Assembly (NCBI RefSeq): GCF_013410345.1
Contig: NZ_JACCFJ010000001.1
Span: forward strand, 4,816,501 to 4,880,500
Source of the DNA: Saccharopolyspora hordei
GTDB lineage: Bacteria; Actinomycetota; Actinomycetes; Mycobacteriales; Pseudonocardiaceae
Reading direction: 5' to 3'
DNA length: 64,000 bases
The notes below the pieces were generated by a model. It saw only the letters and a list, made by a program, of their open reading frames with translations. It had not been told where the DNA came from and did no database searches. A program made the translations under genes and the position numbers. Shown here piece by piece: positions 1-64,000 of the stretch (position 1 is the stretch's first letter; every line of letters begins with the position of its first letter).

Positions 1-202
1 GCACCCCGCGCACCACCTTCTCCCGGCTGAAGGGCTCGGTGACGCCGGAGCGCTTGACCACCGACAGCACCAGCTCCTCGATCGTCGTGAAGCGCCGACC
101 GCACGTCGAGCACGATCGCCTGCGCCGGATCGCCTGGCCTTCTTCGACCTCGCGCGAATCGACGACCCGGGAGTCCTCCCCGCGACAGAATGGGCACCGC
201 AC
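1..202 (-). CDS. nrdR: Transcriptional repressor NrdR (N-terminal part, cut by window edge)
   Basis: ATP/dATP-sensing zinc-ribbon repressor of ribonucleotide reductase genes. The visible 67 residues begin at a GTG and read [18 protein letters not shown], then a second zinc-knuckle pair [10 protein letters not shown], giving the four cysteines of the NrdR zinc ribbon. The start of the ATP-cone follows (residues about 45-67, with [14 protein letters not shown]). The C-terminal two thirds lie before base 1. The gene is transcribed away from lexA and sits next to the LysM gene, as in mycobacteria (Rv2718c-Rv2719c-lexA). Two NrdR-box-like sites lie upstream at 306-336, so autoregulation is likely. 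Confidence 0.95.
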
Positions 203-305
203 CGGCACTCACCCCCTTCCCCCACGCCGTCGCCGCGTCCGCGGCAGCCGACGACGAACTCACGCTCCGTGGGCGCATGAACACCTGGGAAGCCCAACCT
301 GTGGA

Positions 306-336
306 CTAAATACACGGGCGTAACTACTAGATGTTG
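306..336 (-). promoter_or_regulatory. Tandem NrdR-box-like sites upstream of nrdR
   Basis: Read on the minus strand, CAACATCTAG (327-336) and GTGTATTTAG (306-315) match the known NrdR-box core CwAtATaTwG at 8 and 7 of 10 positions. Their starts are exactly 21 bp apart, about two helical turns, so both would face the same side of the DNA. They lie roughly 105-135 bp upstream of the nrdR GTG. The rest of the 262-bp gap (203-464) shows no convincing gene. That these are NrdR boxes is inferred from consensus match and position. Confidence 0.6.
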
Positions 337-464
337 TGGTCGACTCTAGACCGCGCCCGATCGCGACGCAAACTCGGGAGGGCCTTCGGAGCGTCGCCCG
401 CGCCACCCCCGGACACCGCCTGGCGAAACCCCAGGTCGCCCGTCCCGAACCCCCGCCGGGGGGC

Positions 465-908
465 TCAGTCGTCCACCGGGACGAGCAGGAGCCGACCGGG
501 TTCCGCGGCCGCCGCGCCGGGCCCGTTGACCTCCACGATGCGGTCGACCACCGCCCGCGGATCGGCGCCCGGCACCACCCGCTCGGCGATCTCCCGCAGA
601 GTGTCCCCCGCCCGGACCTCGACCAGCGCGGCACCTCCCGTCGTCGGCGCGTCGCGGACGCCGAAGAGCCCCACCAGCATGACGATGAGGAACGTGGAGA
701 TCGCCACCGAGGTCAGCCACAGCCAGTCGCCGCTCCGGCGCCCGGCGTCGCCCGCCGCCGGCTGCGGCGCGCGCGGCACCACCCGGCCGACCGGCCACCG
801 CTCCCGCCCCGGCCGGACCGCGCCGGCCGCCCTCCGGCCCGGCACCCGCGCGGCGGACCGCCGCTCGACCCGGCACGGCCGCCCCGCCGCATCGATGGAC
901 GTGGTCAT
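465..908 (-). CDS. LysM-like single-pass membrane protein, probable SOS-induced division regulator (ChiZ/Rv2719c position)
   Basis: A 147-residue protein: an arginine-rich cytoplasmic N-terminus (1-60), one membrane helix (about 62-82, WLWLTSVAISTFLIVMLVGL) and a C-terminal LysM-like domain (about 95-145, VRAGDTLREIAERVVPG) for peptidoglycan binding. The ATG is preceded by GGGAGG. It is divergent from lexA with a LexA box 29 bp upstream (937-952). In M. tuberculosis the equivalent slot holds Rv2719c (ChiZ) and in Corynebacterium divS, SOS-induced proteins that block septation; the size, topology and site support the same role. The function is inferred from topology and synteny, because sequence identity cannot be measured here. 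Confidence 0.8.
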   Translation of the reverse strand: MTTSIDAAGRPCRVERRSAARVPGRRAAGAVRPGRERWPVGRVVPRAPQPAAGDAGRRSGDWLWLTSVAISTFLIVMLVGLFGVRDAPTTGGAALVEVRAGDTLREIAERVVPGADPRAVVDRIVEVNGPGAAAAEPGRLLLVPVDD

Positions 909-936
909 GCCGCCTCCCGCACCCCTGGGACCATGA

Positions 937-952
937 TCGAATGCATGTTCGA
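937..952. promoter_or_regulatory. LexA (SOS) box, LysM-gene side
   Basis: TCGAATGCATGTTCGA matches the actinobacterial LexA consensus TCGAAC-N4-GTTCGA except for one base (T for C at position 6). It is centred 36 bp upstream of the ATG of the LysM membrane protein and would control that gene. Confidence 0.8.
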
Positions 953-1017
953 TCGAACCTGCGTGCGATTGTGTACCAAGAGACCCCCATAGGGCGATAC
1001 TTGGGGCGGAAATTAAC

Positions 1018-1033
1018 TCGAACAGGTGTTTGA
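1018..1033. promoter_or_regulatory. LexA (SOS) box of lexA
   Basis: TCGAACAGGTGTTTGA is an imperfect LexA palindrome (one mismatch, GTTTGA for GTTCGA). It lies about 93 bp upstream of the lexA GTG and fits negative autoregulation of lexA. An in-frame TTG at 1030 lies inside this operator, which argues against that codon being the lexA start. Confidence 0.85.
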
Positions 1034-1125
1034 TCTCTGTGTTTGCGGCGTCTACTGTGGAAACCGGGCGGCCAGAACCGTCGCCCCGCGATCAGCACCG
1101 CAGTTCAGACGGACAGGAGGCAGCG

Positions 1126-1842
1126 GTGGCGAGCAATGCGACCGGCTCGATCGAGGGCCGGGTACACGACGTCAAGGACTCCGAGGCCGACGTGCACACC
1201 CTGCCCGAACAGGCCAGCGGGGCCGAGGAGCTCAGCGATCGCCAGCTCCGGGTGCTGGAGGCGATCCGCAAGTGGATGCGCGAGCACGGGTACCCGCCGA
1301 GCGTCCGCGAGATCGGCGACGCCGTCGGGCTCACCTCGACCTCGTCGGTCGCCTACCAGCTCCGCGTGCTGGAGCGGAAGGGCTACCTGCGCCGGGACCC
1401 GCACCGCCCGCGCACGGTCGGGGTGCTGGTCGGCGGCGAGTCCGAACCGGAGAACACCGGGCAGGCCAAGCCCGCCTACGTGCCGGTGGTCGGGCGCATC
1501 GCGGCCGGCGGCCCGATCCTGGCCGAGGAGTCGATCGAGGACGTCTTCCCGCTGCCGAAGGAGATCGTCGGCGACGGGACGCTGTTCCTGCTCAAGGTCG
1601 TCGGCGACTCCATGATCGACCTCGCCATCACCGACGGTGACTGGGTCGCGGTGCGTCAGCAGCCCGACGCCGAGAACGGCGACGTGGTGGCGGCGATGAT
1701 CGACGGCGAGGCGACGGTGAAGACCTTCAAGCGCACCGACGAGCACGTCTGGCTGATGCCGCACAACTCCGCGTACGAACCGATCCTCGGCGACGAGGCA
1801 CAGATCCTCGGCAAGGTGGTCGCGGTCCTGCGTCGGCTCTGA
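1126..1842 (+). CDS. lexA: SOS repressor LexA
   Basis: Self-cleaving repressor of the SOS regulon (238 aa). The N-terminal winged HTH spans about residues 33-100 ([20 protein letters not shown] and [20 protein letters not shown]). The C-terminal S24 peptidase domain has the cleavage site Ala127-Gly128 (RIAAGGP), catalytic Ser162 (VGDSMID) and Lys199 (GEATVKTF). The GTG start was chosen because AGGAGG precedes it by 6 bases; a longer in-frame reading would begin inside the operator. A roughly 30-residue acidic N-terminal tail precedes the HTH, as in other actinobacterial LexA proteins. It is divergent from the LysM gene. Confidence 0.97.
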
Positions 1843-1903
1843 CGCAGCAGGCCCTTCCTCGTGGCGCCGAGCAACGCTGGCAGCCGGGCTCACGGGTGTC
1901 CGG

Positions 1904-2935
1904 TCAGCGGTTGCGGCGCAGTCGGCCCGCGAGGAAGACGAGCAGCCCGGCCAGCACGGCGGCGAACACCATCGCCTGACCGGTGGGCGCACCGGTCTCG
2001 TCGGTGGGTTCGACCCGTTCGGTGGGCTGCGATCCGGCACCCCTGTCCTCCGGCGGTGCGGTAGCGCGATCGGCGAGCAGCCTCGCGGCTCCGGGGATGC
2101 GGCGGACTGGTTCGTGTCCTTCTGATGCGGACAGCACGGCGCCGTCGGGCTCCCACGCGATGGCTTCGCCCTGAGGTTCGTTCGGCAGCGCGATGCGCAG
2201 GGGTTCTCCGCGCAGCGCGGCCACCACATCACCGTCCGGTGCGCTGTAGAGGTAGACGTCGGTGTAGGTGCGGATCGCGACGGTCCTGCCGTCGTGGCTG
2301 ACCGAACCGCCGGTCACCAGGGTCGAGCCGATTGACGGCGACACCGGGCCTCCAGGCGTCCCGGTCGAGCGCAGGGCGATCGAGCCGACCCGTTCCAGCG
2401 GCACCGTGCGTTCGGGGTCCAGCGGTTGCGCCGGGCGGTAGACACCAGCGACGCCCAACGGTTCCTTGGTGACGATGAAGGGCACACCCGCCCGGTCGAG
2501 CAGCAGCGCCTCCGCATCGTGCGCGCCGTCCGGGTAGGACAACCGGTGCAGCACGACACCACCCTCGGGCGACATCACGTGCAGCGCGACGGTGTCGCGA
2601 CGGCGGCGGTTGTCCCCGACATCGGCCAGCCACACCGACCCGTCCGGGCCCAGCGCCAGGTCCTCCACGTCGTACGGATCGACCGGGCTCGTGCGCACGT
2701 CCCGCACCGAGCAGTCGGCCGGGTCCAGGACGTAGACCCGCAACGCACTGCCACCGTCGTTGGTCGCGTACCAGGAACGCCCGTCGGAGGCCAAGCCGGA
2801 GAGCTCTTCCAACCGGTCGTCCCGCACCCGGCACTGCTCGACCGGTTCGGGCGCCTGCGCGGCCGCCGGTGACGCCGTGACGGAACCCGACGTCACCAGC
2901 AGCAGCGCGGTCGCGACCGCACCGACCGCGTTCAC
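1904..2935 (-). CDS. Secreted/membrane-anchored beta-propeller-like protein of unknown function
   Basis: A 343-residue protein with an N-terminal signal peptide (about 1-26, ending SPAAAQA). A large extracytoplasmic domain has repeated motifs typical of propeller blades (LSGLASDGRSWYATNDG, VEDLALGPDGSVWLADVGDN, EAIAWEPDGAVLSASEG). A proline/threonine-rich linker leads to a C-terminal membrane helix (about 318-338) followed by RLRRNR, which anchors it with the domain outside. Its GTG overlaps the hflX stop (GTGA), so it is translationally coupled to hflX. No enzymatic motif was recognised. Confidence 0.82.
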   Translation of the reverse strand: MNAVGAVATALLLVTSGSVTASPAAAQAPEPVEQCRVRDDRLEELSGLASDGRSWYATNDGGSALRVYVLDPADCSVRDVRTSPVDPYDVEDLALGPDGSVWLADVGDNRRRRDTVALHVMSPEGGVVLHRLSYPDGAHDAEALLLDRAGVPFIVTKEPLGVAGVYRPAQPLDPERTVPLERVGSIALRSTGTPGGPVSPSIGSTLVTGGSVSHDGRTVAIRTYTDVYLYSAPDGDVVAALRGEPLRIALPNEPQGEAIAWEPDGAVLSASEGHEPVRRIPGAARLLADRATAPPEDRGAGSQPTERVEPTDETGAPTGQAMVFAAVLAGLLVFLAGRLRRNR

Positions 2936-4395
2936 CCGGTGAACGGCTCCAGCGCGCTGGCCAGGTCGGGCCGGACCTTGGCACGGAGCCGGGTGCCCTC
3001 CGGGGTGTGCTCCTCGTCGACGACCTCGCCCTCGGAGTGCACGCGCGCGACGAGCTCGCCGCGGGTGTAGGGCACCAGCACGTCGACGAAGACGTCCGGC
3101 CGGGGCAGGCGGTCCGCGATGGCTTGGCGCAGCTCCGCCACGCCCGTGCCGCTGTGCGCGGAGACGAACAGCGCCTCCGGCAGCAACCGCCGAAGCTCGG
3201 CGATGCGCGTCTCGTCCACCGAGTCGACCTTGTTCACCACCAGCAGCTCCGGCGGCACCTCCGACCCGTGCTCATCGCTGATCTCGTTGAGCACCTGGCG
3301 GACCGCGGCGACCTGCTCGTGCGGCGACTCCTCGGAACCGTCCACGACGTGCACCAGCAGGTCCGCGCCGGTGACCTCCTCCAGCGTGGAGCGGAACGCC
3401 TCGACCAGCTGGTGCGGCAGGTGGCGCACGAAGCCGACGGTGTCGGTCAACGTGTAGGCGCGCCCGTCCGGGGTGGTGGCCCGCCGGGTGGTGGGGTCCA
3501 GGGTGGCGAACAGCGCGTCCTCGACCAGCACCCCCGCGCCGGTCAGCGCGTTGAGCAGGCTGGACTTGCCCGCGTTGGTGTAGCCGGCGATGGCCACGCC
3601 CGGCACCGCGTTGGCCTCCCGGCGCCCGCGCTTGGTGCCGCGCACCGTGCGCATCGCCGCCAGCTCCTTGCGGAGCTTGCTGATGCGCTTGTGGATGCGC
3701 CGCCGGTCGGTCTCCAGCTTGGTCTCACCGGGACCGCGGGTGCCGACGCCGCCGGTGGCGCCACCGGCCCGACCGCCGGCCTGCCGGGACATCGCCTCAC
3801 CCCAACCACGCAGGCGCGGCAGGAAGTACTGCAGCTGGGCCAGCTCCACCTGCGCCTTGCCCTCCTTGGAGCGGGCGTGCTGGGCGAAGATGTCGAGGAT
3901 CAGCGCGGTCCGGTCGACCACCTTCACCTTCAGCTTCTCCTCCAGCTGGCGCAGCTGGCCGGGCGAGAGCTCGCCGTCGCAGATCACGGTGTCGGCGCCG
4001 GTCGAGGCGACGATGTCGCGCAGTTCGAGCACCTTGCCGGACCCGATGTAGGTGCCGGGGTCCGGGCGGTCGCGGCGCTGGATGACGCCCTCCAGCACCT
4101 CCGAGCCCGCGGTCTCGGCCAGGCGCGCCAGTTCGGCGAGCGAGGCGTCGGCGTGCGCGGCGTCACCGTCGGTCCAGACCCCCACCAGCACCACGCGCTC
4201 CAGGCGCAGGCGGCGGTACTCGACCTCGGTGATGTCCGCGAGCTCGGTGGACAGGCCCCGGATCCGCCTCAGCGACGCGCGCTCGGCGAGCTCCAACTCA
4301 CCCGTGGAGGGCTCGGCAGACGCAGGGACTTCGTTGTCGTCGGCGTCGACCACGTCGTGGTCGAGGTCGGCGGACCAGGTCAAGGAATTCTTCAT
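2932..4395 (-). CDS. hflX: Ribosome-associated GTPase HflX
   Basis: GTP-binding protein that acts on stalled or heat-damaged 50S ribosomes (487 aa). The N-terminal HflX domain (about 65-200) contains YIGSGKV and DGELSPGQLRQLEEKL. A glycine-rich linker (GGRAGGATGGVGTRGPGETK, about 207-226) and coiled-coil helices follow. The GTPase domain has G1 GYTNAGKSS (271-279), G3 DTVGF (318-322) and G4 NKVD (388-391). The ATG at 4395 was chosen over upstream in-frame codons because the extra N-terminal residues look non-coding. It lies downstream of dapF with a 115-bp gap, and its stop overlaps the start of the propeller gene. Confidence 0.95.
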   Translation of the reverse strand: MKNSLTWSADLDHDVVDADDNEVPASAEPSTGELELAERASLRRIRGLSTELADITEVEYRRLRLERVVLVGVWTDGDAAHADASLAELARLAETAGSEVLEGVIQRRDRPDPGTYIGSGKVLELRDIVASTGADTVICDGELSPGQLRQLEEKLKVKVVDRTALILDIFAQHARSKEGKAQVELAQLQYFLPRLRGWGEAMSRQAGGRAGGATGGVGTRGPGETKLETDRRRIHKRISKLRKELAAMRTVRGTKRGRREANAVPGVAIAGYTNAGKSSLLNALTGAGVLVEDALFATLDPTTRRATTPDGRAYTLTDTVGFVRHLPHQLVEAFRSTLEEVTGADLLVHVVDGSEESPHEQVAAVRQVLNEISDEHGSEVPPELLVVNKVDSVDETRIAELRRLLPEALFVSAHSGTGVAELRQAIADRLPRPDVFVDVLVPYTRGELVARVHSEGEVVDEEHTPEGTRLRAKVRPDLASALEPFTG

Positions 4396-4510
4396 ATCGA
4401 GGCCATTGTCCCACGCCCCGCGACCCATTTTCACGCCTCGAACCCGCGGTGACCCGTTCGCGCCGGTGGGACGCCACGAACGGCCGCAGGCCGGCTCCCG
4501 CTGGACCGTC

Positions 4511-5353
4511 CTACGGGTGCTCCCACCAGCCGGCGTCGAGGCGCCCGCGGGCGACGAGCACGGCCGGCCCGGTGAGCGTGGTGGTCGACGGGGTGACCTC
4601 CACCTCGACGGTGCCGCCGGGGACGTGCACCACCCGCCGGCCGGTGTCCGCACCGGCCGCGCGCAGCGCCGCCACGGCCGCCGCGACGGTGCCGGTCCCG
4701 CAGGAGCGGGTCTCCCCCACGCCCCGCTCGTACACCCGCATCTGCACGTGGTCGCCCTCCCGCGGCCGGACGAACTCGACGTTGACGCCGTGCGGGAACA
4801 GCTCGGGGTCGTGCGGCGGCCGGGTCGTCAGGTCCAGCTCCGCCAGCTCGACGTCGTCGACGCAGGCCAGGTGCGGGTTGCCTACGTCGACGGCGATCCC
4901 GGTGAAGGTGCGTCCGGACGCGCTGGTGGTGGACTCGCCGAAGACCTTGGCCGCGCCCATGTCCACGGCCACCTGGCCGTCCTCGCGGATCCGCACCGGG
5001 CGCACGCCCGCCCGGGTGCCGACCAGCAGCTCACCGGCCTCGGCCAGCCCGGCGTCGGCGAGGTAGCGGGCGAACACCCGCACGCCGTTGCCGCACATCT
5101 CGGCGATGGAGCCGTCGGCGTTGCGGTAGTCCATGAACCACACGTCCGCGGGGACGTCGGCGGGGGCGTCCGGCAGCGCACCGGTCCGGACCACCCGCAG
5201 CACGCCGTCCGCGCCCAGGCCGCGGCGGCGGTCGCACAGCGCCCGCACCCGCTCCCCGGTCAGCGCCAGCGCGCCGTCCGGGTCGGGCAGGATGACGAAG
5301 TCGTTCTGGGTGCCGTGGCCCTTGAGGAACTCGGGCCCGTCAGGAGTGCGCAC
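4511..5353 (-). CDS. dapF: Diaminopimelate epimerase
   Basis: Interconverts LL- and meso-diaminopimelate for lysine and peptidoglycan (280 aa). Both catalytic cysteines are visible: Cys87 in NADGSIAEMCGNG and Cys218 in ETRSCGTGT. The N-terminal FLKGHGTQNDFV motif is typical of actinobacterial DapF. The GTG start at 5353 lies 10 bp after the miaA stop, so the two are co-transcribed. Confidence 0.96.
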   Translation of the reverse strand: MRTPDGPEFLKGHGTQNDFVILPDPDGALALTGERVRALCDRRRGLGADGVLRVVRTGALPDAPADVPADVWFMDYRNADGSIAEMCGNGVRVFARYLADAGLAEAGELLVGTRAGVRPVRIREDGQVAVDMGAAKVFGESTTSASGRTFTGIAVDVGNPHLACVDDVELAELDLTTRPPHDPELFPHGVNVEFVRPREGDHVQMRVYERGVGETRSCGTGTVAAAVAALRAAGADTGRRVVHVPGGTVEVEVTPSTTTLTGPAVLVARGRLDAGWWEHP

Positions 5354-5363
5354 GGGCCCGAGT

Positions 5364-6275
5364 CTACGGAGCCAGCGCGGCCCGGACGTCGGCGACCAGG
5401 CCCGGGTCGGCGGCGTCGAACCAGCGGATCCGGCTGTCGCGGCGGAACCAGGAGCGCTGGCGGCGGACGAAGCGGCGGGTGAGCTTGGCGGTCTCGGCCG
5501 CGGCGGCCGCCATGTCCTCGGCACCGTCGAGCTCCGCGAGGACCTGCTGGTAGCCCAGGGCCCGGCTGGCGGTGCGCCCCTCGCGCAACCCGGCCTTGGC
5601 CAGGGTGCGGACCTCCTCGACCAGTCCGGCGTCGAACATGCGCGTGACCCGCTGGTCGACGCGCTCGTCGAGGGCGCCGACCGGGCGGTCCAGGCCCACC
5701 AGGACCGCGTCGTAGCGCGGCGGCCCGGGCTTGGGCAGGTTCGCCGAGAACGGCTTGCCGGTGATCTCGATGACCTCCAGCGCGCGCACGATGCGCCGCC
5801 CGTTGCTGGGCAGGATCGCCGCCGCGGCGGCCGGGTCCAGCTCCTCCAGCCGGCGGTGCAGGGCGGCGGGGCCGACCCGGGCCAGCTCGGCCTCGTACGT
5901 GGCCCGGACCTCGGGGTTCGTGCCGGGGAAGGACAGGTCGTCGACGACGGCCTGCACGTAGAGCCCGGAGCCGCCGACCAGGATCGGGGTGCGCTGCCGG
6001 GCCAGGACGTCCTCCACGGCGGCGCGGGCGTGCCGCTGGTAGGCGGCCACCGAGGCGGTCTCGGTCACGTCGAGCACGTCGAGCAGGTGGTGCGGGACGC
6101 CCTGGCGCTCCTCCTCGGTGAGCTTGGCGGTGCCGATGTCCATCCCCCGGTAGAGCTGCATGGCGTCGGCGTTGACCACCTCGCCGTCGAGGTCCTGCGC
6201 GAGCTGCACGGCCAGGTCAGACTTGCCGGTGGCGGTGGGACCGACGATCGCCACCAGGTGGGGGAGGGACTGCAC
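5364..6275 (-). CDS. miaA: tRNA dimethylallyltransferase MiaA
   Basis: Transfers the dimethylallyl group to A37 of tRNAs reading UNN codons (303 aa). The P-loop VGPTATGKS (11-19) is followed by the substrate loops [19 protein letters not shown] and [14 protein letters not shown]. The C-terminal part carries the QR-rich [14 protein letters not shown]. The start is a GTG. It forms a tight unit with dapF, and the thiotransferase that modifies the same base (miaB) is encoded 4 kb away. Confidence 0.96.
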
Positions 6276-6328
6276 GCCTCGACCCTAGTTCGGCGCCCGC
6301 GGCGCCGGCACGGGCGGGGACGGGCCGG

Positions 6329-7033
6329 TCAGTCCTGCCGGGTCCAGGTGGCGACGTGGTAGGTGACGCCGTGCGGGGTCGCCGAGTAGAGGAGCTCGCC
6401 GCGCCAGGTCCCGCCGCCGGCCGCCACGACGCCCGGCAGCACCTGGAGCGCGGCGCGCCCGTCGACACCGAGTTCCGCGCACAGCCGCGGGTCCAGCGCC
6501 CGGAGCCGGTCGACGTCGACCTCGGCCAGCGCGGTGCGGAGCTGCTCGTCGAGCGGCGCGGCGCGCTCGTCCGGGGGACGGGGAGAGCGCTCGCCGGAGC
6601 AGTTCGTGCCGTCCGCGAGGACCAGCAGGCCGTCCGCCTCCGCCACCAGCGACTCGCCGAGCCGTCGGCTCTCCTCCGCCGGGGTGTCCGGGGCGAGCAG
6701 GCGCACCGTGGCGGAGGAGGCCCCGGCCTGTTCTCGCAGCAGGCCGGTGACCAGGACCGGGAGCGGCAGGCCCGGGTCCACCGGCGCGGTGCCGCCCAAC
6801 GTCACGCGAACGTCCCTACCGAACCCCTCGAACGTGCCAACCGTGTCGGGGCCGAACGCGACGGGACCCGACGGATCTGTGCCAACGGCCACCCATTCGG
6901 CTGCACGTTCCGTCAGACTGGAAACGGCGCGCGAACAGGCGCCCCGCAGACGCTCGGTCTCCGCGTCGGCGCGCACGGTCAGCGCGGGGACGAGCAACGG
7001 CGGGCACGGCACCACAGCGACACAGGTGATCAC
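6329..7033 (-). CDS. Conserved actinobacterial protein of unknown function (Rv2728c-like)
   Basis: About 234 residues. It begins with a hydrophobic strand ending in CPPLLVPAL, followed by an alanine-rich body with AAEWVAVGTD, VTGLLREQAG, VLADGTNCSGERSPRPPDE and a C-terminal WRGELLYSATPHGVTYHVATW. A conserved uncharacterised protein occupies this slot beside miaA in mycobacteria (Rv2728c). The early CPPLLVP and the internal D-G motif recall LigB/MEMO-type folds, but this is only an impression. The start is uncertain: GTG at 7033, or an in-frame GTG at 7054. The miaA start lies 53 bp downstream. Confidence 0.8.
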   Translation of the reverse strand: MITCVAVVPCPPLLVPALTVRADAETERLRGACSRAVSSLTERAAEWVAVGTDPSGPVAFGPDTVGTFEGFGRDVRVTLGGTAPVDPGLPLPVLVTGLLREQAGASSATVRLLAPDTPAEESRRLGESLVAEADGLLVLADGTNCSGERSPRPPDERAAPLDEQLRTALAEVDVDRLRALDPRLCAELGVDGRAALQVLPGVVAAGGGTWRGELLYSATPHGVTYHVATWTRQD

Positions 7034-7376
7034 ACCTGTGCACGGTAGAGGCACTGGCGGACGTGATGGTGCGGGGAGCGGCGACCGACGGCGGAGCGGT
7101 CACGTCCACCCTGCCCGCTGCACCCGAACAGGTGCTTGATGACAATGAAGCCGTGCAGGTCAGCGGAGTGCTGTGGTGGCCGCGCAGGGTGGTTCGCCGC
7201 TGCTTCGGCGCGTCGTTCGCGCGACGGAGTACCGATTCGCGCTGTGACCTGTTTGAATGCGCCAGCGGAGGCCGGACCGCCGAGGGGTTCGGGTCGCCGC
7301 TTGCTGGGCCCCGCCGCCGCGGGGCGCCCGTGCCGGGCACGGGCATCGGAGCGGGCACGCAAGGAGGAAGCCGGCC
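7034..7376. other. Divergent intergenic region
   Basis: This 343-bp stretch separates the Rv2728c-like gene from the divergent DUF349 gene. Short open frames on both strands have no recognisable protein and look like GC-driven shadows. Apart from a LexA-box-like sequence at 7124-7139 and the AGGAGG ribosome-binding site just before 7377, nothing identifiable is seen. Confidence 0.6.
7124..7139. promoter_or_regulatory. Weak LexA-box-like sequence
   Basis: CCGAACAGGTGCTTGA matches the lexA operator at 1018-1033 at 14 of 16 positions, including the non-conserved spacer AGGT. It is about 238 bp upstream of the DUF349 start and about 90 bp upstream of the Rv2728c-like start. Two changes fall in the half-sites, so LexA binding is only a possibility. 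Confidence 0.3.
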
Positions 7377-8703
7377 ATGACGCACCAGGACACGACCCCC
7401 GAGCCGGTCGCGAGCAAGGCGACCGAGGACTCGACCACCGGCACCACCCGGTCGACCACGGCCGCGCCCGCGGTACCGCCCGCGTCCGCCGATCCCGCCC
7501 GGTGGGGCCGCGTGGACGCCGACGGCACCGTCTACGTCCGCACCGCCGACGGCGAGCGGGCGATCGGCTCCTGGCAGGCAGGTGACGCCGCCGAGGGCTT
7601 GGCCCTGTTCGCGCGCAAGTTCGACGACCTGCTCACCGAGGTCGAGCTGCTGGAGACCCGGCTGAGCACCCGCGCCGGCGACCCGAAGCACACCTTGAGC
7701 AGCGCCAAGCACCTGCACGAGTCGCTGCCCGAGGCGGCGGTGGTGGGTGACCTCGACGCGCTGACCGCCCGGGTCGAGCACCTGCTGGCGCGGGCCGAGC
7801 AGGCCGTCGAGGGCGCCAAGCACGAGAAGGAGCGGGCGCGCGCCGAGGCGATCGCGCGCAAGGAGGCACTGGTCGCCGAGGCCGAGCAGATCGCCGCCGA
7901 GGCCACGCACTGGAAGAGCGCCGGCGACCGGCTCCGCGAGATGCTCGAGGAGTGGAAGACCATCCGCGGCGTCGACCGCAAGACCGACGAGCAGCTGTGG
8001 CGGCGGTTCTCCAAGGCGCGTGACGCGTTCAGCCGCCGCCGGGGCTCGCACTTCGCCGAGCTGGACCGGCAGCGCGCGGCGGCCAAGGCCCGCAAGCAGG
8101 AGCTCGTCGAGGAAGCGGAGTCGCTGACCGAGTCGACCGACTGGGGGCGGCACCGCGAGCCGCTACAAGCAGCTGATGGCGGAGTGGAAGGCGGCCGGGC
8201 GGGCGCCGAAGGACAGCGACGAGGCGCTGTGGCAGCGGTTCCGCGCCGCGCAGGACCGCTTCTTCAGCCGCCGGTCCGAGGCGTTCTCCGAGCGCGACGC
8301 CGAGTTCGCCGCGAACGCGAAGCTCAAGGAAGAGCTGCTCGTCGAGGCCGAGAAGATCGACCCGTCCGCCGACCTCAAGGCCGCCCAGGCCCAGCTGCAC
8401 CGCATCCAGGAGCGGTGGGACGAGATCGGCAAGGTGCCGCGGGAGCGGATGCGCGAGCTGGAGGGCCGGTTGCGGGCGGTGGCCGACAAGGTCCGCGCGG
8501 CCGCCGACGCCCAGTGGCGGCGCAGCGACCCGGAGGCGCAGGCGCGGGTCGACCAGTTCCGCGAGCGGGTCGAGCAGTTCGAGGCGCAGGCCCAGAAGGC
8601 GCGCGCCGCGGGCGACGAGCGGCGCGCGAAGGAGGCCCAGGAGCAGGCCGACCAGTGGCGGGAGTGGCTGGCGGCCGCGGAGCAGGCGATCGCCAGCCGG
8701 TAG
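7377..8703 (+). pseudogene. DUF349-family coiled-coil protein, interrupted by a +1 frameshift
   Basis: Full product about 442 aa. It starts at ATG 7377 after a clear AGGAGG. Residues 1-45 are low-complexity, then come tandem DUF349 repeats of charged helices (WKTIRGVDRKTDEQLWRRFS and, after the break, [20 protein letters not shown]). The reading frame changes at the five-G run 8143-8147: before it the frame reads ESTDWG, after it the homologous continuation [14 protein letters not shown] is in the +2 frame. Removing one G restores [10 protein letters not shown] and one uninterrupted frame to the stop at 8703. The mycobacterial counterpart is Rv2731. The cause may be a true mutation or a homopolymer sequencing error. 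Confidence 0.85.
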
Positions 8704-8718
8704 TCGCGGCTCGCGCGG

Positions 8719-9447
8719 TCACTCCGGCGGCGCGAGCAGCCGGTCCCGCAGTGCCTCCAGGTCGGCCTCGGTGCACCCGCCGGCGCGGAGGTGGGCCTCG
8801 GCGTCGAAGCCGTCGAGCGCCGCGTGGAGCGCCTCGCGCCTGGTGGTGCCGTGCTGGGCGAGGACCTCGGTGATCGCCGGTGCGTCGTCCGGCCAGCCCA
8901 GCCGTGCCCACAGCGGCCTGAGCCCGGCGCTGCTGAGCTCGTAGTCGGCGACGATCTCCTCAGCCGGGACGCCGGCGAAGGCCAGCAGCAGCACGGCGAC
9001 GATCCCGGTCCGGTCCCGGCCCGCGCGGCAGTGCACCAGGACGCCGCCCGGTCGGGCGTGCGCGATGGCCTTGGCGACCTCGGCGGTGTGCGCGGGGTAC
9101 CGGTCGAGGAACGGCCGGACGTACAGCGGTGTGCCGTGCAGACCGGTGCCCCAGTAGCTCCAGAACTCGGTGTCGTGCACCGGGTCCAGGGGTACAACGA
9201 GGTTCTCCAGGGCCTCCGGTCTCGGGGCGAGGTCGGCGGCGGGCTCGTCCTCACCGGCCAGGTCGATGACGGTGCGGACCCCGTGGTCCCACAGCTGCGC
9301 CCACCCCGCCTCGGTCAGCAGGGACAGGTCTGCCGAGCGCACCACCGCGCCCCAACGCGTCCGGCGTCCGTCGACGGTCGGCAGACCGCCCAGGTCGCGC
9401 ACGTTGTACCCGCCGTCCCAGTGGAGTTGTCGTGGTGTGGTCGACAT
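8719..9447 (-). CDS. Tyrosine/serine protein phosphatase (PTP-like)
   Basis: A 242-residue phosphatase of the actinobacterial MptpB-like class. It has N-terminal NVRDLGGLPTVDGRRTRWG and the phosphate-binding signature HCRAGRDRTG (about 139-148) with catalytic Cys and Arg. No signal peptide is present, so it is cytosolic unless exported by another route. It is convergent with the DUF349 gene (15 bp between stops) and monocistronic in appearance. The substrate (phosphoprotein or phosphoinositide) cannot be told from the sequence. Confidence 0.9.
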   Translation of the reverse strand: MSTTPRQLHWDGGYNVRDLGGLPTVDGRRTRWGAVVRSADLSLLTEAGWAQLWDHGVRTVIDLAGEDEPAADLAPRPEALENLVVPLDPVHDTEFWSYWGTGLHGTPLYVRPFLDRYPAHTAEVAKAIAHARPGGVLVHCRAGRDRTGIVAVLLLAFAGVPAEEIVADYELSSAGLRPLWARLGWPDDAPAITEVLAQHGTTRREALHAALDGFDAEAHLRAGGCTEADLEALRDRLLAPPE

Positions 9448-9492
9448 GCCCGTGGGACGCGCACGGGTGACGCCGGGTTGCCCGGCGGGAGC

Positions 9493-9933
9493 TCAGTCGC
9501 GGGACCAGAGGACCCTGATCCACTGCACGGCCAGGACCGCCATGCAGAGCACCGCGAGGACCAGGCCGATCGCCGGTCCGTGCTGACCGCTGGTCTGGCG
9601 GGACCAGATCGCCATGATCCCCTCGAACGACACCACCACCCCGGCCAGGCCGGCGACGAAGGCCACCACCCAGCGGCGGCTGATCAGCGCCAGCGTGCCG
9701 AAGCCCAGCCCGACGACGGTGGAGTTGAGCGCGAACAGCCACGGCAGCAGGCCGATGTCGAGCTTCGGGTCCGCCTGACCGGTCAGCACCTCCCAGCCCG
9801 CGGCGTCCCCGGTCCAGGGCAGCAGCGAGCAGAGGACCAGCACCAGCATCACCGAGGCGATCACCAGCGCCCGCGCACCGGGGTCGATGCGGCGCAGCAG
9901 GTCGCGCTGTTCCCGATCGGCGTTGTCCCTCAT
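9493..9933 (-). CDS. Four-helix membrane protein of unknown function (Rv2732c-like)
   Basis: A 146-residue protein with a short charged N-terminus (MRDNADREQRDLLRRIDPG) and four predicted membrane helices (about 22-42, 62-82, 86-105 and 118-138) joined by short loops. It lies immediately after miaB on the same strand (18 bp from the miaB stop), the same arrangement as Rv2732c/miaB. Starts at ATG 9933, GTG 9936 or ATG 9963 are possible; the last would overlap miaB. Function unknown. Confidence 0.8.
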   Translation of the reverse strand: MRDNADREQRDLLRRIDPGARALVIASVMLVLVLCSLLPWTGDAAGWEVLTGQADPKLDIGLLPWLFALNSTVVGLGFGTLALISRRWVVAFVAGLAGVVVSFEGIMAIWSRQTSGQHGPAIGLVLAVLCMAVLAVQWIRVLWSRD

Positions 9934-9950
9934 CACGTCCTGCGCTCCGC

Positions 9951-11426
9951 TCAACACGCACATCCCTGTTCCGCGCTCGGCTGCGGGGCCGGGGCCCCGA
10001 AGGACGGCAACCCGAGCGTCACGCCCGAGGTCTTCGGCCGCACGCCCTCTTCCCAGTGGTCGCCCGCCCGGGTGCGCCGGTGCGCGGTGATGTCGGTGTC
10101 GGCGACCAGGTGGTGCGGGGCGGCGCGGGTGATGGTGGTGTGCACGACGTCCCCGGGCCGGACCTCGCGGTCCACGGCACCGGTCGGGGTGAAGTGCACC
10201 AGCCGGCCGTCGCGGGCCCGGCCGGTCAGCCGGTGGGTCTCGGCGTCCTTGCGCCCCTCCCCCTCGGCGACCAGCAGCTCCACCGAGCGGCCGACGAGCT
10301 CCTTGTTCTCCTCCCAGGAGATCTCGTTCTGCAGCGCGACCAGCCGGTCGTAGCGCTCCTGCACGACCTCCTTGGGCAGCTGGTCGGGCAGCTCCGCGGC
10401 GGGCGTGCCGGGCCGCTTGGAGTACTGGAAGGTGAACGCGCTGGAGAACCGGGCCTGCCGGACGACCTCCAAGGTCGCCTCGAAGTCCTCCTCGGTCTCC
10501 CCGGGGAAGCCGACGATGATGTCGGTGGTGATGGCCGCGTCCGGCATCGCCTCGCGGACGTTGCGCAGGATGTTCAGGTACCGCTCGGACCGGTAGGAGC
10601 GGCGCATCGCCTTGAGGATCCGGTCGGAGCCGGACTGCAGCGGCATGTGCAGCTGCGGGCACACGTTCGGCGTCTCGGCCATCGCCTCGATGACGTCGTC
10701 GGTGAAGTCGCGCGGGTGCGGCGAGGTGAAGCGGACCCGCTCCAGGCCCTCGATCTCCCCGCAGGAGCGCAGCAGCTTGCCGAACGCGAAGCGGTCGCCG
10801 AACTCGACGCCGTAGGCGTTGACGTTCTGCCCGAGCAGCGTCACCTCGAGCACGCCCTCGGACACCAGCGCCTGCACCTCGGCGAGGACCTCGCCGGGGC
10901 GGCGGTCCTTCTCCTTGCCGCGCAGCGACGGCACGATGCAGAAGGTGCAGGTGTTGTTGCAGCCCACCGACACCGAGACCCAGCCGGAGTAGGCGGATTC
11001 GCGGCGGGCCGGCAGCGTGGAGGGGAAGACCTCGAGGCTCTCCAGGATCTCGACCTCGGCCTCGTCGTTGTGCCGCGCGCGCTCCAGCAGCGCAGGCAGC
11101 GACCCCAGGTTGTGGGTGCCGAAGACGACGTCCACCCACGGGGCGCGCTTGACGATCGCCTCCCGGTCCTTCTGCGCCAGGCAGCCGCCCACGGCGATCT
11201 GCATGTTCGGGTTGCGCTCCTTGGCGGGGCGCATGTGGCCGAGGGTGCCGTAGAGGCGGTTGTCCGCGTTCTCGCGGACCGCGCAGGTGTTGAACACGAC
11301 CACGTCCGCATCGCCCGAGTCGGCGCGCACGTACCCGGCGTCCTCCAGCATCCCCGCGAGGCGCTCGGAGTCGTGCACGTTCATCTGGCAGCCGAAGGTG
11401 CGGATCTCGTAGGTCTTCGTGCTCAC
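9951..11426 (-). CDS. miaB: tRNA-2-methylthio-N6-dimethylallyladenosine synthase MiaB
   Basis: Radical-SAM methylthiotransferase that completes ms2i6A37 in tRNA after MiaA (491 aa). The N-terminal UPF0004 domain binds a cluster through Cys13 (FGCQMN), Cys48 (NTCAV) and Cys82 (GGCLA). The radical-SAM cluster uses Cys156, Cys160 and Cys163 ([16 protein letters not shown]), and a C-terminal TRAM domain follows ([19 protein letters not shown] onward). The start is a GTG. It is followed closely by the Rv2732c-like membrane gene. Confidence 0.97.
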
Positions 11427-11641
11427 CGTTCCACGGTAGCGCCTGGTCAGATCGCGGATTCACCCGCCTGGCGCGCGGACGGCGACCGATCTGGGCACGG
11501 AGCGTCAGCGATCCCGCACGAGAAGCGACTGCGGAGCGTAACCTAGTTGCAACCTGGCTCTGTCCGTTCCGTCTGGACTATCCCCCGAAGGAGGCTTAAG
11601 TTTCGGCCATCACATCCACTGCAGAGCGTTCAGGAGTGTGC

Positions 11642-12397
11642 ATGACCGCAGCTCCCACGGACACGCCGATGATCCGGATGTCCGCGGTCGACAAGTACTT
11701 CGGTTCCTTGCACGTGCTGCGGGAGATCGACCTGGAAGTGCCCCGCGGGCAGGTCGTGGTCGTCCTCGGGCCGTCCGGGTCGGGCAAGTCGACGTTGTGC
11801 CGCGCGATCAACCGCCTGGAGCCGATCGACGCGGGCCGCATCGAGATCGACGGGGTCCCGCTGCCCTCCGAGGGCCGGGCGCTGGCTGAACTGCGCGCTG
11901 ACGTCGGCATGGTGTTCCAGCAGTTCAACCTGTTCGCGCACAAGACGATCCTGGAGAACGTGACCCTCGGGCCGGTCAAGGTCCGCAAGCAGGACAAGGG
12001 CGCCGCGCGCACCACCGCGATGGAGCTGCTCGAGCGGGTCGGCATCGCCGACCAGGCCGACAAGTACCCGGCGCAGCTCTCCGGTGGCCAGCAGCAGCGC
12101 GTCGCGATCGCCCGCGCGCTGGCGATGAAGCCGAAGGTGATGCTGTTCGACGAACCCACCTCGGCGCTGGACCCGGAGATGGTCAACGAGGTGCTGGACG
12201 TCATGACCGACCTCGCCGCCGAGGGCATGACCATGGTGGTCGTCACGCACGAGATGGGCTTCGCGCGCCGGGCCGCGCACCGGGTGCTGTTCATGGCCGA
12301 CGGCGAGATCGTCGAGGACGCCGAACCGGACGCGTTCTTCGACCACCCGAAGAGCGACCGGGCCAAGGACTTCCTCGGCAAGATCCTCACCCACTGA
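11642..12397 (+). CDS. gluA: Glutamate/polar amino-acid ABC transporter, ATP-binding protein
   Basis: ATPase of a polar amino-acid importer (251 aa). Walker A is GPSGSGKST, the Q-loop is VFQQFNLF, the signature is LSGGQQQR, Walker B with the catalytic Glu is [14 protein letters not shown], and the switch His is in VVTHEMGFA. It is first in a four-gene unit (ATPase, binding protein, two permeases) laid out like corynebacterial gluABCD. ATG 11642 was preferred because AGGAG lies 5 bases upstream. The 215-bp gap to the divergent miaB must hold the promoter. Confidence 0.94.
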
Positions 12398-12425
12398 GTG
12401 CGCACTGCGCAGGGAGGCACAAGGA

Positions 12426-13328
12426 ATGCGAGCCAAGAAGATGCGGTTGGTGACCGTGCTGGCAGCGTCGCTGGCGCTGGCACTGACCAGCTGTGGCCGG
12501 GAAGGCGCGCCCGGGGGCGGTGACGAGTCGCAGGTCCAGTTCGAAGTGGCCCAGAACGTGCAGGTCGAAGGCTCGCCGACGTTCGACCGGATGAAGCAGC
12601 GGGGCCGCGTCGAGGTCGGTGTCAAGGAGGACCAGCCGGGGCTGGGCTTCCGCGACCCGGTGACCAACCAGTACTCCGGCTTCGACATCGAGATCGCCCG
12701 GATGATCGCCGCGCAGCTCGGGTTCGACCCGAACACGCAGATCGACTACAAGCCGATCCCCTCCACCGCGCGCGAGCAGGCGATCTCCACCGGTGAGGTG
12801 GACTACTACGTCGGCACCTACACGATCAACGACAAGCGCAAGGAGCAGGTCGGGTTCGCCGGGCCGTACTACATGGCCGGCCAGGACCTGCTGGTCCGCG
12901 CGGACAACACCGACATCACCGGCAAGGACTCGCTCAAGGGCAAGAAGGTCTGCTCGGCGACCGGGTCGACCCCGATCCAGAAGGTCAAGAGCGAGCAGCT
13001 GACCGAGCCGCAGAACATCGTCGAGTTCCAGCGCTACTCCGAGTGCGTGCAGCAGCTGCTCGACGGCCAGGTGGACGCGGTCACCACCGACGACGCCATC
13101 CTCAAGGGCTACGCGGCCCAGGACCCGGACAAGCTGAAGGTCGTCGGCAAGACGTTCTCCGAGGAGCCCTACGGCGTCGGCCTGTCCCGCGACGACACCG
13201 CGCTGCGCAACAAGATCAACGACATCCTGGAGCAGGCGGCGAAGAGCGGCGAGTGGAAGCGCATCTACGACGCCACGCTCGGCAAGTCCGGCAGCACCGC
13301 CGAACCGCCCGCGGTGGACCGCTACTGA
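12426..13328 (+). CDS. gluB: Glutamate/polar amino-acid-binding lipoprotein
   Basis: Family 3 solute-binding lipoprotein (300 aa). The signal peptide ends at lipobox LTSC (Cys22 or so), so the mature protein is lipid-anchored outside the membrane. Two lobes are visible: lobe 1 (FDRMKQRGRVEVGVKEDQPG and YSGFDIEIARMIAAQLGF), lobe 2 (DSLKGKKVCSATGSTPIQKV and VDAVTTDDAILKGY), then a return to lobe 1. It lies 28 bp after gluA. A strong hairpin follows its stop and may stabilise this part of the message. Confidence 0.93.
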   Translation: MRAKKMRLVTVLAASLALALTSCGREGAPGGGDESQVQFEVAQNVQVEGSPTFDRMKQRGRVEVGVKEDQPGLGFRDPVTNQYSGFDIEIARMIAAQLGFDPNTQIDYKPIPSTAREQAISTGEVDYYVGTYTINDKRKEQVGFAGPYYMAGQDLLVRADNTDITGKDSLKGKKVCSATGSTPIQKVKSEQLTEPQNIVEFQRYSECVQQLLDGQVDAVTTDDAILKGYAAQDPDKLKVVGKTFSEEPYGVGLSRDDTALRNKINDILEQAAKSGEWKRIYDATLGKSGSTAEPPAVDRY

Positions 13329-13336
13329 TCCGTCAT

Positions 13337-13369
13337 CGGGTGCCCGGGGTCGCGCGCCCCGGGCACCCG
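13337..13369 (+). terminator. Intercistronic hairpin between gluB and gluC
   Basis: A perfect 13-bp stem, CGGGTGCCCGGGG paired with CCCCGGGCACCCG, around a 7-base loop, with no T-run after it. It begins 8 bases after the gluB stop and ends 19 bases before the gluC start. In ABC operons such hairpins often act as partial terminators or 3'-end protectors that raise binding-protein mRNA over permease mRNA; that role is inferred here. Confidence 0.7.
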
Positions 13370-13388
13370 GTCCCTCCTGGAGCACGCA

Positions 13389-14039
13389 TTGTTCGACATC
13401 TTGGTGGAGTACGGCGACGTCCTCGCCAGGGGGTTCCTGCGCACCATCGAGCTCTTCCTGCTGTCCGCGGCGGGGTCGCTGGTGCTGGGCACGGTCCTGG
13501 CGACGTTGCGGGTCAGCCCGGTCCCCGCGCTGCGGGCGGTCGGCACCGGGTACGTGACGCTGCTGCGCAACACCCCGCTGACGCTGGTGTTCTTCTTCTT
13601 CGTCTTCGCCTACCCCAAGCTGGAGCTGGTCCAGTTCCCGTTCTTCACCGCGGCGGTGATCGCGCTGACGATCTACACCTCGGCGTTCGTCTGCGAGGTG
13701 GTGCGGTCGGGCATCAACACCGTCCCGGTCGGGCAGGCCGAGGCGGCGCGTTCCATCGGGCTGGGCTTCGGCCAGTCGCTGACCCAGGTGATCCTGCCGC
13801 AGGCGTTCCGCGCCACGGTGCCGCCGCTGGTGAGCGTGCTGATCGCGCTGTTGAAGAACACCACGGTCGCGGCCGGGTTCAGCGTGAACGAGGTCGGCTC
13901 GGTCATCCCGTTCCTCAACGAGCAGGGTGAGCCGACGCTCAACGCCTTCATCTGGATCGCCGTCGGTTTCCTCGTCCTGGTCGTCCCGCTGACCCTGGTG
14001 CAGCGCAGCTTCGAGAAGCGGTGGAGCGTGTCCCGATGA
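13389..14039 (+). CDS. gluC: Polar amino-acid ABC transporter permease
   Basis: Inner-membrane permease of the His/Glu/Gln type (216 aa) with about five membrane helices and the EAA-like loop GQAEAARSIGLGFGQSLTQVILPQA that contacts the ATPase. The start is a TTG with GGAG about 9 bases upstream. The stop overlaps the ATG of gluD (ATGA), so the two permease subunits are translationally coupled and likely form a heterodimer. Confidence 0.92.
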   Translation: MFDILVEYGDVLARGFLRTIELFLLSAAGSLVLGTVLATLRVSPVPALRAVGTGYVTLLRNTPLTLVFFFFVFAYPKLELVQFPFFTAAVIALTIYTSAFVCEVVRSGINTVPVGQAEAARSIGLGFGQSLTQVILPQAFRATVPPLVSVLIALLKNTTVAAGFSVNEVGSVIPFLNEQGEPTLNAFIWIAVGFLVLVVPLTLVQRSFEKRWSVSR

Positions 14040-14899
14040 GCAGCGTCCTGTTCGACACCCCCGGGCCGCGCGCCCGCGCGCGCAACCGGCTGATCAGCGT
14101 CATCAGCGCGGTCGTGGTGCTGGGACTGCTGGGCTACGTGCTGCTGCGGTTCTACGAGACCGGCCAGTTCGACGCCAGCAAGTGGGAGTGGCTGCTCTAC
14201 GAGCAGATCCAGCTCGAGCTGCTGGGCGCGCTGTGGAACACCGTTCGCGCGTTCCTGATGGGTGCCGTGCTGGCCCTGGCCTTCGGCGCGGTGTTCGCGC
14301 TGGGCCGGCTCTCCGACCACGCCTGGTTGCGGGTGCCGTGCGCCGCGGTGGTGGAGCTGTTCCGCGCGATCCCGCTGGTCGTGCTGATCTTCTTCCTGTA
14401 CTACGCGGCGCCGTCACTGGGCGTGAACTTCGGCCAGTACTGGTCGGTCGTGCTGGGCCTGACGCTGTACAACGGCTCGGTGCTGGCCGAGGTGTTCCGG
14501 GCCGGGGTCACCGCGCTGCCCAAGGGGCAGACCGAGGCCGCCTACTCCATCGGCATGCGCAAGAACCAGGTCATGCGGACCGTGGTGCTGCCGCAGGCGG
14601 TGCGCATGATGCTGCCGGCGATCATCAGCCAGCTGGTGGTGCTGCTCAAGGACAGCGCGCTGGGCTTCCTGATCACCTACCAGGAGCTGCTGTACTACGC
14701 GCGCTACCTCGGCGGCATCCCGACGCTGGACCGGCCGATCATCCCGGTCAGCCTGGTGGTGGCGGCGATCTACATCTCGATGTGCCTGCTGCTGGCGTGG
14801 GTCGCGAACTACCTGGAGCGGCGCAACCGCCGGGCGAAGAAGACCGAGCAGCTGGCCCCGGCCGCCAAGCCGGTGGCGGAAGCCACCGTCGGCGACTGA
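14036..14899 (+). CDS. gluD: Polar amino-acid ABC transporter permease
   Basis: Second permease subunit (287 aa). It has a cytoplasmic N-terminus, membrane helices from about residue 20 onward, and the ATPase-contact loop GQTEAAYSIGMRKNQVMRTV followed by VLPQAVRMMLPA. The C-terminal tail is basic then alanine-rich (NRRAKKTEQLAPAAKP). The start is the ATG overlapping the gluC stop. It is last in the operon, and a long inverted repeat follows at 14968-15013. Confidence 0.92.
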   Translation: MSSVLFDTPGPRARARNRLISVISAVVVLGLLGYVLLRFYETGQFDASKWEWLLYEQIQLELLGALWNTVRAFLMGAVLALAFGAVFALGRLSDHAWLRVPCAAVVELFRAIPLVVLIFFLYYAAPSLGVNFGQYWSVVLGLTLYNGSVLAEVFRAGVTALPKGQTEAAYSIGMRKNQVMRTVVLPQAVRMMLPAIISQLVVLLKDSALGFLITYQELLYYARYLGGIPTLDRPIIPVSLVVAAIYISMCLLLAWVANYLERRNRRAKKTEQLAPAAKPVAEATVGD

Positions 14900-14967
14900 C
14901 GCTCGAGCACCTCCGGCCGCGGCCCCGGTGCGGAACCCCAGCGCCGGTGCCACCTGACGGGTGAGAG

Positions 14968-15013
14968 GTGAAGGACACCTCCCGCCGATCCGTTGGTGGC
15001 AGGTGCCCTTCAC
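14968..15013. terminator. Inverted repeat between gluD and the convergent monooxygenase gene
   Basis: GTGAAGGACACCT (14968-14980) faces AGGTGCCCTTCAC (15001-15013), a 13-bp stem with one mismatch and a 20-base loop. It lies between two convergent genes and could end transcription from both sides, although it lacks a T-run. Confidence 0.55.
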
Positions 15014-15071
15014 TCCGGTCCGCGGTGGGAGGGGCGGCGCTGCTGTCCCTCGCCGGAGGTGCTCCGTCGTC

Positions 15072-16550
15072 TCAGCCGGCCAGCAGTTCGGCCCGGACCG
15101 CGGCCGGGGCGGTGGGGTCGGTGCCGCGCCAGGCGACCACGTCGTCCGGCCGGAGCAGCAGGCCTTCCCCCGGGGACAGGAAGTCGGCGTCCAGGCGGTG
15201 CACCGGGACGCCGTCGGTCCGCCAGCGGTGCGGGTCGTCGGCCACCGCGAGCGCCCACCCCGGACCGGCGAGGTCCACCGTGGACAGCGTGCGCCCGGGG
15301 CCGAGCCACCGGTGCGGGACGCGGGTGGCGACTCGCCCGGCCGGGGCGAACTCGGTGACCGGTTCGGCCTCGCCGCCGTCGCCGACGAACGCCCCGGCCG
15401 GGTACTGGAACCCGCCCGCGGCGAGCACGAACGGGTGGGCCAGCGCGGCGTCCGGTTCGGACGTCACGTCCGCCGAGCGCCGACTCGACTGGTCGGCGGC
15501 GAACCGCCCCGCCGGGCGCCGCTCGGCGTCGTAGCTGTCCAGCAGCGCGGGCGCGGCGGTCCCGGAGAGCACCGCGGCGAGCTTCCAGCCGAGGTTGTGC
15601 GCGTCGTCGATGCCGGTGTTCGCGCCGAGCGCGGCGAACGGGGGCATCACGTGGGCGGCGTCCCCGACCAGGTGCACCCGCCCGTCGGAGTAGCGGTCGG
15701 CGACCAGCTCCTCCGGCTGCCAGCGCAGCACGCTGCGCACGTCGAGGTCCGGTGCGGGAACGCCGAGGACGGTGCGCAGCAGCGCGGGCCAGTCCCGGTC
15801 GGGGTCACCGCCGTTCGCCAGGAACACCCAGCGGGTCCGCCCGTCCACCGAGGCCAGCGCGCCCGGTGCGGCCGGGTGCTCCAGCCTGCAGAGGTTGAAC
15901 TCCCGGCCGCGCACCACCGCGGACAGGTCGGCGTGGAAGTAGACGCTGACCTGCGGCCCGCCGATCGCGCCGCGCCCGGAGCGCGGGATCCCCAACGCGG
16001 CCCGGACCGGGCTGCGCGCACCGTCGGCGGCGACGAGGTGCGCGGCGCGCAGGCTGCTCTCCCGCCCGGCCCGGTCGCGCAGCGCGGCCAGCACCCCGTC
16101 GGCGTCCTGCGCGAACGAGGTGAGCTCGGTGCTGAACAGCACCCGAGCCCCGGCGTCCTCGGCCGCCCGGCGCAGGACCGGCTCCAGCACGTCCTGCGCG
16201 ACCAGGCACGGCAGTTCCGGGCTGGCCTCGACCGGCTGCTCCCCCGGCCCGGTGGGCTGCCACAGCGGGAGCTGCCGGGCGTCGGCGAGCGTGCGCCCGG
16301 TGGCCATGTGGTCGTGCTCGGCGAGGTCGCGCGCGGCCTCGCGGACGGCTGCGGCGAGCCCGAGCTCGCGGAAGACCTCCATGCTGCGCATGTGGAGCCG
16401 ACGTGCCTTGGGCTGCGGTGAGGTCGTGGCGCGCTTCTCCACGAGGGTCACGTCGACGCCGTGGTGCCGCAGGACGAGCGCCGTCGTCAGGCCCACCAGG
16501 CCACCGCCGACCACCAGCACCTGACCATCGCGTGTACGTTGTACATTCAC
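15072..16550 (-). CDS. FAD-dependent aromatic-type monooxygenase (class A flavoprotein)
   Basis: A 492-residue NAD(P)H/FAD hydroxylase. The dinucleotide-binding GGGLVGLTTAL (about 16-26) is followed by the acidic VTLVEKR end of the Rossmann fold, and the second FAD motif is VHLVGDAAHVMPPFAALGAN with GIDDAHNLGWKLAAVL. A C-terminal thioredoxin-like extension (about 390-492) fits the phenol/rifampicin hydroxylase group. The GTG start lies between two copies of a palindrome (16533-16565), which suggests control by the divergent TetR. Regiochemistry and substrate are not readable; with the neighbouring efflux pump, modification of an aromatic drug or metabolite is a reasonable guess. Confidence 0.9.
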   Translation of the reverse strand: MNVQRTRDGQVLVVGGGLVGLTTALVLRHHGVDVTLVEKRATTSPQPKARRLHMRSMEVFRELGLAAAVREAARDLAEHDHMATGRTLADARQLPLWQPTGPGEQPVEASPELPCLVAQDVLEPVLRRAAEDAGARVLFSTELTSFAQDADGVLAALRDRAGRESSLRAAHLVAADGARSPVRAALGIPRSGRGAIGGPQVSVYFHADLSAVVRGREFNLCRLEHPAAPGALASVDGRTRWVFLANGGDPDRDWPALLRTVLGVPAPDLDVRSVLRWQPEELVADRYSDGRVHLVGDAAHVMPPFAALGANTGIDDAHNLGWKLAAVLSGTAAPALLDSYDAERRPAGRFAADQSSRRSADVTSEPDAALAHPFVLAAGGFQYPAGAFVGDGGEAEPVTEFAPAGRVATRVPHRWLGPGRTLSTVDLAGPGWALAVADDPHRWRTDGVPVHRLDADFLSPGEGLLLRPDDVVAWRGTDPTAPAAVRAELLAG

Positions 16551-16565
16551 GATGTACGTTGTACA
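16533..16565. promoter_or_regulatory. Tandem palindromic operator, probable TetR binding sites
   Basis: The 13-bp near-palindrome TGTACGTTGTACA (TGTAC-N3-GTACA) occurs twice, at 16533-16545 and 16553-16565, offset by exactly 20 bp. It lies between the divergent monooxygenase and tetR genes. The first copy covers codons 2-6 of the monooxygenase and the second lies just upstream of its GTG and 22 bp upstream of the tetR ATG, so one bound protein could silence both. Confidence 0.8.
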
Positions 16566-16586
16566 CCACGCTAAGATCCCGAGCCA

Positions 16587-17309
16587 ATGCCTCCTGCGAA
16601 ACACGGTCTGGTCTGGTTCGACGAACCACCGCCCCCACCCGCCACCGAACAGCTCAGCCGCGAACGCGTCGTCGCCGCCGCGGTCGCCCTCGCCGACGAG
16701 AGCCCCTCGGGCGAGGTCACGATGCGCGCGATCGCGAGCCAGCTCGGGACGCGCAGCCCGATGGCGCTGTACCGCTACGTCGGCAGCAAGGACGGGCTGA
16801 CCGACCTGATGGTCGACGAGGTCTACGGCGAGGTCACCGTGCCGCCGCCCGGCGACTGGCGGACCTGCCTGCGCGAGATGGGCCTGTCCGCGTGGGCCGC
16901 CGTGCAGCGGCACCCGTGGTTCGCGCGCCTGGCGTTCAGCCGCCCGCCCCTCGGCCCGAACGCGCTCCGCCTCTACGACTCCGCGCTGGCGGCGGTCGAC
17001 GAGCTCGGGCTCGACGCCGCCACCCGCATCGGGTTCGTCAACACCGTCCTCGGCCAGGTCTTCGGCTCCGGGCTGGCGCTGCTGGAAGAGCTCACCACAC
17101 GGCACCGGACCGGGCTGGCGTCCGACGCCGAGCTGACCGAGGCCGCGCGGCCGTACCTGGAGCGGATCCGGGCGGACGGCCGGTACCCGCACTTCTCCCG
17201 CTGGCTGGGCGAGCCGGACCCGACGGCCGAGGTGGTGACCTTCGAGCAGCAGCTGGAGTGGCAGCTCGACGGCCTGCAGCGGCTCGCCGAGGAGCGCCGC
17301 CGGCGCTGA
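16587..17309 (+). CDS. TetR-family transcriptional regulator
   Basis: A 240-residue repressor. The N-terminal HTH spans about 25-70 (ERVVAAAVALADE, then VTMRAIASQLGTRSPMALYR and YVGSKDGLTDLMVDEVYGEV). The C-terminal ligand-binding region resembles the TetR_C class associated with drug resistance (WRTCLREMGLSAWAAVQRHPW). It is divergent from the monooxygenase with two shared operator copies between them, and convergent with the efflux gene (4 bp between stops). It probably derepresses the monooxygenase on binding its ligand. Confidence 0.93.
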   Translation: MPPAKHGLVWFDEPPPPPATEQLSRERVVAAAVALADESPSGEVTMRAIASQLGTRSPMALYRYVGSKDGLTDLMVDEVYGEVTVPPPGDWRTCLREMGLSAWAAVQRHPWFARLAFSRPPLGPNALRLYDSALAAVDELGLDAATRIGFVNTVLGQVFGSGLALLEELTTRHRTGLASDAELTEAARPYLERIRADGRYPHFSRWLGEPDPTAEVVTFEQQLEWQLDGLQRLAEERRRR

Positions 17310-17313
17310 CCGC

Positions 17314-18753
17314 TCAGTGCACCGGCGCCCGCTCCGCCGCGGTGTCCGGCGTCCGCAGGAACAACGACGTGACGAACGCCAGCACGCCGACGCCGCCCGC
17401 GACGACGAACGCCGTGCGCAGCCCGGCCGCGTCCGGCGCGCCGCTCCCGGCCGCGCTGCCCAGGGCGGAGACCGTCACGAACACCGCGGTGCCGAACGCG
17501 CCCGCCACCTGCTGCAGGGTCGCCAGGATCGCGCTGCCGTGCGAGTAGAGGTGGTCGGGCAGCGCGCTCAGCGACGCGGTCATCAGCGGCGTCATCATCA
17601 GCCCGAGACCGCCCATCAGCACCACGTGGATCGCGATGACCGTGGCCAGCGACGAGTCCGGGCCGAGCGTGGCGAACAGGCACAGCGACACCGCCAGGGC
17701 CGCCGCGCCGGGGATCACCAGCGGCCGGGCGCCGAAGCGGTCGAACAACCGGCCCACCGGGCGCCCGAGCAGGCCCAGCACCAGGCCGCCCGGCAGCACC
17801 GCCAAGCCGCTGACGAAGGTCGTCTCGTGCAGCACCGTCTGCAGGTACAGCGGCAGCAGGATCGCCCCCGCACCCAGCAGGCACATGAACAGCAGGGCGC
17901 TCAGCACCAGGGCCACGCCGAAGGCCCGGTTGGTCAGCGGGCGCAGGTCGAGCAGGGCCCGGTCGTGGCGCTGCAGGCGGACCTGCCGCGCCCCGAACGC
18001 GGCCAGCGCCACCGCGCCCACCGCGATGGGGATCCACGGCGCCACCTGCTGCTGCCCACCGGACTCACCGATCGAGGACAGGCCGTAGAGCAGGCCGCCG
18101 AAGCCGACCGCGGACAGCAGCACCGAGAACAGGTCCAGCGGCACCGACCGCGTCTCGCCGCCCAGCCGCATCCACACCGCCCCGATCGCCAGCGCGATCA
18201 CCGCCAGCGGCAGCACGATCCAGAACATCCAGCGCCAGCCCAGCGACCCCAGCACCGCGCCGCCGATCGTCGGGCCGACGGCCGGGGCGACCGCGATGAC
18301 GATGGTGATCGTGCCCATCGTCGCGCCGCGCTTGTCGGCCGGCACCAGCCGCATCACCGAGGTCATCAGCAGCGGCACCATCACCGCGGTGCCGCACGCC
18401 TGCACCACGCGCCCCACCAGCAGCACCGCGAAGCCCGGCGCCAGGGCGCTGAGCAGGGTGCCTGCGCTGAACAGCGACTGCGCGGCCAGGAAGACCTGGC
18501 GCGGCGTGAAGCGCTCGAGCAGGAAGCCGGTGGTGGGGATGACCACCGCCATGGTGAGCAGGAAGCCGCTGGTCAACCACTGCGTGGTCGTGGTGCTGAC
18601 CCCGAGGTCGCGGGTGAGGTCGCGCAGCGCGACGCTCAGGATCGTCTCGTTCAGGATCATCACGAAGGCCGAGACGACCAGCACACCGATCAGCATCGGT
18701 GCGCGCGGCGGGGTGGTGCCGCGGGCGGCGTTCACGGTCGCGGGACGGTTCAC
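17314..18753 (-). CDS. DHA2-family (EmrB/QacA-type) drug efflux transporter
   Basis: A 479-residue major facilitator protein with at least 12 predicted membrane helices. The DHA2 signature is visible early (FVMILNETILSVALRDLTRD and TTTTQWLTSGFLLTMAVVIP) and motif A-like residues occur at GFLLERFTPRQVFL. Motif C-like GRVVQACGTAVMVPL follows. Export of drugs or metabolites against the proton gradient is expected. It is encoded next to tetR and the monooxygenase and probably belongs to the same detoxification cassette, though it has its own upstream region. The start is a GTG. Confidence 0.92.
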   Translation of the reverse strand: MNRPATVNAARGTTPPRAPMLIGVLVVSAFVMILNETILSVALRDLTRDLGVSTTTTQWLTSGFLLTMAVVIPTTGFLLERFTPRQVFLAAQSLFSAGTLLSALAPGFAVLLVGRVVQACGTAVMVPLLMTSVMRLVPADKRGATMGTITIVIAVAPAVGPTIGGAVLGSLGWRWMFWIVLPLAVIALAIGAVWMRLGGETRSVPLDLFSVLLSAVGFGGLLYGLSSIGESGGQQQVAPWIPIAVGAVALAAFGARQVRLQRHDRALLDLRPLTNRAFGVALVLSALLFMCLLGAGAILLPLYLQTVLHETTFVSGLAVLPGGLVLGLLGRPVGRLFDRFGARPLVIPGAAALAVSLCLFATLGPDSSLATVIAIHVVLMGGLGLMMTPLMTASLSALPDHLYSHGSAILATLQQVAGAFGTAVFVTVSALGSAAGSGAPDAAGLRTAFVVAGGVGVLAFVTSLFLRTPDTAAERAPVH

Positions 18754-18904
18754 GGTCTGGTTGCTCCTCGCACGTCATCGACCGGTCCGACCGGCGCGCG
18801 GCAGCACGGGGCCCGGACTCGGCGTCCGTCCAGTCTGCGCACGGGACGTGAGTTCAGCACGCGAATTTCGACGACGAGCGGGCAAGCTCACGTCGGAGCG
18901 GCGA

Positions 18905-19519
18905 TCAGGGCCGGGGCCGGGCCTCGATGCCCGCCGCGCCGAGGGTCGTCTCGTAGGCGCGCTGCCAGGCCCCGTCGGCGACCGCGGCGTCGAGCATCCG
19001 CCGCAGCTCGTCGGCCCACAGCGGGTCGTCGGCCCGGATCACGACGTTCCGCTCGGCGTCGGTGACCGCGTACGGCCCGACCGCGGCCAGCTGCGGACCG
19101 CCGGCCGTGCCGCCGAGCAGCAGGTCGACGTCGCCGGAGAGCACCGCGTTCTGCAGCTGGGTCGCGGGCAGGCGCCGGAACTGCACGTCCTCCGGCCGCA
19201 GGCCGAGGCGCTGGGCGAGGTCGCGCGCGATCTCCGCGTCGAAGCCCGTGTAGCCGCCGGCCGGGTCGCGGCTGAGGAACGCCGGGGGCGCGTCGACGCG
19301 CACGCCGACCCGCACCTTCCGGCGCTGCTGGATCTCCCCCAGGGTCGGCGAGGTGGACAGCTCCACCGACGTGCCCGCGGACGGCGCCGGGGTCGCGGCG
19401 GACGTGGCGGGAGCGGGCGGCCGCTCGGGCACCGCGTTCTGCGCGACCTCCGCGTCCTGGCCGCCGCAGCCCGCCAGCACCGCGGTCAACGACGCCAGCG
19501 CGAGCACGCGAATGCGCAT
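18905..19519 (-). CDS. Reduced family 3 solute-binding-like lipoprotein
   Basis: A 204-residue lipoprotein with signal peptide and lipobox VLAGC (Cys18), a proline/alanine/threonine linker (about 28-50) and a lobe-1 domain (RRKVRVGVRVDAPPAF, YTGFDAEIARDLAQRLGL, LSGDVDLLLGG). The family is normally about 270-300 residues. Here the chain jumps from AERNVVIRADD straight to PLWADELRRMLDAAVADGAW, the C-terminal return to lobe 1, so lobe 2 is absent compared with GluB. No permease or ATPase is adjacent. It may be a sensor or scaffold rather than a transporter subunit. GGAGGA precedes the ATG. Confidence 0.85.
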   Translation of the reverse strand: MRIRVLALASLTAVLAGCGGQDAEVAQNAVPERPPAPATSAATPAPSAGTSVELSTSPTLGEIQQRRKVRVGVRVDAPPAFLSRDPAGGYTGFDAEIARDLAQRLGLRPEDVQFRRLPATQLQNAVLSGDVDLLLGGTAGGPQLAAVGPYAVTDAERNVVIRADDPLWADELRRMLDAAVADGAWQRAYETTLGAAGIEARPRP

Positions 19520-19697
19520 CACAGCTCCTCCCTCTCGCCGCTGCTGCCCATGATCGCGCACCGGACCGACAGCGCGGGGGCGGATCGGCGCGAGGGCTGG
19601 ATCGATTGTGAAACCCGGATGCCACCCGTTAGTGTGATTGCGGTCATGTGGCGCCAACGTTGTCGCCCGGTTACGAGATCTTCCCCGGAGGCGATCC

Positions 19698-21530
19698 ATG
19701 GCGCGGTCAGTGCAGCACGTCGTCCACCAGGTCACCGAACGCATCGCGGAGCGCAGCGCCCCGACCCGCACCGCCTACCTGCAGCGCATCCGCGCCGCAG
19801 CCGCCGAAGGACCGGCCCGCACCGAACTGCCGTGCAGCAACCTCGCGCACGGGTTCGCCGCGTGCAGCGGCCCCGACCGGCTCGCGGTGCGCGGAGCCAC
19901 CAAGCCGGGCGTGGCGATCGTCTCCGCCTACAACGACATGCTCTCCGCGCACCAGCCCTTCGCCGAGTTCCCGGCCTGGATCAAGGACGCGGTGCGCGAA
20001 GCCGGTGGTGTCGCGCAGTTCGCCGGCGGGGTGCCCGCGATGTGCGACGGCATCACCCAGGGCCGGACCGGCATGGAGCTGTCGCTGTTCTCCCGCGACG
20101 TCATCGCGATGGCCACCGGGGTGGCGCTGTCCCACGAGATGTTCGACGGGGCGCTGCTGCTCGGGGTGTGCGACAAGATCGTGCCGGGGCTGCTCATCGG
20201 CGCGCTGTCCTTCGGCCACCTGCCGACCCTGCTGGTGCCCGCCGGTCCGATGCCCTCGGGGCTGCCGAACAGCGAGAAGAGCCGCGTCCGGCAGCTGTTC
20301 GCGGAGGGCAAGGCCACCCGGGAGGACCTGCTGGAGGCCGAGTCGGCGTCCTACCACTCCCCCGGCACCTGCACCTTCTACGGCACCGCGAACTCCAACC
20401 AGCTCGTCGTCGAGGTCATGGGGCTGCACCTGCCGGGGGCGAGCTTCGTGCCGCCGGGCACCCCGCTGCGCAAGGCGCTCACCGAGGAGGCCGCCCGGCG
20501 CGTGGTCACGCTGGACACGCCGATCGGCGAGGTCGTGGACGAGCGCGCCATCGTCAACGGCGTGGTCGCGCTGCTGGCCACGGGCGGCTCCACCAACCAC
20601 ACGCTGCACCTGCCCGCCGTCGCCGCGGCTGCCGGCATCGAGCTGACCTGGGACGACTTCTCCGAGCTGTCCGCGGTCGTGCCGTCGCTGGCGAAGGTGT
20701 ACCCGAACGGTTCCGCCGACATCAACCACTTCGCGGCCGCGGGCGGGGTGCAGACGCTGGTCGGCGAGCTGCTGGACGCGGGCCTGCTGCACGCCGACGT
20801 CAACACCGTCGCGGGCCCGGGCCTGGACCGCTACCGGCAGCAGCCGTTCCTCGAGGACGGTGAGCTGGTGTGGCGCGACGGCCCGCGCAAGAGCCTCGAC
20901 CCGGACGTGCTGCGCGGGGTCGACGACCCGTTCGCGCCCGACGGCGGGCTGCGGGTGCTGGAGGGCAACCTGGGGCGCTCGGTGATCAAGGTGTCGGCGG
21001 TCCGCGCCGAGCACCGCACGGTCACCGCCCCGGCCCGGGTCTTCGACGACCAGCACGAGTTCACCGCGGCGTTCCGGGCGGGCGAGCTGGACCACGACGT
21101 CGTCGTGGTGATCCGCAACCAGGGTCCGCAGGCCAACGGCATGCCCGAGCTGCACGGCCTCACCCCGGCGCTGGGCGTGCTGATGGACCGGGGGCACCAG
21201 GTCGCGCTGGTCACCGACGGCCGCATGTCCGGCGCCTCGGGCAAGATCCCGGCGGCCATCCAGCTCACCCCGGAGGCCAGCGCGGGCGGGCCGCTGGCGC
21301 GGGTGCGGGACGGGGACGTCATCCGCCTCGACGCCGACCGCGGGACGCTGGAGCTGCTGGTGCCCGACGACGAGCTGGCCGAGCGGGAACCCGCGCCGGG
21401 CGCCGACCGGGCGCCGTTCGGCACCGGACGGGAGCTGTTCTCGGCGTTCCGGCAGGCGGTCGGGCGGGCCGACCGCGGCGCGAGCGTCTTCACGCAGCTG
21501 CAACCGCAGCGCAGCGACGTGCCAGCATGA
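19698..21530 (+). CDS. edd: Phosphogluconate dehydratase (Entner-Doudoroff)
   Basis: Dehydrates 6-phosphogluconate to 2-keto-3-deoxy-6-phosphogluconate (610 aa). It belongs to the IlvD/Edd Fe-S dehydratase family, with the conserved segments [81 protein letters not shown] and [15 protein letters not shown]. The conserved cluster cysteines are present in the CDGITQG, GVCDK and GTCTF contexts. ATG 19698 follows CGGAGG. The aldolase gene eda starts 60 bp downstream, so the two form the complete pathway. Confidence 0.96.
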
Positions 21531-21590
21531 GCCGTGACCACCACGCACCCACGCCCGCACCCCTGACGCCCCGGCACGCACCTAGGACGG

Positions 21591-22226
21591 ATGAACACCC
21601 TGATGAACACTGCTGCTGACGTGCTCGAACTCTCGCCGGTGGTCCCGGTCGTGGCGCTGGACGACGTCGCGCACGCGGTCCCGCTCGCCGAAGCGCTGCT
21701 GCGCGGCGGCATCCGGACCATCGAGGTCACCCTGCGCACGCCGGCCGGGCTGCCCGCGATCGAGCGGATCGCCGCCGAGGTGCCCGAGATGGTCGCCGGG
21801 GCGGGCACCATCACCGAACCCGGCCAGGCCCGGCGGGCCGTCGACGCCGGTGCGCGGTACCTGGTGACCCCGGGCACCACCGACAGGCTGCTCGACGACG
21901 TCGAGGCCGCCGGCGTGCCGTTCCTGGCCGGCGCGGGCACGGTGTCCGAGGCCATGCGGCTGGCCGAGCGCGGGGCGACCGCGATGAAGTTCTTCCCCGC
22001 CGAACCCAGCGGCGGCGTGGCGTTCCTCAAGGCGATCGCCGGACCGCTGCCGGAGCTGCGGTTCTGCCCGACTGGCGGGATCAGCCCGCGGACCGCTCCG
22101 GACTACCTCGCGCTGCCGAACGTGGGCTGCGTCGGCGGCTCCTGGCTCGCCCCGGCGTCCTTGCTCGCGGCGGGCGACTGGGCGAAGGTCGAGGAGCTGG
22201 CCCGCGAGGCCGCCGCGCTGCGCTGA
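21591..22226 (+). CDS. eda: KDPG aldolase (bifunctional 4-hydroxy-2-oxoglutarate/KDPG aldolase)
   Basis: Cleaves KDPG into pyruvate and glyceraldehyde 3-phosphate (211 aa). The Schiff-base lysine is in AMKFFPAE (about residue 132) and the catalytic glutamate in RTIEVTLRT. The phosphate loop is [16 protein letters not shown]. Two near-identical start contexts occur (ATGAACACCCTG then ATGAACACTGCT); the first is chosen because AGGA lies 4 bases before it. It lies downstream of edd. Confidence 0.95.
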
Positions 22227-22363
22227 GCTGCGAAGGTGGTGGGCGCGCCTGCCACCTCCGCCCCGCGGGGTAGCTCGCGCACCGCACGCGCCGGATCCGG
22301 CGGCGTCGCCACCGGTCGTAACGTGCCGGAGTCGGGTGTATCGACCCCGTTTGGTGGTCAGCG

Positions 22364-23716
22364 ATGGATGCGCGGACGCTGCTGGACCGAGCTCTCACCT
22401 GCGCCGGGGCCGTGCTGCTGGTACTGGTCCTCGGGGCCCCGCCGGTCAGCGCCGCTCCCCCGCCCCGTACCGTGGTGAGCTTCACCGTCGACGACGGCAC
22501 CGCGTCGCAGACCACCGGCGCCCGCATCCTCGCCGAGCACGGGATGCGCGGCACCTTCTACGTCGTCTCCGGCTCCATCGGCCGGCCCGGCTACCTCGAC
22601 CTGCAGGACCTCCGTGACATGGCCGCGAGGGGGCACGAGATCGGCGGGCACACCGTCAACCACCCCGACACCCGCACCATCGGACCGGACGAGCTGCGGC
22701 GCGAGATCTGCCAGGACCGCGCCAACCTCACCGGGTGGGGCTTCCGCACCACCTCCTTCGCCTACCCGTTCGGCACGCCCGACCCCAGCGCCGAGCGGGC
22801 CGCGAGGGACTGCGGCTACACCAGTGCCCGCATCACCGGCAGCATCCGGAACCCGCGCGGCTGCGAGGCCTGTCCACCGGCCGAGACCATCCCCCCGCAG
22901 AACCCGATGGCCGTGCGGGGCTCGGGGATGGTCGACCCGAGCTGGACGCTGGAGGAGCTCCAGCAGCTCGTGCTCGACGCGGAGGCCGAGGGCGGCGGCT
23001 GGGTCCCCGTGGTGCTGCACCAGGTCTGCGACTTCTGCGGGTCGATGGCCATCAGCCCGCGGGTGCTGGACCAGTTCACGACGTGGCTGGCCGCCCGCGA
23101 GGACCGCGGCACCGTGGTGCGCACCGTCGACCAGGTGATGGGCGGCGAACCGCGACCGCTCGTCCCGCCACCGGCACCGGCACCGCGCGCCGGGCTGGTC
23201 AACGCCTCGCTCGAAGAACCCGGGCCGCGCGGCTGGGTGCCCAGCAGCTGGGGCCAGAACAGTCCGACGTGGACGCTGGTGCCTCACGCCCGCAGCGGCC
23301 GGTGGGCCCAGCGGCTCGACCTGGCCGACCACACCAGCGGGGACGCCAAGCTCCTGGTGCGGATGGACATGGGCGAGGTGTCGCCGCCCGCGCACGAGGA
23401 CAACACCTACACGCTCAGCACGTGGTACGTCTCGACCGCGCCGACGCAGTTCGCCGTCCACTACCGGGACCGGGCCGGGGCCTGGCACTACTGGACGACG
23501 AGCCCGTTCTTCGCCCCGGCGGCCGAGTGGACCGAGGCGCGGTGGACGACCCCGCCCGCGCCACCCGGGACCACCGGGCTGAGCTTCGGGCTCGCGCTGT
23601 CGACCTCGGGGTCGCTGACCACCGACGACTACGCGCTCCAGGAGCACCCCCGGGTCAGCCACGAGCGGTTGTGCGGCCGGCTGCCCTGGACGCCGCTGCT
23701 GCGGTGGCTGTGCTGA
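22364..23716 (+). CDS. Secreted polysaccharide deacetylase with C-terminal accessory domain
   Basis: A 450-residue extracellular enzyme with a signal peptide (about 1-31, ending VSAAP). The NodB-homology domain (about 35-250) has the metal-binding motif FTVDDGTAS (DD of motif 1) and GGHTVNH (HxxxH of motif 2), plus YPFGTPD (motif 3). The late His motif is VVLHQVCD. A linker of prolines and alanines (about 260-285) leads to a beta-rich region (about 285-425) resembling a carbohydrate-binding or lectin-like module. The likely substrate is chitin, xylan or peptidoglycan N-acetyl groups. Extra cysteines (CEACPP, CDFCG) suggest disulfides. Confidence 0.88.
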   Translation: MDARTLLDRALTCAGAVLLVLVLGAPPVSAAPPPRTVVSFTVDDGTASQTTGARILAEHGMRGTFYVVSGSIGRPGYLDLQDLRDMAARGHEIGGHTVNHPDTRTIGPDELRREICQDRANLTGWGFRTTSFAYPFGTPDPSAERAARDCGYTSARITGSIRNPRGCEACPPAETIPPQNPMAVRGSGMVDPSWTLEELQQLVLDAEAEGGGWVPVVLHQVCDFCGSMAISPRVLDQFTTWLAAREDRGTVVRTVDQVMGGEPRPLVPPPAPAPRAGLVNASLEEPGPRGWVPSSWGQNSPTWTLVPHARSGRWAQRLDLADHTSGDAKLLVRMDMGEVSPPAHEDNTYTLSTWYVSTAPTQFAVHYRDRAGAWHYWTTSPFFAPAAEWTEARWTTPPAPPGTTGLSFGLALSTSGSLTTDDYALQEHPRVSHERLCGRLPWTPLLRWLC

Positions 23717-23876
23717 GGACGGCACCGCCGGCGGCTCCGGGCAGGGCCGGGTCCCCGCCGACTCGTCGTCGGTGACGGGCACGCGAGCACTGCGCCTGTC
23801 GCGGTGCGGCACCGGACGCCGGCGATCGCGCCGGTCCCCGCGAGTCGGACGCCCGCGGGACCGGCGCGCGGGACCG

Positions 23877-24536
23877 TCAGTCGGCGAGGAGGGCCAGGGC
23901 TTCGGGAATGGAGTCGACGACCGGGCGCCCGGTCTCCTCCAGGGCGGCCCGGCTGGTCACCCCGGTGGTCACCAGCACGCACCGCGTCCCGGCCTGCTCG
24001 GCCGCGTGGGCGTCGTCGAGAACGTCCCCGATGAGCACCACGTCCCGGGCGTCGAGCTCCAACGCGTCCAGGTGGCGGTGCAGGTGCTCGACCTTCGAGC
24101 CGCCGCCGACCTCCGCGCGCAGGCCGTCGACGCGCACGAACAGGTCGAACAGGCCCCGTGCCGTCACCAGTTCGACGAGCTCGTCGTGGAACCACATGGA
24201 CAGCAAGGACTGGCTGCGGCCGGTGTCCGCCCACTCGCGCAGCGCTTCCGGGACGCCCTTCGCCAGCTCGCAGGTGTCCAGCAGCGTGCGGTACGCGTCG
24301 TGGTAGAGCACGTCGATCCGGGCCCAGTCCTGCTCGTCCAGCGACCGGCGCAGCAGGCGCTCGTAGCACTTCAGGAGCGGTCGGCCGAAGAGCGCGCGCC
24401 ACTCGTCGATGTCGATGGGTTCGCGCTCGAACGCGGTGCAGACGGTGTTCACCGCCGAGACCACGGCGTGGTTGTCGTCCAGCAGAGTTCCGTTCCAGTC
24501 CCACACGATGTGCCGCGTGCCAGCGAGAGTCGTCAT
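23877..24536 (-). CDS. HAD-superfamily hydrolase (phosphoglycolate phosphatase-like)
   Basis: A 219-residue phosphatase of the Gph/PGMB type. Motif I is VWDWNGTLLDD (residues 10-20), with the nucleophile Asp and acid/base Asp replaced by Asn in DWN; this DxN form is seen in several actinobacterial members. Motif II is LSMWF and motif IV is VVLIGDVLDDAHAAEQAG. A helical cap domain covers residues 25-95. The start at ATG 24536 was preferred over a longer reading because of this motif placement. It is monocistronic and convergent with the deacetylase. Confidence 0.85.
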   Translation of the reverse strand: MTTLAGTRHIVWDWNGTLLDDNHAVVSAVNTVCTAFEREPIDIDEWRALFGRPLLKCYERLLRRSLDEQDWARIDVLYHDAYRTLLDTCELAKGVPEALREWADTGRSQSLLSMWFHDELVELVTARGLFDLFVRVDGLRAEVGGGSKVEHLHRHLDALELDARDVVLIGDVLDDAHAAEQAGTRCVLVTTGVTSRAALEETGRPVVDSIPEALALLAD

Positions 24537-24783
24537 GGCCCGCGACTCTATGAGCTCGCACCGACGTCCCAGTACCGCCGATCCGATCTGAGAGGAGGCG
24601 CACGCCCGGCGCACCGCCCGCGGCACGGCGACCGCGCAGGTCCCGCCGGACCGCGTGCGCGGGAACGGCGTTCGCGCCACCGAGCGGACGCGCCCGAAGC
24701 GTCGGACGGCACCACGGCACGGCGCCGAGCGCGCAGTCCTGCCTGGAAGCGGGGCCCGCGCCCGCGCGGGAGGTCCCGCCCGG

Positions 24784-25404
24784 TCAGGGAAGGTCGAACT
24801 CCGGTGGTCCTTCCCCGGAACGTTCGAGCTCCTCGCGGACCACGCGGAACGCCAGGCCCTCCGCATAGCCCTTGCGGGCCAGCATCCCGACCAGGCGGCG
24901 CATCTTCGCCGTGTGGTCCACCGACCCCATCGTCCGGAGCTTGCGCTGCACCAGCTCCCGGGCCCGCTCGGCTTCCGCATCGGGATCCACAGTGGACAGG
25001 GCCGCTTCCACCAGGTGCTCGTCGATGCCCTTGCGGCGCAGCTCGTACCCCAGCGCCTTGCGGCCCAGCCCCTGCGCCCGCTGCCGGGAGTTCACCCACT
25101 CCTCGGCGAAGGAGGCGTCGTCCACCAGTCCGGCGTCGACGAACTTCTGCAGCACGCGGTCGGCGACGTCCTCGTCGATCTCCTTGCGCAGCAAGGCCTG
25201 CCGCAGCTCCGCGCGGCTGCGCGCACGCGCCGCCAGGAGGCGGTACACGGTGTCGCGCGCCCGCTGCTCCGGGGTGTCGGCCTTCCGCCGCGTCGACTCC
25301 GGTACCTCGCCCCGAGCCGCCTGGTCCCGCGGCCCGTCCTCCGGGTGCTCACCGTCGGGGAAGCGGTTCCGCGCACCGCTCCCCCGACTCCTGCCGTCGT
25401 TCAT
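24784..25404 (-). CDS. recX: RecA-inhibitory protein RecX
   Basis: Modulates RecA filaments (206 aa). A hydrophilic N-terminal tail (about 1-45) precedes the three-helix repeats (ARDTVYRLLAARARSRAELR, DRVLQKFVDAGLVDDASFAE, VNSRQRAQGLGRKALGYELR). It follows recA by about 20 bp on the same strand, the standard actinobacterial recA-recX operon, so it is induced from the recA SOS promoter. The start may be ATG 25404 or an in-frame GTG at 25410. The 247-bp gap to the HAD gene shows nothing recognisable. Confidence 0.94.
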   Translation of the reverse strand: MNDGRSRGSGARNRFPDGEHPEDGPRDQAARGEVPESTRRKADTPEQRARDTVYRLLAARARSRAELRQALLRKEIDEDVADRVLQKFVDAGLVDDASFAEEWVNSRQRAQGLGRKALGYELRRKGIDEHLVEAALSTVDPDAEAERARELVQRKLRTMGSVDHTAKMRRLVGMLARKGYAEGLAFRVVREELERSGEGPPEFDLP

Positions 25405-25423
25405 GCTCACCAGCGCGGGACGA

Positions 25424-26470
<1,047 letters not shown>

Positions 26471-26588
26471 CGGGGTCCACCTCGGTCGAGTCGTTCTTCT
26501 GTCGTCGTTGTTCCGGATCAGACGCTACGGGCAGGGACCGACAATCCGGCCGCGGGGTTCGCCACTCGATCCGTGCCTCACATCTTAG

Positions 26589-26604
26589 GCGAACGGATGT
26601 TCGA
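26589..26604. promoter_or_regulatory. LexA (SOS) box of recA
   Basis: GCGAACGGATGTTCGA is the LexA palindrome with one mismatch in the outer left base (G for T). It lies in the 262-bp gap between recA and the divergent DUF4383 gene, 119 bp upstream of the recA ATG and 129 bp upstream of the DUF4383 start, so it could act on either. Confidence 0.85.
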
Positions 26605-26732
26605 TCAAGCTCCCGACACGCCCGGTGAATAACTCGGATGTGTGACGGTGCGATCAGTCCCGTCGCGGAGCACACTCGAAGTCCCACCCGGCGCTCGCCC
26701 GGTCACGCGTCCCGAGGAGGAGGTGCCGACCC

Positions 26733-27470
26733 GTGCGCATGGACCGCTACCTTCCGCCGGACCACCCGCTCAGCCGGTTCTACCGCATCGCAGCGGCCAT
26801 CTTCGGGGCCTGCCTGATGGCCTTCGGGGTGCTGGGCGTGGCCAACCGGGTGCCCCTGTTCACCACCACCGGCATCGACATCCTCGGGCTGTCCAGCAAC
26901 GGCCTGCTCGCGGTGGTCTCGATCGTGGTCGGCGCGGTCCTGGTCGGCGCCGCCGCCTGGGGCGGGTGGGTCGCCTCCACCACGACGGCCGCGATCGGCG
27001 TGCTGTTCTTCCTGTCCGGGCTGGTCAACCTCGGCCTGCTGGACACGCGGTGGAACATCTTCGCGTTCGAGCTGCCGAACGTCGTGTTCAGCTTCGTCGT
27101 GGGGCTGGTCCTGGCGTTCTTCGGGTTCTACGGGCGGGTCAGCGGCGGCCTGCCCGAGGACAACCCCTACGTCCGCTACCGGCACCACGAACCGCCCGCC
27201 GAGGAGGTTCCCGAGCAGTGGCGGTCCTACGAGCAGCGGATCACCGAGCTCACCCCGCTGGCACGCGACGAGATCGCGATGGCCGAGGGCCACCCGACCC
27301 CGGACCAGGCGCGGCGGCTGCGCGCCGAGGCCTGGCGGCACCTGCAGGAGGACCGCCGCCGCGCGTACCAGCACTACCAGGAGGCCGGGCGCCGGGACGA
27401 CGTCAGCGCCCAGAACCTGTGGGCGGACTTCGACACGCCCGAGCAGCCGCGCCGGGAGGAGAAGCCCTGA
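26733..27470 (+). CDS. DUF4383-family four-helix membrane protein
   Basis: A 245-residue membrane protein with four predicted helices (about 19-40, 54-76, 84-105 and 116-137). A long hydrophilic C-terminal half (about 145-245) is rich in Glu, Arg and Tyr and includes EEVPEQWRSYEQRITELTPL. The N-terminal part fits DUF4383. The function is unknown. A GTG start at 26733 follows GAGGAGG; ATG 26739 is the alternative. It is divergent from recA, so the SOS box between them may also affect it. Confidence 0.85.
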   Translation: MRMDRYLPPDHPLSRFYRIAAAIFGACLMAFGVLGVANRVPLFTTTGIDILGLSSNGLLAVVSIVVGAVLVGAAAWGGWVASTTTAAIGVLFFLSGLVNLGLLDTRWNIFAFELPNVVFSFVVGLVLAFFGFYGRVSGGLPEDNPYVRYRHHEPPAEEVPEQWRSYEQRITELTPLARDEIAMAEGHPTPDQARRLRAEAWRHLQEDRRRAYQHYQEAGRRDDVSAQNLWADFDTPEQPRREEKP

Positions 27471-27491
27471 CACCGCGCCCGGCGGTGACCT

Positions 27492-27686
27492 TCAGCGGCG
27501 CTCGACCGGGACCTCGAAGGCCTCGCAGACCGCCTTCCAGACCTCCTTGGTCGACACCCCGGCCTCCAGGGCCTGGTCGACGGTGCGCCCGCCGAGCGAC
27601 GAGAAGACGTGGTCCTGGGCCAGCATCTCGGCGCGGACCCGGCCGAACTCCTCGGCCATGCGTTGGCGGAAAGCTGTGTGGCGCAT
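27492..27686 (-). CDS. DUF3046 protein
   Basis: A 64-residue cytosolic protein, MRHTAFRQRMAEEFGRVRAE onward, containing DHVFSSLGGRTVDQALEAG. It matches the small DUF3046 family found next to recA in actinobacteria (Rv2738c). No catalytic motif is visible and the function is unknown. It is convergent with the DUF4383 gene. Confidence 0.93.
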   Translation of the reverse strand: MRHTAFRQRMAEEFGRVRAEMLAQDHVFSSLGGRTVDQALEAGVSTKEVWKAVCEAFEVPVERR

Positions 27687-27723
27687 CGCGCTCCAGACTA
27701 CGCGCCGCCACTACGCTGGGGGC

Positions 27724-27858
27724 GTGCTCCTCCTGCTGCTGCAGGCCGACCCGACGGGCCTGTCCACGCCGCTGGGCAGGGTCGTGATCGGCCTCGGGCT
27801 GCTGGCCACGGTCGTGGTCCTGGTGCGGTTGCTGTGGCAGTACCGCAACCGCCGCTGA
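27724..27858 (+). CDS. Small single-pass membrane protein
   Basis: Possible 44-residue protein from GTG 27724, VLLLLLQADPTGLSTPLGRV, then a hydrophobic helix VVIGLGLLATVVVLVRLLWQ and the basic tail YRNRR. It is divergent from the DUF3046 gene and ends 6 bp before the convergent Hsp70-like gene. The ribosome-binding site is poor. The strong hydrophobic pattern and G/C third positions support coding, but it is short. Confidence 0.5.
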   Translation: MLLLLLQADPTGLSTPLGRVVIGLGLLATVVVLVRLLWQYRNRR

Positions 27859-27864
27859 ACCCCG

Positions 27865-29682
27865 TCACCCCAGGCCCGGCTGCACGGCCCGCTCGAACTC
27901 GTCGGCCAGGTCGTCGGGCCGCAGGTCCGCGTTCGGGTCGGGCCGCAGCACCATGCCGACCAGCGGTCGGTCGTCGACGGTGAACACCAGGGTGCCGAAG
28001 TCCACCCCGGTGACCGCGCGGTAGGTGCCGGACAGCCCGTTGCCGGTCCAGTCGGCCTCGACCTGGTGGCTGCGCACCCCGTTGAACGACAGCAGCAAGT
28101 CGGCCCGCTCCGCCGCCGCCTCCTGCGACTCCAGCTGCGTGTAGACGACCTGGGTGCCCTCGGTGGGGTTGCCGAACGAGCAGGAGACGACGGTGCCGCT
28201 GAGCTCCCGCAACCCCGGCATGACCCGCTGCCAGCCGGGTGCGCAGTTCGCCCGCTCCGGGACGGTGCCCGCGAGGTCGCGCAGGCACGCGGTGAACCCC
28301 TCGCGGTCCCGCGGACCGGGTCGGGAGCACTCGGCCGCGCTGGGCGCCGGGGAGCCCGAGAACCGCACGACGATCGCCACCACGGCGAGGAGCACCGACA
28401 CCACCGCCAGAGCGCCCAGGCCGATCAGCAGGTTGCGCCTGGGCTGGGCCGGTGCCGCGGGCGTCGGGACCGGCGGTGGTGGCACCGGCGCCGGTGCCAC
28501 CTGCGCAGGCGGGACCTGGGGCGGCGGGACGACCGGGCGCGTGCGCACCGTGTCGGGCTCGCGGTAGCCGGCCTGCGGTGCCGGGCGGAGGTCCTCGGTC
28601 CCCGTCGCCGCGGCGTCGCGGACCACGTGGTGCGCGCCGAGCGCCACCGCGGTCTCCGGTTGGTCGAGCGTGGTCGGCACGACCCGCAGCTGCTCGGCGA
28701 TCAGGGTCGCCACCAGCGGCAGCCGGCTGGACCCGCCGACCAGGTAGATCCCGGCGAGCTGCTCGGGCGCCAGGCCGTTGGAACGCACCACCGAGGCCAG
28801 CAGCTCGACGCTGCGCAGCATGGTGGGACGCACCAGGGCCTCCAGCTCCGCGCGGGTGACCAGCACGTCGTCGAAGGGCTCGGGCATCGGCACCTCGGTC
28901 TGCGGGTGCCGGGACAGCGTCTCCTTGGCCGCGCGGACGTCCTCGCGCAGCGCCCGCTGGGCGCGGCGGTCGGCGGTGGTGTCCGGCCGCAGCAGTCGCT
29001 GCCAGCGCTGCGGGTCCGCGCGGGAGACCTGCCGCCCGACGTGCTCCAGCAGCGCTTGGTCGACGTCCAGACCGCCGAGGTCGCCCAGGCCGTCCTCGGC
29101 CAGCACCACGAACCCGCCCGGGCCGGTCCCCACGAGCGCGCAGTCGAAGGTGCCCGCGCCCAGGTCGTAGACGGCCAGCACCTGGCCGCCGCCCCACGTC
29201 CGGTCCGGGAACGAGGCGAAGTGCGCGGCGGCCGCGACCGGTTCGGGCACCAGCACGAGGTTGCCGGTGAACCCGGCCAGCCGCGCCGCCGACAGCAGCA
29301 CGTTGCGCCGGACGGTGCCCCACTGCGCGGGGTGGGTGAGGCGGACCTCGTCGGGCTGGGCACCGCCGAGCTGGCGGGTGGTCTCCTCGGCGACCCGGTG
29401 CAGGACGGCGGCGAGCGCGTCGGTGACCGTGATGACCTGGTCGCCGAGCAGCAGGGTGCCCTCGTCGACGCGGCGCTTCGGGTTCGGCTCGTAGCGGGAC
29501 GGGTCCAGCCGGGCGCGGCGCTCGGCGTCCCGGCCGACGATGAGCCCGCCGTCGTCGGTGGCGTACACCGCGGACGGCATCGTGGCCGACCCGTCCACCT
29601 CGACCACGCGCGGCGGTCGTCCGTGCGCGGCCAGCACCGCCACCGTGTTCGAGGTACCGAGATCCACCGACAGGACGCGCAC
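27865..29682 (-). CDS. Hsp70-like ATPase with membrane anchor and extracytoplasmic domain
   Basis: A 605-residue fusion. The N-terminal actin/Hsp70 ATPase domain (about 1-365) has phosphate 1 VDLGTSNTVAVL, phosphate 2 YDLGAGTFDCALV and the adenosine motif YLVGGSSRLPLV, but no DnaK-type substrate-binding domain. A proline-rich linker (about 400-425, PPPQVPPAQVAPAPVPPPP) leads to a membrane helix (about 433-455). An extracellular C-terminal region (about 460-605) has cysteines (ECSRPG, FTACLRDL, RANCAPG) that could form disulfides. It starts at GTG 29682 after GGAGGGAGG. It may couple cytosolic ATP state to the cell envelope; this is inference. Confidence 0.85.
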   Translation of the reverse strand: MRVLSVDLGTSNTVAVLAAHGRPPRVVEVDGSATMPSAVYATDDGGLIVGRDAERRARLDPSRYEPNPKRRVDEGTLLLGDQVITVTDALAAVLHRVAEETTRQLGGAQPDEVRLTHPAQWGTVRRNVLLSAARLAGFTGNLVLVPEPVAAAAHFASFPDRTWGGGQVLAVYDLGAGTFDCALVGTGPGGFVVLAEDGLGDLGGLDVDQALLEHVGRQVSRADPQRWQRLLRPDTTADRRAQRALREDVRAAKETLSRHPQTEVPMPEPFDDVLVTRAELEALVRPTMLRSVELLASVVRSNGLAPEQLAGIYLVGGSSRLPLVATLIAEQLRVVPTTLDQPETAVALGAHHVVRDAAATGTEDLRPAPQAGYREPDTVRTRPVVPPPQVPPAQVAPAPVPPPPVPTPAAPAQPRRNLLIGLGALAVVSVLLAVVAIVVRFSGSPAPSAAECSRPGPRDREGFTACLRDLAGTVPERANCAPGWQRVMPGLRELSGTVVSCSFGNPTEGTQVVYTQLESQEAAAERADLLLSFNGVRSHQVEADWTGNGLSGTYRAVTGVDFGTLVFTVDDRPLVGMVLRPDPNADLRPDDLADEFERAVQPGLG

Positions 29683-29837
29683 CCGTCCTCCCTCCAGACG
29701 ATGACCTTCCCCGCGCAGATGCTGCCACGCGCGGGACGGGCGGAGGTGCGGATCCGGCCACCGGCCGCCGATCCGGTCCGCTGTGGGACGTCGGCGTGCG
29801 GAGTCGCGGTGTCGGACCGCTGGTCCAGCATGGAGGG

Positions 29838-32800
29838 GTGCGCGACGTGCTGGACCTCTTCTCCCCCGCGACCCGCGACTGGTTCCGCGGCGCCTTCGCC
29901 GCGCCCACCGAGGCGCAGCGCGGGGCGTGGGAGGCCATCGCGGCGGGCGAGCACGCGCTGGTCGTCGCCCCGACCGGGTCCGGCAAGACGCTCGCGGCGT
30001 TCCTGTCCGCCCTGGACAAGCTCGCCGTCGAGGGGGTGCCCACCGATGCCCAGCGCCGCTGCCGGGTGCTCTACGTCTCCCCGCTGAAGGCGCTGGCCGT
30101 CGACGTGGAGCGCAACCTGCGCGGGCCGCTGGCCGGCATCCGGCAGGCCGCGCAGCGGCTCGGCCAGACCCCACCGGACGTCACGGTCGGCCTCCGCACC
30201 GGTGACACCCCCGCCGACCAGCGGCGCGCGTTCCAGCGCACCCCGCCGGACGTGCTGGTGACCACCCCGGAGTCGCTGTTCCTGCTGCTCACCTCGGCGG
30301 CGCGGGAGTCGCTGCGCGGGGTGGAGACGGTGATCGTCGACGAGGTGCACGCGGTGGCGGGCACCAAGCGCGGGGCGCACCTGGCGGTCTCCCTGGAACG
30401 GCTCGACGAGCTGCTGGCCGCGCCCGCGCAGCGCATCGGGCTGTCCGCCACGGTCCGCCCGGTCGAGGAGGTGCGCACCTTCCTGGCCGGTGGCCGCCCC
30501 GTCCGCACCGTCCAGCCCGCGCACCCGAAGGAGGTCGAGGTGCGGGTCGAGGTCCCGGTGCCGGACATGGCCGAGCTGGGCGCGCCGACCGGCGAGGTGG
30601 AGGGCCCCGCGGCGGGCGCGGAGCAGCACACCTCGATCTGGCCGTCGGTGCAGGAGAGGATCTTGGAGCTGATCCGGCAGCACCGCTCGACCATCGTGTT
30701 CTGCAACTCCCGGCGGTTGGCCGAGCGGCTGACCGCCGGGATCAACGAGCTCGCCGCCGAGGAACCGCTGCCGGAGGGGCCGTTCCCCGCCGAGGCGGTG
30801 GGCGGTTCCGGGGTCGCCGCCGGAGCACCGCCGGTGGTCGCCAAGGCGCACCACGGCTCGATGTCCAAGGAGCAGCGCGCCGACGTCGAGGAGGAGCTCA
30901 AGTCCGGCACGCTGGCCTGCGTGGTGGCCACCTCCTCGCTGGAGCTGGGCATCGACATGGGCGCGGTCGACCTGGTCATCCAGGTGGAGACCCCGCCGAG
31001 CGTGGCCTCCGGGCTGCAGCGCATCGGCCGCGGCGGGCACCAGGTCGGCGCGGTGTCGCGCGGCGTGGTGTTCCCGAAGTTCCGCGGCGACCTCGTCGGG
31101 TGCGCGGTCGTCGCGGAGCGGATGGCCGACGGGCTGATCGAGTCGATCGCCTTCCCCCGCAACCCGCTGGACGTGCTGGCCCAGCACGTGGTGTCGATGG
31201 TCGCGATGGACCCGTGGCCGGTGTCGCAGCTGGCCGCCGTGGTGCGCCGCGCCGCGCCGTTCGCCGGGTTGCCCGACTCGGCGCTGACCGCGGTGCTGGA
31301 CATGCTGGCCGGGCGCTACCCGAGCGAGGAGTTCGGCGAGCTGCGGGCGCGCATCGTCTGGGACCGGGTCAACGACGAGCTCCGCGCACGGCCGGGCGCG
31401 CAGCGGCTGGCCGTCACCTCGGGCGGCACCATCCCCGACCGCGGGCTGTTCGCGGTGACCACGCCGGGCGACGACGCCGCGGGCAAGGGCGGGGTGCGCG
31501 TCGGCGAGCTCGACGAGGAGATGGTCTACGAGTCGCGGGTCGGCGACACCTTCCTGCTGGGCACCTCGGCGTGGCGGGTGGAGGACATCACCCACGACCG
31601 GGTCGTGGTCACCCCGGCGCCGGGCCAGCCCGCCCGGATGCCGTTCTGGAAGGGCGACTCACCGGGCCGGCCGCTGGAGCTGGGGCGCGCGCTCGGCGCG
31701 TTCGTCCGTGAGCTGACCAGCGCGGACACCACGTCGGCGCGGGAACGCGTCGCGGCCGCCGGGCTCGACCAGTGGGCGCAGGACAACCTGCTGTCCTACC
31801 TGGCCGAGCAGCAGCAGGCCACCCGGCACGTGCCCGACGACCGCACGATCGTGGTGGAGCGGTTCCGCGACGAGCTCGGCGACTGGCGGCTGGTGGTGCA
31901 CTCGCCGTTCGGGGCGAAGGTCAACGCCCCGTGGGCGCTGGCGATCGGGGCCCGGATCCGGGAACGGCGCGGCATCGAACCGCAGGTCGCCTCCTCCGAC
32001 GACGGGATCGTGCTGCGGCTGGCCGACGCGCTGGACGACTCCGGTGCGGAGGTGCTGCCCACCGCCGAGGACGTGCTGCTGCCGCCGGAGGAGATCCAGC
32101 AGGTGGTGACCGACGAGGTCGGCGGCTCGGCGCTGTTCGCCGCGCGGTTCCGGGAGTGCGCGGCGCGGGCGCTGCTGCTGCCGCGCCGCGATCCGCGCCG
32201 CCGCACCCCGCTGTGGCAGCAGCGGCAACGAGCCGCGCAGCTGCTGGCGGTGGCCTCGCAGTACGAGCAGTTCCCCGTCGTGCTGGAGGCGATGCGGGAG
32301 TGCCTGCAGGACGTCTACGACCTGCCGGGGTTGACCGAGCTGATGTCGCAGGTGGCCGCGCGGAAGGTGCGGGTGGTCGAGGTGGAGACCCCGACGCCGT
32401 CGCCGTTCGCGCGCAGCCTGCTGTTCGGCTACATCGGCATGTTCCTGTACGAGACCGACGCGCCGCTGGCCGAGCGCCGGTCGGCGGCGTTGAGCCTGGA
32501 CTCGACGCTGCTGGCCGAGCTGCTCGGCTCGGAGGCGCTGCGCGAGCTGCTCGACCCCGAGGCGCTCGAGGAGATCGAGCAGCAGCTGCAGCGGCTCGCG
32601 CCTGACCGGCACGCCCGCGACGCCGAGTCCGCGGCGGACCTGCTCCGCTTCCTCGGCGACCTGTCCACAGCGGAGGCCGAGGCGCGGGGTGTGCGTCCCG
32701 AGTGGCTGGCCGAGCTCGCCGAGCAGCGGCGCGTGCTGCGGGTGCGCATCGCCGGGCAGGAGCGCTGGATCGCGATCGAGGACGCGGGCAAGGTCCGCGA

Positions 32801-34412
32801 CGCGCTCGGGGTCGCGCTGCCGGTCGGGGTGCCGGAGGCCTTCACCGAACCGGTCGCCGACCCGCTGGGCGACCTGCTGATCCGGTACGCGCGCAGCCGC
32901 GGGCCGTTCACCGCCGACGCCGCGGCCCAGCGCTTCGGGCTGGGGGTCGCGGTGGTGCACGGCGTGCTGGACCGGCTGACCGGGACCGGACGGCTGGTCC
33001 GCGGCGAGCTGCGGCCGCTGGAAGCCGGCGGCGGTCGGGCCCTGGAGTACTGCGACGCCGAGGTGCTGCGGCGGTTGCGGCGGGCCTCGCTGGCGCGGTT
33101 GCGCGCGGAGGTCGAGCCCGTCGAACCCGCTGCGCTGGGGCGGTTCCTGCCCGCCTGGCACGGCATCGGGGCGCGGCTGCGGACGGCGCCGACGGTGGAC
33201 GACGTGTACTCCGTCGTCGAGCAGCTGGCCGGGGTGCCGGTCCCGGCCAGCGGTCTGGAGTCGCTGGTCCTGCCCGCGCGGTTGCCCGGCTACTCGCCCG
33301 CGCTGCTCGACGAGCTGACCGCGGCCGGGGAGGTGACGTGGGTCGGGTCCGGCGCGCTGCCCGGTGGCGACGGCTGGATCGCGTTGGCGCCCACCGACGT
33401 CGCGGACCTGCTGCTGCCGGACCTGCCGGAGGAGTCCGGCACCGACTCCCCGCTGCACCGGGCGATCGTGTCCGCGTTGGACGGTGGGGCGCTGTTCTTC
33501 CGGCAGCTGGCCGACCGGGCCGGGGAGCTGCTGCGGGAGCAGGGCGAGGAGGCGCCCGCCGACGACGCGGTCATCTCGGCACTGTGGGACCTGGTGTGGG
33601 CGGGCGCGGTCACCAACGACACGCTCGCCCCGCTGCGCTCCCTGGTGTCCGGCCGGGGCGCTGCGCACAAGCCGCGGCGGCGCGCGCCGCGCGGGCGCTA
33701 CGCGCGGCTGCGCGCCGGGCGCCGGGCGATGCCGAGCCGCAGCGGTCCGCCGACGGTCGCCGGGCGGTGGTCCCTGGCTCCGCAGCCGGCGGACGAGCCG
33801 ACGCGCCGCGCGCACGCGCGCGCCGAGGCGTTCCTGGAGCGGCACGGCGTGCTCACCCGCGGGGCCCTGGACGTGGAGCGCGTCACGGGCGGGTTCTCCG
33901 CCGTGTACAAGGTGCTCCGGGCGATGGAGGAGTCCGGGCGCTGCCGTCGCGGCTACGTCGTGGAGGGGCTGGGCGCGGCGCAGTTCGCGGTGCCCGGTGC
34001 GATCGACCGCCTGCGCGCGCTGTCGCGCGACGAGAACGGCGACGGTGAGGCCGTGGTGCTGGCCGCCGCCGACCCGGCGCAGCCCTACGGCGGTGCGCTG
34101 GAGTGGCCCGCCGTGATGGGCGAGACCCGGCACCGGCCGGGCCGCAAGGCCGGCGCCCTGGTGGTGCTCGTGGCCGGGGAGGCGGTGTTCTACGTCGAGC
34201 GCGGCGGGAAGTCGCTGCTGTCGTTCACCGAGGACGAGTCGGCCTTGCGGGCAGCCGCGGACGGTCTCGTCCGCGTGGTGCGCGACGGCTGGCTGGACCA
34301 GCTCGCGGTGCAGCGCGCCGACGGCGAGGGCGCGTGGGGGTCGAAGCTCGCCGCAGTGCTCACCGAAGCGGGTTTCCGCGCCACCCCGAAGGGTCTGCGC
34401 CTGCGCGCCTGA
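29838..34412 (+). CDS. lhr: Large ATP-dependent helicase Lhr
   Basis: A 1524-residue superfamily 2 helicase. Motif I is VVAPTGSGKTLAAFLSALDK (about 36-55), motif II DEVH is in VIVDEVHAVAG, motif III is LSATVRPVEEV and motif VI-like residues are in SGLQRIGRGGHQVG. The C-terminal two thirds carry the winged-helix and Lhr-core regions typical of actinobacterial Lhr (about 1500 aa). Mycobacterial Lhr is a 3'-5' helicase linked to DNA repair. GTG 29838 or 29847 are both possible starts; a GGAGG lies at 29832-29836. Nothing upstream suggests an operon. Confidence 0.95.
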   Translation: MRDVLDLFSPATRDWFRGAFAAPTEAQRGAWEAIAAGEHALVVAPTGSGKTLAAFLSALDKLAVEGVPTDAQRRCRVLYVSPLKALAVDVERNLRGPLAGIRQAAQRLGQTPPDVTVGLRTGDTPADQRRAFQRTPPDVLVTTPESLFLLLTSAARESLRGVETVIVDEVHAVAGTKRGAHLAVSLERLDELLAAPAQRIGLSATVRPVEEVRTFLAGGRPVRTVQPAHPKEVEVRVEVPVPDMAELGAPTGEVEGPAAGAEQHTSIWPSVQERILELIRQHRSTIVFCNSRRLAERLTAGINELAAEEPLPEGPFPAEAVGGSGVAAGAPPVVAKAHHGSMSKEQRADVEEELKSGTLACVVATSSLELGIDMGAVDLVIQVETPPSVASGLQRIGRGGHQVGAVSRGVVFPKFRGDLVGCAVVAERMADGLIESIAFPRNPLDVLAQHVVSMVAMDPWPVSQLAAVVRRAAPFAGLPDSALTAVLDMLAGRYPSEEFGELRARIVWDRVNDELRARPGAQRLAVTSGGTIPDRGLFAVTTPGDDAAGKGGVRVGELDEEMVYESRVGDTFLLGTSAWRVEDITHDRVVVTPAPGQPARMPFWKGDSPGRPLELGRALGAFVRELTSADTTSARERVAAAGLDQWAQDNLLSYLAEQQQATRHVPDDRTIVVERFRDELGDWRLVVHSPFGAKVNAPWALAIGARIRERRGIEPQVASSDDGIVLRLADALDDSGAEVLPTAEDVLLPPEEIQQVVTDEVGGSALFAARFRECAARALLLPRRDPRRRTPLWQQRQRAAQLLAVASQYEQFPVVLEAMRECLQDVYDLPGLTELMSQVAARKVRVVEVETPTPSPFARSLLFGYIGMFLYETDAPLAERRSAALSLDSTLLAELLGSEALRELLDPEALEEIEQQLQRLAPDRHARDAESAADLLRFLGDLSTAEAEARGVRPEWLAELAEQRRVLRVRIAGQERWIAIEDAGKVRDALGVALPVGVPEAFTEPVADPLGDLLIRYARSRGPFTADAAAQRFGLGVAVVHGVLDRLTGTGRLVRGELRPLEAGGGRALEYCDAEVLRRLRRASLARLRAEVEPVEPAALGRFLPAWHGIGARLRTAPTVDDVYSVVEQLAGVPVPASGLESLVLPARLPGYSPALLDELTAAGEVTWVGSGALPGGDGWIALAPTDVADLLLPDLPEESGTDSPLHRAIVSALDGGALFFRQLADRAGELLREQGEEAPADDAVISALWDLVWAGAVTNDTLAPLRSLVSGRGAAHKPRRRAPRGRYARLRAGRRAMPSRSGPPTVAGRWSLAPQPADEPTRRAHARAEAFLERHGVLTRGALDVERVTGGFSAVYKVLRAMEESGRCRRGYVVEGLGAAQFAVPGAIDRLRALSRDENGDGEAVVLAAADPAQPYGGALEWPAVMGETRHRPGRKAGALVVLVAGEAVFYVERGGKSLLSFTEDESALRAAADGLVRVVRDGWLDQLAVQRADGEGAWGSKLAAVLTEAGFRATPKGLRLRA

Positions 34413-34457
34413 GGCGCTCGCGGGAACGCCGGTCGGGCGCGGACCGGCGGGCCGGTC

Positions 34458-34700
34458 GTGGGAGTGGTCGAGGCCGCGCCGGTGGCCACCGCGCTCGCGG
34501 CAGGCGGCTCGACGCTGCACCGTCTGCTGCGGCGGCACGGCTGGCAGGTCGCGTGGCAGGTCTCCGGTCTCGTCAGCAGCGCCGCGCTGGTCGGTGTGCT
34601 CACCTGCTCCGCGACGCTGCGCGTGAGCGCCCGGTTTCCCCGTTCCCGGGCGAGACCGGGCACCCGGCGACCGACAATGCCCGGGTGGACTCGTTCCTGA
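34458..34700 (+). CDS. Small membrane protein, degenerate tandem copy
   Basis: An 80-residue frame starting at GTG 34458. Residues 16-55 (GGSTLHRLLRRHGWQVAW, then SGLVSSAALVGVLTCSATL) align with the following gene's GGLNLYRTLRQHGWRGGW and SLVSSALLGILVAYATTL. The C-terminal half differs and runs into low-complexity Arg/Ser sequence overlapping the next start, so this copy may be a decayed or diverged duplicate rather than a functional protein. Confidence 0.45.
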   Translation: MGVVEAAPVATALAAGGSTLHRLLRRHGWQVAWQVSGLVSSAALVGVLTCSATLRVSARFPRSRARPGTRRPTMPGWTRS

Positions 34701-34891
34701 TCACGCTGCTGGCCATCGCGGTGCCGACGGGCGGGCTGAACCTGTACCGCACGCTGCGGCAGCACGGCTGGCGGGGCGGATGGCGCTTCGCCGGCTCGCT
34801 GGTCAGCTCCGCGCTGCTCGGGATCCTCGTCGCCTACGCGACCACCCTCATCTGGGTCCTGCTGCTCGCGGCCGTGCTCTCCCTGCCTTGA
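34685..34891 (+). CDS. Small two-helix membrane protein
   Basis: A 68-residue protein from GTG 34685, VDSFLITLLAIAVPTGG, then a basic loop NLYRTLRQHGWRGGWR, and a second hydrophobic stretch SLVSSALLGILVAYATTLIW. It has no known domain. It overlaps the end of the upstream tandem copy and is convergent with the acetyltransferase gene. Function unknown. Confidence 0.65.
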   Translation: MDSFLITLLAIAVPTGGLNLYRTLRQHGWRGGWRFAGSLVSSALLGILVAYATTLIWVLLLAAVLSLP

Positions 34892-34904
34892 CCCGGTGCC
34901 GCGG

Positions 34905-35438
34905 CTACAGCTCCAGGAAGGGCTTCGGGTAGGTGAACTCGCCCCGCATCGCCGGGTCGTAGGAGCTCAGGGTGCGGACCTGCAGGTGCGAGGCCCACTC
35001 GGGGACCTGCGGGGTGATCCCGTGCTCCACGGCGGGCTCGAACCCGAACCTCGGGTAGTACTCCCGGTGTCCGAGCAGGACGACAGCCGGTTCGCCGAGC
35101 GCGTCCGCCGCGCCGAGGACCGCGTGCACCAGCGCTGACCCGACGCCGCGCCGCTGGAGCTCCGGCAGCACCCCGAGCGGTCCCAGCGCCAGCGCCGGGA
35201 CGTCGGCGATGTGGCCGCGGGTGCACACGACGTGCCCGACGACCCTCCCGTCCTGCTCGGCGACCAGCGACAGCGCCGGCAGCCAGGCGTCGTCGGCGCG
35301 GAGCGCGTCGACGAGCCCGGCCTCCACCGGGACCACGTCCGGTCGGTCGGCATCCGCGAAGGCGGCCGCGTGCACCGCGTGGATGGCGGAGACGTCGGCG
35401 GGAGTTTCACGTCGGACCAGCACCCGCCCACGCTGCAC
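34905..35438 (-). CDS. GNAT-family N-acetyltransferase
   Basis: About 177 residues. The acetyl-CoA loop is VLPELQRRGVGSALVHAVLG (R-R-G-V-G) and the C-terminal strand is YYPRFGFEPA. The pattern suits the GNAT group with HxxYYxRFGF near the end (YhbS-like). The N-terminal start is uncertain: GTG 35438 gives VQRGRVLVRRETPAD, and a TTG at 35459 would add seven residues. The substrate is unknown. It is the last gene on its strand before the mycothiol-enzyme/HEPN operon. Confidence 0.88.
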   Translation of the reverse strand: MQRGRVLVRRETPADVSAIHAVHAAAFADADRPDVVPVEAGLVDALRADDAWLPALSLVAEQDGRVVGHVVCTRGHIADVPALALGPLGVLPELQRRGVGSALVHAVLGAADALGEPAVVLLGHREYYPRFGFEPAVEHGITPQVPEWASHLQVRTLSSYDPAMRGEFTYPKPFLEL

Positions 35439-35477
35439 GCCGCCGAGCTCGCCGTGCAACCGGATTTCCGGACTCGG

Positions 35478-36248
35478 TCAGCGGGTGGCGAGCTGCAGCA
35501 GCCCCCACAGCTGGGCGACCGCGTCCGGGTCGCCGCTGATCTCCACCGCCCGGTTCGGCAGCCGACCCCACGTCCACAGGTAGACCGCGGCGGGGTCTCC
35601 GCTGACCACCGCGTCCGGCGTGGTGGTTGCGACGTCGTCCGAACTGACCACGGCGGTGCTGCGCTCGTCCGCGGTCACCAGCCAGTTGCGCCCGGCCACG
35701 TGCACCCCGACCGAGCAGGCGTGGCTCGCGGTGATGCCGAGGGCGTGCAGCCGGTGGGCGAACCACACCCGCAGCACCTCGTCGACGCCGTCGACGGCCA
35801 CGTCGGTCTCGATCGCGGTGCGCTCCACCCCCGCCGCCGTCTGCACGTCCACCCGGTGCACCGTGGTGGCGTGCAGCATCCGGCGCACCCAGAAGCGCAC
35901 CTCGTGCTGCTCCGGCCACCAGGTCGGGCAGGGGTCGTGCGGTGGCCGGGACCCGAACTCCGCGAGCAGCGCGGCCAACCGGACCGCGAACCGGTTGGTC
36001 ACCTCGCGCAGCTCGGGACGCTCCGGCAGCTCCCACGGCCGCTCCACCTCGGAGGACCCCAGCCAGGACAACGCGTCCTCGCACAGGTCGCCCAGGTGCC
36101 GCACGGTCTCCCCCAGCGTCCGCCCGGAGGCGCTCCACACCGGCTGGTCCGGGTGCGCGTCGTGCGTCGCCGCGATGAGCAGCTGCGCCTCGATGCCGAG
36201 CAGGTCCAGCATCCGCCCGTGGTCCACGCCCACTCCCGTGCCGTTCAC
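35478..36248 (-). CDS. Maleylpyruvate isomerase-family mycothiol-dependent enzyme
   Basis: A 256-residue DinB-like four-helix protein with an MDMPI-type N-terminal domain (ATHDAHPDQPVWSASGRTL, GETVRHLGDLCEDALSWLGS) and the conserved TTVHRVDVQ metal-ligand region. The C-terminal SCP-like domain contains VSGDPAAVYLWTWGRL. Enzymes of this family use mycothiol as thiol cofactor in isomerase or transferase reactions. It starts at GTG 36248 overlapping the HEPN gene stop (GTGA), so the pair is translationally coupled and shares the SOS-type promoter region upstream of the HEPN gene. Confidence 0.88.
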   Translation of the reverse strand: MNGTGVGVDHGRMLDLLGIEAQLLIAATHDAHPDQPVWSASGRTLGETVRHLGDLCEDALSWLGSSEVERPWELPERPELREVTNRFAVRLAALLAEFGSRPPHDPCPTWWPEQHEVRFWVRRMLHATTVHRVDVQTAAGVERTAIETDVAVDGVDEVLRVWFAHRLHALGITASHACSVGVHVAGRNWLVTADERSTAVVSSDDVATTTPDAVVSGDPAAVYLWTWGRLPNRAVEISGDPDAVAQLWGLLQLATR

Positions 36249-36691
36249 CGCGCCACCCCCAGCAAGCTGCGTCCGACGATGTCCAGGAACTCCCGGCTGC
36301 GCGCCAGCAGGGCGTCGGCGTCGAGCCAGGTGATGGTCGGCGCCCCGGCCTCGGCGGCCGCGCGCCGGTCCGACCGCGCCGCGAAGTAGGCCGCCCACTC
36401 CCGCAGTTCCGGCGCGGCGTCCGTCACCAAGCGCCACACGCTGGCCGGTCGCTGCTCCCCGCACTGCCGGGAGCGGGCCACCACCACGGCCGTGGCCGCG
36501 CGCAGCGCCGCCACGTGAGCGGCCACGTACCGCTCGGCCGGGCGGTCCGCCTGCTCCGCGTCGTGCAGGCAGGTCCGCGCGTGGAGCAGCAGCGACAGCG
36601 AGCCCGCCGGGGTCTCCGCCTCAGGGGTCGGGCCCTGGTCCTCCACGGCGCTCCGCGGAGCGGGTATCGCGAGATCGGTGGAAAAAGACAT
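36245..36691 (-). CDS. SAV_6107-family HEPN domain protein
   Basis: A 148-residue protein with an N-terminal variable region (1-30) and an all-helical HEPN domain. The Rx4-6H motif of HEPN ribonucleases is intact as Arg54-Tyr-Val-Ala-Ala-His59. The domain continues with AALRAATAVVVARSRQ and the helix VWRLVTDAAPELREWAAYFA. ATG 36691 follows GGAGAG. Two adjoining LexA boxes lie 123 bp upstream at 36814-36844, and a mycothiol-dependent enzyme gene overlaps its stop. This suggests a DNA-damage-inducible operon. Whether it cuts RNA, and its partner, are unknown; the active motif is seen, activity is inferred. Confidence 0.85.
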   Translation of the reverse strand: MSFSTDLAIPAPRSAVEDQGPTPEAETPAGSLSLLLHARTCLHDAEQADRPAERYVAAHVAALRAATAVVVARSRQCGEQRPASVWRLVTDAAPELREWAAYFAARSDRRAAAEAGAPTITWLDADALLARSREFLDIVGRSLLGVAR

Positions 36692-37025
36692 CGGCGCTCT
36701 CCTCTGCACGACGAAGTCGTCCGCGCCCACCAGGGCTCCCCTCCGCCGCCTCCGGTCCGGGGCGGCCGGTCCGGCGGCGGAGCGCTTCCCCCACTCCGCC
36801 GCCGGACCACTGTTCGAACCTCAGTTCGTCGAACTCGCGTTCGAACACAGCCAGACTAGCGCCCCCGACGGCCCACCTCAAGCACTGCGCGATAGCTCAC
36901 CTGTTCGAGGGATGATCAGCGGCGATGATCACCCGGAGGGAGGCGCCGGACGCCGGGTGACCGCCTCGCCACGCGCGGGACACGCCAGGAAGGACGCCGC
37001 GCCGCACACCGGTTAGTGTTCGGCC
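36692..37025. other. Divergent regulatory region, HEPN operon / GNAT
   Basis: A 334-bp gap. It holds the tandem LexA boxes (36814-36844), GC-rich inverted repeats around 36741-36806 in the HEPN leader, and a lone GTTCGA half-site at about 36903-36908. A possible 86-residue frame on the minus strand (36621-36881) reads through the operators and HEPN start and looks spurious. Confidence 0.6.
36814..36844. promoter_or_regulatory. Two abutting LexA (SOS) boxes
   Basis: TCGAACTCGCGTTCGA (36829-36844) is a perfect match to the actinobacterial LexA consensus TCGAAC-N4-GTTCGA. TCGAACCTCAGTTCGT (36814-36829) matches except its last base. They share base 36829, so their centres are 15 bp apart. They lie 123-153 bp upstream of the HEPN gene ATG and about 182-212 bp upstream of the divergent GNAT gene. 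Confidence 0.9.
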
Positions 37026-37595
37026 GTGACCGCCGCTCCTTCACCCCGCCGCGAACGGATCGCCGAGCTGACCGCCGACCAGCTCCGGGCCCGCCTGCCC
37101 GAAGCCCTGCAGATCTACGTGACCGCGATGGGATACCCGCCCTCCACCGTCCAGCAGCGCGCCCCGATGTGGTCGGCGCACATGCTGCGCGCGGGGTGGC
37201 GCTGCGTCGGCGCGTTCACCGACCAGGACGAGCTCATCGGCATCGGCTACGGCTACCTCGGCGCCCCCGGTCAGTGGTGGCACGAGCAGGTCCGCCGCGG
37301 CCTGCTGAGCAGCGGGGCCGAGATTGGCGACTGGCTGGACGACTACTTCGAGCTGACCGAGCTGCACGTGCACCCGTCCGGCCAGGGTGCCGGGCTCGGC
37401 GAGGAGATCCTGCGCCGCCTGCTGGCCGGCGCCCCGGGCACCAAGGTCCTGCTGTCCACCCCGGAGGGACCGACGCGCGCCTGGCGGCTGTACCGCCGGG
37501 TCGGCTTCACCGACGTGCTGCGCAACTACCGGTTCGCCGGCGACCCGCGCCCGTTCGCGGTGCTCGGCCGCCCGCTGCCGCTGGAGCCCCGCTAG
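37026..37595 (+). CDS. GNAT-family N-acetyltransferase
   Basis: A 189-residue acetyltransferase with the acetyl-CoA binding loop LHVHPSGQGAGLGEEIL (Q-G-A-G-L-G) and a C-terminal WRLYRRVGFTDV strand. It resembles GNATs annotated as acting on small amines or peptides, but the substrate is not evident. The start is GTG 37026. It is divergent from the HEPN operon and could be affected by the same LexA boxes. Confidence 0.9.
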   Translation: MTAAPSPRRERIAELTADQLRARLPEALQIYVTAMGYPPSTVQQRAPMWSAHMLRAGWRCVGAFTDQDELIGIGYGYLGAPGQWWHEQVRRGLLSSGAEIGDWLDDYFELTELHVHPSGQGAGLGEEILRRLLAGAPGTKVLLSTPEGPTRAWRLYRRVGFTDVLRNYRFAGDPRPFAVLGRPLPLEPR

Positions 37596-37703
37596 GCCCG
37601 GCATCCGGGCGAAAAACGCGAATAACTTTCACGAAGATCTTGCCCCGCGCCGTGTGATCGTCTTCACTGCGTCACCAGCAGGTGACGACGGGTGGAGGTG
37701 GCG

Positions 37704-38699
37704 ATGGGCCGGGTGGGACTGCTGCGCAGAGCGGGGGCGATCGCGGTGTCGGTGGTGGCGGGCGTGTCCCTGGCGGCCGCCCCGGCCACGGCCGGACCCC
37801 GGTACCAGCACTACGTCGCCCTCGGCGACTCGTTCACCTCGGGGCCGCTCATCCCGTGGATGCGGCTGGACCCGCTGCTGTGCGGGCGGTCCACGAACAA
37901 CTACCCGGCCCTGCTGGCGCGCGAGCTCGAACCGGCGGAGTTCACCGACGTCAGCTGCGGCGGCGCGGACACCACGGACATGACCAGCGCCCAGGACTGG
38001 TACACCGGGCCGCAGTTCGACGCGCTCACCGAGGACACGGACCTGGTCACGCTGGGCATCGGCGGGAACGACTTCGACGTCTTCAGCGACGCCATCAACG
38101 TCTGCTCCAGCCTGCGGGCCACCGACCCGGTCGGATCACCGTGCCGGGAGCACTTCGCCGTCGACGGCGGCGACGACCTCATGCGGCGCATCGAGCTCAC
38201 CGGGCACCGCGTGGCGGAGGTCGTCCGGGGCGTGCGGGAGCGCTCGCCGCAGGCGCGGGTCCTGGTCATCGGCTACCCGCGCATCGTGCCGGAGGAGGGC
38301 TACTGCCCGGACGTCCTGCCGATCGCCGACGGCGACTACCGCTACGCGGACGAGGTCGAGCAGGCGCTCAACGCCGCGATCGCCGACGCGGCGCAGCGCA
38401 CCGGCGCCACCTTCGTCGACACCTACGGCCCGTCCGAGGGACATGACGCGTGCGCGACCGGGGACGCGGCCTGGATCAACGGCCAGCACCTGAGCCCGGT
38501 GGCGGCGCCCTACCACCCGTTCGCCTCGGCGATGGCCGCGCAGGCCAGCATCATCGCCGACGTGCTGCGCGGCGCGGAGCCGGACGTCGCCGCGGCCGAG
38601 CGCGCCGCCGACCGCGCGGCCGAGGAGACCGCGCGCCAGGCCGACCGCACCGACCCCGCGGCCCGCGCGCGCCTGCTCGAGCACCAGCGGACCTGGTGA
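37704..38699 (+). CDS. Secreted SGNH/GDSL hydrolase (lipase/esterase)
   Basis: A 331-residue extracellular esterase-type enzyme. The signal peptide (about 1-31, ending TAGP) is followed by block I YVALGDSFTSGP with nucleophile Ser, block III GIGGNDFD, and the C-terminal His block HLSPVAAPYHPFA. Extra cysteines (CGRSTNN, SCGGADT, CSSLRAT, PCREHF) suggest disulfides, as in Streptomyces GDSL lipases. An alanine/arginine-rich tail closes the protein. ATG 37704 was chosen because GGAGG lies 7 bases upstream; an in-frame GTG at 37692 is less likely. Confidence 0.92.
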   Translation: MGRVGLLRRAGAIAVSVVAGVSLAAAPATAGPRYQHYVALGDSFTSGPLIPWMRLDPLLCGRSTNNYPALLARELEPAEFTDVSCGGADTTDMTSAQDWYTGPQFDALTEDTDLVTLGIGGNDFDVFSDAINVCSSLRATDPVGSPCREHFAVDGGDDLMRRIELTGHRVAEVVRGVRERSPQARVLVIGYPRIVPEEGYCPDVLPIADGDYRYADEVEQALNAAIADAAQRTGATFVDTYGPSEGHDACATGDAAWINGQHLSPVAAPYHPFASAMAAQASIIADVLRGAEPDVAAAERAADRAAEETARQADRTDPAARARLLEHQRTW

Positions 38700-38703
38700 C
38701 GGG

Positions 38704-38735
38704 CGCCTCCCGCCGGGGTGAGCCGGCGGGAGGCG
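38704..38735. terminator. Bidirectional hairpin terminator
   Basis: A perfect 13-bp stem CGCCTCCCGCCGG / CCGGCGGGAGGCG with a 6-base loop, located between the convergent SGNH hydrolase and DUF885 genes. It starts 4 bases after the SGNH stop and has no T-run, as usual in high-GC actinobacteria. Confidence 0.8.
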
Positions 38736-38741
38736 TGCCGT

Positions 38742-40421
38742 CTACAGCCGCGCGAGCTGTTCGCGGAGGGTGTCCAGCCCCATGCCGCCCATGCGCAGGG
38801 CCGTCGTGTGGAACTCCTTGACGTCGAAGTCCGCGCCGTGGCGCTGCTTCGCCTCGTCGCGGGCCGCCCGCCAGAGCCGCTCGCCGAGCTTGTACGAGGG
38901 GGCCTGGCCTGGCCAGCCCAGGTAGCGGTCGATCTCGTCGCGGACGTGCTGCGGGTCGGTGATCGTCCGGCTGAGCATGAACTCCAGGCCCAGCTCCGGG
39001 GTCCAGCGCTCGCCCTCGTGGAAGCCGGTGCCCGCCGGGATCTCCAGCTCGAGGTGCATGCCGATGTCGACCACCACGCGCGCCGCGCGGAACAGCTGGT
39101 CGTTGAGCATGCCCAGCAGGTCGCCGTCGTCCTCGAGGTAGCCCAGCTCGCGCATCAAGCGCTCGGCGTAGAGCGCCCAGCCCTCGCCGTGCCCGGACAC
39201 GAAGCAGGCCAGCCGCTGGAACTTGTTCAGCCGCTCCGCCTGGTGCACCGCGGTCGCCACCTGGAGGTGATGCCCCGGGACGCCCTCGTGGTACACGGTC
39301 GAGACCTCGCGCCAGGTCGGGAAGTCCTCCTTGTCGGCGGGCACCGACCACCACATCCGGCCCGGCCGGGAGAAGTCCTCGGTCGGCCCGGTGTAGTAGG
39401 CGCCGACTCCGCCGCCCGGGGGCGCGATCCGGCACTCGAGCTCCATCAGCGGGTCCGGGATGTCGAAGTGCGTCCCGCGCAGGTCCTGCAGCGCCTGGTC
39501 GGACAACCGCTGCATCCACTCCTCGAACGCCTTCTGGCCGCGCACCCGGTAGCGCGGGTCGGCGTCGAGCGCCGCGGCGGCCTCGGCCAGCGTCGCGCCC
39601 GGCTTGATCCGGTCCGCGACCTGCTTCATCTCCGCCTCGATGCCGGCGAACTCCTCCCAGCCCCACTCGTAGGCCTCGCGCAGGTCCAGCCGGGCGCCGG
39701 TGAAGTACCGCGACCACAGCCGGTACCGCTCCTCGCCGACGGCGTCCTTCGCCGGCGCCTTCGGCAGCAGCTCGGTGCGCAGGAAGTCGGCGAGCCCGGC
39801 GTAGGCCTCGGCGGCCGACTCCGCCGCCGTGTCGAGGTCGCGGCGCAGCGGCTCGTCGACGCCCTCGGCGCGCTCCACCATCGCGGCGAAGAACGACTTC
39901 CCGCCGCGTCCGGCCCAGGTGTCGCACTGCTCGGCGACCTTGGTGACCTGCCGCGCCGCCGCCACGTTGCCGTCCGCGGCCGCCGCCAGCAGGCCGGCGC
40001 GCAGCCCCAGCACCGCCTCGGGCACCACCGACATGCGGCGGGCGATGGTGCGCCAGTGCTCCGGGGTGTCGGTCGGCATCAGGTCGAAGACCTGCCGCAG
40101 GTCCTGCGCCGGCGAGGCGATCACGTTGAGCGCGGACATGTCCGCACCGATCTCGTGCAGCTCCAGGTCCAGTCCCACCCGCTCGGTGAACACCGCCTGC
40201 GCGATGCGCTCCGAGTCGTCGCGCGGCTCGGCGGCCTGCACCGCCGCCAGGCTGCGGCGGGCCAGCTCGGCGCGCGCCCGGTGCCCGTCCGGCGAGTAGT
40301 CGGTCAGCTCGTCTTCCCCACCTGGCACACCCAGGTACGTCGCGGCGATCGGGTCGAGCGCGGCCAGCTCGTCGACGAACCGGTCGCTGATCTCGTGCAC
40401 GCCGTCGTGGTCAACTCCCAT
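38742..40421 (-). CDS. DUF885-family metallopeptidase-like protein
   Basis: A 559-residue protein with the gluzincin-like motif VYHEGVPGHHLQ (H-E-G-V-P-G-H-H, around residue 376). It is mostly helical and has no signal peptide, so it is probably cytosolic. Family members are predicted zinc peptidases/carboxypeptidases. The length fits the family. It is convergent with the SGNH gene and divergent from lppM. The likely substrate is unknown. Confidence 0.92.
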   Translation of the reverse strand: MGVDHDGVHEISDRFVDELAALDPIAATYLGVPGGEDELTDYSPDGHRARAELARRSLAAVQAAEPRDDSERIAQAVFTERVGLDLELHEIGADMSALNVIASPAQDLRQVFDLMPTDTPEHWRTIARRMSVVPEAVLGLRAGLLAAAADGNVAAARQVTKVAEQCDTWAGRGGKSFFAAMVERAEGVDEPLRRDLDTAAESAAEAYAGLADFLRTELLPKAPAKDAVGEERYRLWSRYFTGARLDLREAYEWGWEEFAGIEAEMKQVADRIKPGATLAEAAAALDADPRYRVRGQKAFEEWMQRLSDQALQDLRGTHFDIPDPLMELECRIAPPGGGVGAYYTGPTEDFSRPGRMWWSVPADKEDFPTWREVSTVYHEGVPGHHLQVATAVHQAERLNKFQRLACFVSGHGEGWALYAERLMRELGYLEDDGDLLGMLNDQLFRAARVVVDIGMHLELEIPAGTGFHEGERWTPELGLEFMLSRTITDPQHVRDEIDRYLGWPGQAPSYKLGERLWRAARDEAKQRHGADFDVKEFHTTALRMGGMGLDTLREQLARL

Positions 40422-40518
40422 GCCGCCACGCTATCGCGGTCGGTGTCCCCGCACGCACTGCGACGATGGGGGGACGCGCGGTCGGCAGGATCGGCCGCCA
40501 GGTGCGAAGATCCCCCAG

Positions 40519-41196
40519 GTGGAGGGTGGGAAACCGCGCCGTCGCGCGGCATCGCTGCTGGTGCTGTTCACCGTGCTCGGTGCGCTGCTCAGCGGGTGCC
40601 TGCGCGTCAACGCTTCGGTCAACGTCTCCGGGGACGACCTGGTGTCCGGCGAGGTGCTGGTGGCCGCCGAGACGCTCGACGGCACGCCGCCGTTCGAGCT
40701 GCGCCCGCCGGAGGCGCTGGCCGACCGGGTCGAGGTCACCCCGTACCGCGGCGAGGGCCGCGCCGGACACCGGCTGTCGTTCCACGACCTGAGCTTCGCC
40801 GAGGTGGAACACCTGGCCGCGGCGCTCACCCAGTCCGACTCCCGGTACCGGCTGGAGCTGTCCCGAGCGGGCTCGCTGGTCATCTTCGACGGGTCGGTGG
40901 ACCTGACCCCGCTGGCCGACACCGCCTCCACGGTGGAGCTCACGGTCAGCGCCCCGGGCGAGATCACCAACGCCAACGGCCAGGAGTCGGCGGGCACCGT
41001 CAGCTGGACGCTGGAGCCGGGGTCGGTCACCGAGATGTCGGCGACCTACCAGTACTCGAGCGCGGCCGGGGACTGGCTCGGCTGGGCGCTGCTGGTCGGC
41101 GCCCTCACCCTCGTCGCGGCGGCTCTGGTGGGCGTGCTCGCGCTGCGCACGCACCTGCGCACCCGCGCCGAGCAGGAGGTCGAGGCGAACGTCTGA
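40519..41196 (+). CDS. lppM: LppM-like lipoprotein
   Basis: A 225-residue lipoprotein. The signal peptide ends at lipobox LLSGC (Cys26 or so), an extracellular beta-rich domain (about 30-185) carries RVNASVNVSGDDLVSGEVLV and YRLELSRAGSLVIFDGSVDL, and a C-terminal membrane helix (about 187-210) follows. The same two-part anchor occurs in mycobacterial LppM (Rv2171), which sits next to a metF-like gene and idsA2 as here. The GTG at 40519 has almost no ribosome-binding site, so translation may be leaderless. The C-terminal helix after the lipobox is unusual for a plain lipoprotein. Confidence 0.88.
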   Translation: MEGGKPRRRAASLLVLFTVLGALLSGCLRVNASVNVSGDDLVSGEVLVAAETLDGTPPFELRPPEALADRVEVTPYRGEGRAGHRLSFHDLSFAEVEHLAAALTQSDSRYRLELSRAGSLVIFDGSVDLTPLADTASTVELTVSAPGEITNANGQESAGTVSWTLEPGSVTEMSATYQYSSAAGDWLGWALLVGALTLVAAALVGVLALRTHLRTRAEQEVEANV

Positions 41197-41205
41197 ACCC
41201 CGCCG

Positions 41206-42073
41206 TCACAACCCGAGCGAGGCCACCACCTGGCGCGTCGCCTTGGAACGGTTGAGGGTGTAGAAGTGCAGCGCAGGCACCCCTTCCGCGATCAGCCGCT
41301 CGCAGAGCCGGGTCACCACGTCCACCCCGGCCTGCCGGAACCCGGCCGGGTCGTCGACCAACGGGAGCAGTCGGTCGGCGATGGCCCGGGGCACCGGCAC
41401 CCCGGCGAGCTCGCCGAACTTCGCCAGCACCCGCGGCGTCGTGATCGGCATGACCCCCGGCAGCAGCGGCACGTGGCAGCCGCGCGCGGCCATCCGGTCG
41501 CGCAGCCGCAGGAAGTGCTCCGGCTCCAGGAACAGCTGGGCGATGGCGAAGTCCGCCCCGGCGCGGACCTTGCGGACCAGGTGGTCGGCGTCGGTCTCCA
41601 GGTCGGTCGACCGCGGGTGCCCGTGCGGGAAGGCCGCCACGCCGACGCAGAAGTCGCCGAGCTCGCGGACCAGCCGCACCAGCTCCTCGGCGTGCTCCAG
41701 CCCCTCCGGGTGGCGGACCCACGGGCCGGTGGGGTCGCCGGGCGGGTCACCGCGCACCGCCAGCACGTTGCGCACCCCGGACGCGGCGTACCAGCCGACG
41801 GCGTGGCGCAGCTCGGCCACGGAGTGGTCGACGGCGGTCAGGTGCGCCACCGGGGTCAGCGTGGTCTCCTGCGCGATGCGCGCGGTGGTCCGGACGGTGC
41901 GGTCGCGGCTGGAGCCGCCCGCGCCGTAGGGTCACCGACACGAACGCCGGGTCCAGGGGCTCCAGGTCGCGCACCGCCCGCCAGAGGACGCGCTCCTCGT
42001 CGTCGTTGCGGGGAGGGAAGAACTCGACCGAGAAGGTCGTCCGCCCGGTGCGCAACCGGTCCACCAGTGCCAT
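41206..42073 (-). pseudogene. metF: Methylenetetrahydrofolate reductase-like gene (metF), interrupted by a +1 frameshift
   Basis: Reduces 5,10-methylene-THF to 5-methyl-THF (full frame about 288 aa). The N-terminus MALVDRLRTGRTTFSVEFFP and RDLEPLDPAFVSVT reads in one frame to 41932. The rest of the protein (AHLTAVDHSVAELRHAVGWY onward, with DFAIAQLFLEPEHFLRLRD and LHFYTLNRSKATRQV) reads in another frame. The junction is the GGG run at 41929-41931 (plus strand); deleting one base gives V-T-Y-G-A-G-G-S-S-R, the conserved MetF motif. The defect may be real or a sequencing error. It is divergent from idsA2 and convergent with lppM. Confidence 0.88.
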
Positions 42074-42181
42074 GCGGCGCAGCATACGAGCGTGGCTACG
42101 CTCCGAAGTCTTCTCAGTGACTGGGAGCGAACCAGTGGCCCCGAGCGGGCGAGCCAGAACAACATCGCGGAGGATGGTGGG

Positions 42182-43309
42182 ATGCCCCCATCACATTCGG
42201 TTACCGCGCAAGCGACCAACGAGGACACCGTCGTGGAGTCGAACCTTCCCGAGCAGGTCCAGCAGGAGCTGACCGAATTCTTGCGGTCCCGCCGCGCCGA
42301 AGCGGACGACCTCGACCCGGCCTTCCAGGCCGCGGTGGTGGAACTGGCCGGCTTCGTGCTCGGCGGCGGCAAACGGATCCGCCCCACGTTCGCCTGGTGG
42401 GGGTGGCGTGCTGCCGGCGGTGGCGCGGAGGGCCGGGAGGCGGTGGCGATGCTGCGCGCCGCCAGCGCCCTGGAGCTGCTGCAGGCCTGCGCGCTGGTGC
42501 ACGACGACCTCATCGACGGGTCCGACACCCGGCGCGGCGGCCCGACCGTGCACCGCCGGTTCGAGCAGGTGCACCGGGAGTCCGGCTTCGCCGGTGACGG
42601 CGAGCAGTTCGGCATGGCCGCCGCCGTGCTGCTCGGCGACCTCGCGCTGTCCTGGGCCGACGACATGCTGCACGGCGCCGGCATCCCGCCGGCCGCGCTG
42701 GCCCGGGCGCTGCGGCCGTGGCGCGCGATGCGCACCGAGGTGCTCGCCGGGCAGTACCTGGACGTGCTCGGCCAGGTCCGCGGCGACGAGACGCCGCAGG
42801 CCGCGCTGCGGATCTGCCAGCTCAAGTCCGCCTCCTACACCGTGCAGCGCCCGCTGGAGCTGGGCGCGGAGGTCGCCGGGGCGAGCCCGGAGGCGCTGGA
42901 GGCGCTGCGCCGGTTCGGCTCCGACATCGGCGTCGCCTTCCAGCTGCGCGACGACCTGCTCGGCGTCTTCGGCGACCCCGGCGTGACCGGCAAGCCCGCG
43001 GGCGACGACCTGCGCGAGGGCAAGCGGACGGTGCTCATCGCCGAGGCCGCGGCCACCGCCCGGGAGAAGGGCGACCAGGAGGCCCTGGACCTGCTGCACG
43101 GCGTCCTCGGCGACCCGGACCTCGACGAGCAGCGCGTGGAGCAGGCGCGGGAGGTGCTCACCCGGCTCGGCGCCGTCGCGGCGGTGGAGGAGCGCATCAC
43201 CGACCTGACCGCCTCCGCGCTGCACGCGCTGCACGGCGCGGACCTGGCCGAACCGGCCGCGTCGCGGCTCGCCGAGCTGGCCGTCGCGGTCACCGACCGG
43301 ACCCGCTGA
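42182..43309 (+). CDS. idsA2: Polyprenyl (geranylgeranyl-type) diphosphate synthase
   Basis: Trans-isoprenyl diphosphate synthase (375 aa). The first Asp-rich motif is VHDDLIDGSDTRRG and the second is FQLRDDLLGVFGDPGVTGKP. The N-terminal GGGKRIRPTFAWWG contacts pyrophosphate. The small or bulky residue before the first Asp motif that sets product length was not resolved. ATG 42182 follows GGAGGA. The stop overlaps the next gene's ATG (TGATG), so it is coupled to the desaturase gene. Synteny points to Rv2173 idsA2. Confidence 0.92.
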   Translation: MPPSHSVTAQATNEDTVVESNLPEQVQQELTEFLRSRRAEADDLDPAFQAAVVELAGFVLGGGKRIRPTFAWWGWRAAGGGAEGREAVAMLRAASALELLQACALVHDDLIDGSDTRRGGPTVHRRFEQVHRESGFAGDGEQFGMAAAVLLGDLALSWADDMLHGAGIPPAALARALRPWRAMRTEVLAGQYLDVLGQVRGDETPQAALRICQLKSASYTVQRPLELGAEVAGASPEALEALRRFGSDIGVAFQLRDDLLGVFGDPGVTGKPAGDDLREGKRTVLIAEAAATAREKGDQEALDLLHGVLGDPDLDEQRVEQAREVLTRLGAVAAVEERITDLTASALHALHGADLAEPAASRLAELAVAVTDRTR

Positions 43310-44778
43310 TGCGCACCACCAGCGGCCGCAGCGACCGCGTGCTGGTCGTCGGCGCCGGGCTCGCCGGCCTGGCCGCGGCGCTGCACCTGGCCGGGGCGGG
43401 GCGGCAGGTGACGGTGGTGGAGCGGGCGCCGGCGCCGGGCGGCCGCGCCGGGCTGCACCAGCTGGACGGCTACCGCATCGACACCGGCCCGACCGTGCTG
43501 ACCATGCCGGAGCTGGTCGACGAGGCGCTGCAGGCGGTCGGTGCGTCGCTGGCCGACCGCCTCGACCTGGTCCCGCTGCACCCGGCGTACCAGGCGCGCT
43601 TCGCCGACGGCTCGGTGCTGGACGTGCACACCGACGCCGAGGCGATGGAGCAGGAGGTGCGCCGGTTCGCCGGGCCCGCGGAGGCGGCCGGGTACCGGCG
43701 GCTGCGCCGCTGGTTGGTCGAGGTGTACCGGGCGGAGATGCACCGGTTCATCGACGCGAACTTCGACTCCCCGCTGGACCTGCTGTCACCGGAGCTGCTC
43801 CGGCTGGCCGCGCTGGGTGGCTTCGGCCGCCTCGGCGCCGCGGTCGGCCGCTTCCTGGGCGACGAACGGCTGCGCCGGGTGTTCTCCTTCCAGGCCCTCT
43901 ACGCGGGCCTCGACCCGCGGCGCGCGCTGGCGCTGTACGCGGTGATCTCCTACATGGACACCGTCGGCGGCGTGTGGTTCCCGCGCGGCGGCATGCACGC
44001 GGTGCCGCGGGCCCTCGCCGACGCCGCCGCGGACGCCGGGGTCGCGTTCCGCTACGGAACCGAGGTCACCGACCTGGAACGGCGCGGCGACCGCGTCGTC
44101 GCGGCACGCACCGCGACCGGCGAGCGGCTCCGCGCCGACGCCTTCGTGCTCACCCCGGACCTGCCGGTGGTGCACCGGTTGCTGGGACGGCGGCCCCGGC
44201 GGCGGCTGCGCTGGTCCCCCTCGGCCGTGGTGCTGCACGCGGGGACCACGCGCAGCTGGTCCGAGGCGCACCACACGATCTCCTTCGGCGCCGCCTGGGA
44301 GCAGACGTTCACCGAGATCATCCGCGACGGCGCGCTGATGAGCGACCCGTCGCTGCTGGTCACGCGGCCGACCGCGACCGACCCGACGCTCGCGCCGGCC
44401 GGCCGCGAACTGCACTACCTGCTCGCCCCGTGCCCGAACCTGGCCACCGGGCCGATCGACTGGGCGCGGGTGGGCCCGGCCTACCGCGACGAGCTGCTGC
44501 GCACCGCGGAGCGGCGCGGGTTCACCGGCCTGGAGAGCTCGATCGAGGTGCAGGAGCTGGTCACGCCCGCGGACTGGGCCGCGCAGGGGCACGCCGCGGG
44601 GACTCCGTTCTCCGCCGCGCACACCTTCCCGCAGACCGGTCCGTTCCGCCCGCGGAACCTGGTCCGCGGGCTGGGCAACGTCGTGCTGGCCGGCTCCGGG
44701 ACCACCCCCGGGGTCGGCGTGCCCCCCGTGCTGGTCTCCGGCAAGCTCGCGGCGCAGCGCATCACCGGCAGGCGGTGA
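43309..44778 (+). CDS. Phytoene desaturase-type FAD oxidoreductase (CrtI-like)
   Basis: A 489-residue amine-oxidase-fold flavoprotein. The FAD-binding GAGLAGLAAALHLAGAGRQV (about 15-34) and the GGRAGLHQ motif are at the N-terminus, and the C-terminal NVVLAGSGTTPGVGVPPVLV matches the CrtI C-terminal motif. It probably desaturates or dehydrogenates a long isoprenoid. No phytoene synthase (crtB) or cyclase is in the window, so the product cannot be named. It is translationally coupled to the polyprenyl synthase. Confidence 0.88.
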   Translation: MRTTSGRSDRVLVVGAGLAGLAAALHLAGAGRQVTVVERAPAPGGRAGLHQLDGYRIDTGPTVLTMPELVDEALQAVGASLADRLDLVPLHPAYQARFADGSVLDVHTDAEAMEQEVRRFAGPAEAAGYRRLRRWLVEVYRAEMHRFIDANFDSPLDLLSPELLRLAALGGFGRLGAAVGRFLGDERLRRVFSFQALYAGLDPRRALALYAVISYMDTVGGVWFPRGGMHAVPRALADAAADAGVAFRYGTEVTDLERRGDRVVAARTATGERLRADAFVLTPDLPVVHRLLGRRPRRRLRWSPSAVVLHAGTTRSWSEAHHTISFGAAWEQTFTEIIRDGALMSDPSLLVTRPTATDPTLAPAGRELHYLLAPCPNLATGPIDWARVGPAYRDELLRTAERRGFTGLESSIEVQELVTPADWAAQGHAAGTPFSAAHTFPQTGPFRPRNLVRGLGNVVLAGSGTTPGVGVPPVLVSGKLAAQRITGRR

Positions 44779-44809
44779 GCGCGCAGCCGTGCGCAGCACC
44801 GCTGCGCGC
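44779..44809. terminator. Hairpin between convergent genes
   Basis: GCGCGCAGC (44779-44787) pairs with GCTGCGCGC (44801-44809) around a 13-base loop, directly after the desaturase stop and 12 bases before the end of the convergent Rv2175c-like gene. Confidence 0.6.
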
Positions 44810-44820
44810 CCGCGGGCGCG

Positions 44821-45186
44821 TCAGAAGCCCATCGCCTGGGCGCGGCGCTTGACCTCCCGGCCCCGGTCGCCGCGCAGGGCCTCGATCGGGGTCCCCGGCA
44901 GCGAGTCGTCCGGGGTGAACAGCCAGCGGAGGATCTCGTCGTCGTGGTAGCCGGCGTCCCGGAGCAGGGTGATCGTGCCGGGCAGTCCCTTCACGACCTC
45001 GTTCCCGGCGAGGAACGGTGCGGGCACGCCGAGCACGGAGCCGCGGCGCAGCGCCAGCAGGTGTCCATCACGAATCATCTGGTGCACCCGGGTCACGGAC
45101 CGACCGATCCGCTCGGCGACGGTCTCCAGCGGAACGACCTCCACATCGGGAGCGAGAACGTCCGGGGCAGCTGGGATCGCACTCAC
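44821..45186 (-). CDS. Rv2175c-type DNA-binding protein
   Basis: A 121-residue protein with a helix-turn-helix at about residues 24-45 (VAERIGRSVTRVHQMIRDGH) and a compact C-terminal domain (GTITLLRDAGYHDDEILRWL, FTPDDSLPGTPIEALRG). The M. tuberculosis homologue binds DNA and is a substrate of PknL, encoded beside it; here pknL is divergent with 181 bp between starts. It starts at GTG 45186. Confidence 0.9.
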   Translation of the reverse strand: MSAIPAAPDVLAPDVEVVPLETVAERIGRSVTRVHQMIRDGHLLALRRGSVLGVPAPFLAGNEVVKGLPGTITLLRDAGYHDDEILRWLFTPDDSLPGTPIEALRGDRGREVKRRAQAMGF

Positions 45187-45367
45187 GCTGATACTTTGCC
45201 ACACCGCGGGGTCGGACGCCGAGCACCCGCACGGCGGGATCCTCGTGCGCAGGACCGTCGGCGCCGCCCCGCGACGACGATCATGGACCTCCCTCGACCT
45301 GGCCTCGGCACGTCGGCCGCACCTGCCACAATCGGGGGTGGAACGGTTACCCGGCGGTTGGCGGACA

Positions 45368-47362
45368 ATGACTTCTGAGACACGGCGCGGACGCGGCCCG
45401 AGCCTCGTCGGAGCCATGCTCGAACGCCGGTACCGGGTCGATGCACTGCTCGCCCGCGGCGGTATGTCCACCGTCTACCGGGGCCTGGACACGCGGCTGG
45501 ACCGGCCGGTGGCCATCAAGGTCATGGACGAGCAGTACTCCGGTGACCGGTCGTTCGTGCAGCGCTTCGAGCGCGAGGCCCGGGCCGCGGCCAAGCTGCA
45601 CCACCCCGACATCGTGGCCGTCTACGACCAGGGCGTGGACCACGGCAGCGACGGCGACCACGTCTTCCTGGTGATGCAGCTGGTCGAGGGCTGCACGCTG
45701 CGCGACCTGATCGTGGACCGCGGCGGACAGCTGCCGCTGCCGATGGCGCTGAGCGTCATCGAGCCGGTGCTGTCCGCGCTGGACGCCGCGCACCGGGCGG
45801 AGATGGTGCACCGCGACGTCAAGCCGGAGAACGTGCTGATCGGCTCCGACGGCTCGGTCAAGGTCGCCGACTTCGGGCTGGTCCGCGCGGCCGCCGAGGC
45901 CGGGACGACCAGCGGCAGCGTCATCCTCGGCACCGTCGCCTACCTCTCCCCCGAGCAGGTCACGACCGGTGCCGCCGACGCGCGCACCGACGTCTACGCG
46001 GCCGGGATCGTGCTCTACGAGATGCTCACCGGCCGACCGCCGTACGTCGGCGACACCGCGCTCTCGGTGGCCTACCGGCACGTCAACGACGACGTGCCGC
46101 CGCCGTCCGAGCTGGTCCCCGACCTGCCGCCGGCCATCGACGAGCTGGTGGTGCGCGCCACCCGGCGCGACCCCGCGCAGCGCCCGCAGAGCGCCGAGGC
46201 GTTCCTCACCGAGGTGCGGAAGGCGCGCGAGGAGCTCGGCATCTCGCTGGTCCCGGTGCCGGCCCCCGAGTCGGCCGAGCGCACCGCCCAGATCCCCGCC
46301 ATCACCGACGACCCGCCGACCGCGCAGATCCCGGCCGTCCAGGACGCACCGCCCCCACCGCCGCCGGCCGCGCCGCAGCGGACCCGGGCGATGCTGCGCC
46401 CGGCCACCGGCGACGAGGACTACGCGCAGGACGCCGGGCCGGTCCCGCCCCCGCCACCGGCCCGCCCGCGCCAGCGCGGGCGGCGGACCGTCGCGATCTG
46501 GACCGCGGTCGTCCTGGCGCTCGCCGCGCTCGTGGGCGGCGGGGCGTTCTGGCTGGGCTCGGGCACCTTCGTCGAGGTCCCGAAGGTCGTGGGCCAGACG
46601 GAGGCGGCCGCGCAGCAGGCGCTCACCGCCGCCGACCTGGTCGGCAACGTCACCCGGGAGCACGACAACGTCGTGCCGGAAGGCACGGTGATCAGCTCCA
46701 ACCCCGAGGAGGGCACGCAGGTCCGCAGCGGCAGCACCGTCGAGCTGGTGGTGTCGCTGGGCAAGCCCGAGGTGCCCGAGATCGCCGAGGGCACACCGCT
46801 GGCCGAGGCCGAGAGCCTCATCCGCAACGCGAAGCTGGTGCCCAAGCACGACGAGTCCGCCGACCAGTACCACACCACCGTGCCGGAGGGCCGCGTCATC
46901 AGCGTCGACCCGGCACCGGGCACGCCGCTGAACATCAGCAGCGAGGTGACGATCATCGTCAGCAAGGGGCCGCCGCCGGTCCCGGTGCCCGACGTGCGCG
47001 GGATGAGCCGCGACGAGGCCTTCGCCACGCTGGCCGCCGCCGGTTTCGAGCCCTACGAGCTGGGCCGCGAGTTCAGCGCGGACGTGGAGGCCGACCACGT
47101 CATCAGCACCGATCCGGAACCCGGCACCGAGGTCCGGCTGGCCGGCAAGCCCCGGGTCGGGGTGCTGCTGTCCAACGCGGTGACGGTGCCCAACCTCAGC
47201 GGGGTCACCGTGGAGCAGGCGCAGCAGCAGGCCGCGGCGCTGGGGTTGCGGCTCAACGTGAACGCGATCTTCCACCGGCAGAACATGGTGGTCTTCGGGC
47301 AGTACCCGCTGCCCGGGTCCAAGGTCCGGCCCGGGAGTGAGATCCACGCCACCGCGTTCTGA
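45368..47362 (+). CDS. pknL: PASTA-domain serine/threonine kinase PknL
   Basis: A transmembrane Ser/Thr kinase (664 aa). The kinase domain (about 17-285) has AIKVMD with the ATP lysine, catalytic HRDVKPENVLI, ADFGL and APE-equivalent SPEQ. A Pro/Ala-rich juxtamembrane region (about 300-370) precedes a membrane helix (about 377-397). Four extracellular PASTA repeats follow (about 400-664; VPKVVGQTEAAAQQALTAA, VPEIAEGTPLAEAESLIRNA, VPDVRGMSRDEAFATLAAAG, VPNLSGVTVEQAQQQAAALG). M. tuberculosis PknL has no PASTA domains, so this version is longer. ATG 45368 is used. Confidence 0.95.
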   Translation: MTSETRRGRGPSLVGAMLERRYRVDALLARGGMSTVYRGLDTRLDRPVAIKVMDEQYSGDRSFVQRFEREARAAAKLHHPDIVAVYDQGVDHGSDGDHVFLVMQLVEGCTLRDLIVDRGGQLPLPMALSVIEPVLSALDAAHRAEMVHRDVKPENVLIGSDGSVKVADFGLVRAAAEAGTTSGSVILGTVAYLSPEQVTTGAADARTDVYAAGIVLYEMLTGRPPYVGDTALSVAYRHVNDDVPPPSELVPDLPPAIDELVVRATRRDPAQRPQSAEAFLTEVRKAREELGISLVPVPAPESAERTAQIPAITDDPPTAQIPAVQDAPPPPPPAAPQRTRAMLRPATGDEDYAQDAGPVPPPPPARPRQRGRRTVAIWTAVVLALAALVGGGAFWLGSGTFVEVPKVVGQTEAAAQQALTAADLVGNVTREHDNVVPEGTVISSNPEEGTQVRSGSTVELVVSLGKPEVPEIAEGTPLAEAESLIRNAKLVPKHDESADQYHTTVPEGRVISVDPAPGTPLNISSEVTIIVSKGPPPVPVPDVRGMSRDEAFATLAAAGFEPYELGREFSADVEADHVISTDPEPGTEVRLAGKPRVGVLLSNAVTVPNLSGVTVEQAQQQAAALGLRLNVNAIFHRQNMVVFGQYPLPGSKVRPGSEIHATAF

Positions 47363-47521
47363 TGTGACGTTGATCTCCACGGGGTTGCGTAACGTTTTCC
47401 GGTCGTTGGGACCTACCTGCGGCGACTGACCCGCCGGAGATCACCTGATCCGGGACTGCTCGGCGGATCTGGCCTGGTCACAGCCGCGCAGCCGGTTCGC
47501 TGTGGAAACATTGGGCGCACG

Positions 47522-49081
47522 ATGTCCCCGACTGTCTCCACCGAGTCGGCCCCCGACTGGTCCGAACGGACCGACAACACGACAGCCGACCTGGCCAGCG
47601 GCGGACGGCGTGCGGGCCGTCCGCTGCCGCTGCGCACCATCGCGCTCGGCGCCATCGGGTCCGCGCTGCTCGTGGTCGGGGGGTTCGGCGCGGGCGGCAC
47701 GCTCGTGCACGACCCGTTCCTCGGCTCCGGCCCGCTGTCGGTGCTGCGCTACGGGCACGGCCAGGACGTCGCCGTCGCCGTCGTCTACCTCGGCTTCGCA
47801 CTGCTGGTGTGGGCGTGGGTGCGGCTCGGGCGCGGGGTGCTCGCGCACCTGGTGACCTCCCGCGGCGTGCTGTGGGCGACGGTCGCCTGGCTGGCGCCGA
47901 TGCTCATCGCCCCGCCGCTGTTCACCCGCGACGTCTACAGCTACCTCGGACAGGGGCTGCTGGCGCTGCACGGGCTCGACCCCTACGGCGTCGGCCCGTC
48001 CGCGCTCACCGGCCCGATCCCGGAGAACGTGCACCCGACCTGGCAGACCACGCCGGCCCCGTACGGGCCGCTGTTCATGGGCGTGGCCAAGGGCGTGGTC
48101 CTGCTGGCCGGGCACGACATCATCGCCAGCGTCATCGTGATGCGGCTGGTGCTGCTCGGCGGCCTGGTGATGCTGGTCTGCGCGCTGCCCGGCCTGGTCC
48201 GCCACCTCGGCGGCCGGCTGCCGGTCGCGCTGTGGCTGGTCGCGGCGAGCCCGATGACGGTGGTGCACCTGGTGGGCGGCCCGCACAACGACATGCTGAT
48301 GATCGGGCTGCTCGCGGTGGGCACCCTGCTGGCGCTGGAGGGGCGCAGCGCCGCCGGCATCGCGCTGGCCTCCGCGGCCATGGCGGTCAAGGCCACCGCC
48401 GGGCTGGCGCTGCCGTTCCTGGTGTGGCTCTGGGCGGCCCGGCTCACCGGGCCGCTGTGGCAGCGGTTCGTGCGCGCGGTGGTCCCCGCGCTCGGGGTGT
48501 TCACGGTGGTCTTCGGCGGGTGCACGCTGCTGGCCAAGGTCGGGCTCGGCTGGCTGTCCGGGCTGTCGGCCCCCGGCATGATCGTGAACTACCTGTCCGC
48601 CCCGACCGCAGTCGGCCAGGCGGTGCACAGCCTGGTGTCGCTGTTCGGCGAGACCAACATCTGGCCGTTCGTGGGCACCACCCGCACGCTCGGCTCCGCG
48701 CTGCTCGTGGTGCTGCTGGTCTGGCACTGGTGGCAGGCGCGCGAGGGCGGCCCGGACGCGGTGCGCCGCGCGGCGATCGTGCTGTGCTGCGGCGCCCTCC
48801 TGTCCCCGGTCCTGCTGCCCTGGTACACCACCTGGGGCCTGGCGCTGGGCGCCGCGTTCGCCTGGACGCCCCGGGCGCTGTCCTACGTGGTCGGCGCCTC
48901 GATCGCCCTGGTGCTGGCGTACTACCCGGACGGCGAGCAGGCGATGTACAACTGGCCGTTCGTGGCGGTGGGCATCGGCGCGGCGCTGCTCGGCGGGCTG
49001 TCCCTGGTCCGCTTCGACCCGCTGGGCCTCAGCGAGGTCGTCGGCCGCGCCTCCCGCGCACCGCTGGCCTCCCGCCGGTAG
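47522..49081 (+). CDS. mptA: Polyprenol-phosphate-mannose-dependent alpha-1,6-mannosyltransferase, MptA/MptB family
   Basis: A 519-residue GT-C fold glycosyltransferase with about 12 membrane helices. The first long loop carries the Asp-containing PPLFTRDVYSYLGQGLLALH, and WQTTPAPYGPLFMGVAKGVV is typical of the family. It would elongate the alpha-1,6-mannan backbone of lipomannan on the outer leaflet using polyprenyl-phosphate mannose. The gene lies after pknL, near idsA2 and aroG, the neighbourhood of Rv2174 mptA; assignment as MptA rather than MptB rests on this synteny. It starts at ATG 47522. Confidence 0.85.
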   Translation: MSPTVSTESAPDWSERTDNTTADLASGGRRAGRPLPLRTIALGAIGSALLVVGGFGAGGTLVHDPFLGSGPLSVLRYGHGQDVAVAVVYLGFALLVWAWVRLGRGVLAHLVTSRGVLWATVAWLAPMLIAPPLFTRDVYSYLGQGLLALHGLDPYGVGPSALTGPIPENVHPTWQTTPAPYGPLFMGVAKGVVLLAGHDIIASVIVMRLVLLGGLVMLVCALPGLVRHLGGRLPVALWLVAASPMTVVHLVGGPHNDMLMIGLLAVGTLLALEGRSAAGIALASAAMAVKATAGLALPFLVWLWAARLTGPLWQRFVRAVVPALGVFTVVFGGCTLLAKVGLGWLSGLSAPGMIVNYLSAPTAVGQAVHSLVSLFGETNIWPFVGTTRTLGSALLVVLLVWHWWQAREGGPDAVRRAAIVLCCGALLSPVLLPWYTTWGLALGAAFAWTPRALSYVVGASIALVLAYYPDGEQAMYNWPFVAVGIGAALLGGLSLVRFDPLGLSEVVGRASRAPLASRR

Positions 49082-49086
49082 ACGAC

Positions 49087-49117
49087 GGGCCCCGGAACCG
49101 CGAGGGTCCCGGGGCCC
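49087..49117. terminator. Hairpin terminator between mptA and aroG
   Basis: GGGCCCCGG (49087-49095) pairs perfectly with CCGGGGCCC (49109-49117) around a 13-base loop. It starts 6 bases after the mptA stop and lies 18 bases before the aroG stop on the other strand. Confidence 0.75.
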
Positions 49118-49134
49118 GGTCGGACGGTCGTCGG

Positions 49135-50604
<1,470 letters not shown>

Positions 50605-51078
50605 TCAGTAGGCGCCGCCGAGCTTGCGGTGGTCCCAGCTGATCGTCCGGGTGGGGGTGAACCGGATGCCGACCCGCTTGGCGGCCTTCGCGCGCAGTGC
50701 GGCGCGGGCCTGCTCGTCACTGAGGTCCAGCGGCGAGGCCGTGCCGTAGCGCACGGCGAGCCCCGTGCCGATGCGCTCCACGTCCTCCGGCGACTCCAGC
50801 AGCTCCACGTCGCACTCCAGCGACACCCCGCGCAGCTCGCTGTACCCGGTGCCGGCCTCCAGCAGCAGCGTGGCGCGCGGGTCGCGGCGCAGGTTCCGCG
50901 TCTTCTGCGCGCGTGCGTAGGACCACACCTCGATGACCGGGCCGTCGTGCACGAACCACATCGGCACCAGGTGCGGCCGCCCGTCGGGCTTCACCGTGGC
51001 CAGCACCACCACCCGCCGCTGGCCGATGAACTCGACGACCTCGTCCTCGGTCATGGTGATCTGGCCGCGTCGCGACAT
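50605..51078 (-). CDS. PPOX-class flavin/F420-dependent oxidoreductase
   Basis: A 157-residue split-beta-barrel protein. It has ATVKPDGRPHLVPMWFVHDG (the PPOX cofactor strand), SYARAQKTRNLRRDPRATLL and a C-terminal RIGIRF-type strand VGIRFTPTRTISWDHRKLGG. In actinobacteria such proteins use F420 or FMN and PLP-like substrates, and the exact reaction is open. ATG 51078 follows GGAG. It lies 82 bp upstream of the aroG start on the same strand. Confidence 0.88.
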   Translation of the reverse strand: MSRRGQITMTEDEVVEFIGQRRVVVLATVKPDGRPHLVPMWFVHDGPVIEVWSYARAQKTRNLRRDPRATLLLEAGTGYSELRGVSLECDVELLESPEDVERIGTGLAVRYGTASPLDLSDEQARAALRAKAAKRVGIRFTPTRTISWDHRKLGGAY

Positions 51079-51247
51079 CCGCTGCTCCGTTCCCGCCGGT
51101 GGTGGTGACCGCCGATCGTGGTCCGGCGAACGGCGCCCCGTCAACGCGGTGCGGGCGAGCCAGATCACCCGTTCGTCCGGAAAGCGGCCCTGACCACGCA
51201 CCGCCACCGCTAGGCTCCGTTCCGTCCACGTCGAAGGAGGAGCAGCG

Positions 51248-52051
51248 GTGACGGGCGCGCGCGTGGAGCCCCAGGGACGACAGCGGGAACGCAAGTCGGT
51301 GGGACAGCGGCTGTGGCCGGTCGGGATCGTCGCGGACGTCGCCGCGGTGGTCACCCTGCTGACCGGGCCGACGACGGCCCTCGCCCTGGTCATCGCCGCG
51401 GTCGCGCTGCTGCTCGGCGCGGTGCACCTGGTGTCGAGCTACGGCAAGCGCGTCGACCAGTGGGTCCTGGTGGCGGTCGTCGGGGTGGTGGCGGGCGCGG
51501 CGGTGATCACCGCGATCGCCACCCAGTCCCTGCTCGCGGCGACCTCCCCGACACCGCCCGCCCAGCCCCCGTCTCCTCCCGCCGGGACGGCCGCACCCGC
51601 GCCGAGCTCGGCTGCTGCCACGACGAGCTCAGCCCCGACGACCTCGTCCTCGGTGCCGAACGGCTCGATCACGCCCCCGGTCCGGCGCGAGACCGGCGAC
51701 CACCCCATCGTGCTGACCGACGGGTACGCGCTGGACCTGGACTCCACCGATCCGCTCTGGCCCGCCGAGGAGGCCCTGAAGAGTTCCGACGAGGACCTCG
51801 TGAACTACTCCGGCGACCTCCACGCGAGGAACGACCTCGCACCCGCAACACCCGACGCCACCTACGCGGACTGCGTGCGCGCCGGCTACGTCGACACCGT
51901 CGAGTCCTCGAGCCTGAGGCCCGGCGCGGCGTTCTGCGTGAAGACCGACGACGGCGCCTACGCGCGGGTCGTCGTCCGCTCCTTCCGCAACAGCTCGGAC
52001 AGCGCCTACCGGATGGAACTCGACATCACGGTGTGGGAGCAGCCGGGCTAG
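51248..52051 (+). CDS. Membrane protein with extracytoplasmic domain, function unknown
   Basis: A 267-residue protein with three N-terminal membrane helices (about 24-42, 45-62, 73-96). A serine/threonine/proline-rich linker (about 98-140, SSAAATTSSAPTTSSSVPNG) leads to a compact extracellular domain (about 148-267) with cysteines (DCVRAG, FCVKTDDG) and aromatic strands. GTG 51248 follows AGGAGGAGC. No family was recognised. It lies convergent with the transporter gene (1 bp between stops). Confidence 0.75.
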   Translation: MTGARVEPQGRQRERKSVGQRLWPVGIVADVAAVVTLLTGPTTALALVIAAVALLLGAVHLVSSYGKRVDQWVLVAVVGVVAGAAVITAIATQSLLAATSPTPPAQPPSPPAGTAAPAPSSAAATTSSAPTTSSSVPNGSITPPVRRETGDHPIVLTDGYALDLDSTDPLWPAEEALKSSDEDLVNYSGDLHARNDLAPATPDATYADCVRAGYVDTVESSSLRPGAAFCVKTDDGAYARVVVRSFRNSSDSAYRMELDITVWEQPG

Positions 52052-52052
52052 C

Positions 52053-53510
52053 TCACGCGGCGGGCTCCCGCTCCCACCGGGCCTGGACCGCGTCGGCGTC
52101 GTAGCCCACCGGCTCCCACCGCTTGGCCAGCAGGGCGACCAGGCCCATCAGCGGGGCGAGCGCGATCACCCAGAACACGCCGCTGCCGAGGGCCGCGCTG
52201 AGCACCGGGAAGAAGAACAGCGCCAGCGTGGAGCCGACCCGCAGGGTGCCCTGGTTGAAGCCGATGCCGGTGCCGCGCATCTCGGTCGGGTAGCTCAGCG
52301 AGGCGAAGCTCATGAAGTGCGCGCCCGGCCCCGACGCCTGGGCGAACATGAACGCGCCCAGCGCGCCGATGGCGAACAGCACGTACGCGGTCGCCGAGGG
52401 CTCCCCGATGAGCGCCAGCACCACCAGCGAGGCGAACTGCACCGCGAAGCCGGAGAAGGTCATCGTCCAGGCACCGGCCGCGTTGGCCAGCCGGATGCCG
52501 AGCAGCCCGCCGGTGACCGCGAAGACCAGGTTGAGCACCAGCGACGCGGTGATGGTGTTCAGCGCGCCCTGGGCGAGGATGCTGGCGATGATGATCGGCA
52601 GGCCGTAGGCGACCGCGTTGTAGCCGAAGGTCTGGGCCAGGCCGATGGTCAGCGCCTGGACGGTCCGGGCGCGGTAGCGGCGGTGGAACAGCCGCGCGAA
52701 GTCGCGCAGGCCGCGGCGCTCGGCCTGCTGCGTCCCGGCCACCTCCGCGTCCGGGGCCACCACCGCGTTGACGCCGTAGGAGGAGCGCAGGATCTCCGCG
52801 GCGCGCTCCAGGTCGCCCTGGTTCGCCGCCCACGAGGGCGACTCGTTCATGTACTTGTTGCGCACCAGCAGGATCACCAGCGCGGGCACCGCGCCGAAGC
52901 CGACGGTGAACCGCCACAGCAGGTCGTGGTGCTGGTCGGGCAGCGCGAAGTACAGCGCCATGATCACCAGGTAGCAGGCGCTGGTGGCCCCGTACCAGGC
53001 CGGCGACCAGGCGGCCGTGCGGGAGCCCTTGCTGCCCTTGCCCTTCAGGCGGGAGAACTCGGCCAGGAAGGCCATGGCGACCGGGATGTCCATGCCGACG
53101 CCGAAGCCCATGAGGAACCGGCAGACGACCAGGACCTCCACGTTCGGCGCGAGCGCGCAGCCGAGCGCGGAGACCACGAAGAACAGCATGTCGGCCATGA
53201 ACACCCGGTAGCGGCCGAGCCGGTCCACCAGGACGCCGCCGAGCCAGGCGCCGAAGATGGCGCCGACGCTGATGGAGGCGGTGACGGTGCCCGCCCCGAC
53301 CGGGGAGAGGCCGAACTGCTGCTTGATGTCGGTGATGCCGTAGGCCAGCGAGGTCAGGTCGTAGGCGTCGAGGAAGATGCCGCCGAGCGCCAGCAGCACG
53401 ATCACCTTCGCGTGGCTGCCCCGCGCGGCGCCCGAGTTGACCAGGTCGGTGACGTCCCGAGCCGAGCGGATGAGCACCTGCTCCCCGCCGGCCACCGGTT
53501 GCGTGGACAC
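52053..53510 (-). CDS. MFS metabolite/proton transporter
   Basis: A 485-residue major facilitator with 12 predicted helices. Motif A-like GGVLVDRLGRYRVFMADMLF follows helix 2, and RFLMGFGVGMDIPVAMAFLAEFS corresponds to the sugar-porter/MHS helices 4-5. SYPTEMRGTGIGFNQGTLRV near helix 10 fits the same group. The N-terminus includes an extended cytosolic segment. The substrate is unknown. It starts at GTG 53510 with GGAGGGGAA upstream, and a strong hairpin (53729-53767) separates it from pfk. Confidence 0.9.
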   Translation of the reverse strand: MSTQPVAGGEQVLIRSARDVTDLVNSGAARGSHAKVIVLLALGGIFLDAYDLTSLAYGITDIKQQFGLSPVGAGTVTASISVGAIFGAWLGGVLVDRLGRYRVFMADMLFFVVSALGCALAPNVEVLVVCRFLMGFGVGMDIPVAMAFLAEFSRLKGKGSKGSRTAAWSPAWYGATSACYLVIMALYFALPDQHHDLLWRFTVGFGAVPALVILLVRNKYMNESPSWAANQGDLERAAEILRSSYGVNAVVAPDAEVAGTQQAERRGLRDFARLFHRRYRARTVQALTIGLAQTFGYNAVAYGLPIIIASILAQGALNTITASLVLNLVFAVTGGLLGIRLANAAGAWTMTFSGFAVQFASLVVLALIGEPSATAYVLFAIGALGAFMFAQASGPGAHFMSFASLSYPTEMRGTGIGFNQGTLRVGSTLALFFFPVLSAALGSGVFWVIALAPLMGLVALLAKRWEPVGYDADAVQARWEREPAA

Positions 53511-53811
53511 TGCTTCCCCTCCGCGTCGAACGATCGTGCTCGGGCGGGGGCTCGCGCAGGCGCGGCTCCTGCCGCGTGCGCGGCACCTGCGCCCGTTCGC
53601 GAGGGGCCAGCCTAACCGTCCGGAACCGGCCGTCCACATGCTGGAACACGCCGCTCGCGGCGTGCCTCGGGGCACCGGCGCTCACGCGACTCCCCGGGGA
53701 ACCAGGTGTCCGATTGCCCGGGAGATCGCGCCGCCCCGGACACGGCGTCGGCGTGTCCGGGGCGGCGTGCGGGTGTGGGTCGCGGTCGACGGGCCGCGAC
53801 CGCAGATCGGG
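53511..53811. other. Intergenic region between MFS transporter and pfk
   Basis: A 301-bp gap with the transporter ribosome-binding site near 53511-53525, a long hairpin at 53729-53767 in the 3' end of pfk, and otherwise no recognised gene. Confidence 0.6.
53729..53767 (-). terminator. Hairpin terminator downstream of pfk
   Basis: CGCCGCCCCGGACACG (53729-53744) pairs perfectly over 16 bp with CGTGTCCGGGGCGGCG (53752-53767) around a 7-base loop. Its 3' base lies 44 bases past the pfk stop. It should prevent read-through into the transporter gene. Confidence 0.8.
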
Positions 53812-54849
53812 TCAGCCGAAGAGGACCTCGGCCTCGGCGTAGCGCTCCAGCGGGACCGTCTTGAGCCGGGCCGTGGCTTCGCGCAGCGGCACGCGGACGA
53901 TGTCCGTGCCGCGGAGGGCGACCATCTTGCCGAAGTCGCCCTCGGTGACCGCGTCGATGGCGTGCAGGCCGAAGCGAGTCGCCAGCACCCGGTCGTAGGC
54001 GGTCGGGGTGCCGCCGCGCTGCACGTGGCCGAGGACCACCGCGCGGGACTCCTTGCCGGTGCGCTTGGCGATCTCGTCCGCCAGCCAGGTCCCGACCCCG
54101 CCCAGCCGGACGTGCCCGAAGGCGTCGCGCTCGCCGGTGGCCAGCACCTCCTGGCCGCCCTCCGGCACCGCGCCCTCGGCGACCACGATGATCGGCGCGT
54201 ACTGGCGCTCGAAGCGCTGCTCCACCCAGTCGCAGACCTGCTCGACGCGGAACGGCTTCTCCGGCACCAGGATCACGTTGGCGCCGCCGGCCAGGCCGGA
54301 GTGCAGGGCGATCCACCCGGCGTGGCGGCCCATCACCTCCACCACCAGCGCGCGGTGGTGCGACTCCGCCGTGGTGCGCAGCCGGTCGATGGCCTCGGTG
54401 GCGATGTGCACCGCAGTGTCGAAGCCGAAGGTGTAGTCGGTGGCGTCCAGGTCGTTGTCGATGGTCTTGGGCACGCCGACCACCGGCACCCCGTCGTGGG
54501 TGAGCTGCTCGGCGACGCCGAGGGTGTCCTCGCCACCGATCGCGATGAGCGCGTCCACGCGGTGCTCCGCCAAGGTGTTCTTGAGCTTGGCGATGCCGTC
54601 GTCGACCTTGTACGGGTTGGTCCGGGAGGAGCCGAGGATGGTGCCGCCGCGGCTCAGGACGTCCTCGACGCGGTCCAGGGTGAGCGGCATGGTCAGGCCC
54701 TCCACCGGGCCCAGCCACCCGCTGCGGAAGCCCAGGACCTCGTGCTGGTGCACCGAGATCCCCTTGCGGGTCACCGCCCGGAGCACCGCGTTGAGGCCGG
54801 GGCAGTCGCCGCCCCCGGTGAGCACTCCGACACGCATTCCAGCGGGCAT
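53812..54849 (-). CDS. pfkA: 6-phosphofructokinase, pyrophosphate-type signature
   Basis: Phosphorylates fructose 6-phosphate (345 aa). The N-terminal GVLTGGGDCPGLNAVLRA and IAIGGEDTLGVAEQL, VGVPKTIDNDLDATD, RALVVEVMGRHAGWIALH and GHVQRGGTPTAYDRVLATRF are family motifs. At the phosphoryl-donor positions (E. coli 104 and 124) this protein has Asp (GGED) and Lys (PKTIDND), the combination reported for pyrophosphate-dependent PFK. ATP-dependent actinobacterial PFKs have Gly (GGEG) at 104. ATG 54849 is used; ATG 54837 is possible. Confidence 0.93.
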   Translation of the reverse strand: MPAGMRVGVLTGGGDCPGLNAVLRAVTRKGISVHQHEVLGFRSGWLGPVEGLTMPLTLDRVEDVLSRGGTILGSSRTNPYKVDDGIAKLKNTLAEHRVDALIAIGGEDTLGVAEQLTHDGVPVVGVPKTIDNDLDATDYTFGFDTAVHIATEAIDRLRTTAESHHRALVVEVMGRHAGWIALHSGLAGGANVILVPEKPFRVEQVCDWVEQRFERQYAPIIVVAEGAVPEGGQEVLATGERDAFGHVRLGGVGTWLADEIAKRTGKESRAVVLGHVQRGGTPTAYDRVLATRFGLHAIDAVTEGDFGKMVALRGTDIVRVPLREATARLKTVPLERYAEAEVLFG

Positions 54850-55046
54850 GGTTTTCGCCGCCTCCTCAGTGAGCCTGGTTGTGACAGAGGTCTCCCCCTG
54901 ACACAGCCTGGCACGGACTGGATCGTTGCAGCAAGCAACCGCACCCCCACCAGCCGCGACCGCCCCCAGTTCACCGACGGCGCCGCACCCCTGGCTCGAG
55001 CCCCCACCACCGGCACCGCCAAGCGAGGCGAGCACACGCCGCCGGA

Positions 55047-55547
55047 TCAGATGGCGAAACCGCGCTTCTTGCGCACTTCCTCGATGACCTTCCACCGCTC
55101 CAGGTTGTGCCGGGCGTCGGCGAGCGCGTCGTGCGCGTTCTCCGGGGCGGCGGGCAGCTTCGGCTTGCCCACGTCCTCCCAGCGCTGGCGGAGGTCGCGG
55201 GTGAACTTCGGGATCCGCGACGGCAGCATCGGCATCGCGCCCCACAGCTGGGCCAGCGCCACGTGGTCGTAGGCCGCGTACCAGGCCCACAGCTCGGGGT
55301 TCGAGCCGCGCGAGGTCATGAACTCGTAGAGGTCTTCGCGGATCCGGGCGCGCGAGCGCCAGCACGGGTCGGCGGGCGGCGGCAGCTGCGGCAGCACGTG
55401 CTGCCGGACCCAGGCGCCTGCCCGGGACGCGTCGAACTCGGTGGACACCGCGTAGAACTCGCGGCCGGACTCGTCGACCATCCCGATCGACACCAGCTCG
55501 ATGGTCTGTCCGTCCTCGATGAACTCGCAGTCGTAGAAGAACCTCAC
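55047..55547 (-). CDS. DEDDh-type 3'-5' exoribonuclease (Rv2179c-like)
   Basis: A 166-residue RNase of the DnaQ fold. Catalytic acidic residues lie in FFYDCEFIEDGQTIELVS (D and E of ExoI), and the region ELWAWYAAYDHVALAQLWGA carries ExoII, with ExoIII His/Asp in ENAHDALADARHNLERW. It matches the short polyadenylate-type exoribonuclease Rv2179c that follows aroG in M. tuberculosis. The GTG at 55547 (VRFFYDCEF) was chosen because the homologue begins there; an in-frame ATG at 55571 would add eight residues. Confidence 0.9.
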   Translation of the reverse strand: MRFFYDCEFIEDGQTIELVSIGMVDESGREFYAVSTEFDASRAGAWVRQHVLPQLPPPADPCWRSRARIREDLYEFMTSRGSNPELWAWYAAYDHVALAQLWGAMPMLPSRIPKFTRDLRQRWEDVGKPKLPAAPENAHDALADARHNLERWKVIEEVRKKRGFAI

Positions 55548-55622
55548 CAGATCAGCGTAGGTGCCGGTCATCGCGCTGCGTGTACGGGGAGGGACCGCGC
55601 ACCGCGACCGCGGCCCGGCGGG

Positions 55623-56372
55623 TCAGCCGGCCTTCGACTCCGGCAGCCGGTCGCTGGACCCGCTGGGCTTCCAGCCCGCGATGTGCTTGCCCTGCGCGGC
55701 CATGTCGTCCTTGACCTTGGCCGCGTAGACGTCGACGTACTCCTGGCCGGACAGCTCCATCAGGGCGTACATGATCTCGTCGGTGATCGACCGCTCGACG
55801 AACCGGTCGCCGGCCATCCCCTCGTAGCGGGAGAAGTCCAGCGGCGGCCCGACCTTGACCACGACCTTGTGCGGGTACCACATCTTCGAGCCGATCGGGT
55901 TGACCCGGTCGGTGCCGAACATCGCGATCGGGATCACCGGGGCACCGGACTCCAGCGCCATCCGCGCCACCCCGGTCTTGCCCTTGTACAGCCGGCCGTC
56001 CGGCGAACGGGTGCCCTCCGGGTAGACGCCGAGCAGCTTGCCCTCGCGGAGCAGCCGGACGCCGGTGTCCAGCGCGGCCTGCGCGGCGGCGCCGCTGGAG
56101 CGGTCGATCGGCACCTGGCCGACGCCGGAGAAGAAGTACTTCTTGAGCTTGCCCTTGAAACCCTTGCCGGTGAAGTACTCGCGCTTGGCCAGGAAGGTGA
56201 CCCGGCGCGGCATCATCAGCGGCATGAAGAACGAGTCAGCGACCGCGAGGTGGTTGCTGACCAGGATCGCACCACCCCTGCTCGGCACGTGCTCGGCGCC
56301 GTGGATCTCCGGACGGAAGAACAGCTTCAACCAGGGCCCGAGCAGAACGTGCTTCATCACCCAGTACAACAC
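55623..56372 (-). CDS. plsC: 1-acylglycerol-3-phosphate acyltransferase
   Basis: A 249-residue membrane-bound acyltransferase of the PlsC class. The H-X4-D motif is ILVSNHLAVADSFFMPL, block II is FSGVGQVPIDRSS, block III is GVYPEGTRSPDGRLYKGKTG and block IV is PVIPIAMFGTD. It makes phosphatidic acid. The start is a GTG at 56372. It shares the aroG-Rv2179c-Rv2182c neighbourhood with M. tuberculosis and is divergent from the hydrolase gene. Confidence 0.93.
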   Translation of the reverse strand: MLYWVMKHVLLGPWLKLFFRPEIHGAEHVPSRGGAILVSNHLAVADSFFMPLMMPRRVTFLAKREYFTGKGFKGKLKKYFFSGVGQVPIDRSSGAAAQAALDTGVRLLREGKLLGVYPEGTRSPDGRLYKGKTGVARMALESGAPVIPIAMFGTDRVNPIGSKMWYPHKVVVKVGPPLDFSRYEGMAGDRFVERSITDEIMYALMELSGQEYVDVYAAKVKDDMAAQGKHIAGWKPSGSSDRLPESKAG

Positions 56373-56554
56373 CGCGCCGCCGCCTCCCTGCCCAGCAAGA
56401 TTCCGCTGCTCAGCCTACGGAGCACGCGCGACCAGCACAATGCGATCGCGACGATGGTGATCTACCCGATTCCCGGATCCGCGAGGCGGCCCCGTTCGTC
56501 GGCATCCCGTGCGACGATGACCCTACCGGCACACCGATGCTCAGGGAGGCTGTG

Positions 56555-57322
56555 GTGCCCGTGCCCTCCGGCGCCGAACCGTTCGCGCACGACGGATCGG
56601 AGGACGTCGGCGTCCTGCTCTGCCACGGTTTCACCAGCACACCGCAGAGCATGCGGGCCTGGGGCGAGCACCTGGCCGCGGAGGGCGTGACGGTGCGCTG
56701 CCCGCTGCTGCCCGGGCACGGCACCCGCTGGCCGGACCTGAACCGCACCACCTGGCAGGACTGGTACCGGGCCGTCGAGGACGAGCTCGCGGACCTGCGC
56801 GGGCGGTGCACGTCGGTGTTCGTGTTCGGCCAGTCCATGGGCGGTACGCTCGCGCTGCGGCTGGCCCAGGAGCACCCGGACGTGGCGGGCCTCGTGCTGG
56901 TCAACCCGTCGGTGCTGACGCAGCGGAAGGCCGCGCGGCTGGTGCCGCTGCTGAGCCGCGTGTGGCCGTCGGTCGGCGGCATCACCGGCGACATCGCCAA
57001 GCCCGACGGGTTCGAGCTGGCCTACCACCGGCTGCCGCTGCGGGCGATGGCCAGCCTGCAGCAGCTGTGGGACGTCGTCCGCGCCGACCTGCGGCGCGTC
57101 CGGCAGCCGGTGCTGCTGTTCCGCTCCGCGGTCGACCACGTCGTCGAACCGGCGAACGCCGCGACCGTGCTGGACGGGGTGAGCAGCGAGGACGTCACCG
57201 AGGTGGTGCTGGCGGACAGCTTCCACGTCGCGACGTTGGACCACGACGCACCGCAGGTGTTCAGCGGTAGCGTCGAGTTCCTGCAACGGATCCACCGCTA
57301 CCGGGCCGAGGAAGCCGTATGA
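56555..57322 (+). CDS. Alpha/beta hydrolase (carboxylesterase/monoacylglycerol lipase-like)
   Basis: A 255-residue serine hydrolase. The oxyanion strand is VLLCHGFTSTPQSMR, the nucleophile elbow is VFVFGQSMGGTLALRLA (GQSMG), and the acid and His lie in VLLFRSAVDHVVEPANA and LADSFHVATLDHD. The profile fits carboxylesterases (Est30-like). GTG 56555 was chosen because AGGGAGG precedes it by 5 bases; ATG 56537 is an alternative. Its stop overlaps the next gene's ATG (ATGA), so the two are coupled. Confidence 0.9.
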   Translation: MPVPSGAEPFAHDGSEDVGVLLCHGFTSTPQSMRAWGEHLAAEGVTVRCPLLPGHGTRWPDLNRTTWQDWYRAVEDELADLRGRCTSVFVFGQSMGGTLALRLAQEHPDVAGLVLVNPSVLTQRKAARLVPLLSRVWPSVGGITGDIAKPDGFELAYHRLPLRAMASLQQLWDVVRADLRRVRQPVLLFRSAVDHVVEPANAATVLDGVSSEDVTEVVLADSFHVATLDHDAPQVFSGSVEFLQRIHRYRAEEAV

Positions 57323-57783
57323 GCACGCGCCGCGACAACCCCGACGGGCCGGAGGACATCGACGCCGCCTTCGCCGAGATCGTCGCCGACCTGGAACGGG
57401 ACGCGACCTTCGCGCGGTGGCCCGAGGACGCCGACCCGGGCGACGAGGACGACCGGACGGAGACGCCGCCTGCGGTCGAGCCGACAGCGGTCGCGCCGGT
57501 CGAGAGCGGGCCGCGGGACTGGACGCCGTCGGCCGACGAGGACGACGAGCACTACGTCCCGCCGGAGCCCCCGCCGCTGCCGACCCCGCGCGCGGGCACC
57601 CTGGTGGGCATCGTGGTCGTGGTGGTCGGCGTGCTGGTCACGCTCGGGTCCGGCCTGGCCGGGCTGTCGGGCGCGGTCGCGCTGCCGCTGGGCCTGGTGC
57701 TGATCAGCGGCGGCATCGGCTGGCTCCTGCTGCGCCTGCGCCAGCCCCCGCGCGGGTCCGACGACGACGGCGCCCAGGTCTAG
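57319..57783 (+). CDS. Acidic two-helix membrane protein
   Basis: A 154-residue protein. The cytoplasmic N-terminal two thirds are very acidic (EDIDAAFAEIVADLERD, DEDDEHYVPPEPPPLP), and two membrane helices (about 93-112, 117-139) are followed by a short basic/acidic tail. No domain was recognised; similar short membrane proteins follow hydrolase genes in actinobacteria. It starts with an ATG overlapping the hydrolase stop and its stop interlocks with the stop of the convergent ROK kinase over CTAG. Confidence 0.78.
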   Translation: MSTRRDNPDGPEDIDAAFAEIVADLERDATFARWPEDADPGDEDDRTETPPAVEPTAVAPVESGPRDWTPSADEDDEHYVPPEPPPLPTPRAGTLVGIVVVVVGVLVTLGSGLAGLSGAVALPLGLVLISGGIGWLLLRLRQPPRGSDDDGAQV

Positions 57784-58733
57784 CCGCCGAACGGGGCCTT
57801 GGGCGCCTGCAGGACGTGCTCGCGGGCCAGGGCGGCCGCACCGATCATGGCCGCCGGGTCGCCGTACCGGGCGACGACGACGTCCGCCAGCGGGCGGTGC
57901 CCCGCGCCGGTGACCGTCCGCGCGTAGTGCTCGCGCGCCGCGTCCAGGTACAGGTGCGCCGAGCTCGACACCCCGCCCGCGATCACCACGACCTCCGGGT
58001 CGTAGACGTCGGCGACCAGCGCCAGCCCTTCGCCGAGCCAGCGCGCCAGGTCGGCCATCGCGCGCCGCGCGAGCGGGTCGCCGGCCTCCGCCGCCTCGGC
58101 GACGTCCACACCGGTCGGTTCGGCCAGCTCCCGCAGCACGCTGGGCTCGTCCCCGGCGCGCAGCAGCTCCGCGGCGGTGGCGGCCAGCGCCGTCCCGCTG
58201 CAGTAGCGCTCCAGGCAGCCGCGCTTGCCGCACGAGCACTGCCTGCCGTCCGGGACGACCCGCAGGTGCCCGAGCTCCGGCGCCACGCCGCGGGCGCCGC
58301 GGAAGACCTCCCCGTCGATCACCAGGGCGGCCCCGATGCCCGTGCCGATGGCCACCAACGCCGCCACCCGGGCGCCGATCGCGGCGCCGAACCGGTGCTC
58401 GGCGATGGCCGCCGCGTTGGCGTCGTGCTCCAGCACGACCGGCAGCCCCAGCTGCGCGGAGAGCTCGTCGGCGACCGCGACGTGCCGCCACGCCAGGTGG
58501 GGCGCGAACCGCACCATGCGGCGGTCTTCGCTGACGAAGCCCGCCACGGCGAGCCCGACCGCGGCCACCGGGTACCGGTCGGACAGCACCCGCACCGTGC
58601 TGGCGATCGCGTCGTTGAGCTCCGGGCCGCCGGACGGGGTCGGCACCCGGTGGGTCTCCAGGACTTCGCCGTGCTGGTCCACGACGGCGGCGCGCACGCT
58701 GGTCCCGCCGACGTCCACTCCGATCGTCAGCAC
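57780..58733 (-). CDS. ROK-family sugar kinase (glucokinase-like)
   Basis: A 317-residue kinase. The N-terminal ATP loop is LTIGVDVGGTSVRAAVVDQH, the ROK signature region is VVLEHDANAAAIAEHRFGAA and GTGIGAALVIDGEVFRGARG, and the zinc motif is CSCGKRGCLERYCSG. It likely phosphorylates glucose or an N-acetyl sugar. It starts at GTG 58733, overlapping the end of the zinc-ribbon gene, so it is translationally coupled to the ArsA operon. Confidence 0.92.
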   Translation of the reverse strand: MLTIGVDVGGTSVRAAVVDQHGEVLETHRVPTPSGGPELNDAIASTVRVLSDRYPVAAVGLAVAGFVSEDRRMVRFAPHLAWRHVAVADELSAQLGLPVVLEHDANAAAIAEHRFGAAIGARVAALVAIGTGIGAALVIDGEVFRGARGVAPELGHLRVVPDGRQCSCGKRGCLERYCSGTALAATAAELLRAGDEPSVLRELAEPTGVDVAEAAEAGDPLARRAMADLARWLGEGLALVADVYDPEVVVIAGGVSSSAHLYLDAAREHYARTVTGAGHRPLADVVVARYGDPAAMIGAAALAREHVLQAPKAPFGG

Positions 58734-59089
58734 TGCGCTTCGGCCCCGTCCAGCACCGTGCCGCCCACCCGCCGCACGTGGATCCGCTGCACCTTGGTGG
58801 GCTCCTCCGGTGCGCGCTCCGGCTGCGCCGGCTCCGGCTCGGGATCGGCCACCGCCTGCCGCAGCAGCTGCACGATCCCGAGCAGCTGGTCGTTGAGCTC
58901 GGGGCGGCGCCCGCGCACCAGCGCCACCGCCGCGCACAGCGGGCACCAGCCGCAGCCGCGCTCCTCGGCCTCGGCGCGCGTGCCGCACCCGCGCAGGTAC
59001 TCCTCGGCCCTGCCCGCCAGCGCGTCGAGCAGCAGCCGCAGCTCCTCGACCAGTTGCTCGTGCTTGCCCGTTCCGTCCACCGCTCTCAC
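58727..59089 (-). CDS. Small zinc-ribbon-like protein, function unknown
   Basis: A 120-residue protein. An N-terminal helical segment (HEQLVEELRLLLDALAGRAE) is followed by a CGTRAEAEERGCGWCPLCAA cluster (C-x10-C-x2-C-x2-C), which may bind zinc or an Fe-S centre. A Pro/Glu-rich tail and RVGGTVLDGAEAQC close it. It starts with GTG overlapping the ArsA stop (GTGA) and its stop overlaps the ROK start, so it is co-translated between them. Family not recognised. Confidence 0.8.
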   Translation of the reverse strand: MRAVDGTGKHEQLVEELRLLLDALAGRAEEYLRGCGTRAEAEERGCGWCPLCAAVALVRGRRPELNDQLLGIVQLLRQAVADPEPEPAQPERAPEEPTKVQRIHVRRVGGTVLDGAEAQC

Positions 59090-60297
59090 CGCATCCACTG
59101 TTCCGGATCGGGCCGGAAGCGCACGGTCAGCCCGTCGTCTCCGGCGATCGCCGAGGTCACGACGCACCGCCGCAGCACGGCGGGCAGCGCGACCAGGCGG
59201 CGACGACCGTCCACTGTGATCGCCAGCTCGTCCCCCACGCGCGCCAGGTCCAGCTCGGCTCCGGGGTGCAGGGGCAGCCCGATCTGCAGCTCGTACTCGG
59301 CGTCCAGCGACCGCCCGCCGCCGACGACCCGCATGACCGGCGCGCTCGACGGGTCCTCCAGCGGGTCCGCCTGCCCGTAGAGCTCGGCGCCGAGCGCCTG
59401 GAGCGCCTCCGCGCCCACCGGTTCGGCGGCGCGGTGCTCCACGACGCGCACCGGCAGGTCGGTCGCGGCGCGCAGGGAGTCGAGGACGGCTTCCTGCTCG
59501 CGGCGCCGGGTGCGCAGCCACTGCGCCGCCGCGCCCCGCGCCGACCCCGGGTCCGGCACCACGCGGTTGGCCACCAGTCCGTCCACCCGGACCTGCTGCA
59601 GCGCCAGCGCGGTCAGGGTCCGGCGGGTCTCCGCGGCGACCACCGATTCCGGGGTCAGCACCAGCCGCACGCTGGTGCCCGGGCCGGTGAGCAGGTCCTT
59701 GAGCGCGGCCAGCCGTTCCGCCAGCCGCCCCAGGCCGTCGGCCACCGCGTCCCAGCGCTGCACCTGGTCGCTGCCCGCGATGCCGGCGAGCAGTCCCCGC
59801 ACCGCCCTGCGGTGCGCCGGGAACAACCGTTCCAGGTAGCCGGCCAGCGATTCCGGCAGGGCGAGCAGCCGCAGGGTCTCCGCGGTCGGCCCGCAGTCGA
59901 CGAGCACGGTGTCCCACAGCCCGCTGGCGGCCAGCCGGTGCACCTCGGTGAGCGCGAGCAGGTCCTCCACCCCGGGCAGCACGGTCAGCTCCTCGGCGTC
60001 GACCTCGTCCACCCCGGCGCCCTGGAGCACCGTCCGCAGGTGCTCGCGCAGCACGTCCCAGGTGCCGTCGACGAGCGCGCGGGTCTGCACCTCGGCGGCG
60101 TGCAGCACCGCCTGGTCCAGCCGCACCTCCGCGGGCTCGGCGCCGAGCTCGACACCGAGCGCGTCGCCCAGCGAGTGCGCGGGGTCGGTGGAGACCACGA
60201 GCACCTTGCCGCCCGCTCGGGCCACGTGGGTGGCCGTGGCCGCGGCGAGGGTGGTCTTGCCCACTCCGCCCTTCCCGGTGAACAGCAGGGTCCGCAA
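59086..60297 (-). CDS. ArsA-like P-loop ATPase
   Basis: A 403-residue ATPase of the ArsA/Get3 group (Rv2184c-like). The deviant Walker A is FTGKGGVGKTTLAAATATHV and the second motif is VLVVSTDPAHSLGDALGVEL. The Walker B region is WDTVLVDCGPTAETLRLLAL. No cysteine pair for arsenite was evident in the metal-binding helices, so arsenic transport is unlikely; it may act as an envelope-linked ATPase. The start is a TTG 4 bp downstream of the SRPBCC gene. It is followed by the coupled zinc-ribbon and ROK genes. Confidence 0.9.
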   Translation of the reverse strand: MRTLLFTGKGGVGKTTLAAATATHVARAGGKVLVVSTDPAHSLGDALGVELGAEPAEVRLDQAVLHAAEVQTRALVDGTWDVLREHLRTVLQGAGVDEVDAEELTVLPGVEDLLALTEVHRLAASGLWDTVLVDCGPTAETLRLLALPESLAGYLERLFPAHRRAVRGLLAGIAGSDQVQRWDAVADGLGRLAERLAALKDLLTGPGTSVRLVLTPESVVAAETRRTLTALALQQVRVDGLVANRVVPDPGSARGAAAQWLRTRRREQEAVLDSLRAATDLPVRVVEHRAAEPVGAEALQALGAELYGQADPLEDPSSAPVMRVVGGGRSLDAEYELQIGLPLHPGAELDLARVGDELAITVDGRRRLVALPAVLRRCVVTSAIAGDDGLTVRFRPDPEQWMR

Positions 60298-60301
60298 CGG
60301 C

Positions 60302-60745
60302 TCACTCGGCCCGTTCGACGCGGCGCTTGAGCTCCTTCAGCGCCGTGTCCATGATCATCTTCTCCGCCTTGCGCTTGAACATCCCGATCATCGGGATGGC
60401 CAGGTCCACCGCGAGGCTGTAGGTGACCTCGGTGCGGTCGTCGGACAGCGGGTTGAGCCGGTAGCTGCCGCGCTGCGCCTTCTGCACCTGCCCCTCGGTG
60501 AGCTCCCAGCTGACCGACAGCCCGTCGGCCGCCCAGTCGTAGGCGTTGACGTAGGTGTCCTTGACCACCCCCGCGTCCAGCACGAAGCGCACCTGAGCGG
60601 CCTTGCCGTCCGGGGTGCGGGAGAGCACCTCGGTCTCCTTCACCGCTTCCGCCCACTCCGGGTAGGCGGCGAAATCCCCGATGACGTCCATGATCCGCGC
60701 GGCGGGGGCCTCGATCACGATGGACTGGGTGGACTGATCGACCAT
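60302..60745 (-). CDS. SRPBCC-family (START-like) protein
   Basis: A 147-residue lipid- or polyketide-binding fold protein. VDQSTQSIVIEAPAARIMDV, IGDFAAYPEWAEAVKETEVL and YSLAVDLAIPMIGMFKRKAE match the coenzyme Q-binding/START-like group and Rv2185c. The substrate is probably a hydrophobic molecule. It lies 4 bp upstream of the ArsA-like gene and leads the four-gene run. Confidence 0.9.
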   Translation of the reverse strand: MVDQSTQSIVIEAPAARIMDVIGDFAAYPEWAEAVKETEVLSRTPDGKAAQVRFVLDAGVVKDTYVNAYDWAADGLSVSWELTEGQVQKAQRGSYRLNPLSDDRTEVTYSLAVDLAIPMIGMFKRKAEKMIMDTALKELKRRVERAE

Positions 60746-60809
60746 GCGCCGCAGGTTACCGGTTGCCGGTGCGCCCAGCGCCGCCGAGGACCTCGGTGTT
60801 CGACCTCCG

Positions 60810-61598
60810 TCACCACTGGATGACGTACGGGCGTCCGGTCCGCTTGAAATGCCCGACGTTGACGCACTCGGTCCGGCCCAGGCGCACCCGCGGCGCCAGC
60901 GGTTGGTGCACGTGGCCGAACAGCGACCAGCGCGGCCGGTCGGCGGCGATCCGCTCGACCAGCGCGGCCGACCCCAGCTCCGGCCGGCGGGCCACCACGT
61001 CGTAGGTCAGCTCCGGCACCGCGGGCGGCAGGTGGGTGCACAGCACGTCCACCCGGGGCAACGCCGCCACGGCCGCGTCGTAGTCCTCGGCCTGCCGCAG
61101 GTAGGGCACCCAGGCCGCGTGCTTGCGCAGCACCGCGCCGGGCGGGAGCACCGTGCCGCCGACGAACCCGAAGGTCAGCCCGCCGATCTCCACGCTGTCG
61201 CCGTCCAGCACGTGCACCCCGGTGCCGGCGAACTCCGGCCACAGGTGCGGCGCGTCGACGTTGCCGGGGGTGGCGTAGGTGGGGGCGGTCATCGCGCCGA
61301 ACAGCTCGGCGTACTGCTCGCGCACCGCCTCCTCGACCACCCGGGCGGGGTCGGTCAGGCTCCCCCACAGGGACCGCACGTAGGCGCCGAACTCCGCGCT
61401 GTGCGCGCCGCGGCGCAGCTCGGCGAACCGGGCCACCTTCTCGGCGCCGAACACGCGCCCGAGGATCCCCTTGCCGTGGTCGTGGTAGTCGACGAAGTCG
61501 ATCAGGTCACCGAGGACCACGAGCGCGTCGGCCCCGTCCCCCGCACGCTTGAGCGCTTCGACGTTGCCGTGCACATCCGAAACGACGTGGACCCGCAT
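60810..61598 (-). CDS. Metallophosphoesterase
   Basis: A 262-residue calcineurin-like phosphoesterase. Motif I is VHVVSDVHGN, motif II VVLGDLIDF, motif III TPGNVDAPH (GN-D/H), and the C-terminal His motifs are CTHLPP and FGHVHQPL. The likely activity is phosphodiester or phosphoprotein hydrolysis; the substrate is unclear. ATG 61598 was chosen because GGGAG lies 6 bases upstream and motif I sits at residue 3-12. It is divergent from fadD15 across a 219-bp gap. Confidence 0.92.
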   Translation of the reverse strand: MRVHVVSDVHGNVEALKRAGDGADALVVLGDLIDFVDYHDHGKGILGRVFGAEKVARFAELRRGAHSAEFGAYVRSLWGSLTDPARVVEEAVREQYAELFGAMTAPTYATPGNVDAPHLWPEFAGTGVHVLDGDSVEIGGLTFGFVGGTVLPPGAVLRKHAAWVPYLRQAEDYDAAVAALPRVDVLCTHLPPAVPELTYDVVARRPELGSAALVERIAADRPRWSLFGHVHQPLAPRVRLGRTECVNVGHFKRTGRPYVIQW

Positions 61599-61817
61599 CC
61601 GACTCCCATCACCCGCGACTGCTCCCCTCGAACGTAATCCGTCCCGGGGGCGTCGCCCACCGCCCGTGGGGCGGGAGGGGACCGGAGTCACCGGGTCGAT
61701 CACGTCGGGATCTAGGCTGGGTCTCGCTGAAGGGGCAGGACCGGAGGGGACTACCGCTCAGTAACCATCGGCGTTAGGTTGTGGCCCACTGACTGGCGTG
61801 TTTTCGGAGGTTTCGAC

Positions 61818-63626
61818 GTGCGAGAGTTCAGCGCACCTGCCACCACGGCGGTGGCCGATGACGAGAACCTCACCGACATGGTGTGGGCCAACGCGGAGCG
61901 CTTCGGGAGCACGGTGAGCTTCCGGCGCCGGGTGGACGGCACCTGGGTCGACGTCACGGCCGCCGACTTCGCCGCGCAGGTGCTGGCGGTGGCGAAGGGC
62001 CTGGTGGCCAGCGGCCTCCAGCCGGGAGACCGGGTCGGGCTGATGTCCCGGACCCGCTACGAGTGGAGCTTGCTGGACTTCGCGATCTGGACCGCGGGCT
62101 GCGTCACGGTGCCGATCTACGAGACCTCCTCGGCCGACCAGGCCGAGTGGATCCTCACCGACTCCGGTGCGAAGGCGGTCTTCGTGGAGACCGAGGCCCA
62201 CCGCGCCGAGGTGGACAAGGTCGTGGACAAGCTGCCCGAGGTCTCCCACGTGTGGCAGATCGAGGGACCGAGCAGCGGCGGCGCGGCCACCGCGGTCGAC
62301 GAGCTGACCGCCCTGGGCGCCGACGTCGACGAGCGCGAGGTGCACCAGCGGCGCCGCGCGGTGAACGCCGACGACGTGGCCACCCTGATCTACACCTCGG
62401 GCACCACCGGCCGCCCCAAGGGCTGCGTGCTGACCCACCGCAACGTGCTCGCCGAGGTGCGGGCCGACATCGAGGCCTTCCCGCAGCTGACCAAGCCGGG
62501 CAACTCGATGCTCATGTTCCTGCCGATGGCGCACGTGCTGGCCCGCGCGATCACCGTGATGTGCGTCTACGGCCGCGTGACCCTCGGGCACACCAGCGAC
62601 GTCAAGGAGCTGGTCGCCGACCTCGGCTCGTTCCGGCCGACGTTCGTGCTCGCGGTGCCGCGGGTGTTCGAGAAGGTCTACAACACCGCCAAGCAGAAGG
62701 CGCACAGCAGCGGCAAGGGCAAGATCTTCGACACCGCCGAGGAGACCGCCGTCGCCTACAGCCGCGCCCTGGACTCCGGTGGCGCCGGGCTGGCGCTGAA
62801 GCTCAAGCACCTGGTGTTCGACAAGCTCGTCTACGGCAAGCTGCGGGCCGCGCTCGGCGGCCGGTGCATCGCCGCGGTCTCCGGTGGCGCGCCGCTGGGC
62901 GAGCGGCTGGCGCACTTCTTCCGCGGCGTCGGCGTGCCGGTGCTGGAGGGCTACGGGCTCACCGAGACCACCGCCGCGGCGGCGGTGAACGTGGAGAGCG
63001 CGTTCAAGGTCGGCACCGTCGGCCGGCCGATCTCCGGCACCACGATCCGCATCGCCGAGGACGGCGAGGTGCTGATCAAGGGTGACGTGGTGTTCCGCGA
63101 GTACTGGAACAACCCGCAGGCCACCAAGGAGGCCCTGGAGGACGGCTGGTTCCACACCGGCGACCTGGGCTCGCTCGACGAGGACGGCTTCCTGCGGATC
63201 ACCGGCCGCAAGAAGGAGATCATCGTCACCGCCGGCGGCAAGAACGTCGCCCCGGCCGTGCTGGAGGACGCGCTGCGGTCGCACCCGCTGATCAGCCAGT
63301 GCATGGTGGTCGGCGACAAGAAGCCGTTCATCGGTGCCCTGATCACGCTGGACCAGGAGTTCCTGCCGTCCTGGCTGGCCAACCACAACCGCCCGGAGGA
63401 CACCCCGGTCGCCGACCTGGTGGACGACCCGGACCTGCGCGCGGAGGTGCAGAAGGCGGTGGACGAGGCCAACAAGGCGGTGTCCCGGGCCGAGCAGATC
63501 AAGCAGTTCCGCATCCTCCCGGTGGACTTCACCGAGGCCAGCGGCGAGATGACGCCGAGCATGAAGCTCAAGCGCAACAAGGTCGCCGAGAACCACGCCG
63601 CGGCCATCGAGTCCATCTACTCCTGA
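61818..63626 (+). CDS. fadD15: Long-chain fatty acid-CoA ligase (FadD15-like)
   Basis: ATP-dependent acyl-CoA synthetase (602 aa). The AMP-binding signature is [20 protein letters not shown], the second is [15 protein letters not shown], and the hinge/C-terminal lysine motifs are [37 protein letters not shown]. It belongs to the long-chain (FadD15, Rv2187) branch, encoded in the same order after the Rv2184c/85c genes. GTG 61818 follows CGGAGG; a longer GTG start at 61779 is less likely. A strong hairpin follows. Confidence 0.95.
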
Positions 63627-63653
63627 GCCGCTCCCGGCTCGACCGCCCACCGG

Positions 63654-63706
63654 CTCGGGGCGGGGTGGTGCCAGCTCCCCAGGACCTGCCACCACCCCGC
63701 CCCGAG
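63654..63706. terminator. Long hairpin terminator between fadD15 and the convergent gene
   Basis: CTCGGGGCGGGGTGGTG (63654-63670) pairs perfectly over 17 bp with CACCACCCCGCCCCGAG (63690-63706) around a 19-base loop. It starts 27 bases after the fadD15 stop and lies 36 bases before the other gene's stop. Confidence 0.82.
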
Positions 63707-63742
63707 TCGCACCGGCCCCGGCGGTGGTGGGCCTGGCCGGCG

Positions 63743-64000
63743 TCAGCCGAAGGTCGTGGCGAGGTCGGTGGCCCAGCCCCGGGTGAGTTCGGCCGTGGTG
63801 AGGCCGGTCTCCTCGCGGAGGGCTGCTTCGGTCTGGTCGGGTGCGCCGGTGGCCGCGACGCGGTGGTAGAGGCGCACCAGGCGCTCCTCCCCGAACCGCT
63901 GCGCCAGGTGCCGGACGAACGACCACGACAGCTGGTAGGCCAGGCGCAGCTGGCGGTCCGCCTGGTGGAAGTCCTCGTCACGCGGCAGTCCCCGGGGCGG
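63743..64000 (-). CDS. C-terminal part of a probable metallopeptidase-like protein (cut by window edge)
   Basis: Only the final 85 residues are in the window. They read DEDFHQADRQLRLAYQLSWS, FVRHLAQRFGEERLVRLYHR and a tail ELTRGWATDLATTFG. The alternating helices with a YQLSWSFVRHLAQRFG stretch resemble the C-terminus of zinc peptidases (DUF1570 or M1/MA-like), but no active site is visible here, so this is a loose call. It is convergent with fadD15. Confidence 0.6.
   Translation of the reverse strand, partial: PPRGLPRDEDFHQADRQLRLAYQLSWSFVRHLAQRFGEERLVRLYHRVAATGAPDQTEAALREETGLTTAELTRGWATDLATTFG

Follow-up and report, generated by a model that had tools for sequence, protein, structure and literature searches.

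A LexA-boxed HEPN_SAV_6107 operon with a structured leader RNA and its likely link to SOS translesion synthesis in actinomycetes

What does a small HEPN-domain protein contribute to a cell when its gene lies behind two abutting LexA boxes? The question is raised by a locus in a stretch of 64,000 nucleotides from Saccharopolyspora hordei (the window, i.e., the whole stretch of DNA that was analysed), which is part of a chromosome of 5.78 Mb. The earlier note on this DNA had proposed that the HEPN gene and a coupled, mycothiol-dependent MPI-family gene are under strong SOS control, and had considered it plausible that the HEPN protein is an RNA-cutting or growth-control effector with a redox or thiol partner. 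Our analysis points to a LexA-repressed SOS operon with a structured leader, whose HEPN protein would serve as a likely accessory of translesion synthesis; taken as a whole, this is a reading towards which we lean, if only slightly. The features of the locus are collected in Table 1. The GTG start of the MDMPI-family gene lies within the stop codon of the HEPN gene (GTGA), giving an overlap of 4 bp, and the pair of genes was found again in 36 of the 37 loci from the window's family. The downstream GNAT frame is a possible third gene of the operon, and its cluster (F7) was present in 11 of 56 loci.

Table 1. Features of the HEPN locus (positions within the window; boxes without a strand have an empty cell).
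Feature	Position	Strand	Description
Divergent GNAT acetyltransferase gene	37026-37595	plus	intergenic region common to the HEPN gene
Distal LexA-like site	36893-36908	minus	TCGAACAGGTGAGCTA; 3 mismatches to consensus; 64 bp upstream of main box
Predicted promoter	36853-36881	minus	TTGAGG (36876-36881), 17 nt, TAGTCT (36853-36858); HEPN sense, directly upstream of boxes
Main operator, perfect LexA box	36829-36844		TCGAACTCGCGTTCGA; TCGAAC-N4-GTTCGA, 0 mismatches
Second LexA box	36814-36829		TCGAACCTCAGTTCGT; 1 mismatch; base 36829 common to main box
Weak overlapping LexA-like site	36802-36817		2 mismatches
Leader hairpin 1	36770-36806	minus	stem modelled with 15 bp; GGGGAAG loop, 36785-36791
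Place of leader hairpin 2	36743-36769	minus	loop decayed, CCGCCCC vs CUUCCCC in relatives
Shine-Dalgarno AGAGGAG	36699-36705	minus	serves the HEPN ATG at 36691
HEPN_SAV_6107 gene	36245-36691	minus	148 aa; PF18726 95.5 bits (cut-off 27.2)
MDMPI-family gene	35478-36248	minus	256 aa; GTG start; MDMPI_N 29.6 bits (cut-off 24.2), MDMPI_C 37.8 bits (cut-off 29.5)
GNAT acetyltransferase frame	34905-35459	minus	TTG start, 18 bp past MDMPI gene; possible operon gene 3

The reported arrangement of a perfect and a near-perfect box, with one base in common and 15 bp between their centres, was confirmed in the sequence. In total, the window contains nine LexA sites at up to two mismatches, compared to 1.76 expected, and this number was reached in none of 100 shuffles. 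Perfect boxes, described in the earlier note as rare by chance, number only three in the whole genome; at up to one mismatch, 43 sites were counted vs 16 with a reversed control pattern. Another of the three perfect boxes precedes imuA'-imuB of the same genome, where the imuB match is separated from the dnaE2 match by a region with a one-mismatch box (1,368,255). The remaining perfect box is located between two frames resembling tal and pgi. ImuA' is presumed to be such from its position ahead of ImuB, and no Pfam match was obtained for the three candidates scanned.

For the conservation of the box, 109 PF18726 loci were compiled, consisting of the window's own, 55 other matches, 13 of a further 36, and 40 of the 247 class-wide matches, which were chosen for spread over families. 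Seven loci from outside the class with PF18726 scores of 22.9-30.7 bits (G319, G163, G245, G130, G237, G399, and G103) were dropped before counting, and none of these seven carried a box at up to one mismatch. Within 900 nt upstream, a perfect box was present in 88 of the 109 loci and a box with at most one mismatch in 98, while 886,727 control positions elsewhere in the same loci held one and seven such sites, respectively. A further collection of 80 loci was compiled from titled genomes, with some overlap with the first; the 75 of these with 900 nt or more of upstream sequence gave 53 perfect boxes and 70 at up to one mismatch. At the family level, a box at up to one mismatch was present within 900 nt in 41 of 43 families. 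The exceptions were f119, where one locus had a one-mismatch box at -1281 (G781) and one had none (G539), and f18, where all seven loci of a Streptomyces-like genus (g42) were devoid of both a box at up to one mismatch and a polymerase gene. Two further loci (G056 and G292; f8, g35) showed boxes at two mismatches only and no polymerase. In Corynebacterium, the boxes were often degenerate (perfect in 1 of 30 loci, up to one mismatch in 10, and up to two mismatches in 20). The doubled box (up to two mismatches, 15 bp offset) was found in 13 of the 88 perfect-box loci, all of them in the window's genus. The earlier note had suggested looking for orthologous operons without boxes as a check on its own claim; this search has now been run, and the presence of boxes in nearly all families supports the strong SOS control that it had assumed. 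Judged from this conservation, the window locus is almost certainly controlled by LexA. In the passages of PMC9380542 on LexA targets in S. venezuelae, including its Table 1 of selected targets, no HEPN protein is named; this, the loci devoid of good boxes and polymerase genes, and the degenerate boxes of Corynebacterium weigh against the SOS operon reading.

With regard to transcription, the +1 position given by the predicted promoter would fall on the border of the main LexA box. The pattern TTG-N19-21-TAnnnT was found just 5' of the box in 34 of the 37 loci of the window's family, compared to a control rate of 0.3%. Further upstream, the distal pattern TCGAAC-N4-GANCTA occurred in 21 of the 109 loci and not once in 1.86 Mb of control sequence; 19 of these 21 loci contained the exact 16-mer TCGAACAGGTGAGCTA, and a similar element was seen in 7 of 30 Corynebacterium loci. 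Of 99 loci, 28 had the PafBC/RecA-NDp-like motif TGTC-N12-TAnnnT ahead of the box, and the motif was not found in the window. RecA-NDp is named in passages of PMC6789036, which do not spell out its motif. The promoter-like hexamers and the distal site, as well as the leader hairpin and the polymerase neighbours of the relatives described below, go beyond what was noted earlier. Within the proposed mechanism, LexA on the two abutting operators would cover the transcription start of the HEPN operon; upon DNA damage, RecA would trigger the self-cleavage of LexA, and the operon would be transcribed.

The gene neighbourhood in other families suggests what such an operon may be needed for. Of 72 loci outside the window's family, 46 (from 30 families) had a co-directional gene for DnaE2 (or a second DnaE type), DinB, or ImuB downstream, with no polymerase neighbour in the remaining 26, and DUF6504 was found upstream in 27 of the 72. 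The gene orders observed were box-DUF6504-HEPN-DnaE-MTase-DinB and box-HEPN-(ImuA')-ImuB-DnaE2, where an ImuA'-like frame was detected by a simple frame finder in three (G050, G611, and G484) of the seven ImuB-bearing loci inspected. In a tree of 35 DnaE sequences, the DnaE linked to DUF6504 and HEPN formed its own clade, apart from the ImuB-linked DnaE2, which included the dnaE2 product of the window's genome. The idea that DUF6504 is the stand-alone C-terminal domain of ImuB (ImuB-C) was not confirmed by hhalign, which gave a probability of 0.3%; a Pfam scan of one ImuB gave IMS only, and Pfam returned nothing for the DUF6504b protein of the G025 type. Since the HEPN gene shares its row with DnaE2, ImuB, or DinB in many other families, an accessory role in translesion synthesis appears likeliest, and we rate its chances at about even from gene context. 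HEPN_SAV_6107 would then be a small helical and probably non-catalytic HEPN protein, whose likeliest function is to assist SOS translesion synthesis as an adaptor or regulator. None of the 37 loci of the window's family had a polymerase neighbour, which, like the 26 loci without one in other families, counts against this role; here, the HEPN gene would have been uncoupled from the polymerase genes and joined to an MDMPI-fold protein.

Between the boxes and the start codon, the window's leader folds with a z-score of -5.3 and contains hairpin 1, whose stem comprises 15 bp or more. At the threshold used, hairpin 1 was detected in 51 of 99 leaders, whereas 1.8 Mb of sequence from these loci gave a single occurrence. 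Two alignments were prepared from leaders with the loop GGGGAAG, namely A1 with 24 of 36 leaders from the window's family and A2 with 22 of 23 leaders from other families (G345 was left out). In A1, 96.4% of the stem cells of hairpin 1 were paired and two-sided changes occurred in 12 of 15 pairs; in A2, the values were 86.1% and 13 of 15 pairs. The whole-structure measures were matched by none of 500 shuffles for A1 and A2 alike, a comparison in which the structures were drawn from the same sequences that they score and the shuffle control is inflated by relatedness among the rows. When the partners were slid by 1-3 columns, the pairing in A1 dropped from 88.0% to 40.7-54.8%, and that in A2 from 85.4% to 43.5-54.2%. 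The constancy of GGGGAAG is partly by construction because both alignments were assembled by searching for this loop; the stems are unaffected by this choice.

In hairpin 2, 77.8% (A1) and 76.4% (A2) of the cells were paired, and two-sided changes occurred in 3 of 6 pairs in A1 and in all 6 in A2. Its loop, CUUCCCC, is complementary to the loop of hairpin 1, and the loop-loop cells were paired to 77.8% in A1 and 91.3% in A2; as the loops hardly vary, covariation lends no support to this pairing. The mRNA would open with hairpin 1, to which many relatives add a hairpin 2 that may pair with it. An extra hairpin with the loop UCGACCC was observed in 21 of 99 leaders, compared to 8 in 1.8 Mb, and is absent from the window; as the search pattern contained this loop, the lack of variation in it is again partly by construction.

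Two covariance models were used to follow the element through genomes. R1, which includes the window's own sequence, gave one match of 58.1 bits in the window's genome (36750-36813), the next one being at 24.8 bits with an E-value of 1.6. Among relatives, it matched 34 of 61 genomes, once each and just 5' of the HEPN match; these were 34 of 37 genomes of the window's family and none of the 24 others, with 23 of the matched genomes contained in the model and 11 outside it. R2 matched at least 17 of the 394 class genomes, a lower bound due to strict filters, and all 17 matches lay beside a same-strand HEPN gene (12 in the model, 5 outside); there was no R2 match in the window's own genome. Each model thus misses the families of the other, and the view of a single element therefore rests on the common loop, place, and gene. 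Searches against Rfam 15 yielded nothing at the gathering score for the window's leader, with three hits far below it (E 0.048 or worse), and no match for the loci of 14 relatives. We consider it very likely that the leader RNA element is real. Two simple explanations were tried and set aside: no U run follows the hairpin in the window, as would be expected for an intrinsic terminator, and a search by eye for pairing of the hairpin 2 loop with the Shine-Dalgarno sequence gave nothing convincing. The leader would most likely provide a second, post-transcriptional layer of control, with timing as its likeliest role. A bolder reading, which we put forward tentatively and consider rather unlikely, would make HEPN_SAV_6107 an unrecognised core subunit or assembly factor of actinomycete SOS mutasomes (DnaE2A-like and DnaE2B-like) and the leader a new RNA class, whose GGGGAAG/CUUCCCC kissing hairpins would gate or delay mutasome translation once LexA is gone.

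The specificity of the leader also bears on the alternative that the HEPN protein is a non-catalytic RNA binder, either of its own leader hairpins for regulation of the operon or of structured RNAs in general. In the model searches, the conserved leader RNA appeared only at HEPN genes, and the residues R54, R64, W86, W99, R110, and D126, charged or aromatic, were each conserved in 105 to 109 of 109 HEPN sequences. The abstract of the 2013 HEPN survey (PMC3710099) moreover describes HEPN domains without the motif as probably RNA-binding. However, hairpin 1 falls below the threshold in the other 48 of the 99 leaders, and we regard this alternative as unlikely.

Still less likely, in our opinion, is that the HEPN protein acts as an RNase or growth-arrest toxin induced by DNA damage and possibly restrained by its MPI partner, a role which comes close to the effector proposed in the earlier note. 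The protein belongs to HEPN_SAV_6107 by both its PF18726 profile and its helical HEPN fold, with AF0298 (2hsb) as the best fold match and the toxin relatives HepT and AbiV among the further ones; searching PDB sequences with the HEPN profile returned a single weak chain (E 0.036). As claimed, the protein has R54 and H59, and R54 and R110 were each conserved in 106 of 109 sequences. Residue 59 was mostly His (88 sequences), otherwise Tyr (17), Gln (3), or Ser (1). In the AF2 model, R54 and H59 are located at the start of helix 2 (51-76), whereas passages of PMC3710099 place the true HEPN motif at the end of helix 3. At this canonical place (columns 107-121), R110 and G116 are conserved, but no His is. 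The same survey lists the SAV_6107 group (HEPN-M) among those without a conserved Rx4-6H. On position, variability, and listing taken together, we reject the R54/H59 pair as the known catalytic HEPN site, and an RNA-cutting effector is weakly supported at best. According to the helix order only, R54/H59 and R110 may share one end of the bundle, and an alternative site is therefore conceivable; passages of PMC3710099 also report alternative His sites in AF0298-like and AbiV HEPN proteins, as well as motif-less HEPN proteins that were still effective toxins in a genome-scale screen. On the other hand, no nucleotidyltransferase antitoxin was found among the five neighbouring window genes scanned. 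Members of the family were detected in 247 of the 394 class genomes sampled, mostly as a single copy per genome and over many families, which, together with the polymerase neighbours, is unlike mobile toxins. It was further found in 38 of 41 relatives of G052, and it was absent from nine genomes, among those listed, of genus g23, which we take to be mycobacteria, an absence that weighs against the SOS operon reading. The HEPN label by itself should not be taken to mean RNase.

Finally, it is very improbable that the boxes act chiefly on the divergent GNAT gene, with the HEPN gene nearby by chance: both genes have the intergenic region in common and the distal LexA-like site is on the GNAT side, but the box is kept 5' of HEPN or DUF6504-HEPN rows in which no divergent GNAT match was seen, and the fixed-distance promoter hexamers and the RNA hairpin are on the HEPN side in HEPN sense.

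Returning to the SOS operon reading, the MDMPI-family partner requires a separate assessment. As in the MDMPI family, the protein combines an MDMPI_N and an MDMPI_C domain, both above cut-off. Unlike the family, it scored 30.5 bits against TIGR03083, below the cut-off of 50, and its HATTVH sequence has Ala at the Glu position of HExxxH. His, Glu, and His are presumably the metal ligands, as in the C. glutamicum MDMPI, and this set is incomplete in the window protein. Across 35 aligned MPI proteins, window included, the Glu position was occupied by Ala in 23, Glu in 11, and Ser in 1; within the window's genus (n = 22), Ala was found in 21 and Ser in 1. The replacement of the presumed ligand means that the metal site may have been lost, which weakens the interpretation as a thiol enzyme and renders the proposed thiol or redox partner doubtful.

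A link to existing expression data is offered by Corynebacterium glutamicum. Passages of PMC5055667 count cg2381, a conserved hypothetical gene, in the LexA regulon of this organism and report an M-value of 3.86 after ciprofloxacin, equal to that of recA; mraZ is cg2378 in the same source. The order GNAT (divergent)-HEPN-DUF3040 was present in all 30 Corynebacterium loci examined, out of 41 matches. In 20 of these 30 loci, which extend only approximately 1.8 kb past the HEPN match, a MraZ motif followed that match at a distance of 1.15-1.74 kb. PF18726 was detected in 41 of 41 Corynebacterium genomes and, among 14 control genomes, only in C. glutamicum. On the basis of this HEPN-DUF3040-mraZ synteny and the presence of PF18726 in the genus and in C. 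glutamicum, rather than of the sequence of cg2381, this gene is very probably the HEPN gene.

In the open PMC literature, SAV_6107 was found together with HEPN only in the survey PMC3710099. No paper joined HEPN, LexA, and mycothiol, the combination of HEPN domain and translesion gave only an unrelated paper, and DUF6504 was not found. Among the matches listed for the SOS response, LexA, the mutasome, or DnaE2, HEPN occurred in none. If the proposed reading is true, it would place a protein family that is present in well over half of the sampled class genomes into a function class, add a new member to the error-prone repair behind damage-induced mutation in actinomycetes, and extend the known structured RNAs by one from an SOS operon.

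SOS mRNAs with a structured leader exist, e.g., E. coli tisB. The window's operon resembles this type in the combination of a LexA box with a folded leader, and differs from it in the fold and in the genes. A closer comparison is possible with the ImuA'-ImuB-DnaE2 mutasome and the DnaE2B-PolY/ImuB-C modules of actinobacteria described in passages of PMC12926913. The split of the DnaE clades found here resembles the DnaE2A/DnaE2B division made there, and in many families the HEPN gene shares a LexA-boxed row with DnaE2, ImuB, or DinB genes, whereas the term HEPN has no occurrence in those passages. Unlike in the mutasome rows, the HEPN gene of the window's family is located apart from imuA'-imuB-dnaE2. 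cg2381 is the probable orthologue of the window gene by synteny and, according to passages of PMC5055667, is induced by DNA damage; these passages give no family, operon, or RNA context, unlike the HEPN locus presented here. Lastly, the SAV_6107 (HEPN-M) group of PMC3710099 has the same Pfam family (PF18726) and the same fold as the window protein, and to the survey's table, which gives no genomic context for SAV_6107, our analysis adds the probable SOS control and the linkage to polymerase genes.

The promoter of the HEPN gene is not the only one in the window with abutting LexA boxes, because two boxes at the window's lexA gene also abut. The box scan placed three boxes at the start of this gene, each with one mismatch to TCGAAC-N4-GTTCGA, and the domain scan matched its product to the LexA DNA-binding and S24 domains. 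The coordinates of lexA and of the recA-recX region are summarized in the table.

LexA-related features of the window
Feature	Position	Strand	Remark
lexA with LexA boxes at gene start	937-1033 and 1030-1842		domain matches and box scan
recX	24784-25632	-	
recA	25424-26470	-	
LexA box, one mismatch	26589-26604		upstream of recA; box scan

Elsewhere in the genome, another perfect box, a candidate operator, was found by sequence match at 2555324-2555339 (1501-1516 of the excised locus L002), flanked by reading frames that presumably encode a transaldolase and a glucose-6-phosphate isomerase.

Among related genomes, the LexA boxes at the HEPN gene varied widely in Corynebacterium (L325-L354), and 7 of these 30 loci carried an asymmetric TMGAAC-N4-GANCTA element in place of the box. 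In two genomes (G047, locus L087; G060, L086), the LexA box was followed by the HEPN gene and then directly by a match to ligA, which we take to be the NAD-dependent DNA ligase gene.

Downstream of the box, 21 of the 99 compared leaders (including those of G057, G458, G505, and G652) held an additional conserved hairpin with the loop UCGACCC, whose constancy is partly due to the search pattern; among these 99, none was seen in the window's own family. Just upstream of the box, a TGTC-N12-TAnnnT motif was present in 28 of the 99 loci, ending 8-10 nt ahead of it in 22 of them. Judging by sequence, these loci may be under double control by PafBC and LexA, as the motif resembles the PafBC promoter motif.
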